Shown here one piece after another: positions 1 to 32,579 of a DNA stretch of 32,579 nt. The stretch comes from an uncultured bacterium (GTDB lineage Bacteria; Acidobacteriota; Thermoanaerobaculia; Thermoanaerobaculales; Thermoanaerobaculaceae), in contig CALEVZ010000022.1 of NCBI GenBank assembly GCA_937924755.1, positions 1 to 32,579 on the forward strand, written 5' to 3'. The number at the start of each line of letters is the position of its first letter. The stretch's first letter is position 1. The translations under genes and the position numbers were made by a program. The notes under the pieces are model-generated. The model ran no database searches. It was given only the letters and a program-made list of their open reading frames with translations, and was not told where the DNA came from.

Positions 1-131
1 GGCGGAGGGTGGGCGGGGGGCCGGCGAAACAAGGGAGGGGGTGAGGATCGAGCGCCGTCGGGCGTGGCCCGCGGCGCGAGGGGGGGCCCGGGGGGTTTCG
101 CGGCGGAGGGTGGGCGGGGGGCCGGCGAAAC
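1..131. repeat. 30-bp exact direct repeat, about 101 bp apart
   Basis: Bases 1-30 are repeated identically at 102-131 (the unit begins GGCGGAGGGTGGGCGG and ends CCGGCGAAAC). Between the copies, 89-100 is the exact inverse complement of 126-137, giving a 12-bp stem around a loop of about 25 nt. No gene is visible in 1-197. The first copy begins at the window edge, so more copies may lie to the left. This could be a tandem intergenic repeat or a duplicated terminator region; its function is unknown. Confidence 0.8.
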
Positions 132-137
132 CCCCCG

Positions 138-173
138 AAAAAAATTGAGGCCCCGGCACGATGCCGGGGCCTC
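138..173 (-). terminator. Rho-independent terminator of the CHRD/TonB transcript
   Basis: Bases 147-158 and 162-173 form a perfect 12-bp GC-rich stem with a CGA loop. Read on the minus strand, the stem is followed by a run of seven T residues (complement of 138-144). It lies 25 bp after the stop codon of the minus-strand CHRD gene, where transcription of that operon should end. Confidence 0.88.
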
Positions 174-197
174 CGCCCGGAGGAGAGGGCCCCTCTC

Positions 198-1295
198 TTA
201 CGAGAGAGGCTTTGCTGCAACGTGGATACCGTCGTTGGTGGTGTTGTCGTTGACAGTGGCGAAGACGAAGATGGCCGCCGACGCCTGGAAAGTCACGAAG
301 AAGTCGGGCTGCGTGGTGTTGGCCACGCCGGTGATGAGCGTGAACACCCCCTTGATGTCGTTGCCGAAGGCGGGCGCGGTGGCCGTCACTTCGCCCAGCT
401 TGGCTCCGTCGGCGGTGTACGCCGCGAAGGTCACGGTCACCGGGCTGGCGGTGGGGTTGAACCAGCCGATGTTGGTGCGGAAGGCGCCGCCCTGAGAAAG
501 GCCGTACATGACCCCCTTGGTCATGGCCGAGGCGCCGGGCAGGCCGTCGACGAACTGACCGAAGGTGCCCTGGTTGGCGGCGCGCTGGTCGTTATAGGTG
601 CGCACCTGGGCCGAGAACGGTGAGGTGGAGCGCAGGATCAGCCCACCGCGGGTCTCGCTCGCCTGGAACAGCGTCGCAGGAGCCTCGGCGGTGAACTTCT
701 GCCCTTTGGCGGGGACCGTGATCGCCGCCGTCTTGGCGGGGCTGGTGAGGGTCTGGCCGGTGGGGTACCACTCGGCAATGACGTCGATGGGGGCGTTGCC
801 CTGGTTACCTACGACCAAATCCGACTTGAAGTTGGAGCCAGCCTGCCCCTTCAAGGTGGCAATCACCGGGATTACGATCACGGTCCCTTCGCTCGTGGGC
901 ATCAGGGTGCCGCGTATTGCACCCGCCGGAAACTCCGCGTTGTGCACGGTAACGTAATGCCCGGCGGGATTGCCAAGCACCGCCGCCACCGCCGAGGCGC
1001 TGGCTGTCACCGACCCGGTGGCCAGGTTGCCGATGAAATTGACGTTCAAATCGATGGCGACGCCGTTGTCCGAAGCCCTGCGGATGTGTGCCGCGGTGGG
1101 CGAGGCGATGTTCTGCACCAGGATGCTGTAGTCGACCTTGGTGCCGGTGAAGGTGATAACTGCGTAACCGGTGCCGTCCTGGTCGCCACCGGCGCCGCCG
1201 GCGAGGGTCGCCGTGAGGGTGGTCTGGGCCGCGGCGAGGCCGGCGGAGAGTACGATTCCGGCCGCCAGCGCCACTATCAATGAGGTCTTGCGCAT
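198..1295 (-). CDS. Secreted CHRD-domain protein
   Basis: The product is a 365-residue secreted protein. A signal peptide is clear (short positive start, hydrophobic core, AAAQ cleavage region near residue 23). Residues ~27-133 look like a CHRD domain, with the typical start TLTATLAGG, a GTGYAVITF strand and an end around FPAGAIRGTL. The remainder (~140-365) is beta-rich without catalytic motifs and resembles secreted adhesive or surface proteins. AAGGAG lies 7 nt before the ATG. It starts only 26 bp after the beta-helix gene and is followed by a strong terminator, so it is probably the last gene of the TonB receptor operon. CHRD domains have no established enzymatic activity; the role is unknown. 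Confidence 0.82.
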   Translation of the reverse strand: MRKTSLIVALAAGIVLSAGLAAAQTTLTATLAGGAGGDQDGTGYAVITFTGTKVDYSILVQNIASPTAAHIRRASDNGVAIDLNVNFIGNLATGSVTASASAVAAVLGNPAGHYVTVHNAEFPAGAIRGTLMPTSEGTVIVIPVIATLKGQAGSNFKSDLVVGNQGNAPIDVIAEWYPTGQTLTSPAKTAAITVPAKGQKFTAEAPATLFQASETRGGLILRSTSPFSAQVRTYNDQRAANQGTFGQFVDGLPGASAMTKGVMYGLSQGGAFRTNIGWFNPTASPVTVTFAAYTADGAKLGEVTATAPAFGNDIKGVFTLITGVANTTQPDFFVTFQASAAIFVFATVNDNTTNDGIHVAAKPLS

Positions 1296-1321
1296 GTCTC
1301 GCTCCTTTTCTCTGCCGGCCT

Positions 1322-3178
1322 TTAGTTGTCCGAGAAGGTCGCCCAGCCGGTGGACACCCAGTCGTTACCCGGGCACACACCCCCGATGCAGTCCACGAAG
1401 GTGTCGAAGAAGCCGTCGTCCGGCGGCGTCTTGACGTAGCTGATGTCCAGCGCCGGCGAACCGGGCAGCGGCATGACGTTGGGGTTGAGGAACTTGTGGT
1501 GCGCCCAGGAACCGAACGCCAGCATGGGGTCGACGTTGCGGTTGAATTTCATGGTTTCGAAGAGGAACTGCCTGGTCTGCGCAGCGCGATCGCGGGAGTT
1601 GGGGAACTTGGCGTCGGAAAAGTCGCCGTACAGAATCGAGTTGTCGAACACCAGCTCGCCCGGCGGGATGCGGTTGAAGGTGGCGTCGTCGCGCAGCGTC
1701 ACCGGCGCGTGACGGGCCCCGTAAATGATGACGTTGTGCACCTTGCCGGCGGTGCCGCGACGCAGCACCCAGCCGTAGGCGCCCAGCGTCTGGTTGGCCG
1801 TGCCGATGGCCGTGAGATTGTAGACTTGCGGGTTCGAGAGGGGGGTGAGGTCGAAGTTCTGCGGGTGGCCGTCGGACTCGCCGGCGAAGTTCGAGTCGTT
1901 CTCGTCGTTGATCTCGGTCTTGATCACGACCACGTACTGCACCTTCCCCTGCCAGCCGAGGTCCCAGTCGAGCCCGTCGTCGGCGTTGGACGTCAAGAGC
2001 AGGTACTTGGCGTTGACGGTGCCGCCAAAGAACTCGATGGAGTCGTCCTTGTTGAAGTGGGCTTGGATGTACTCGATGACCGTGCGGTCGCCCACACCGC
2101 CCAGCGTCAAGGCGTTGATCTCCTGGTTCGCCTCGATTTCGAACCCGCCGAACTCCAGACGGACGTAGCGAAGCACGCCGGAGTTGTCGTGGGGGTCGGT
2201 GCCGCCAAAGGCATACTGCGGCTGAGAGGGTAAGCCCTCGAGGTAGCTCTGGCCGCCCGGCTCGTTGACCGGCGCCCGGCCGAAGAGCACCAGGCCGCCC
2301 CAGTCCCGCTGCGCCCGCGATCCGACCTTCTTGGAGGAGGTGAACACGATGGGGCGCATCGCCGTGCCGCTGGCCTGAATCTTGGCGCCCTTGGTGATGA
2401 ACAGCGTCGCCCGGTTGTCAGCGCCCAGAATCACGGTGCCGGGCTCGATGGTCAGCACCGCGGGCTCGCGCACCAGCACAAAATCGCTTAACACATAGCG
2501 CTTGCTTGCGGTCCAAGTGGTCGACTGGGAAATCTCCCCGGCCACCCGTTCCTGCGCCGTCACGAACGAGTACATGGCGTTCGATTTAGAGATCACCCGC
2601 CGGCCCGCGGCGTCGCGGATTTCGATGACATACTGGTATAGACCGGGCTGAGAGGGGGCGGTCATCGACGGTCCGAGGGCGCCGTCGATCCCCCAGCTCA
2701 GAATGGCCGGGTCGGCGGCCGAACCGAAGAGGACAAAGTCGTTCAGCGCCGGCAGATTGACCGGGACCGGCGATCCCCCGGGCACGCCGAAGAGATCGGC
2801 GACCACCCCGACGTTCTGCAAGCCGCCGCCGGGCACACTGTAGTAGCGCTTGACGCCGCTCACCCGGTCCTGCCAGTACATATACAACGTTACCGGGGTG
2901 CTCCAGTTGTTCGGATTGATGGTGACGCGCAACTGCACCTTTTCACCCGGCACAAACGCGTAGAAGTTGGTCTCGAGCAACACCACGGGCCAGTTGCTGG
3001 CGGTCGTGGCGGCGGCCGCCGCTTGCTCGATCTCCGCTTCCGTCATGATTGCCGGTTCGACCCACGCGCGCGCATCCGGCATACCACCTTCGCGGGGTTC
3101 GATCATGTGGCGCGGCGGGGCGGCAAAGGCAGCCGCGGACACCAAGGCCACCAACCCGAGGACTACGTTCTTTCGCAT
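1322..3178 (-). CDS. Secreted right-handed beta-helix protein paired with a TonB receptor
   Basis: The product is 618 residues with a signal peptide (cleavage near residue 19, AFA|APP). Residues ~20-220 form an N-terminal beta domain. From ~225 to 540 there is a parallel beta-helix with the family's characteristic strings: [40 protein letters not shown] and a DDSIEFFGG segment. The C-terminus ends in the typical [10 protein letters not shown] tail. This family is commonly encoded next to TonB-dependent receptors, as here, and is probably exposed on the cell surface or bound to the receptor. GGAGG precedes the ATG. It lies 77 bp downstream of the receptor gene and 26 bp upstream of the CHRD gene, in the same direction. 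The ligand is not known. Confidence 0.82.
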
Positions 3179-3232
3179 ACTTCCTCCTTGTCAAGCCGGT
3201 AAGGGTTCACTTGATACATCGGCTCGCTCCTT

Positions 3233-3248
3233 TTTCGTCGCGACGAAA
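3233..3248. repeat. 16-bp perfect palindrome between receptor and beta-helix genes
   Basis: TTTCGTCGCGACGAAA is perfectly self-complementary and sits in the 77-bp gap between the receptor stop codon and the beta-helix start. It could be a weak intercistronic hairpin or a protein-binding site. There is no adjoining T-run on the minus strand, so a terminator is unlikely. Confidence 0.55.
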
Positions 3249-3255
3249 CACATCG

Positions 3256-6057
3256 TTAAAAAACTGTGTAACCAACAGACAGGCCGAATCCGCGGCCGTT
3301 GGCGTACTTGCGATGGATCCTGCCACCCTGCGTAAAGGCCCGCTCGGCGTCGAGCAGGTTGGTGCCGGAAAGCTTTAGTTCGAGGCCGGGGAAGAGGCGG
3401 TCCAGGGACTGTGAGACGACCAGATCAAGGACGCCGAAATCGTCCTCATAGACGTCAGGCAAGCCGTAGGCGCCGACCTCGTAGATGCGCCGGCCGGTAA
3501 AGTTGTACATGGCCCTCACCATCGTTCCCCAGGTGGGCTGGAAGTACTGCAGCGCAAGGTTGCCCACGTGCTTCGATTGGCCCTCGAGGGGACGCGAGGT
3601 GTTGGTGATGACCGACAGCTGCCTCTCACCGACTTCGACCGAGGCATTGACGTAGGCGTAGTTCAGGTTCACCGTCCAGCGATTCAACACCGGCGAGACC
3701 ACCGCCAACGATTGCCGGTACTCCACCTCGGCGCCGGTCAGGGTGGCGCCGTCGGCGTTGGTGAACGAGCTTCGCAGCTCGGTGGTTGGTTGCACGATGC
3801 GCTCGATGGGGTTGGTGAGCTTTTTGTAGAAGGTCGAGAAGGCGATCACCTCACCCGGGTTCGGGAAGACCTCCCAGCGCAGGTCCACGGCGTCGATCAA
3901 GGCCTGCTTGAGGTCGGGATTACCCGCAACCGACCTGCCGCCGGTGACCTCCACGAACGCGAACGGCGACAGCTCCCGGAACTCGGGGCGATTGACGGTG
4001 CGGCTGGCGGCCAGGCGCAGGTTGGTATCGGGGCGCAGCTGGTACACCAGGTTGAGGGCCGGCAGCCAGTCACGGTTGAGGTCCCGTGCCACCGCCAACT
4101 GACCCGGAGCGAAGGGGTTGTAGGTGCGCACCTCGAGGTCCGACTTCTCGTAGCGCGCACCCCCGACAAAACGCCACTTGCCCCAGCTCGCATCCAACAT
4201 GGTGAAGGCCGCATCGACGTCGTGGAAGGCGTCGTAGGCGTCGTTGACGCCGGTGATTTCGCGGATCTCGAACGCGCCGGGCCTGATATTCTCCACCGTG
4301 TACAGTTGCTCGGGGGGCAGGCTCAGGTCGAACTGACTCTGGTTGGACAGCACGAAACGCAGCCGGCGCGCGTCGAATTCGCGCTCCCGGCGGTTCGTGG
4401 TGAGGCCGACCTTCACGGAACCGTAGCGCGTCGGCGACGCGGAGTAGAACGTGCTCCAGCTGATCCCGCCGCCGCGAATTTGGTCCTCGAGGTCGAAGAA
4501 CTCGAGTTTCCCGCTTTCGGCCAGGCCCGGCTGCAACTTGTAATAACCAGGCGAGACCTCGCCGTAAAGGTTCTCCCGCAGATTCTGCTCCGTCCCAGCC
4601 GTCGAGGAGGTGAGGAACCATTCGAGGGAGCTCCCCATCCACAGCCCCGAGAAGAAGTGCTCACCGGAAAGCTTGCTGGTCAAGAGCTCCTCTCGCTGGT
4701 AGCGGGAGCGAAAATCGCGCACGTTCTGACCCGCGTTGTTCATGTATCCCTGGTACTGACGACTCTCCGACACGGCGTCGCGCGAGAACAGCGAGGCCAG
4801 AGACACGCGATGCCCGTCGGCCAGGCGCAGGGCCAACTGGCCCAGGAGCCCGTTGCGGGCCTTTTCGGCATCGGTCACCATGTGATAGTCGTTGCGCGGT
4901 ACCAGCACGTTCCCAGAGTCGAGACCGAAGTAGACATGGTCCGACTCGACGCGCGAGAAGCCGCGCGAGGCGACCCCCGAGAGCACCACCCCCAGGCGAC
5001 CGAAGGTGTTGCCGTAGGTGAGGCTCAAATTGCTGTTGGGCGAAGCGGATGAGATCTTTTCTCCGGTCCACGGCCCGACGAACAACCGGCCAACCGCCTG
5101 CAGCTGCTCAGGGGTCAAGCCATCGGGGTTGACGATGCTTTGCGGCAGCAGGCGCTGGGTAGGCAGGCTGGCCGGCTTTCCCTGCCCCCCTTTGCCGGTC
5201 CAACTGAGGCCCCCGGCGTAACGCGAGAAATCGTTGCCCGTGGTCGTGGAGTCCCAACCACCACCCAACGTGACCTTGAGAGATGCCGTAGCGGGAAAAT
5301 CGAGGGTGGACATTTCCACCGCCCCGGCGCCGAAGTCACCCGGCTTGTCCGGGGTGTACGTCTTGGCGATGGTGATGGTGTCGAGAAGCTTCGAGGGGAA
5401 GAGATCGAGAGGTACGACGCGCTTGTCGGCCTCGGTGGAGGGCAGCGCCGCCCCGTTCAGCATGGTGTTGCTGTAGCGGTCACCGAGGCCCCGCACGTAC
5501 ACGTACTTGGAGTCCACCACGGTGATCCCGGTGAGGCGCTCCACCACCGCGGCGGCGTCGGCGTCGGGAGTGCGCGCGATCTCCTCCCGGGAGATCGCGT
5601 CGCTCACCACCGCCGCCTGTCGGCGCTGATCCAACACGGCCACCTCACTGGACCGCGGCGCCTCGGCGGTCACCTCGACGGTCTCCCGCAGGGTTGCCAG
5701 CGCCAGCCGGAACTCCAGGGTCAGGCGCTGGTTCACCACCAGGGTAAGGGTGGTTTCCGAGGGCTGGAAGCCATCCAGCTCGGCGCGCAGCGTATACGCC
5801 CCCGGGTTCAGCCCGTCGAAACGGAAACTGCCGCTGCTATCGGCGTAGGTCACCAGCGGTTCCCCGAGAAACTCGGCGGAGAGGGTTATCGTGACCCCCG
5901 GCAGAATGCCGCCGTCGCTGTCCTTCACCGTCCCGGCGATGATCCCCGCCGCCCACGCTTGGGTCGCCAACAGCATGACGGTGCCCAGCGCCGCCAGAAT
6001 TCGAACCCGTCTACACCTGACATCGGACCTCGACGAAATCCCATGTTTCATTTTCAT
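3256..6057 (-). CDS. TonB-dependent receptor with carboxypeptidase-regulatory-like domain
   Basis: The product is an outer-membrane ligand-gated transporter of about 931-933 residues. It has a signal peptide (~1-36), a carboxypeptidase-regulatory-like beta domain (~38-120, with GTVKDSDGGILPGVTITL), a segment ETVEVTAEAP, a plug domain (~150-260, with VYVRGLGDRYSNTMLNGAALPS) and a 22-strand-type barrel ending in phenylalanine (VGYTVF). GGAGG abuts the first ATG (6057) but is 6 nt from the second in-frame ATG at 6051, so 6051 is the more likely start. Upstream lies a PHO-box-like repeat array. The gene follows a PstS-like gene and precedes beta-helix and CHRD genes. The substrate is inferred to be a phosphorus compound from context only; the barrel itself does not show this. 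Confidence 0.92.
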   Translation of the reverse strand: MKMKHGISSRSDVRCRRVRILAALGTVMLLATQAWAAGIIAGTVKDSDGGILPGVTITLSAEFLGEPLVTYADSSGSFRFDGLNPGAYTLRAELDGFQPSETTLTLVVNQRLTLEFRLALATLRETVEVTAEAPRSSEVAVLDQRRQAAVVSDAISREEIARTPDADAAAVVERLTGITVVDSKYVYVRGLGDRYSNTMLNGAALPSTEADKRVVPLDLFPSKLLDTITIAKTYTPDKPGDFGAGAVEMSTLDFPATASLKVTLGGGWDSTTTGNDFSRYAGGLSWTGKGGQGKPASLPTQRLLPQSIVNPDGLTPEQLQAVGRLFVGPWTGEKISSASPNSNLSLTYGNTFGRLGVVLSGVASRGFSRVESDHVYFGLDSGNVLVPRNDYHMVTDAEKARNGLLGQLALRLADGHRVSLASLFSRDAVSESRQYQGYMNNAGQNVRDFRSRYQREELLTSKLSGEHFFSGLWMGSSLEWFLTSSTAGTEQNLRENLYGEVSPGYYKLQPGLAESGKLEFFDLEDQIRGGGISWSTFYSASPTRYGSVKVGLTTNRREREFDARRLRFVLSNQSQFDLSLPPEQLYTVENIRPGAFEIREITGVNDAYDAFHDVDAAFTMLDASWGKWRFVGGARYEKSDLEVRTYNPFAPGQLAVARDLNRDWLPALNLVYQLRPDTNLRLAASRTVNRPEFRELSPFAFVEVTGGRSVAGNPDLKQALIDAVDLRWEVFPNPGEVIAFSTFYKKLTNPIERIVQPTTELRSSFTNADGATLTGAEVEYRQSLAVVSPVLNRWTVNLNYAYVNASVEVGERQLSVITNTSRPLEGQSKHVGNLALQYFQPTWGTMVRAMYNFTGRRIYEVGAYGLPDVYEDDFGVLDLVVSQSLDRLFPGLELKLSGTNLLDAERAFTQGGRIHRKYANGRGFGLSVGYTVF

Positions 6058-6099
6058 CCTCCAGGCGTGTACCGCCGGCGGGGAGAGTGGCCGGGCGAT

Positions 6100-6132
6100 G
6101 TGAAATTCGGGTTAAGGTGATGTGAAGATCAT
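6100..6132 (-). promoter_or_regulatory. PHO-box-like operator, three 11-bp direct repeats
   Basis: On the plus strand, 11-mers starting at 6100, 6111 and 6122 begin GTGAAA, GTTAAG and GTGAAG; a weaker TGGAAA unit follows at 6133. Read towards the minus-strand receptor gene these are CTTCAC, CTTAAC and TTTCAC. An 11-bp period is the spacing used by PhoB/PhoP-type (OmpR-family) regulators, and the hexamer resembles actinobacterial PHO boxes (GTTCAC). The array ends about 42-48 bp before the receptor start codon. Confidence 0.6.
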
Positions 6133-6180
6133 TGGAAAGCGCCAGCGGTTTTCCAGGCAACGCGTTTTCTGACCGAGATT

Positions 6181-7023
6181 TCAGTCCTCGAACAGAGGAA
6201 TCAGGCCAGCCTCGCCCACCACCCGCTGGCCGGCGGGGGACAAGGAGAAATCCACGAACCGCCTGGCCAGCCCCTCGGGAGGTCCAACGGTGATAAAGTA
6301 AAGGTATCGCGCCAGCGGGTACGCGCCGGAGCGTGCCGTCGCCACCGAGGGCGAAACCCCATCGAGGGCCACCACGGCCACCCCGCCCCGGCCGAAGACC
6401 ATCCCGCCGTAGCCGATGGCCGTCTCGTCGGCCGCCACCAGCTCGATGACTTCCTCGTTGGTGGCGATCACCGTGGCGAAGGGGGCGTACTCCTCGCCGT
6501 CCAGCGCCACTGCGCGGAAGAATCCGTGGGTCCCCGAGGAGGGGGGGCGGATGAGAACCTCGATGGTGCCACCCGAACCCCCTACCTTCTCCCACTGGCG
6601 AATGCGTCCAGTGAAGATGCCCTTAAGCTGCAGCATGGTCAGCTCGCGCACCGGGTTGTCCGGATGAACGAACACCTCCAGGGCCTCCCGCGCCACCTGC
6701 ACCCGCACCCCCAGGCGGCCGTGGCGACGGTAGAGGCGCTCCGCTTCCGCGGCGGTCAGGGGACGGGAAGAGGCGCACAGGTCGGCGCGTCCCTCGATCA
6801 GCGCGGCGATCCCGGCCGTGCTCCCTCCCCCCTCCACCCGCACCCGAATACCGGGATTAACCCCCATGAACGCATTTGCCAACGCCCTGGTGAGGGGCAA
6901 CATGGTATCCGATCCGGCCAGCCGCAACTCCCCCCGGCCGGTGGTGGCGCAGCCCGCCAGCGCCGCCACGACCAAGGCCAGCGAGAGCTCCCCTGGCCAC
7001 CAGCGTCTAGCGGCGCCGCGCAC
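6181..7023 (-). CDS. PstS-like phosphate-binding lipoprotein
   Basis: The product is a 280-residue ABC-type substrate-binding protein of the phosphate (PstS/PBP-like) family. There is a lipoprotein signal with lipobox LAGC (Cys25). Phosphate-contact regions typical of the family are visible: AGSDTM near residue 35, GGGSTAGI near 66, and RPPSSGTHGFF near 160. The hinge pattern LKGIFTGRIRQWEKVGG is diagnostic. No pstCAB transporter genes lie beside it, so it may be a phosphate scavenger or sensor feeding a distant transporter. Its start overlaps the end of the M28 peptidase gene by 17 bp, suggesting translational coupling. The downstream TonB receptor has its own PHO-box-like site. Confidence 0.87.
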   Translation of the reverse strand: MRGAARRWWPGELSLALVVAALAGCATTGRGELRLAGSDTMLPLTRALANAFMGVNPGIRVRVEGGGSTAGIAALIEGRADLCASSRPLTAAEAERLYRRHGRLGVRVQVAREALEVFVHPDNPVRELTMLQLKGIFTGRIRQWEKVGGSGGTIEVLIRPPSSGTHGFFRAVALDGEEYAPFATVIATNEEVIELVAADETAIGYGGMVFGRGGVAVVALDGVSPSVATARSGAYPLARYLYFITVGPPEGLARRFVDFSLSPAGQRVVGEAGLIPLFED

Positions 7024-8728
7024 CGCGCCCCCCTAGGTTGCCAAACGGGCTGCCGGGGAGCCAGGTGGGCGCCGTCGCCTCGTCGGCCAATGCCTGCACC
7101 AGCGCCAGAATCACTTGGGTGTGCTGGACCGCCGCCTCCCAGTTGATGGGCTGGGAGAGGTCGTCGAAAGGGGTATGGTAGCGCGTCTGCCCCCATGCCA
7201 CCGCGTGCGCCAGCGCCTCCTCCGGGCGCCGCTTTCGCACCTTGAACCCTTCGTTGATCAGTACCGTCGGGATGCCTCCCCGCGCCAGGGCGATCTGGTC
7301 CGAAAGGGCGTACAGGTCCGGTCTGGCAAAGGCCGGCGGCGGGGCCGACACCTCCAGCCCCAACGACGACGCCACCCGGCCGGCGATCTCGCCGAGCGTC
7401 GACCACTCGCCGCCCAGCACGACGATGTCATTGAAGGTGTCGAAGGTGGCCAGCCCGTCCACGTTGACCGCCGCAACCGTGGCCTGCAGGGGGATCAGTG
7501 GATAATCCACATAGTAGCTGGACCCCAGGAGGCCCTTCTCCTCTCCGGTGAAGAACACCGCCGCCACCGAGCGCCGGGGCTTAACCGGAGAAGCGGCGAG
7601 AACCCGCATCACCTCCAGTACCGCCGCCACCCCCATGGCGTTGTCCACCACCCCGTTGTAAATTCCATCCCCGTTGACCGCCGGACCCTCGCCCAGGTGA
7701 TCGTGGTGAGCCGTGACCAGCACAAAGGTGTCGGCGAGCTGCGGGTCCGAGCCACGCACCACCCCGGCCACGTTGTGGGCCACGAAGTCGCGCTCCGCAA
7801 AGACACCGCGAAAGCGCACCTGGGCGCGGGTGGCAAAGGCGGGTAGGTGCCCGGCGCGGTCCATCTCGTCCACCTGGGTGAGGGAGTACCGGGACCCGCA
7901 CAGCAGAGGCCCCGCCGACCGGCGGTGCAGCAGCGCTGCGAAGCTCTGCGTAACCCCGTAGGGCAGCACCACGTGCTCGAAGGCAAACTCCCGCTGACGC
8001 GCCGCCCACTCCCGCCAGGTGGGCTCACGCAGCGACGGGATGATCAGCAGGCCGACCGCACCGCGCGACAGGGCGATGCGCCGCTTGGTCTCCGGACTCG
8101 CATAGAGGCTCGGCCCCTCCCCCCCCGCCCCCCGGCGCGCCCGGCGCTGAGGTTCGCCCGCCAGCACCGCCACTACCTTGCCGCGCACCGACAGACCAGC
8201 GTAGTCGTCCTGCCCCAACTCCGGGGCGACGACGCCATAGCCCGCAAACACCACCTCCACCGGCTGCGGCAGCAGGGTGGCGTCGCCGCTCGTGAAGAGG
8301 AGGTAATCGTCCCCCAGGGTAAGCGCCCCGCTGTGGCAGGGCGAGATCAGCAACAGCTCGCTCTCCGGCAGCGGCATGCTGCCGTGCATGGGAACCGCCT
8401 GCAGGTACCCGCCGTCCTTGGCCATGCCGGCGACACCGCTGGCCGCCAGCTGCCCCGCCACGTACGCTTCGGTCAGGGCTCCACCGCGCGTTCCCACCGC
8501 CCGCCCGGCGAAGCCGTCGCTGCCCAGCACGGTGACATGCTGCCGCAGCCGCTCGGCGGAGACGCCCGGCGAAGGGGGCGCCGTTTCGGCTGCCGCCTGC
8601 ATCAGGAGCAACGGGGAGAACGCGAGTGCCGCGAGAAACTTCTGCACCTGCGCCCGGTGCCGCACCCGGAATTGACCGTCGCTTCCCGCCATGGTCGGGG
8701 GGACGCCACCACCGTTCATCTCCCCCAT
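7007..8728 (-). CDS. Secreted M28-family zinc aminopeptidase with PA domain
   Basis: The product is an exported metallopeptidase of up to 573 residues. The hydrophobic segment at ~30-48 is a signal peptide. A PA-like insertion spans ~140-270. The M28 di-zinc site is complete: H341/D343 in AHHDH, D362 in VVDNAMG, the catalytic pair E396-E397 in FTGEEKG, D424 in VNVDG and a histidine in RYHTPFDD near 529. The start is uncertain: ATG at 8728, 8719 and 8692 are all in frame, with a GGGGGAG stretch directly before 8719. It is cotranscribed with the PstS-like gene (17-bp overlap). It probably releases amino acids in the periplasm or outside; the link with phosphate binding is not obvious. Confidence 0.88.
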   Translation of the reverse strand: MGEMNGGGVPPTMAGSDGQFRVRHRAQVQKFLAALAFSPLLLMQAAAETAPPSPGVSAERLRQHVTVLGSDGFAGRAVGTRGGALTEAYVAGQLAASGVAGMAKDGGYLQAVPMHGSMPLPESELLLISPCHSGALTLGDDYLLFTSGDATLLPQPVEVVFAGYGVVAPELGQDDYAGLSVRGKVVAVLAGEPQRRARRGAGGEGPSLYASPETKRRIALSRGAVGLLIIPSLREPTWREWAARQREFAFEHVVLPYGVTQSFAALLHRRSAGPLLCGSRYSLTQVDEMDRAGHLPAFATRAQVRFRGVFAERDFVAHNVAGVVRGSDPQLADTFVLVTAHHDHLGEGPAVNGDGIYNGVVDNAMGVAAVLEVMRVLAASPVKPRRSVAAVFFTGEEKGLLGSSYYVDYPLIPLQATVAAVNVDGLATFDTFNDIVVLGGEWSTLGEIAGRVASSLGLEVSAPPPAFARPDLYALSDQIALARGGIPTVLINEGFKVRKRRPEEALAHAVAWGQTRYHTPFDDLSQPINWEAAVQHTQVILALVQALADEATAPTWLPGSPFGNLGGRGARRR

Positions 8729-8815
8729 AGTATCTCGACCGCCCCTGCGGCCCCACGGGCCTGCGACGACAGGCGGTACTCCCGTGACAGGCCGATTCGG
8801 CGTCGAAGCAACAAC

Positions 8816-9922
8816 TCACGCGAGGAAGGGGGTGCCAGCGCTCCACACGGTCAAGGGCTCCGCCTCCACCCCGGGCAGCTCCTCCACCAGGGAGGCCCCG
8901 AAGGCGCGCGCCGGGGTCCACGCCCCCGGCGCCACGGCTCCGGCCAGCACCCGGCAGAGGCACTCCACCGCGGCGACAGCGGTGAACGCGTAGGCCTCCG
9001 GGGCCACCAGCCGCCCCTGCACCCAGCTTCCATCGCCGCGCCGCGCCTCCCCCCAGACGTAGGAGCGCCCCATCGCCCGCGCCTCCCGGTCTGGACCCTG
9101 CACCGTCCGGCCGATGAACCACTGGGCGGCGCGCCGCACCGCGGTGAGGCGCAGCAGGGGAGCAAACCAGGCCATCCGCCGCAGTCGCCGCGCCGCCGCC
9201 GAAGGCAGGCCCAGGTACACCCGCACCCAGGGGATGCCGGTGGTGTGGAACGCCGTCGACACGTCCCCCCAGGGAATACTGACGCCGACCAGCCGGCGGT
9301 GAGGAAAATTGATCCGCCGCTTATACGCCGCTGGCCGCACGGGCACGATGCGACCGTCCCGCCGCTCGGCGCCGCCGCGGGGGAGCAGCTCAACCATGGT
9401 CTTCATAGTGCCGACGCTCCAGCCGCCCCGGCTGCTGGCGAAGGCCAGCTCCAGCCGCTCGGCCCCCGGCAACGCCGCCGCCAGGCGCGCCGCCAGGCAA
9501 TCAGTGGGAACCACATCGAAACCCACTCCGGGCACCAGGGCCACCCCTGCCTGTCGCGCCTCTTCCCCCCGCCCCAGTACCGCCTCGAACACCGGGATCT
9601 CGCCGGTCACATCCAGGTAGTGCACGCCGGAGGCGACACAGGCGTCCACCATGGGGCGGCTGGTCCATACGAAGGGCCCGGCGCAGTGCAGCACCGCCCC
9701 AACCCCGTCGAGCCCATCCCGCACCGCTGTCGGATCGTCCAGCCAAACTACCCGGGTCGGCAAGCCCAGCTCCCGCCCCATGGCAGCCAGCGCACCGGCG
9801 TTGCGGCCCGCGAGGATGGGCTCGAGCCCGCGAGCCACCGCCTCCTCCGCCACCAAGCGCCCGGTGTAGCCGGTGGCACCGTACAGCAACCAGCCTTTTG
9901 GGATGGAGGTCGACATGGCCAC
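8816..9922 (-). CDS. Saccharopine dehydrogenase-like NAD(P)-binding oxidoreductase
   Basis: The product is a 366-368-residue protein with an N-terminal Rossmann fold: LLYGATGYTGRLVAEEA (~12-28) and the pattern AGRN that follows the second strand. It matches the saccharopine dehydrogenase NADP-binding/trans-acting enoyl reductase family, some members of which reduce lipid intermediates. The start is GTG at 9922 or ATG at 9916. A consensus promoter sits so close (-10 at 9932-9937) that the mRNA would be nearly leaderless. The gene lies downstream of a B12/radical-SAM gene and a ceramide-glucosyltransferase-like gene on the same strand, which favours a lipid substrate over lysine metabolism. The substrate is not determinable. 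Confidence 0.78.
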   Translation of the reverse strand: MAMSTSIPKGWLLYGATGYTGRLVAEEAVARGLEPILAGRNAGALAAMGRELGLPTRVVWLDDPTAVRDGLDGVGAVLHCAGPFVWTSRPMVDACVASGVHYLDVTGEIPVFEAVLGRGEEARQAGVALVPGVGFDVVPTDCLAARLAAALPGAERLELAFASSRGGWSVGTMKTMVELLPRGGAERRDGRIVPVRPAAYKRRINFPHRRLVGVSIPWGDVSTAFHTTGIPWVRVYLGLPSAAARRLRRMAWFAPLLRLTAVRRAAQWFIGRTVQGPDREARAMGRSYVWGEARRGDGSWVQGRLVAPEAYAFTAVAAVECLCRVLAGAVAPGAWTPARAFGASLVEELPGVEAEPLTVWSAGTPFLA

Positions 9923-9931
9923 TCATCACGA

Positions 9932-9959
9932 AGTGTACAACGTTTTTCTCCTGTGTCAA
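9932..9959 (-). promoter_or_regulatory. Sigma-70-type promoter of the saccharopine dehydrogenase-like gene
   Basis: On the minus strand a perfect TTGACA (-35, 9954-9959) is followed by 16 bp and TACACT (-10, 9932-9937). The expected transcription start (~9925) is only a few bases before the GTG (9922) and ATG (9916) start codons. The gene therefore has its own promoter and probably a leaderless or near-leaderless transcript. Confidence 0.65.
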
Positions 9960-9995
9960 TTTACCAATCTTTGTCATCGTCAATTCAACGCTGCA

Positions 9996-11432
9996 TCATG
10001 CGCTCGAAGCGTCCCAGAGCTCCCGCGGATAGTCTCGGTACATGGTGCGGTACGCCCTGGCGTAGAGCCGACTCGCCATGGTCACCCGCAGCAGCTCCAG
10101 CGGCGGGAGGGGACGGCGGGCGGCGCGCAGCGGCGTCTTCGCCACTCCCAGGGCGACCAGATCGGCGTACAGCTCGCAGAATCGGCGCAGCGGCAGGCGC
10201 GTAGGGGTCAGCGGGTGCATGCAGTCGTGCAGGTCGTAGGGGTTCGGCACCCAGATGCGCGGCTTCATGGCCTCGTAATCCGGAGTGCCAGGGGAGGGGG
10301 TGCACACCGTGAATGAGCACTGCACCGGGGGTAGCTCCGCCAGGTAGCGCCGTAGCCGCTCGAAATCGGCCTCGCTGTACTCGGGCAGGAGCATGAACGC
10401 CGCGTGGACAGCCACCCCTATGCCCCGCAGCAGATCCAGCGCCCGCTCGTTCATCGCCACCGTGCCGCCCTTGGCCACTTGGCGCAGCTCCTCGTCGCGG
10501 GTGAACTCGAAACCTATGAACACCCCGTCGAGGCCGATCTGTCGCCAGCGCCGCAGCAGCTCCGGGGAGCGCAGCACGGTGGTGGAGCGGACCCAGGCGA
10601 AGTAACGCTTCTTCACCCCCCGGCGCTCCAGCTCGTCGGCCAGGGCCGCGGCAAACTCCTCGTCGATGAAGTTCTCGTCGTCGGAAAAGTAGACGTGGCG
10701 GGCGGGAAGGCTGGCGATTTCGGCCGCCACCGCCTCCACCGGGCGCGGCAGGTGCTGGCCGCCGCACAAAAACGGCACGATGCAGAAGCTGCACTTCATG
10801 CGGCACCCGAAGGAGGTCCGCACCTGCGCCACCGGCGGCAGGATGCTGCGCCACGGTTGGGGGTTCTCCTCCAGCCAGACCGACCGGTAGGCGCGCCAGT
10901 CCCAAAGATCCCGACGGGGCCGCGGCAGCATCGCCGGATCCGGAAAGCGCGGCCACTGCCCGCCACGCCCGTCATCGTGACCGGGGACCACCACGTTGGC
11001 GATCCCGGTCAAGGGCTCCCCGGCGGCGATGCGATCAACCACCAGGCGGAAAGGTTCGCACCCCTCGCCGCGCACCACCGCATCCACGTGCTCCGTGGCC
11101 AGGTCCTCGGGAGCGACGGTGGCGTGGTGGCCGCCCACCACGACTCGGGTCGAGGGGAGGGCGGTCCTGGTCAGGCGTGCCAGCTCCTTGGTGGTCGTTG
11201 CCTCATGACTATACCCAGAGAGCCCGACCACCTGCGGACGGAACCGTCGGAGCGCGGTGGAAAAGGCCCGCCCGGGGTCGCGGGCCAGCCGCAGATCGGC
11301 CACGCGCACCTGGTGTCGGCCGTCGAGCGCTGCCGCCAGGTAGCCCAGCTCCAGTGGCTCCAGCAGTTGAAACCGCTGCAATCCGAGAATTGGCCCCAAC
11401 CGGGCCTGCGGCTTGACCAGCAGCACTCTCAT
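9996..11432 (-). CDS. B12-binding-domain radical SAM protein, HpnR-like
   Basis: The product has 478 residues. The N-terminal cobalamin-binding-like domain (~1-140) contains VGLSGYSHE and VVVGGHHATVAPED. The radical SAM cluster motif is C210-x3-C214-x2-C217. The C-terminal half has the family pattern YFSDDENF ... GVFIGFE ... TPSPGTPDYE ... LHDCMHPLTPTRLP, closest in my memory to the hopanoid C-3 methylase HpnR group. Such enzymes methylate unactivated carbons, often in polycyclic or isoprenoid lipids. No squalene-hopene cyclase gene is in the window, so hopanoid as substrate is only a possibility. It sits between a GT21 gene and an oxidoreductase gene. A run of ten G residues lies just upstream of its start. 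Confidence 0.82.
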   Translation of the reverse strand: MRVLLVKPQARLGPILGLQRFQLLEPLELGYLAAALDGRHQVRVADLRLARDPGRAFSTALRRFRPQVVGLSGYSHEATTTKELARLTRTALPSTRVVVGGHHATVAPEDLATEHVDAVVRGEGCEPFRLVVDRIAAGEPLTGIANVVVPGHDDGRGGQWPRFPDPAMLPRPRRDLWDWRAYRSVWLEENPQPWRSILPPVAQVRTSFGCRMKCSFCIVPFLCGGQHLPRPVEAVAAEIASLPARHVYFSDDENFIDEEFAAALADELERRGVKKRYFAWVRSTTVLRSPELLRRWRQIGLDGVFIGFEFTRDEELRQVAKGGTVAMNERALDLLRGIGVAVHAAFMLLPEYSEADFERLRRYLAELPPVQCSFTVCTPSPGTPDYEAMKPRIWVPNPYDLHDCMHPLTPTRLPLRRFCELYADLVALGVAKTPLRAARRPLPPLELLRVTMASRLYARAYRTMYRDYPRELWDASSA

Positions 11433-11444
11433 GCCTCGATGGTA

Positions 11445-11454
11445 CCCCCCCCCC
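11445..11454. repeat. Ten-base C homopolymer upstream of the radical SAM gene
   Basis: Ten consecutive C residues (ten G on the coding strand) lie 12-22 bp before the radical SAM start codon, downstream of a possible TACAAT -10 element (complement of 11471-11476). Tracts of this length are prone to slippage and can change promoter or leader spacing. Confidence 0.6.
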
Positions 11455-11546
11455 GGCCTGCGTGTGTTCCATTGTAGCCCCGCCGGCGGCGTGCCGGCGC
11501 CTGAGGGGAGGTTGCGGGGCGCCGGCCGGGGCGAGGCGCCGGGGGG

Positions 11547-12725
11547 TCAGGAACTTTCGGAGGCCTCCTGCAGCTGTGGCAGTGCCTCGAGCTCGCCGAT
11601 GGCCAGCAGGCGAGTGCGGGGCCCGATGCGCAGGGCGTTGCCCCGCCAGCTCACCGTACGGGCAAGCAGGGCCACCGGCCACACCGCCGCCGCCAGCATG
11701 TCAGCCAGCAACGTCAGGGCTGCCCGCCCCCCCAGCGAGCGCCGCACCCCCAGGGACCGTTCCGCCAGGGTGTTGATCGCCACCAAGGTCGCCCACGCCA
11801 GCGCCAGCAAGGCCAGGGAGACCCCTCCCCCCAGAGCGGCGGCGCCGACGGCACCCACCGCCAGCGGGTTGAGCAGCAACTCACCGGCGAACCCGGCCGG
11901 GGCAATGCGGCGGCGGATCTTGCCCCAGCGCAGGTAGCGGGCGGCCACCTGGCGCAACGACGGCCCCCCAGTGACGTTGTCGATGGGTCGGGAAGACAAG
12001 GCGATGCGGTGCCCTCGACGGGCCACCTCCTGCCCGCACACCTGATCCTCGGCCAGGAACTGGGCCAGGAACTCGAACCCACCGATCTGGCGCAGGGTGC
12101 TGCGGCGCAGGAGCATGGACTTGCCGACCACGCACACGCCGGCGAACAGGCGGTGCACGGCGGCCACTCCCCCCATCACGAAGGTGTTGAGAAGCAGGGC
12201 GTCCACCTTTCCCCCCAACGACGTGGAGGCGCATCCGCGGATCGGCGAGGAGACCAGCTCCACCCCCGGTTGCTGCAGGTGGTCCACCAGGTCGGCCAGG
12301 TAGTCGGGCGCGACGCGCACGTTGGAGTCGGAGATGAGCACGCACTCGTGCCTGGCGTGGCGCAGAAGGTTGGCCAGGTTGGCCACCTTGGGGTTGGGCC
12401 CCACCTGGCGCGGATCGGCGACCACCACGCTCGGCACCTGGGGGTACGCCGCGGCCACCCGGCGGGCGACCTCCAGGGCGGGATCGTCGGCGCTGTGGGC
12501 GCCGATGATCACCTCGAAGGTGGGGTAACGCTGGGCGAAGACGCTGCGCAGGTTGGCCTCAAGATCGGCATCGAGGCCCTTGACCGGCTTGAGAATGCTG
12601 ACGGCCGGGAGTTCCGTCGCCGGGGTCGGCGGAGGGGTGCGCAGGTGCCTGCGCTGGGCCACCACCATGAGAGCGCGAGCGCCCAATCCCACTGCCAGGA
12701 GGGCGCCGAGAATCAGTTCACCCAT
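11547..12725 (-). CDS. GT21 ceramide glucosyltransferase-like enzyme (HpnI-like)
   Basis: The product has 392 residues counted from ATG 12725; a longer frame upstream encodes only low-complexity basic sequence. An N-terminal membrane segment (~4-24) is followed by a GT-A domain with VSILKPVKG (~43-50), DSNVR (D133), AED (E226-D227) and the (Q/R)xxRW signature RYLRW (263-267), the hallmark of GT21/ceramide glucosyltransferase-type processive enzymes. Two or three further C-terminal membrane segments follow. It should glycosylate a lipid at the inner membrane: ceramide, diacylglycerol or a hopanoid. The upstream region holds six 11-bp PHO-box-like repeats ending right at the start codon, pointing to phosphate control. 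Confidence 0.83.
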   Translation of the reverse strand: MGELILGALLAVGLGARALMVVAQRRHLRTPPPTPATELPAVSILKPVKGLDADLEANLRSVFAQRYPTFEVIIGAHSADDPALEVARRVAAAYPQVPSVVVADPRQVGPNPKVANLANLLRHARHECVLISDSNVRVAPDYLADLVDHLQQPGVELVSSPIRGCASTSLGGKVDALLLNTFVMGGVAAVHRLFAGVCVVGKSMLLRRSTLRQIGGFEFLAQFLAEDQVCGQEVARRGHRIALSSRPIDNVTGGPSLRQVAARYLRWGKIRRRIAPAGFAGELLLNPLAVGAVGAAALGGGVSLALLALAWATLVAINTLAERSLGVRRSLGGRAALTLLADMLAAAVWPVALLARTVSWRGNALRIGPRTRLLAIGELEALPQLQEASESS

Positions 12726-12791
12726 GTGAAGACGGTGCGCGCAGAGTGTGAAGGTACCGCGAAGAAACCGCGAAGCCAGCGTGAAGCTCCG
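12726..12791 (-). promoter_or_regulatory. PHO-box-like operator: six tandem 11-bp units between two glycosyltransferase genes
   Basis: Plus-strand 11-mers starting at 12726, 12737, 12748, 12759, 12770 and 12781 begin GTGAAG, GCGCGC, GTGAAG, GCGAAG, GCGAAG and GTGAAG. Five of six keep the hexamer GYGAAG in strict 11-bp phase. On the minus strand they read CTTCAC/CTTCGC towards the GT21 gene, the same orientation as at 6100-6132 and 15217-15260. The array fills the region between the GT21 start and the divergent MGDG-synthase-like gene. Multi-unit 11-bp arrays are the known binding pattern of PhoB/PhoP-type response regulators. Confidence 0.72.
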
Positions 12792-12802
12792 CCGGCGGAG
12801 CT
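12785..12802. repeat. 18-bp perfect palindrome in the divergent promoter region
   Basis: AGCTCCGCCGGCGGAGCT is perfectly self-complementary. It overlaps the last unit of the 11-bp repeat array and is followed on the plus strand, after a C-rich gap, by five T residues (12813-12817). It may be an operator or a hairpin in the 5' leader of the MGDG-synthase-like transcript. Confidence 0.55.
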
Positions 12803-12877
12803 CCCGGCCCCCTTTTTCCCCTCGGCGGCATGCCACCTGGCATGAGGCGAAGGGTGCTAGGCTTGCTGGGAGGGGTG

Positions 12878-14194
12878 ATGCGGGCCCAACTTGCCGGCGC
12901 TGTGGACCGACCGGGCGTGGTAGTGGCTGCGGTGGACATGGGGTATGGCCACCTGCGCGCCGCCCACGCCCTCGCCTCTGCTCTCCATCAGGAGGTGGTG
13001 GAAGTCGACCGCGAGCCCTTTGCCTCCCCGGCCGAAAGCAGGCTCTGGCAGCATTTGCGCCGCGCCTACACGGTCCTTTCTCGGGCCTCCCAGGCACCCC
13101 TGGTGGGCGGGCCGCTGGGCCGCCTCCTGGACGGCATCACCCAGATCCCCCACCTCTATCCGTACCGCGACCTGTCCTCCCCGACGCTCGCAGTGGAGAT
13201 CCTCCATTGGCTCATCCAACGTGGGCTGGGCCACAATCTGGTGCGCCACCTCAAACGCAGCGGGGACTGCCTGCTGACCACCTTTTTCGCCCCGGCCCTG
13301 GCCGCCGCCGCCGCCGGAGTGCCGCGGGTCGTGTGCGTGGTGACCGACAGCGACGTCAACCGGGTGTGGGCCCCCCGCCAACCCCGCGGCACCCCCATCG
13401 AGTACTGCGTCCCCAGCGAACGGGCCCTGCGCCGTCTGCGCGCCTACGGGGTGCCCGGGAGCTTGATCCACGTCACCGGCTTTCCCCTCCCGCTGGAACT
13501 GACCGGCGGCGAGGATGGGGGCGAACAGCAACGGCGCCTGGCGGCGCGCCTGGTGCGCCTCGACCCGGCGGGGGCCTTTCGCGAACAGTACCGGGAAGAG
13601 CTGGCGCACGTCCTGGGCAGGTTACCCGAGGCAGAGGAGGGGCGTCCCCCTCTCCTGACCTTCGCGGTGGGCGGCGCCGGCGCCCAGGCGCGAATTGCCC
13701 GCTCCATCATTCCCTCGGTGGCGTCCAGTATCCGCGAGGCGCGGCTGCGGCTCGCCCTCGTCGCCGGGGTCCGCGCCGACCTGGCCGAGCAGTTCCAGAG
13801 CTGGGTAGCGGCTGCCGGTCTGCAGGGCGACCGCGACGTGGAGATCCTCTTTGCGCCCTCCCTCCCAGCCTACTTCGAGGCCTTCAACCGGCTCCTGGAG
13901 CGCACCGATATCCTGTGGACCAAGCCTTCGGAGCTGACCTTCTTCGGCGCCGCTGGCCTCGCCCTCATCTTCGCGCCGCCGGTGGGAGCCCACGAGCGCT
14001 TCAACCGGCGCTGGGCGATCCAGCGAGGTGCCGGCCTCAAGCAGTACTCCCCCTCTACCGCCGGGCAGTGGCTGGGCGAGTGGTTGCAGGAGGGGATTCT
14101 CGCTGGCGCTGCCTGGTCCGCCTATCGGCGCTTGCCGCACCGTGGAACGACCAATATCCTGGAAGTTTTGCGCCGGGTCAGATTAAGAGCATGA
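12878..14194 (+). CDS. MGDG synthase/GT28-like glycosyltransferase
   Basis: The product has 438 residues from ATG 12878, chosen because GGGAGGGG lies directly upstream and the fold's first strand begins at once (GVVVAAVDMGYGH, residues 13-25). This MGDG-synthase N-terminal pattern has GYGH where plant and bacterial enzymes have GSGH. The C-terminal GT-B half has a glycine-rich AVGGAGAQ loop and the donor-binding pattern TKPSELTFFGAAGLALIFAPPVGAHE. The family transfers sugar from a UDP-sugar to diacylglycerol or related lipids at the membrane face. It is divergent from the GT21 gene across a PHO-box-like array, suggesting glycolipid synthesis under shared control. The exact sugar and acceptor are unknown. 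Confidence 0.8.
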   Translation: MRAQLAGAVDRPGVVVAAVDMGYGHLRAAHALASALHQEVVEVDREPFASPAESRLWQHLRRAYTVLSRASQAPLVGGPLGRLLDGITQIPHLYPYRDLSSPTLAVEILHWLIQRGLGHNLVRHLKRSGDCLLTTFFAPALAAAAAGVPRVVCVVTDSDVNRVWAPRQPRGTPIEYCVPSERALRRLRAYGVPGSLIHVTGFPLPLELTGGEDGGEQQRRLAARLVRLDPAGAFREQYREELAHVLGRLPEAEEGRPPLLTFAVGGAGAQARIARSIIPSVASSIREARLRLALVAGVRADLAEQFQSWVAAAGLQGDRDVEILFAPSLPAYFEAFNRLLERTDILWTKPSELTFFGAAGLALIFAPPVGAHERFNRRWAIQRGAGLKQYSPSTAGQWLGEWLQEGILAGAAWSAYRRLPHRGTTNILEVLRRVRLRA

Positions 14195-14236
14195 GGCCGG
14201 CTGACCGCCCCGGCACCCCCCGCAAGTACTGGCGTC

Positions 14237-15148
14237 TCACGCCACGTCCAGCACCCACTCCTCGACGTGGTGGAGAATGCCCAGGCGGTTCAACGCCAGG
14301 CGGGCCATCTCCACCTGGCCGCGGAAGTGGTTGCGGACGATCCAGGGGGAGAGGGCCAGCGACAGCGCCCCCAGCCACAGCACCCGCATCGTCTGGGTGG
14401 CGCCGGTGGCCAGCCGCCAGTGCTGATCCAGCACCTGCCGGCGCCCCACCAGGTAGTTGTGCAGCAGGAAGGTACGCGGCGTCGAGTGGTGCCCGACGAT
14501 GCGGCTGTTGCCGGCGCGGATACCGGCGAAGAACGAAGCCAGGTCGTGGCACGGCACGGCGGTGTACACCGATCCCACGTTGCCGGTGTGGGTGTCGCTG
14601 CCCCCCTGCATGCCCTTGCCCTCGCGCACGGCCAGTTCCTCGGCCAGTACGTTGAGCAGCTGCATGCGGCCGCCGTTGCGCACCTCCAGCACATCCACCT
14701 GCTTGACCAGCTCCATGAACTCCGGCTCTTCGATGGTAGAGAGGTTCTCGCGGTAGAAGGGGTGATTCCAGGCGCAGTAGAGCCCCTGCTCGCGGCAGTA
14801 GCGCACCACCTCGAAGGCATCGGGTCGCCGCCGCTGCAGCTCCCGGTGCTGCTCCTCATTGTGGCCGTAGACGTTGATGTGCACCGTCAAGCGACTGTGG
14901 GGAAGCTGGGTGGACACCTCCTCGCCGATGATGAAGTCGGACAGATCCCCCCGTCGCGAAAGCAGATCGAGGCAGCCGGCAATGGTGTCGTGATCGGTGA
15001 TGGTGACGTAATCCATCCCCCGCCCCTTGGCCCGGGCGTAGATTTCGTCGGGGGTCTCCCGTGGGCTGAAGGTGACCCCCTTCACACCGGGGATCTGCTC
15101 CACGGAAAAGCACGAGTGCACGTGCATGTCCATCTTCATCAAGGGCAT
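14237..15148 (-). CDS. PHP-domain metal-dependent phosphoesterase
   Basis: The product has 303 residues from ATG 15148, with GGGAGG 9 nt upstream; the longer open frame is discarded. Metal ligands of the PHP superfamily are in place: H9 and H11 (MHVHS), D52-H53-D54 (TDHDT), E76/E77, H129 (NHPFY) and D185/H187 (SDTH). After the PHP domain (~1-240), the C-terminus has a hydrophobic stretch (VLWLGALSLALSPWIV) that may contact membrane. PHP enzymes hydrolyse phosphate esters, including nucleotides and sugar or histidinol phosphates; the substrate here is not evident. A PHO-box-like array lies about 69 bp upstream. The gene ends convergently, 43 bp from the MGDG-synthase-like gene. Confidence 0.83.
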   Translation of the reverse strand: MPLMKMDMHVHSCFSVEQIPGVKGVTFSPRETPDEIYARAKGRGMDYVTITDHDTIAGCLDLLSRRGDLSDFIIGEEVSTQLPHSRLTVHINVYGHNEEQHRELQRRRPDAFEVVRYCREQGLYCAWNHPFYRENLSTIEEPEFMELVKQVDVLEVRNGGRMQLLNVLAEELAVREGKGMQGGSDTHTGNVGSVYTAVPCHDLASFFAGIRAGNSRIVGHHSTPRTFLLHNYLVGRRQVLDQHWRLATGATQTMRVLWLGALSLALSPWIVRNHFRGQVEMARLALNRLGILHHVEEWVLDVA

Positions 15149-15216
15149 GTCCTCTGGCCTCCCGAGGGCGGCGTTCAACGCCGGCCGCCCTTGGGGTGTC
15201 AGAATCGACCCCCGAT

Positions 15217-15260
15217 GTGAGGAAGGCATGCATGGCAATTGAAGCCCCGGTGAAGGCCAC
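15217..15260 (-). promoter_or_regulatory. PHO-box-like operator upstream of the PHP gene
   Basis: Plus-strand 11-mers starting at 15217, 15228, 15239 and 15250 begin GTGAGG, ATGCAT, TTGAAG and GTGAAG: three of four match the GTGAAG hexamer in 11-bp phase. On the minus strand this gives CTTCAC, CTTCAA, (ATGCAT), CCTCAC facing the PHP gene. It is less regular than the other two arrays, and would be unconvincing without them. Confidence 0.5.
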
Positions 15261-15322
15261 CCGCGGGCGGCGCAAAACCAGGTGAAACCCCGGTGCGTAC
15301 ACCCGAGGGTGGAGGAGAAGGT

Positions 15323-17578
15323 GTGCGTACTCGTCTGACCATGATCCTGGCGGGGCTCATTCTTCTCTCGACTCATACCCTGGCGACGGAGAACCAGGCG
15401 ATGGCCGGTCGGGAAGCGCAGCCGACCTATCAAATCACCCGTGCCACCGGCCCCATCGAGATCGATGGCGTGCTGGACGAGGCGGCGTGGCAGACCGCCC
15501 TGCGCATCCCGGTGGATATCGAAGTGCAACCGGGGGAAAACCTCCCCGCCCCGGTGTCGGCCGAATGCTTCGTCACCTACGACCGGCGGGCGCTGTACAT
15601 CGGTTGCCGCTGCTTCGATCCGCAGCCGGACAGGATCCGCGCCCACCTCAGCGACCGCGACGCCCTCCGGCGTAACGACTACATTGGCGTCATTCTCGAC
15701 ACCTTCAACGACCAGCGGCGCGCCTTCCAGTTTTTCGTCAACCCCCTGGGCGTCCAGAGCGATGTGCTGCGCAGTGAGGTGTCCTCGGGGGGCAACGAGG
15801 ACTCCAGCTGGGACGCCATCTGGGATTCCGCCGGGCGCATCACCGCCCAGGGGTACGAGGTGGAGATGGCCATCCCCTTCCGCTCGCTGCGCTTTCCCAA
15901 CGGCTCGGGCTCACACACCTGGGGGATCGCCTTTTTCCGCTCCTACCCGCGCACCGTCCGCCACCAGATCATGTCCGTGCCCCTCGACCGTAGCAACAAC
16001 TGTTTTCTCTGCCAGATCGCCCGGCTGGAGGGCCTGGAGGGGATCGCCCCCGGCCACGACGTGGAGCTCAACCCCACCGTGACCTCGCAGCGGGCCGACG
16101 TTTTACGCGACGAGGCCGACCCGGCCGGCGGACTGGCGGCGGGGCCCGTCGACAGCGAAGCCGGCTTGACCGCGCGCTGGGGCGTCACCCCCAACGTCTC
16201 CGTGGCCGCCACGGTCAACCCCGACTTTTCCCAGGTGGAGGCCGACGCGGCGCAGCTCGACGTCAACACCCGCTTCGCCCTCTTTTATTCGGAAAAGCGG
16301 CCGTTTTTCATGGAGGGTGCGGACTTTTTCTCCACTCCCATCAACGCCGTGTACACCCGTGCGGTGGCCGATCCCTCCTGGGGCGTGCGCTCGACCGGCA
16401 AGCACGGGGCGCAGGCGTATTCCGTCTTCGTGGCGCGGGACCGACTCTTGAACCTGCTCTTCCCCTCCAATCAGAGTTCGTCCCTGGGCTCCTACACCCT
16501 CACGAACTCGAGCGGCGCCCTCCGCTACCGCCGTGACGTCGGCACGGCCTCGACGCTGGGCATCCTCGCCACGGTGCGGGACGGCGGCGAGTACCACAAT
16601 CGCGTGGTGGGGGTGGACGGCAGGCTGCGGCTGTCGCCCACCGACACGGTGAGCTTCCAGCTGCTGCACTCCTCCACCCGCTACCCGGCGTCCGTGGCCG
16701 ACGAGATGAACCAGCGGGGCGGCCCCTTCTCGGGCTCCGCGCTGCACCTGGAGTATCAGCACGACACCCGAGACTGGTCGGCGTGGGGGTGGTACCGCTC
16801 CCTGGCGCCGGAATTCCGCGCCGATCTGGGTTTCGTCTCCCGGGTGGACACGCGCGGCGGCGAGGTGGGCGGGCAACGTGTCTTCTGGGGAAAGCCGGGG
16901 CAGTTTTTCACCCGCTCGGCCATCGGCGCCGAGCTCCAAAGGGTCGAAGACCAGGCCGGCGAACTCAGCGACCAGGCAGCCGACGTCTTCGCGCGTTTCG
17001 AAGGGCCGTACCAGTCATGGCTCAACGTCCGCGCCACCTCTTTCAAGGAAGTGTTCGCCGGCACCACCTTCTCGGGCGCCCGCGGCAACGTCTTCTTCAA
17101 CGTGCGGCCGACGGGGGACTTCACCGCCTCCCTTTCGGGGCGTTTCGGCGACGCCATCGACTACGCCAACCGGCGTGCCGGCCGCCTGACCCGCGTCGGC
17201 CCGGGAGTCACATTCAACCTCGGCCGCCAGCTGTACCTGGAGCTCGATCACCGGCGCGAGCGCATGCAGGTGGACGGCGGCACGCTGTACACCGCCGACC
17301 TGGCGCAGGGTCGGATCGTCTACCAGTTCACCGCCACCACCTTCGCTCGCGTGGTCGTGCAACACCTCCACCTGGAGCGCGACCCGAGCCTCTACCGCAG
17401 CACGGTGGAGGCCGGCAGCTCCCGGCTTTTTACGCAACTCCTCCTCTCCTACAAGCTCAACCCCCAGACCGTCGCCTTTGTGGGCTGGAGCGACAACCGC
17501 GAGGGCGACGAGCGGCTCGACCTGGCCCGCACCAACCAGACTTTCTTCGTCAAGCTGGGCTACGCCTGGTTGATTTGA
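15323..17578 (+). CDS. DUF5916 outer-membrane protein with CBM9-like N-terminal domain
   Basis: The product has about 751 residues from GTG 15323; GGAGGAGAAG sits just upstream and a signal peptide (TMILAGLILLSTHTLA) follows at once. Residues ~30-220 are a CBM9/DOMON-like beta sandwich with the family pattern IEIDGVLDEAAWQ and YDRRALYIGCRCFDP. The rest is a DUF5916 beta barrel: ATVNPDFSQVEAD, FYSEKRPFFMEGADFF, and alternating strands to the C-terminal YAWLI. DUF5916 proteins are probable outer-membrane barrels, often near proteases or sugar enzymes; the function is not established. The gene diverges from the PHP gene. Confidence 0.85.
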   Translation: MRTRLTMILAGLILLSTHTLATENQAMAGREAQPTYQITRATGPIEIDGVLDEAAWQTALRIPVDIEVQPGENLPAPVSAECFVTYDRRALYIGCRCFDPQPDRIRAHLSDRDALRRNDYIGVILDTFNDQRRAFQFFVNPLGVQSDVLRSEVSSGGNEDSSWDAIWDSAGRITAQGYEVEMAIPFRSLRFPNGSGSHTWGIAFFRSYPRTVRHQIMSVPLDRSNNCFLCQIARLEGLEGIAPGHDVELNPTVTSQRADVLRDEADPAGGLAAGPVDSEAGLTARWGVTPNVSVAATVNPDFSQVEADAAQLDVNTRFALFYSEKRPFFMEGADFFSTPINAVYTRAVADPSWGVRSTGKHGAQAYSVFVARDRLLNLLFPSNQSSSLGSYTLTNSSGALRYRRDVGTASTLGILATVRDGGEYHNRVVGVDGRLRLSPTDTVSFQLLHSSTRYPASVADEMNQRGGPFSGSALHLEYQHDTRDWSAWGWYRSLAPEFRADLGFVSRVDTRGGEVGGQRVFWGKPGQFFTRSAIGAELQRVEDQAGELSDQAADVFARFEGPYQSWLNVRATSFKEVFAGTTFSGARGNVFFNVRPTGDFTASLSGRFGDAIDYANRRAGRLTRVGPGVTFNLGRQLYLELDHRRERMQVDGGTLYTADLAQGRIVYQFTATTFARVVVQHLHLERDPSLYRSTVEAGSSRLFTQLLLSYKLNPQTVAFVGWSDNREGDERLDLARTNQTFFVKLGYAWLI

Positions 17579-17608
17579 CCTTCCCCGCCGCCGCTGCTGC
17601 GGCCCTCG

Positions 17609-17622
17609 TTGACCTCGGTCAA
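17609..17622. promoter_or_regulatory. CRP/FNR-type palindrome (TTGACC-N2-GGTCAA) before the hemerythrin gene
   Basis: TTGACCTCGGTCAA is a perfect inverted repeat 55 bp before the hemerythrin start codon. Its form fits CRP/FNR-superfamily sites and matches, as I recall it, the TTGACC-nn-GGTCAA motif described for HcpR nitrosative-stress regulators. The centre would be near -41 if transcription starts around 17657. No CRP/FNR-type regulator gene is present in the window. Confidence 0.58.
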
Positions 17623-17676
17623 GGACAGATCGCAGGCGTTGGTCAGAAGATGAGGATCGATACGAGGAGGCCCCCC

Positions 17677-18234
17677 ATGAACGCCATCGACATCCTGAGT
17701 AACGAGCACGGCCTGATCCGCCGTTTCCTGGAGCGGCTGGACATCGCCGCCGAGCTCATCCGCCAGGGGCAGCGGCCGCCGCGGGAGTTCTACGAGCTGG
17801 CGGTGCAGTTTGCCCGCACCTTCGCCGACACGGTCCACCACTTCAAGGAGGAGCACGTGCTCTTCGTCCGCCTCGCCCAGCGCCAGGAAGGCGCCATCGA
17901 CGCCCAGGTGGAGGCGTTGCGTCACCAGCACGAGCGAGGCCGTCGGCTGGTGACGCAGCTCGCCGGCCACCTCCCGGCCTACGCCGAGGCAAGCCCCGAG
18001 GCGGTGCAGATGGTCCTCGCCACCTCCAACGCCTACTGCGACTTGCTCCAGGATCACATCCACCGGGAGGACCACGAGTTCTTCCCGTTGGCGCGGAAGG
18101 TGTTGACGGCTGACGACTGCAGCGCCCTCGGCGAGGAGTTCGAGCGGGATCGCCAGCGGCGCGGCGGCATCGCCTTCGAGGTGGCCCACAAGCAGGTGGT
18201 GGATATGGGCTCCCTGCTCACCCACCTGGCGTGA
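17677..18234 (+). CDS. Hemerythrin HHE-domain protein
   Basis: The product is a cytoplasmic 185-residue four-helix protein. Potential di-iron ligands are spaced as in hemerythrin-like HHE domains: H11 (NEHGLIRRF), H54/H55 and E58/E59 (HHFKEEH), H83/H85 (LRHQHERGR), H127 and H133-E134 (DHIHREDHEFFPLA). Such proteins bind or reduce O2 or NO, or sense them. GAGGAGG lies 6 nt before the ATG. A perfect FNR/HcpR-like palindrome is 55 bp upstream, which fits control by low oxygen or nitric oxide. It stands alone, 98 bp after the DUF5916 gene, and not far from a cytochrome P460 gene. Confidence 0.86.
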   Translation: MNAIDILSNEHGLIRRFLERLDIAAELIRQGQRPPREFYELAVQFARTFADTVHHFKEEHVLFVRLAQRQEGAIDAQVEALRHQHERGRRLVTQLAGHLPAYAEASPEAVQMVLATSNAYCDLLQDHIHREDHEFFPLARKVLTADDCSALGEEFERDRQRRGGIAFEVAHKQVVDMGSLLTHLA

Positions 18235-18330
18235 GCGCCCCACAGGCGCCGGCGAAAGCCGTTGCGCAGTCGCGCCGCGAAAACTGCGCCTGCGGTCGCA
18301 AAGGCGACGGCGTTGCTGGGGTCTTTTAAC
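18235..18330 (+). other. Intergenic stretch with three small hairpins
   Basis: No gene is seen here. Three consecutive stems are visible: CGGC-GAAA-GCCG (18250-18261, GNRA loop), GCGCAGT/ACTGCGC (18264-18289, 12-nt loop) and GTCGC-AAAG-GCGAC (18295-18308). A TCTTTT run follows at 18322-18327. This may be the 3' end of the hemerythrin transcript with a compound terminator, or a structured RNA. No known riboswitch consensus is matched convincingly. Confidence 0.4.
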
Positions 18331-18359
18331 TTGCCAACCTGCGCGAATGCCGGTATGAT
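18331..18359 (+). promoter_or_regulatory. Sigma-70-type promoter upstream of asnA leader
   Basis: TTGCCA (18331-18336), a 17-bp spacer and TATGAT (18354-18359) form a near-consensus promoter. Transcription would start near 18366, about 300 bp before asnA and just before a small ORF with a good ribosome binding site. Confidence 0.65.
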
Positions 18360-18385
18360 GTCGGTCAGTTTCGAAGGAGTCCACC

Positions 18386-18499
18386 ATGAGCATGAGTCGT
18401 ACCCACAACCCGTCAATTTACCCACGTCTCCCGGCCCCCACCACCTCTGCGCCCCACCCCTCCCGCCCCGCCCTCGGGCGCCACCGCTCGAATCGTTAG
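18386..18499 (+). CDS. Putative 37-residue leader peptide upstream of asnA
   Basis: GAAGGAG lies 6-8 nt before ATG 18386. The frame encodes a 37-residue peptide starting MSMSRTHNPSIYPRL and ending HRSNR, rich in Pro, Ser, Thr and His and with two Asn codons. A GC-rich imperfect hairpin (about 18500-18530) begins right after the stop. The arrangement promoter - short ORF - hairpin - biosynthetic gene recalls attenuation, but there is no Asn-codon run and no T-run after the hairpin. It may equally be an unrelated small protein. The remaining stretch to 18667 holds no other gene that I can see. Confidence 0.35.
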   Translation: MSMSRTHNPSIYPRLPAPTTSAPHPSRPALGRHRSNR

Positions 18500-18667
18500 G
18501 GGGCCGCCGCCCCGCCCCGCGGCGGGCCCGCGGCAGCCTCCGCAACAACCCCGGCTCTCCTCACAACCTGATTGATTGATCGCGGCTGACCGACCGGCGC
18601 CCAGCGTGGCGGTCGAACGGCTGCCCGCCGGCCCACCGACGCCGGCTCGCTCGTACGGAGGAACGCC

Positions 18668-19708
18668 ATGACCGACGCCGTTGCCTCAAGCCACCCCGGT
18701 TGCCGACCCGGCCTCGGGCCGCTGCCCACCCAGCAGGCCATCAAGCTGTGCAAAGACACCTTCGAAGCCCGGCTGGCCGGCGAGCTCAACCTGCAGCGGG
18801 TGACCGCGCCCCTGTTCGTTCCCGCCGGAACCGGCATCAACGACGACCTCAACGGGATCGAGCGCCCCATCTCCTTCCACGCCCCCGCCCTCGACGGGAA
18901 GCGGCTGGAGATCGTCCAGTCCCTGGCCAAGTGGAAGCGCCTGGAGCTGGCCCGCCTGGGCCTGCCCCGGGGCGCGGGCATCTACACCGACATGAACGCC
19001 ATCCGCCCCGAAGAGAGCCTGGATGAGCTCCACTCCCTCTACGTGGACCAGTGGGACTGGGAGCGGGTGATCGGCGAGGAGGACCGCACCGTCCGCTTCC
19101 TCCAGGGCGTGGTGCGGGCCATTTACCAGGCCTTGCTGGCCACCGCCGCCCACCTGCGGAAGCACTTCCCCGGCCTGCCCGCCTCTCTCCCCGAGGAGAT
19201 TACCTTCCTGCACGCCCAGGAACTGGCCGACCGCTACCCGGACCTGTCGCCCCGCCAGCGGGAGGACCGGGCGGCGCGCCGGTTCGGCGCCGTCTTCGTG
19301 GTCGGCATCGGCGCCCCCCTCGCCGACGGCCGCCCCCACGACGGCCGCGCTCCCGACTACGACGACTGGATCACCCCCAACGGCCACGGCCGCGGGCTCA
19401 ACGGCGACCTCCTGGTGTACCACCCGCCCCTGGACCGGGCGGTGGAGCTTTCCTCCATGGGGATCCGCGTCACCCCGGAAAGCCTCCTCCAGCAGCTGGA
19501 GGCCCGCGGCTGCCCGGAGCGTCGCCACCTGCCCTTCCACCGGCGCCTGCTGGCCGGCGAGCTGCCCCTGTCCATCGGCGGCGGCATCGGGCAGTCCCGG
19601 TTGTGCCTGGTGCTGCTCGGCAAGCGGCACATCGGCGAGGTGCAGGCCGCCGTCTGGCCGGAGGACGAACGACGGCGCTGCCGCCAACGCGGCATCGACC
19701 TGCTGTGA
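18668..19708 (+). CDS. asnA: Aspartate--ammonia ligase (asparagine synthetase A)
   Basis: The product has 346 residues (the family is usually ~330) and forms asparagine from aspartate, ammonia and ATP in the cytoplasm. AsnA-specific strings are clear: TQQAIKLCKDTFEARLAGELNLQRVTAPLF-type N-terminus, GINDDLNGIERPI, KRLEIVQSLAKWKR, GIYTDMNAIRPEE, DQWDWERVI and the C-terminal active-site motif LSIGGGIGQSRL. The fold is that of class II aminoacyl-tRNA synthetases. ACGGAGGAACGCC precedes the ATG. A promoter and small leader ORF lie 170-340 bp upstream. A perfect inverted repeat 14 bp after the stop may end the transcript. Confidence 0.95.
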   Translation: MTDAVASSHPGCRPGLGPLPTQQAIKLCKDTFEARLAGELNLQRVTAPLFVPAGTGINDDLNGIERPISFHAPALDGKRLEIVQSLAKWKRLELARLGLPRGAGIYTDMNAIRPEESLDELHSLYVDQWDWERVIGEEDRTVRFLQGVVRAIYQALLATAAHLRKHFPGLPASLPEEITFLHAQELADRYPDLSPRQREDRAARRFGAVFVVGIGAPLADGRPHDGRAPDYDDWITPNGHGRGLNGDLLVYHPPLDRAVELSSMGIRVTPESLLQQLEARGCPERRHLPFHRRLLAGELPLSIGGGIGQSRLCLVLLGKRHIGEVQAAVWPEDERRRCRQRGIDLL

Positions 19709-19721
19709 TCGGACCTCGGCC

Positions 19722-19745
19722 CGGTGCCCGTTGACACGGGCACCG
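19722..19745 (+). terminator. Inverted repeat after asnA, overlapping the next promoter
   Basis: CGGTGCCCGT (19722-19731) and ACGGGCACCG (19736-19745) form a perfect 10-bp stem with a TGAC loop, followed by TTT. It lies 14 bp after the asnA stop, as a short intrinsic terminator would. The same bases contain the TTGACA -35 element of the cytochrome P460 promoter, so it might also act as an operator. Confidence 0.5.
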
Positions 19746-19760
19746 TTTCGATCCTATTAT
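19731..19760 (+). promoter_or_regulatory. Sigma-70-type promoter of the cytochrome P460 gene
   Basis: A perfect TTGACA (19731-19736) is followed by 18 bp and TATTAT (19755-19760). The start site would be near 19767, in the AT-rich run containing two overlapping AGCTTA units, about 100 bp before the ATG. The -35 element lies in the loop and second arm of an inverted repeat. Confidence 0.7.
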
Positions 19761-19866
19761 TAGCTTAGCTTATGAAAATCAGATCGCGATTCCCCGCGCC
19801 CCGTTCGCCCCCTTGTCCGGGCCCACCGCTCTGCCAGCAAAGCCGTACGAAAAAAAGGAGGACGTC

Positions 19867-20355
19867 ATGAGGAAATTCGCCGTGTTGAGCTTCATCGCCG
19901 CTGCGGTCATCGCCGGCAGCTGGTGGCTGGAGGCGCAAAAAAACTCGCTTCCCTCCTACCCGCAGGGGTACCGCAGCTGGCACCATGTCAAGAGCATGGT
20001 GCTGGAGGAGGGACACCCCCTGTACAAGGACTTTGGCGGCATCCACCACGTCTACGCCAACGATGCCGCCAGAAAGGGACTGCAGACGGGAAAGTACGCC
20101 GACGGTTCGGTGCTCGTCTTCGACCTCTTCGAGGCCCGCCGCGAAGGGGGAGCGCTCACGGAGGGTGCGCGCAAGGTTCTGGCCGTCATGGAGAGGAACG
20201 ACGCCCGCTTCGCCGCCACCGGAGGGTGGGGGTTCGAGGCCTTCGCCGGCGGAGACGAGGGCGCGCGGCTGGTCACCGATGCGGTGAACCAGTGTTTCCT
20301 CTGCCACCAGTCGCAGGAGTCCAAGGGCTACGTCTTTTCGGCGTGGCGGCAGTAG
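19867..20355 (+). CDS. Cytochrome P460-family c-type cytochrome
   Basis: The product has 162 residues, exported by a signal peptide or anchor (KFAVLSFIAAAVIAGSW). The heme c motif C143-x2-C146-H147 (CFLCH) lies near the C-terminus as in the cytochrome P460 family, with the family strings YRSWHHVKSMV and FGGIHHVYANDAA. Cytochrome P460s oxidise hydroxylamine with NO in ammonia oxidisers; in other bacteria a role in detoxifying hydroxylamine or NO is proposed. AAAAGGAGG precedes ATG 19867. It has its own consensus promoter. A MarR-type regulator gene follows after a strong hairpin. Confidence 0.86.
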   Translation: MRKFAVLSFIAAAVIAGSWWLEAQKNSLPSYPQGYRSWHHVKSMVLEEGHPLYKDFGGIHHVYANDAARKGLQTGKYADGSVLVFDLFEARREGGALTEGARKVLAVMERNDARFAATGGWGFEAFAGGDEGARLVTDAVNQCFLCHQSQESKGYVFSAWRQ

Positions 20356-20360
20356 GCGCC

Positions 20361-20391
20361 GCCGGCCCGGGCGTGACTCCCCCGGGCCGGC
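20361..20391. terminator. Perfect 11-bp hairpin after the cytochrome P460 gene
   Basis: GCCGGCCCGGG (20361-20371) and CCCGGGCCGGC (20381-20391) are exact inverse complements with a 9-nt loop, 6 bp after the P460 stop. There is no T-run, so it may terminate weakly, protect mRNA ends, or bind a protein. One of the possible GTG starts of the next gene falls inside the loop, which argues for the later start. Confidence 0.5.
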
Positions 20392-20408
20392 TCCGCTATC
20401 GTGACACG

Positions 20409-21008
20409 GTGGAGCTGCTTCTCTCCCCCCTCGCCCGCCGCCACGACGACGTAGCCGCCAAAACCGTGGCCGCCCTGGAGCGGCTCGCCCGGGCGGTGAG
20501 CCATTGCCAGTGGAAACAGCCCCAGCTTGCCCCCCTGCGGGCCGCCCTCCTAGCGGAGCTGGCTGGCGGCCCGCAGGAGGTGCGCACCCTGGCCCAGGTC
20601 TTGAGTGTGCGCCGCTCCACCGTCTCCCGCGCCCTGACACAGTTGCGCCGAAGCGGGCTGGCCACCCCTGCCGCCGTCCCCCACGACCGCCGCTTGCGCC
20701 GGTGGGAGCTCACTCCCGCGGGCCGCAGCGCCTACGCCCACTCCACCGCCTGGACCGCGCCGCTCATGACAGCCATCCAGGCCCTCCCCGTCCGTCACCG
20801 GGAGGCGCTGCTCCACTCCCTCCTGCAGCTCATCGCCTCGCTGGTGCGCGCGGAGGTGGTGGCCCCCACCCGTCTGTGCCTGACCTGCCGCTACCTGCAG
20901 CCCCCCGGCGATGCTCGGGGACCCTACCGCTGCCATCTGCTGCAGCAGCCCCTGCCCCTGCCGGAACTTCGCCTGGATTGCCCCGACCACCTTCCCCGCG
21001 CCGGCTGA
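20409..21008 (+). CDS. MarR-type transcriptional regulator with C-terminal cysteine cluster
   Basis: The product has about 199 residues from GTG 20409 (GTG 20373 is in frame but inside a hairpin loop; neither has a clear ribosome binding site). It has a winged helix-turn-helix domain of the MarR family (~40-105): EVRTLAQVLSVRRSTVSRALTQLRRSGLA, with the wing HDRRLRRWELTPAG. The C-terminus carries C157-x2-C160, C175 and C191, a four-cysteine pattern seen in a subset of MarR proteins that may hold Zn or an Fe-S cluster and sense redox or NO. It follows the cytochrome P460 gene on the same strand and is a candidate controller of it. It converges with ctaA. Confidence 0.8.
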   Translation: MELLLSPLARRHDDVAAKTVAALERLARAVSHCQWKQPQLAPLRAALLAELAGGPQEVRTLAQVLSVRRSTVSRALTQLRRSGLATPAAVPHDRRLRRWELTPAGRSAYAHSTAWTAPLMTAIQALPVRHREALLHSLLQLIASLVRAEVVAPTRLCLTCRYLQPPGDARGPYRCHLLQQPLPLPELRLDCPDHLPRAG

Positions 21009-21025
21009 CCGCTCGCGCCCGCGGT

Positions 21026-21994
21026 TCACGCCGGGCGCGCGCCGGCAGGCAGGGATTCCGCCGCCAGCAGCACCACCGCCACCCACAGCAGATCGGCGAG
21101 CAGCAGATGAACGAGTTGCAGCCACACCGGTGCGGCCAGGGCGACGTTCACCAAACCCGCCAGCAGCTGCACCGCCAGCAGAAGGAGCACCGCCCCAGCC
21201 AGCGCGGGCGCCGCGGCGCCGGCCGGCCGGCGCAACCCCGCCACCGCCATCCCCCCCACCGCGGCGGCCACCGCCAGCGCCAGAAACGGGTGGGCGATGC
21301 GCAGGCGCAGCAGCAGCTCGGTGCCCCACGGCAGACCGGCGGCCAGAGCGGCGGCCCGCTCGCCGCCGGGAAACAGGGTGTCTCCCAGCGCCGCCACCGC
21401 CCCCGAGGCCCCCACCAGCACCAGGCCCCCCAGGGCTGTCCCCAGCAGCCACGCCTCTCGCCCCCGCGGCCAGCGGGCTGGCGGCGCCCCCGACGCCCAC
21501 CACGCGGTCAGCGCCAGGCAGGCCACCAGCAGCATGGTGTTGGCGAGATGCAGGGCGCCGACCACCCCGCGCACCAGGGACGGGTTGTCCCCCACCAGCC
21601 GGAAGAGCACCAGGGCCGCCCCCAGCAGCGCTTCCACGAGCATGAAGGCGAGCGCCCCCACCGCACCCCGCCGCACCCGGTGGCGGCGTGGATAGGCGCG
21701 CGCCGCCCCCACCGCCAGGCCAGCCACCAGCAGCAGCGCCAGGCCGGAGGACACCCGGTGGGTGAACTCGATGCGCGTCGCCGCCTCCGGCGAGCGGGGT
21801 ACCACCACCCCGTTGCACAGGGGCCAGTGGGCGCCACAGCCGGCGCCGGAGCCGGTGGCGCGCACGTAGGCGCCCCACACGATCACTCCGACGGTGAAGG
21901 CGAGCACCAGCCAGGCGGCGACGGCCAGGGCGCGACGAGGCGGCTGCCCCCCTCCCGGCACCGATGCCTCCGTCCGCCATGCCCTCGTCTGCAT
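21026..21994 (-). CDS. ctaA: Heme A synthase (CtaA/COX15)
   Basis: The product has 322 residues from ATG 21994 and about eight membrane helices. It converts heme O to heme A for aa3-type oxidases. The signature GAYVRATGSGAGCGAHWPLCNG (after helix 1) and EFTHR contain the conserved Cys pair and first heme-binding histidine; further histidines occur in GALHLANT, RIAHPF and LVHLLLA. The frame is open to 22054, but that extension would cover the divergent TetR promoter and has no ribosome binding site, so the later start is preferred. No other cytochrome oxidase assembly genes (coxB, ctaB) are in the window. Confidence 0.9.
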   Translation of the reverse strand: MQTRAWRTEASVPGGGQPPRRALAVAAWLVLAFTVGVIVWGAYVRATGSGAGCGAHWPLCNGVVVPRSPEAATRIEFTHRVSSGLALLLVAGLAVGAARAYPRRHRVRRGAVGALAFMLVEALLGAALVLFRLVGDNPSLVRGVVGALHLANTMLLVACLALTAWWASGAPPARWPRGREAWLLGTALGGLVLVGASGAVAALGDTLFPGGERAAALAAGLPWGTELLLRLRIAHPFLALAVAAAVGGMAVAGLRRPAGAAAPALAGAVLLLLAVQLLAGLVNVALAAPVWLQLVHLLLADLLWVAVVLLAAESLPAGARPA

Positions 21995-22038
21995 CACTGG
22001 GAGAAAGAGCCGGCACCACCGAGGGAATTCCCGAGCTC

Positions 22039-22067
22039 TTGACATCCACTCCACCGATTGTTATAAC
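22039..22067 (+). promoter_or_regulatory. Consensus promoter of the efflux operon
   Basis: A perfect TTGACA (22039-22044) is followed by an optimal 17-bp spacer and TATAAC (22062-22067). The expected start site (~22074) falls in the palindrome 22069-22080. This is the strongest promoter match in the window and drives the TetR gene and, by overlapping cistrons, the seven-gene operon. Confidence 0.78.
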
Positions 22068-22068
22068 T

Positions 22069-22080
22069 AACCGTATGGTT
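22069..22080. promoter_or_regulatory. Probable TetR-family operator
   Basis: AACCGTATGGTT is a 12-bp palindrome with one mismatched pair, directly downstream of the -10 element and covering the expected transcription start. Its position, 30 bp before the TetR gene, fits autorepression. Confidence 0.55.
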
Positions 22081-22109
22081 GACACCTTCCACTCGGAGTT
22101 CCCACGCCC

Positions 22110-22748
22110 ATGAGCAGCAACCCTTCCACGGCCGCGCCTTCCACCGCGGAACGCATTCTCGACGCCGCCGCCGCGGTGTTCGCCGAGCACGGGTTCGGCG
22201 GCGCCCGAGTGGAGGCCATCGCCGCCCGCGCCGGGGTGAACAAGGCGATGCTTTACTACCACGTCGGCGACAAGGCGGAGCTCTACGCCGCCGTGCTCAC
22301 CCGCAACCTCGAACGCGCCCACCGCCGCCTGCAGGCCGCCGCCGCCCAGCAAGGGACGGCGCGCCAGCGGCTGCACGGGGTGATCCTCGCCCTGGCGCAG
22401 CTGGTGGAAGAAATCCCCCACCACCCGCGCATCATGCTGCGGGAGATCGCCTCCGGCGCCGACCATCTCCCGGATCGCGTCGTCGCTCGGATGCGAGACA
22501 TCCTCGCGCTGGTCGGGGCGCTGCTGCGCGAGGGCGCCGCCTCCGGCGAGCTGCGCCCCGCAGATCCCCTCCTCACTCACCTGCTCATCCTCGGCGCCGT
22601 CACCTTCATGACCGCCACCCGGCCGCTGCGCGCCCGCGTCCAGGCCGTGGCGCCGGAGCCGGCGGCCGCCGAATCGCCCCGCCACCTCGCCGATTTCGTG
22701 GCGGCCGTACTGCTCGACGGCCTTGCCGCCGCACGGGACACCCGATGA
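22110..22748 (+). CDS. TetR-family transcriptional repressor (CecR-like)
   Basis: The product has 212 residues. The N-terminal helix-turn-helix (~14-60) is typical: AERILDAAAAVFAEHGFGGARVEAIAARAGVNKAMLYYHVGDKAELYAAVL. The C-terminal ligand domain is all-helical. Its stop overlaps the next start (ATGA). In E. coli the TetR-type regulator CecR (YbiH) is encoded ahead of ybhGFSR, the same gene order as here, so this is probably the repressor of the efflux operon, responding to an unknown small molecule. A palindrome covers its own transcription start. Confidence 0.88.
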   Translation: MSSNPSTAAPSTAERILDAAAAVFAEHGFGGARVEAIAARAGVNKAMLYYHVGDKAELYAAVLTRNLERAHRRLQAAAAQQGTARQRLHGVILALAQLVEEIPHHPRIMLREIASGADHLPDRVVARMRDILALVGALLREGAASGELRPADPLLTHLLILGAVTFMTATRPLRARVQAVAPEPAAAESPRHLADFVAAVLLDGLAAARDTR

Positions 22749-23725
22749 GCCGCCGCCCCCCTGCCGCCGCCTTCGCCCTCGCCGCCGCCCTCGCCGCCTC
22801 CTGCGGCGGGGACGGCGGCCGGGAACCGCTGCGCGCCTCCGGCCACATCGAGGCCACCGAGGTGCGGCTCGCCGCCACCGTCGCGGGGCGGCTGCTCGAG
22901 GCGCCGTTTGAGGAGGGGCAGGCCGTGCAGGCCGGCCAGGTGGTCGCCCGCCTCGACACCGCCGCTTCTGAGCACGAGCTGGCGCGCGCCCGCGCCGAGG
23001 CGGAGGCCGCCGACGCCCGGTTGCGCCTGCTGGTGTCGGGGTCCCGCGCCGAGGACATCCGGCGCGCCGAGCAACAGCTCGCCCAGGCGCAGGCGGAGCT
23101 GGACGCCGCCACGCGGGAGCTCGATCGCGTGGCCACCCTGGTGGATCGCGGCTCGGCCACCGAAAAGGCCAGGGACGACGCCGTCACCCGCCGTGACGTG
23201 GCCGCCCGCGGGGTGGCGGTGCTGCGTGCCGAGCTCGACAAGCTGCTGGCCGGGCCGCGCCGGGAGGAAATCGCAGCGGCGCGCGCCCAGCGGGCCGCCG
23301 CCGACGCGGCGGTGGGGGCCGTCAATCACCGCATCGGCGAGGCCACCGTCGTCGCCCCGCGGGACGGGGTGATCACCGTGCGCGCCGCCGAGCCGGGCGA
23401 GGTCCTCTCACCCGGCGCCACCATCGCCGTGCTCACCGATTTAGCCCACCCCTGGCTCAACGTCTGGGTGGACGAGCCCTCCCTCGCCGCGATTCGTCTC
23501 GGCGACGTCGTCGAGGTGCGCGCCGGCCAGCCGCCGGTGACCGCCCAGGGCCGCGTCGGCTTTGTCTCGCCGGTCGCCGAGTTCACCCCGAAAAACGTGC
23601 AGACCCCCAACGAGCGGGCCAAGCTGGTGTTCCGCGTCAAGATCGCGCTGCCCGATGCGGGGGGCGCGTTCAAGCCCGGTATGCCCGCCGATGCGACGTT
23701 CCTGCCCGGCCGGGGTCGGCCATGA
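22745..23725 (+). CDS. HlyD/YbhG-type membrane fusion protein, probable lipoprotein
   Basis: The product has 326 residues. The N-terminus has a signal segment ending in LAASC, a plausible lipobox. A lipoyl-like beta domain (GHIEATEVRLAATVAGRLLEAPFEEGQAVQAGQVVARLD) is split by a long alpha-helical hairpin (~75-195, rich in Ala, Arg and Glu) and resumes at TVVAPRDGVITVRAAEPGEVLSPG. This adaptor should span the periplasm between the ABC permeases and the TolC-like channel. It overlaps the TetR gene and the following ATPase gene by 4 bp each. Confidence 0.9.
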   Translation: MSRRPPAAAFALAAALAASCGGDGGREPLRASGHIEATEVRLAATVAGRLLEAPFEEGQAVQAGQVVARLDTAASEHELARARAEAEAADARLRLLVSGSRAEDIRRAEQQLAQAQAELDAATRELDRVATLVDRGSATEKARDDAVTRRDVAARGVAVLRAELDKLLAGPRREEIAAARAQRAAADAAVGAVNHRIGEATVVAPRDGVITVRAAEPGEVLSPGATIAVLTDLAHPWLNVWVDEPSLAAIRLGDVVEVRAGQPPVTAQGRVGFVSPVAEFTPKNVQTPNERAKLVFRVKIALPDAGGAFKPGMPADATFLPGRGRP

Positions 23726-24678
23726 CGGCCGCCCCCGCACCGCTGCTGGCCGCCCGCGGCCTGTCCGTCCGCTACCGGGATGCGCAGGCGCTGGCCTCCC
23801 TCGACCTCACCGTGACCGCCTCCGAAGTGGTCGGCCTCATCGGCCCGGACGGCGCCGGCAAGACGTCCGCCCTGCGCGTCCTGGCCGGCTTGATGGAGGC
23901 GAACGGCGGGCAGGTGACGGCGTTTGGAGAGCCGGTGTGGCAGCGCCGCCGCGTCCTCCACCACCGCCTCGGCTACCTGGCGCAGCGCTTCGCCCTCTAC
24001 GGCGACCTCACCGTGGATGAGAACGTGCAGTTCTTCGCCCTCCTGTACGGCGTGCGCCGGTGGCGGGAAAAGCGCGACGAGCTGCTGCACCGCGTCGGTC
24101 TGGCTCCCTTCCGCCGACGTCTCGCCGAGCATCTCTCCGGCGGCATGAAGCAGAAGCTGGCCCTCGCCTGTACGCTCATCCACGACCCCGAGGTGCTGAT
24201 CCTGGACGAGCCCACCACCGGCGTCGACCCGGTCACCCGCCGGGAACTGTGGCGCCTGTTGGGGGAGCTGGTGGCCGAGGGTCTCGCATTGCTGGTCGCC
24301 ACCCCCTACCTGGACGAGGCCGCGCGCTGCTCGCGGGTGCTGCTCCTGTACGCCGGGCGGGTGCTCGCCGAGGGTCACCCGGCGGCCCTCGCGAAGCTGC
24401 TGCCGGGCCGGGTGGTGCGCGTCGAGGGTGGCGAGCGCGCCGCGGTGGCGGCGGCACTGGCCGGGCGGCCGGCGATCCGGGACGTGGCGGTGTTCGGCGC
24501 AGCGGTGCATGCCCGCCTCGAAACGACAGCCGCCGACGCGGCCGCCGAGGTCGCCGCCGCCCTCGCCGCCGCCGGTCTTCACGGACTCGAGGTACGCGAG
24601 ATTGCCCCGTCCCTGGAGGACACCTTCCTCTATCTCACCGCGCGCCGGACCGGCGCCCCGTCACCGGAGGCGGCATGA
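23722..24678 (+). CDS. ABC transporter ATPase, YbhF N-half-like, lacking the H-loop histidine
   Basis: The product has 318 residues. Visible motifs: Walker A GPDGAGKTS (41-49), Q-loop Q88, canonical signature LSGGM (138-142) and Walker B LILDE (159-163). The switch position, normally His in TTHxMDEA, is Pro195 (ATPYLDEA). A C-terminal ~80-residue accessory domain ends in PSLEDTFLYLT. In E. coli, YbhF is one protein with two ATPase halves; here this gene corresponds to the first half and the 26081 gene to the second. Missing the H-loop histidine, its own ATP site should be weak or inactive, while its signature can still serve the partner site. Confidence 0.9.
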   Translation: MTAAPAPLLAARGLSVRYRDAQALASLDLTVTASEVVGLIGPDGAGKTSALRVLAGLMEANGGQVTAFGEPVWQRRRVLHHRLGYLAQRFALYGDLTVDENVQFFALLYGVRRWREKRDELLHRVGLAPFRRRLAEHLSGGMKQKLALACTLIHDPEVLILDEPTTGVDPVTRRELWRLLGELVAEGLALLVATPYLDEAARCSRVLLLYAGRVLAEGHPAALAKLLPGRVVRVEGGERAAVAAALAGRPAIRDVAVFGAAVHARLETTAADAAAEVAAALAAAGLHGLEVREIAPSLEDTFLYLTARRTGAPSPEAA

Positions 24679-26080
24679 GCGCCGGCGCCCAAGTCCGCCC
24701 CGTGAGCGCCGTCCGCCGCCGCCCGGTCCCCCGGAGACCTTTCTGCGGCGCCGTTCGCCGGGCGGGCCCCGACGTGCCCCGTCTCATCCTCGCCCTGCTG
24801 GCGGCGGCCGGCACGGCGCCCGCCCACGAGCTCGCCCTCGACGAAGAGGAGGCGGTGCGGCGCGCCCTGGCCGCCTCCCACGTCCTGGAGGCCGGCCGCC
24901 ACCGCGATGCACGCGCCGCCCAGGGCGTCGCCGCCGCCGATGCCGGACGCCTTCCGGCGCTCAGCGCCGGCGCCCACGCCGCTTACCGTTCCTCCGTGCC
25001 GGAGTTCGCCGCTCCCGTCGCCGGCCCCGGACAGCCCGCCGTGGTGCTGTTCCCGGACCTCCGTGTCACGGCGGCCGTGTCCCTGGAGGTGTCGCAGTCG
25101 CTGTACACCGGCGGAGCGCTGGCGGCCCGCCGCGAGGCGGCGCGCCGCGAGCTCGACGCCGCCGCAGCCGCAACCACGGCGACGCGCCTCGATATCCGCC
25201 TGGCGGCGCGCACCGCCTACTGGCGCGCGGCAGCCGCCCGGGCCGGCGTCGGGGTTGCGGAGAGCCACGTCCGCCGCACCCTCAAGCTCAGCGAGGACGC
25301 CCGCGCGCGGCGCGACGCCGGGCTCGCCGTCGACGCCGACGTCCTGGCCGCCGAGGCGGGTCTGGCCGCCGCGCGCCTCGCCTCGCTGCGCGCCGCCCGC
25401 GCCGCCGACGAGAGCCTCGCCACGCTGCGTGTCCTGCTGGACCTCCCCCGCGATACCGACCTCCGGCTGGCGGATGCCGCACCCCCGCCGCCGCCACCGC
25501 CCCCGGCCGACCTCGACGGGCTGATGGAAAACGCCCGCCAGCAGCGCCCGGAGCTCATGGCGCTGCGCGCCCGCAGCGCCGCCCTCGCCGCCCGTGCCGA
25601 GGCGGCGCGCGCCGCGGCGCGTCCGGCGGTGGGCGCCGCGGCAGCCTGGGAGCTGGCGCGCCCCCACCCACGGTTCCTGCCGCTCACGGACTCCTGGCAC
25701 GACTCCTGGTCGGTGGGGTTCGCCGGCCGCTGGACCTTCTGGGACGGCGGGCGCGCCGCCGCCGAGGTCGGCTCGCTGGAGGCGGAGCGCCGCGCCGTGC
25801 AGGCCGAGCTGGCGGAGTTCCAGCGCCGGGTCGCACTCGAGGTGGAGCACGCCTGGCTGGCCCTGCAGGCCGAGCTGGCCGCGGCGGACGCAGCGCAGGC
25901 CAGCCGCGCGGCCGCCGCCGAGCGCCTGCGCGCCCTCGACGACCGCCACGCCGCCGGTCTCGCCGTCATCGCCGAAGTGCTGGACGCCCAGGCCGACCTG
26001 GCGGCGGCGGAGGGAGAACGGATCCTCGCCACCACCGCCGCTCGTCTGGCGGCGGCCCAGCTGGAACGGGCGGTGGGCCG

Positions 26081-26084
<4 letters not shown>
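24675..26084 (+). CDS. TolC-family outer membrane efflux protein
   Basis: The product has 469 residues. After a basic N-terminus (~1-35), a hydrophobic signal (LILALLAAAGTAPA) precedes two OEP repeats. These are long Ala/Arg-rich coiled coils with the family strings LEVSQSLYTGGALAARR, RRDAGLAVDADVLAAEAGL and FAGRWTFWDGGRAAAEV. A run of eight or nine prolines (~271-279) separates the two halves. It would form the outer-membrane exit duct for the HlyD/ABC complex. It is inserted between the two ATPase genes, with 4-bp overlaps on both sides; E. coli ybhGFSR has no such gene and borrows TolC. The start ATG 24675 follows CGGAGGCGGC. Confidence 0.87.
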
Positions 26085-27039
<955 letters not shown>

Positions 27040-27043
<4 letters not shown>

Positions 27044-28143
27044 TGCGCCGCACCCTCGCCGTGGCCGTCAAGGAAGTTCTCCAGCTGCGGCGCGACTGGC
27101 GCACCGCCCTGGCGCTCGTGGGCATGCCAGTCGTCCTGCTGCTCATCTACGGATTCGCCCTGTCCTTCGACGTGCGGCACGTGCGGCTCGCCGTCGTCGA
27201 TGCGGACGGCAGCCGCGCCGCGCGCGAGGTGGAGCGCGCCTTCGTGCACTCGGGCTACTTCGATCTGGTGCACCGGGGCGAGGACAGCCGCATCGTCGAC
27301 TCCCTTCTCGACTCCGGCCGCGCCCAGGCGGCGCTGGTCATCCCCGCCGGCCACGCCGCCGCCCTGGCCGCCTCCCGGCCGTCCGCCGTCCAGCTGGTCC
27401 TCGATGGCTCCGACGCCCAGACGGCCGCCACCGTCCTCGCCTACGCCCGCCAGATCGTCGCCGCGGTTTCGCCGCCGCCGCGCCGGCCGCCCTCCGCCGG
27501 CTCCGCCGCGGCCCGGCCGCTGGTCTGGTACAACCCCGACCTCGCCTCCTCCCGCTTTCTCGTCCCCGGTCTGGTGGCGTTCATCCTCATGGTGACCACG
27601 GTCATCGCCACCGCGCTGGCGGTGGTGCGCGAGAAGGAGCGGGGCAGCTGGGAGTCCCTGCGCGCCACGCCGCTTGGCGCCCTCGAGCTGCTGGCCGGCA
27701 AGACGCTGCCATACCTGGTGCTGGCGGCCGCCGCCGCGGCCGGGGCGTTGCTGCTGGCCCACGTCCTCTTCCAGGTACCGCTGCGCGGGTCGCCCCTGTG
27801 GCTGGCCCTGGTGACCCTGCTCTTCCTGCTGGGGGGCCTGGGGTGGGGGGTCTTCCTTTCCACCCTCGCCGACACCCAGCAGGTGGCGTTCCAGGCCGCC
27901 CTGTTCACCACCATGCTGCCCACCCTGCTGCTGTCCGGCTTCATCTTCCCCATCTCCTCCATGCCTCCCCTCATTCAGGCCATCACCCACCTCGTGCCGG
28001 CCCGCTACTTCCTCATCGCCCTGCGGGGCATCGTCCTCAAGGGAACCGGTCCCGAGGTGTGGGGCGCCGACATGATCGGTCTCGCCGTCTTCGCCGTGGC
28101 GGTACTCGCCCTCGCCACCGTGCGCACGGTGCGGAGCCTTTGA
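27040..28143 (+). CDS. ABC-2 type permease, YbhS-like
   Basis: The product has 367 residues. One N-terminal membrane helix (~22-42, ALVGMPVVLLLIYGFALSF) is followed by a ~130-residue extracytoplasmic domain, then five helices in the C-terminal half, the ABC2_membrane_3 layout. Typical strings: REKERGSWESLRATPL, LFLLGGLGWGVFLSTLADTQQ, LLLSGFIFPISSMP and HLVPARYFLIALRGIVLKG. A Pro/Arg-rich stretch (~143-155) lies in the outer domain. The start overlaps the ATPase stop (ATGA); a second ATG follows immediately. It pairs with the next gene as a heterodimeric transmembrane channel. Confidence 0.92.
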
Positions 28144-28144
28144 G

Positions 28145-29248
28145 ATGCGCCAGACCCTGCGCACCCTGGCGAGCATCCTTCTCAAGGAACTGCTGCAGCT
28201 CCGGCGCGACCCCAAGATCCTACCCATCCTCTTCGTGGCGCCGGTGTTCCAGCTCCTCATCCTGGGCTACGCCGCCACCACCGACATCCGCCGGGTGGAG
28301 CTGGCGGTCGCCGACCTCGACCGCACCCCGGCCAGCCGGCGCCTGCTGGAGGGCTTCACCGCCTCTCCCTCCTTTCAGCTGGTGGCCGAGGTGGACTCCC
28401 AGGAGCAGCTCGGACCCCTGCTCGACCGCGGTGAGGCGCGCCTCGCCCTCACCATCCCGGCCGACTTCGCCGCCCGCCAGGTGAAGGGCCTGCCCACCCC
28501 CGTACAGCTGCTGGCCGACGGCTCCGACGCCGCCGCCGGCACCATCGGCCTGGGCTACGCCCTGGGCACGCTGCAGCTGGCCGCCGAAAATGCCGCCCCG
28601 GCGGGGGTGGAGCTGCGCCCCAAGGTGCTCTACAACCCCGAGCTGGTCTCCCGCAACTTCATGGTCCCCGGGGTGCTGGCCATGATCATCATGGTCATGA
28701 CCATGATCCTCACCGCCATGGCCCTGGTGCGGGAGCGGGAGCTGGGCACCATGGAGCAGCTCCTGGTCACCCCCCTGACCCCGGGGCAGATCATCCTGGG
28801 CAAACTGCTCCCCTACGCCCTGGTGGGCCTGGTGGAAATCCTCACCGCCCTGCCCATCGTGCTGCTCCACTTCCGCGTGCCCTTGCGCGGCTCGCTGTTG
28901 CTGCTGGTCGTGCTGTGCCTGCCCTTCATGCTCTGCACCCTGGGCCTGGGGCTTCTCGTCTCCACCCTCTCCCACACCCAACAGCAGGCCATGATGCTCG
29001 CCGCCTTCGTCTTCATGCTGCCGCAGATCTACCTGTCCGGCTTCGTCTTCCCCATCCAGAACATGCCCGCCGCGTTCCAGTGGGTGACCTACCTCGTGCC
29101 GCTGCGCCACTTCGTCGTCATCCTGCGGGGAGTGTTTCTGAAAGGTGTGGGCCTCGACGTCCTCTGGCCCCAGGTGGCCGCCCTCCTGCTGCTGGGCACC
29201 GTCATCCTCGCCGCCGCCCGCGCCCGCTTCGCCCGCCGGCTGGGCTGA
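28145..29248 (+). CDS. ABC-2 type permease, YbhR-like
   Basis: The product has 367 residues, the same length and layout as the preceding permease: an N-terminal helix (LPILFVAPVFQLLILGYAA), an outer domain (~45-175) and five C-terminal helices. Typical strings: RERELGTMEQLLVTPLTPGQIILGKLLPY, STLSHTQQQAMM, YLSGFVFPIQNMP and YLVPLRHFVVILRGVFLKGVG. It starts 1 bp after the preceding stop and is the last gene of the operon. In E. coli YbhR and YbhS form the exporter's membrane dimer; reported activities include drug and cation (Na+/Li+) export. The substrate here is unknown. Confidence 0.93.
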   Translation: MRQTLRTLASILLKELLQLRRDPKILPILFVAPVFQLLILGYAATTDIRRVELAVADLDRTPASRRLLEGFTASPSFQLVAEVDSQEQLGPLLDRGEARLALTIPADFAARQVKGLPTPVQLLADGSDAAAGTIGLGYALGTLQLAAENAAPAGVELRPKVLYNPELVSRNFMVPGVLAMIIMVMTMILTAMALVRERELGTMEQLLVTPLTPGQIILGKLLPYALVGLVEILTALPIVLLHFRVPLRGSLLLLVVLCLPFMLCTLGLGLLVSTLSHTQQQAMMLAAFVFMLPQIYLSGFVFPIQNMPAAFQWVTYLVPLRHFVVILRGVFLKGVGLDVLWPQVAALLLLGTVILAAARARFARRLG

Positions 29249-29288
29249 GCCCACCCCCGGCGCCCGCACCCCGCCCTCCGTGCATCGC

Positions 29289-29711
29289 TCAGGCCTCTTG
29301 TGCTCCAGCCGCGCGAAGTCCTTCCCCGCCACGCTCGAGGTTTAATGGGGCGAAACCAACGCGCTGGCCGGCGATCTCCACCAGCCACGCCAGCGTCTCG
29401 ATGGCCTCGCGCCGGCAGAACCCGTAGCGCAAGGGGGCGCCTAAGCCGGGGACCCCGTGCTCTTCCTCGACCCAGTAGTGGAACAACCGCCGAGTGACCT
29501 CAAAGGCCCCTCGTAGCCCCCCTCCCGCCAGGCGTCCACGGCGGCGCAAATCTTCGGCACCAGCAGCAGCTGGCTCGGCCGGCGGCCGGACTCGTCCACC
29601 CTCCACCGACGCCGCGTCGTCCCGGACCAGGCGGGACGTGGGCGGCTTTCAGGGTCGGCTCCCCGGGACCTCGGGCAGGTCCCTGTCATACGCGATGACC
29701 GGCTCGCTCAT
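29289..29711 (-). pseudogene. N-terminal remnant of a restriction endonuclease/helicase (type III Res or BPTD_3080-like)
   Basis: From ATG 29711 the reading frame starts MSEPVIAYDRDLPEVPG, then is lost. The continuation lies in other frames: PSQLLLVPKICAAVDAWREGGYEG (frame ending near 29441), then EVTRRLFHYWVEEEHGVPG and YGFCRREAIETLAWLVEIAG (frame ending at 29289). These strings in this order match the N-terminal region of large DEAD/DEAH restriction subunits. At least two frameshifts and a missing C-terminus make it a pseudogene. Its ATG overlaps the stop of a 21-codon ORF (ATGA), the trace of a former operon. Confidence 0.6.
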
Positions 29712-29773
29712 GGTCTCCCCATTGGCACGAGCTGCGGGGTGAGCTTCCTGTCAACCACCAGGAGGTGTCCCAT
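29708..29773 (-). CDS. 21-codon ORF in the degraded operon
   Basis: An ORF from ATG 29773 begins MGHLLVVDRKLTPQLVP and ends in TGA overlapping the next ATG. AAGGAG lies about 6 nt upstream. It may be a remnant of a larger gene or a coupling leader. No family is recognised. Confidence 0.25.
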   Translation of the reverse strand: MGHLLVVDRKLTPQLVPMGRP

Positions 29774-29785
29774 GGGGATCTCCTT

Positions 29786-29974
29786 TCAGGTTTCCTCGGT
29801 GAGCTTTTCCGAGCTGATCAGAACTGCCCGCTCACCGCCCATCCGTTTACTGCGAAGCAAGGCGAGAACCTCATCAAAAGCCAGCCGGTCCGGCCCAGGG
29901 ATCCGTGGATTTCGGAGAAGGTAGTAGCGCGAATAGTAATGGGGATTTTCTCGCGCCTCTCGAAACGCATACAT
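29786..29974 (-). pseudogene. Small conserved-looking fragment of unknown family
   Basis: From ATG 29974 the frame encodes 62 residues (MYAFREARENPHYYSRYYLL... ending ISSEKLTEET). The same frame is open upstream to about 30018 (KFKSLNFLLTDESV before the Met) but without a start codon, so it looks like the C-terminal end of a truncated gene. The surrounding 29.98-30.06 kb is noticeably AT-rich for this genome, suggesting transferred or decaying DNA. It is followed 12 bp later by the 21-codon ORF. The family is not recognised. Confidence 0.4.
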
Positions 29975-30074
29975 GACCGATTCATCCGTGAGCAGAAAAT
30001 TCAGCGATTTAAACTTGTGAAGATTTTTTTAGCGCAGCGCCCAGTCCGCCCGAAACAGAATCACTGCGCTCGAT

Positions 30075-30182
30075 ATGCTGGCGGCTGAGGACGGGGCGTA
30101 CCTGCTGGCGCGCGACGGAGACCTCAAGATGATCGCAGAGAAAGGGCTCCTCGACCTGGCCGTGCTCCCCACGGGAAGGTGA
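30075..30182 (+). pseudogene. Possible C-terminal fragment of a PIN-domain toxin
   Basis: A 35-residue frame from ATG 30075 reads MLAAEDGAYLLARDGDLKMI, then AEKGLLDLAVLPTGR. The pattern (hydrophobic strand, ARD-x-D, helix, hydrophobic strand) resembles the end of VapC-like PIN domains, where the last conserved Asp lies in a TxDxD motif. The N-terminal two thirds are missing. The call rests on a short match. Confidence 0.3.
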
Positions 30183-30252
30183 GGCCAGCCACCGGGCGCC
30201 GAGGGTCCCGGACCCCGACCTGCCGTCGGGGTGAGCTTGCTACACTCCCCCC

Positions 30253-30600
30253 GTGCGCCGCGTCAGCGAAAGTGAAACCATCGATTTGCCCACGCTTCGC
30301 GCCATGGCCGAGGCGGGGTTCGGCGACATGGTGAAGGCGGTGGTGGATGTGGAGCGTCGGGTGATGCTGGTGGACGCCGAACTGCACGCCGACCTGGAGG
30401 CCGCCCTGTTGGAGGAGGGCTCCTCCCAGGACCACCTGTGGGGCATCAACCTTTACCCTGACCTGGCCGAGGAGGAGTGGGTGGAGTTCGACTCCCTCAT
30501 CAACCTGCGCCCCTCCCAGGGCAACCGCTCCCGGGGGGTGGAGAACCCCGCCACCCGCCAGGTTATCTTGGATCTGGTCACGTCCCTGGTGAGGCGATGA
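30253..30600 (+). CDS. DUF5674 family protein
   Basis: The product has 115 residues from GTG 30253. The family core is clear: MVKAVVDVERRVMLVDAELHADLEAALLEEGS, DHLWGINLYPDL, and EFDSLINLRPSQGNRSRGVENPATRQ. It is a small soluble protein of unknown function. A TACACT -10-like hexamer (30241-30246) is so near the GTG that the message may be leaderless; a CCCCGAC/GTCGGGG hairpin (30213-30231) precedes it. Its last bases overlap the next start (ATGA), and the two genes are probably a conserved pair. Confidence 0.82.
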   Translation: MRRVSESETIDLPTLRAMAEAGFGDMVKAVVDVERRVMLVDAELHADLEAALLEEGSSQDHLWGINLYPDLAEEEWVEFDSLINLRPSQGNRSRGVENPATRQVILDLVTSLVRR

Positions 30601-30989
30601 ACACCTGGCGGCACTCAGAGTTGGCGGCCGGGCGCTGGTGGCAGCTGTCCCTGGCCGAGCAGCTGGGCCACGTGGGCAGCGAGGTGAGCCGCGCGCTGCG
30701 CTGGCGGGAAAGCCGCCCCGAGCTGGCTCGAGGGGCGCTGGAGCGGGCCCTGGAGCTTTTCGACCTCACCCTCGCCGATCCCCGCCACCGCACCCGCCCG
30801 GGTCGCCTGCGCGAGCTGGCGCGGGCCCGCGAAGTGGTCGCCGACCATCTCGGTGACAGCCCCGTCTACGGTGGCGACGGCGCCTCGCTGCAACGCTACT
30901 TCGACGCCTTCGCCCTGGCCGCCCGCCGCCGCCGCGAACCCGAAAGCAGTACCGGGCGGGCGGCGCCGCCCACGGCGGGCCGTCGCTGA
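30597..30989 (+). CDS. Conserved hypothetical protein, partner of DUF5674
   Basis: The product has 130 residues, mostly helical, starting MNTWRHSELAAGRWWQLSLAEQLGHVGSEVSRALRW with a conserved-looking core LELFDLTLADPRHR ... RELARAREVVADHLGD and an aromatic helix LQRYFDAFALAARRRR. The C-terminal 20 residues are low-complexity. It is translationally coupled to the DUF5674 gene by a 4-bp overlap. I recall similar proteins beside DUF5674 in other bacteria; no function is known. Confidence 0.7.
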   Translation: MNTWRHSELAAGRWWQLSLAEQLGHVGSEVSRALRWRESRPELARGALERALELFDLTLADPRHRTRPGRLRELARAREVVADHLGDSPVYGGDGASLQRYFDAFALAARRRREPESSTGRAAPPTAGRR

Positions 30990-31053
30990 ACGGCGCCCGA
31001 GCCCACGGCCCAGCACCGGTGGGGTTGCAAAGCCTTCACCCCACCGAGAGCCG

Positions 31054-31269
31054 TCACCCGCTGTCCTCGCTGCCGGCGCCGGGCTCGCCGCCCGGCCCGC
31101 ACCCTCGACGGACGGAGGCCGCCAACAGCCCTCCCGACAGTATTCCCGCGACCACCCCGGCCGACGCCACAGCCACCTGCCAGCCGCGCGACGGCAACGT
31201 CAGCGACACGGTGACCGCCAGCAGGCAGCCGACCAGGCACAGCCAACCCCATCTTTCGAGTCGAGCCAT
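31054..31269 (-). CDS. Small membrane protein, two predicted helices
   Basis: The product has 71 residues. Two hydrophobic segments (WLCLVGCLLAVTVSLTL and VAVASAGVVAGILSGGLLAASV) are separated by a short polar turn, then a Gly/Glu-rich tail. GGAGGAG is 8 nt before the ATG. It begins just beyond the end of a restriction-gene fragment on the same strand. No family is recognised. Confidence 0.5.
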   Translation of the reverse strand: MARLERWGWLCLVGCLLAVTVSLTLPSRGWQVAVASAGVVAGILSGGLLAASVRRGCGPGGEPGAGSEDSG

Positions 31270-31316
31270 GTTGACGCTCCTCCGGTCCGCTTAACTTGAA
31301 CGCCTCTCCACGAAAT

Positions 31317-31540
31317 CCCTGGAGGTCGTCCTTCACGTCCAGGTCGTTGTAGATGTGGTAGAGGCGCGAGCGGTAGGTTTTGGCGTCCGGCACGGCGTCG
31401 TCGCGGATGACCACACGCGGGGTCTTGACCAGCCCCGATTCGATGGCGTCGTTCAGCCCGAAGTCGCTGACAATCCAGCCGAAGAGGGTTTCTTCGCCGC
31501 TCTTGCCGCCGGAGGGGGCAAAGGGCGTGGCGGAGAAGTC
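31317..31540 (-). pseudogene. Internal fragment of a restriction helicase (Res) carrying the SAT motif
   Basis: On the minus strand the sequence DFSATPFAPSGGKSGEETLF, then GWIVSDFGLNDAIESGLVKTPRVVIRDD and TYRSRLYHIYND is intact in one frame. DFSATPF is helicase motif III (SAT) of superfamily 2, and the downstream string is characteristic of large restriction/anti-phage helicases. The DEAH motif and everything before are absent, and the frame runs on into unrelated sequence after DDLQ. It lies directly after a probable methyltransferase C-terminus, as in an R-M operon, but with most of the gene deleted. Confidence 0.65.
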
Positions 31541-31553
31541 ACATCCTTGTTCG

Positions 31554-31758
31554 TCACTGCAGCTCGATAACCTTCAAACTCTCAATCCCGCGATCATCCA
31601 CGATCTTGACCGCAATCCGCCGGTGTTCGCCCAACTCGAAGGGCAGCGACTCGGCGCCCCAGTAGGCGCGGATGCTTTACGAGATTGCCCACCTCGTGGA
31701 TCACCTGTTTGGTCCGCCGCTTCGCAACCATCGAGGGGGCGCTACGACTCACATTCAT
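31554..31758 (-). pseudogene. Probable C-terminal remnant of an adenine-specific DNA methyltransferase
   Basis: The frame ending at 31554 encodes AYWGAESLPFELGEHRRIAV followed by KIVDDRGIESLKVIELQ and a stop; this resembles the C-terminus of DNA methyltransferases that precede restriction helicases. The upstream part (from ATG 31758: KRRTKQVIHEVGNLV) is in a different frame, so there is at least one frameshift. It lies between a DUF499-like gene and a helicase fragment, all on the minus strand. The family call is tentative. Confidence 0.4.
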
Positions 31759-31787
31759 GAAACTGGTCCATTGGCCTTACGCCCGAC

Positions 31788-32579
31788 CTACCCCACATCA
31801 AGGCGTACTTTGTCTGCGAGCCCCAGGTCCTCCAGAATCTGGCGCAGATCCGATGTCAGGCTCCCTACCACACCGGGGTTGACCGTCACCGAGAGATCAA
31901 CGCTGACTTTGAGCTCGGCGCCTTGCCCGCCGGCTGGCATGGCCGACCGGAGCTTGGGCAGGACCTTTGTCCCCAGCCGATTCCACAGCTCGGGTGGAAC
32001 GGCGCCGACAAGACGGATAGTCTTCGTCTGGATTCCAGGGGTAGGCGCCGGTTGCGGCTCGGGTTCGCCTGCCTGTGTCGTACTCGGCTCAGCAGACAGG
32101 GGACCTGGCCCAGGACCCGGCACCGGAGGACCTGGTTGCGGTTCCGACCCCGGTAGGGGGACAGCGACACCTGCCTTGAGCGCCTGCGCCTTGGCCTTGG
32201 TAAGAAGAAAGACCCCTGACTCGAAGGCGATCTCGTCTGCAGAAACCGGCTCTTTGAACCACAGCCGCTCGTAGGTCCCATCGGCTTTCTGGCCCGAGGC
32301 GAGCCCGAAGTCGCCATGCCCCACGAACTCGACGATCTTTCCTCGCAGGGTTTTGTCGGGATCGAGCAGCCGCGTGAGCGAACCGTTCAAGAAACTCTGC
32401 CGCAGGCTGGCTAGCGGCCAAGCCCCCGATTCCTTCAGTGCGGGTGGCCAGTTCCGCTCGAGATAGCCCGCACCGACGGACTCGTTGAGCAGCGCCTCCG
32501 ACTTGAGCGCGGCGATGACCCTGCCGCATAAGGTCTCGCCGCTCGAGGAGTGTCCGGCCCCGAGGTCGATGGTCTTGAG
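31788..32579 (-). CDS. C-terminal part of a DUF499-like anti-phage ATPase (runs off window)
   Basis: An open frame enters at the window end and stops at 31788, giving at least 263 residues. The N-terminal visible part reads TIDLGAGHSSSGETLCGRV, ESVGAGYLERNWPPALKESG, SLRQSFLNGSLTRLLDP, and FGLASGQKADGTYERLWFKEP. A Pro/Gly-rich linker (~150-185) follows, then a C-terminal domain ending LTSDLRQILEDLGLADKVRL. I associate these strings with the C-terminal region of DUF499 ATPases found in phage-defence islands with DNA methyltransferases and restriction helicases. The ATPase core and start codon are outside the window. Unlike its downstream partners it appears intact here. Confidence 0.55.
   Translation of the reverse strand, partial: LKTIDLGAGHSSSGETLCGRVIAALKSEALLNESVGAGYLERNWPPALKESGAWPLASLRQSFLNGSLTRLLDPDKTLRGKIVEFVGHGDFGLASGQKADGTYERLWFKEPVSADEIAFESGVFLLTKAKAQALKAGVAVPLPGSEPQPGPPVPGPGPGPLSAEPSTTQAGEPEPQPAPTPGIQTKTIRLVGAVPPELWNRLGTKVLPKLRSAMPAGGQGAELKVSVDLSVTVNPGVVGSLTSDLRQILEDLGLADKVRLDVG

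Follow-up and report, generated by a model that had tools for sequence, protein, structure and literature searches.

What is the function of the six 11-mers that lie in phase at positions 12726-12791, in the gap between two divergent lipid glycosyltransferase genes of an uncultured member of the Thermoanaerobaculaceae (Acidobacteriota)? The stretch of DNA analysed here, referred to as the window, has a length of 32,579 nucleotides and is contig C22 of a 3.35-Mb draft genome of 86 contigs. A preliminary description of the window interpreted the array as a PHO-box-like operator of both genes. The operator reading is supported by the occurrence of the motif at phosphate genes, by conservation and by promoter geometry, and the array is very probably the operator of a PhoB-type promoter that drives one of the two genes, encoding a GT21 glycosyltransferase, in a phosphate-starvation response.

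The array and its promoter geometry

Read on the plus strand from 12726, the array consists of the 11-mers GTGAAGACGGT, GCGCGCAGAGT, GTGAAGGTACC, GCGAAGAAACC, GCGAAGCCAGC and GTGAAGCTCCG, five of which start with GYGAAG in exact phase, and it ends flush with the ATG (12725) of the GT21 gene, both as described previously. The minus strand gives the better reading: there the units are CTTCAC or CTTCGC and point into the GT21 gene (11547..12725, minus strand). On this strand, four intact in-phase units, CTTCACGCTGG, CTTCGCGGTTT, CTTCGCGGTAC and CTTCACACTCT (12786-12743), form the core of the PHO-box-like operator and are followed by a broken, degenerate fifth unit, GCGCGCACCGT (12742-12732), and by a sixth, in-phase CTTCAC (12726..12731) that touches the start codon. 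A PHO box is made up of two or more direct repeats of a conserved 6-7-nt core at an 11-bp period, and here four consecutive exact units are present. The array is missing from the Tandem Repeats Finder listing of the window because only 6 of the 11 bases are conserved.

When 26 boxes are aligned on their final unit, a NANNNT hexamer is found exactly 10 nt past the box in 20 of the 26 sites, while any other offset occurs at most 3 times, placing the boxes in the position of a -35 element, about 10 bp before the -10. In Escherichia coli, PhoB promoters likewise have the box 10 bp before TAN3T/A (PMC1906773). For the GT21 array, the predicted -10 element is CACCGT (12732..12737, minus strand), which lies 10 nt past the last intact unit and within the degenerate fifth unit. 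The GT21 start codons of the orthologues align and are located 22-23 nt past the box in 10 of 11 genomes (26 nt in the remaining one); in the window, this distance belongs to the fourth unit. PhoB boxes of Sinorhizobium meliloti that overlap the -35 lie 22-25 nt before the transcription start (PMC3616915). Given these distances, the start codon is the most likely starting point of GT21 transcripts. A Shine-Dalgarno-like sequence is missing in 9 of the 11 GT21 genes. The pstS genes have longer leaders with such a sequence, and their start is mostly 47-59 nt past the box; three automatically derived pstS distances of 0-2 nt are artefacts, as the real starts can be seen in the sequence. The earlier guess of a leaderless message is thus backed by the conserved geometry of box, -10 and start codon, and the GT21 gene apparently has a conserved PhoB-type promoter with a leaderless message.

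The sixth CTTCAC sits between the predicted -10 and the ATG, and overlaps the putative transcription start region. It was considered as a promoter-proximal box and rejected, because the transcription start would then fall inside the conserved open reading frame. Judged by the geometry in the orthologues, it probably does not belong to the activating box, and the functional box probably consists of units 1-4.

Conservation of the array and the genes that it faces

The array is present before the orthologous GT21 gene in 10 of 10 related genomes, and therefore in 11 of 11 gaps with the window included; the ten relatives have two to four CTTCRC-type 11-bp units in this gap. Relatives from the Thermoanaerobaculaceae keep the GT21 gene together with the divergent GT-B glycosyltransferase gene (12842..14194, plus strand) and, within the family, also with a convergent gene for a metallo-phosphoesterase of the PHP superfamily (14237..15148, minus strand). 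In two GT21/GT-B gaps from other phyla (L124 and L165), which were read by eye, no CTTCRC array was found. In class-level relatives (L078-L083), a PHP-type coding sequence, recognized by eye from its likeness to SDFHRPEHLYAWKTL, directly precedes the GT21 genes, and for this reason the link between PHP and GT21 seems older in the class than the link with GT-B.

The preliminary description assigned the operator to both divergent genes, one of them called MGDG-synthase-like. For GT21 this assignment is supported. For the MGDG-like GT-B gene it finds no support in the orientation of the units, which point towards GT21 in 11 of 11 gaps and towards GT-B in none, with best two-unit scores of 14-22 towards GT21 versus less than 4 towards GT-B. 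The same array may also control the GT-B gene, as only a short gap separates the two divergent genes in every relative, and TTAAC arrays point at the same glycosyltransferase family in two Ignavibacteria loci. A PhoB-bound array that acts as a shared bidirectional operator would be a variant compatible with the PhoB-type promoter, but given that the units face GT21 alone in every gap, it is rather doubtful.

The PHP gene has a box of its own. A weaker PHO-box-like array with the units CTTCAC, CTTCAA, a degenerate unit and CCTCAC is located before this gene (15213..15256, minus strand), with GATTCT (15202-15207) following it in the box alignment. Similar boxes precede the orthologous PHP genes, in search windows that were chosen after a first look. 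As the units of the main array face GT21 only and PHP has its own box, the GT21 and PHP genes appear to be the primary targets. Three arrays had been announced for the window: two are clear (12743-12786 and 6095-6127), and the third, at 15213-15256, exists only in this weaker form. The PHP protein is a predicted phosphoesterase in which the metal-binding motifs (HVH, DH, E, H and DxH) are kept; its structure model, with a pLDDT of 60, is too poor for a fold search.

The motif at phosphate genes and the competing explanations

A scan of the genome for the motif had been suggested as a check, with hits expected at phosphate genes, and this is what was observed. In the same genome, the 11-bp motif is found before pstS of a pst-phoB-phoR cluster that is divergent from a PF01663 phosphodiesterase/phosphatase gene, before the alkaline phosphatase gene phoA, before a PstS-OmpA gene that is itself preceded by a DUF4388/TonB-C gene, and before a gene for an OlsF-like bifunctional acyltransferase (ornithine lipids). 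In the window, the second clear array, CTTCACATCAC CTTAACCCGAA TTTCACATCGC (6095..6127, minus strand), has a -10-like CACTCT (6084-6089) and lies upstream of a gene identified by profile matches as a TonB-dependent receptor (3256..6057, minus strand). Beside it is a gene for a PstS-family phosphate-binding protein (6181..7023, minus strand; TIGR02136, 189 bits with a cut-off of 206.6). Downstream of the receptor, a 618-aa protein (1322-3178, minus strand) has no Pfam or NCBIfam match. In the PstS-OmpA case, a PstS-like domain is fused to an OmpA peptidoglycan-binding domain, and the DUF4388/TonB-C gene lies just upstream with a PHO-like box ahead of it (contig C31, L022:9626-10930 and 10900-11967, minus strand).

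For a position weight matrix, only the equivalent gap in nine relatives (Thermoanaerobaculaceae, Acidobacteriota) was used for training, with the window excluded, and three-unit scores were ranked over 311,000 positions of stretches from the genome under study. Some of these stretches had been fetched for pattern matches, while a location at phosphate genes was not a selection criterion. Ranks 1 and 2 are overlapping registers of the GT21 array, followed by the TonB receptor beside pstS (rank 3), phoA (rank 4) and the PstS-OmpA gene (rank 5).

This association is also observed in the relatives. In seven genomes (G002, G003, G007, G009, G010, G013 and G015), CTTCAC-N5-CTTCAC lies about 60-110 bp ahead of the pstS match. 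In G008 this pair is on the opposite strand, and ATTCAC-N5-CTTCAC is found in the direction of pstS; in G006 the pair differs by one base. Nearly every family relative carries the motif upstream of pstS, and looser forms, CTTAAC and CTTTAC, are found at the order and class level. PhoB and PhoR homologues adjoin the pst genes of the genome under study (L021:5292-5978 and 3586-5295, respectively, on contig C28 and thus outside the window), both with scores below the equivalog cut-offs (PhoB 210 versus 296). The GT21 cluster directly follows phoB-phoR in G015, as recorded for loci L105/L111; a PF01663 phosphatase gene adjoins it in G004 and G014, as recorded for L103/L104, and a PhoR-like gene in G014 and phoB-phoR in G023 are found nearby.

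The OlsF-like gene (L022:4816-6594, minus strand, contig C31) has CTTCGCACGGTCTTCAC and TAAGTT just upstream (site L022:6624-6651, minus strand), and weaker boxes lie at similar positions before OlsF-type genes of relatives (L221, L224 and L227). The position of these sites suggests that ornithine lipids join the same phosphate response. Another candidate site, CTTCACGTCAACTTCAC (contig C14, L098 ~4798-4814, minus strand), lies some 20 bp upstream of an HlyD-type efflux gene, but no clear -10 follows at the usual distance.

Members of the OmpR family share direct repeats of 10-11 bp, and five Trans_reg_C proteins are encoded in this genome. Another regulator of the OmpR/PhoB family, for instance one for envelope stress or for calcium and magnesium, could be the one that uses the array as its operator, with an overlap with phosphate genes that is incidental. 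This explanation is unlikely, since the motif precedes pstS in almost every family relative, as well as phoA, the PstS-OmpA gene and the OlsF-like gene in the genome under study, and since GT21 clusters adjoin phoB-phoR.

A promoter of hopanoid synthesis is more improbable still. The GT21 protein matches PF13506 with 158.9 bits (cut-off 21.7), and its best NCBIfam match is HpnI (TIGR03472), which would work with the B12-binding radical SAM protein encoded at 9996-11432 (minus strand), an HpnR-like neighbor. However, both scores are below the cut-offs (278.8 bits of 310 for HpnI and 195 of 650 for HpnR), the radical SAM gene is not a conserved neighbor, and no squalene-hopene cyclase was found in this genome (3% missing) or in the relatives with GT21 that were searched at family and order level. 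The identification as HpnI was rejected because of the missed cut-off and the absence of the cyclase from these genomes. In the alignment of the orthologues, the catalytic SDSN, ED and RxxRW motifs are invariant or nearly so, in line with a lipid glycosyltransferase of the ceramide-glucosyltransferase/Pgt type.

Low-complexity GC-rich DNA yields short repeats and many short arrays are present in the window, but a functionless chance repetition or coding-related sequence can practically be dismissed, as the array is kept in all the orthologous gaps and none of 400 dinucleotide shuffles of the window's gap reached its score. In leave-one-out scoring, each of the 11 gaps exceeds its dinucleotide shuffles with a p-value of 1/401, the lowest attainable, or close to it; the Fisher combination (p ~7e-15) is overstated, since the orthologues are related and not independent. 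Across the 3.35-Mb genome, the GT21 array is the sole place with three consecutive CTTYRC units and zero mismatches. Fuzzy three-unit arrays (at most 2 mismatches) are uninformative, with 8 in the genome versus 8 for the reversed control pattern, so it is the exact matches, the position and the conservation that make the array significant. Among 100 listed of 110 genome places with CTTCRC pairs, at least 9 have the 11-bp spacing and other spacings that are not multiples of 3 have fewer (1-5 each); spacings at multiples of 3 reflect a codon effect. The exact pairs at C11, C21:26226 and C65 lie in or between unrelated genes and look like chance.

From the array, its conservation, its co-occurrence with phosphate genes and its promoter geometry, a mechanism in which PhoB responds to phosphate can be inferred. 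When phosphate is scarce, PhoR would phosphorylate PhoB, which would bind the CTTCRC units head to tail, stand in for the missing -35 and recruit RNA polymerase to the -10 CACCGT. Transcription would start at the GT21 start codon or no more than 1-2 nt from it, resulting in a leaderless mRNA, and GT21 would make a glycolipid free of phosphorus to take the place of phospholipid. Phosphate and diacylglycerol may be released by the PHP phosphoesterase, whose gene has a separate box, and the role of the divergent GT-B enzyme may be to add a sugar or to prime one.

The GT-B family and comparison with known systems

The GT-B glycosyltransferase belongs to the DUF6937/DUF6938 family (DUF6938 is matched in Pfam, DUF6937 below threshold), and its true start may be at 12878, with GGGAGG as the Shine-Dalgarno sequence. 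Its AlphaFold model (pLDDT 92) has Arabidopsis MGD1 as the best fold match (Z 26.3), with 4wyi as the top match in both Foldseek and VIA-align. MurG is within 1 Z unit of MGD1, so the substrate is not set by the fold alone. In a profile search, a processive diacylglycerol (DAG) glucosyltransferase was matched with an E-value of 1.5e-8 over 85 positions.

More than 560 stretches encode relatives of this enzyme, and 80 loci were kept. Beside the DUF6937/DUF6938 gene, a GT21 gene is found in 18 of the 80 and an MGDG-synthase-type gene in a different 16, never both. In 38 mainly AT-rich loci, in-phase TTAA[CT] arrays were scanned: 15 have an 11-bp period, two a period of 10 and one of 12, with none at 7-9 or 13-15. 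Eight of the 15 lie within 450 bp upstream of a DUF6937/DUF6938 gene, a region that makes up 4% of the sequence, and belong to four Ignavibacteria/Bacteroidetes loci. In L157 and L154, TTAAC arrays face a gene of the phosphate-selective-porin type, followed by PstS-like and permease genes. With such arrays upstream of family genes and facing porin-pstS clusters in two loci, a phosphate link for the family in other phyla is plausible. In L182 and L175, a conserved ORF for a small membrane protein (MDETIRFFIGIALFLAVVTFEWLKNRGSKRA and MDETLRFCIGIALFLAVIAYEWLKERPSRRTS) lies between the TTAAC 11-bp array and the DUF6937/DUF6938 gene, about 220 bp upstream of the latter. There is about an even chance that DUF6937/DUF6938 proteins are widespread, unrecognized phosphate-starvation glycolipid glycosyltransferases that act as partners of a DAG-type glycosyltransferase, which would be GT21 in Acidobacteriota, Myxococcota and Planctomycetota and MGDG-synthase-type in Ignavibacteria, Bacteroidetes and some Spirochaetes.

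In the literature searched, no paper mentions Acidobacteria, Pho regulon and Pho box together. The array yields a PHO-box consensus that can be used in an acidobacterial class on which little work has been done. It is also a clear case of a PhoB-type promoter that is conserved and apparently leaderless, and it suggests a function that can be tested for a family of glycosyltransferases present in many phyla. A further prediction is that glycolipids, and probably ornithine lipids too, take the place of phospholipids in these bacteria.

The PHO boxes of E. coli, S. meliloti, Streptomyces and cyanobacteria are also 11-bp direct repeats of at least two units that replace the -35, 10 nt before the -10; the core differs, being CTTCRC here versus CTGTCAT in E. 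coli, GTTCACC in Streptomyces coelicolor and CTTAACCT in Synechocystis, as does the number of units, with four intact ones at GT21 (PMC4415409, PMC1906773, PMC3616915). The OlsF-like protein resembles OlsF in its fused acyltransferases, with a box and TAAGTT just upstream, but scores 375 bits, below the equivalog cut-off of 620. Similarly, the GT-B enzyme resembles plant MGD1 and bacterial DAG glucosyltransferases (GT28) in its model and profile matches, but Pfam MGDG_synth (PF06925/GT28) does not match it at E 1e-3 and MurG fits nearly as well. By role, the closest known enzyme to GT21 appears to be Pgt, the processive GT21 enzyme of Agrobacterium and Mesorhizobium that makes glycosyl-diacylglycerols in low phosphate and that has a predicted Pho box in Agrobacterium (PMC3972451, PMC8231724). 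Both are GT21 lipid glycosyltransferases behind a PhoB-type box that would supply glycolipids for phospholipids. The acidobacterial enzyme differs in its phylum, in its ties to a PHP phosphoesterase and a DUF6937/DUF6938 GT-B enzyme, in its leaderless geometry and in its CTTCRC box core. A GT21 gene under a Pho box is thus of an already known kind, with Pgt as the rhizobial precedent, and the most novel part is the GT-B family, whose genes neighbor those for GT21 or for true MGDG synthases in different phyla.
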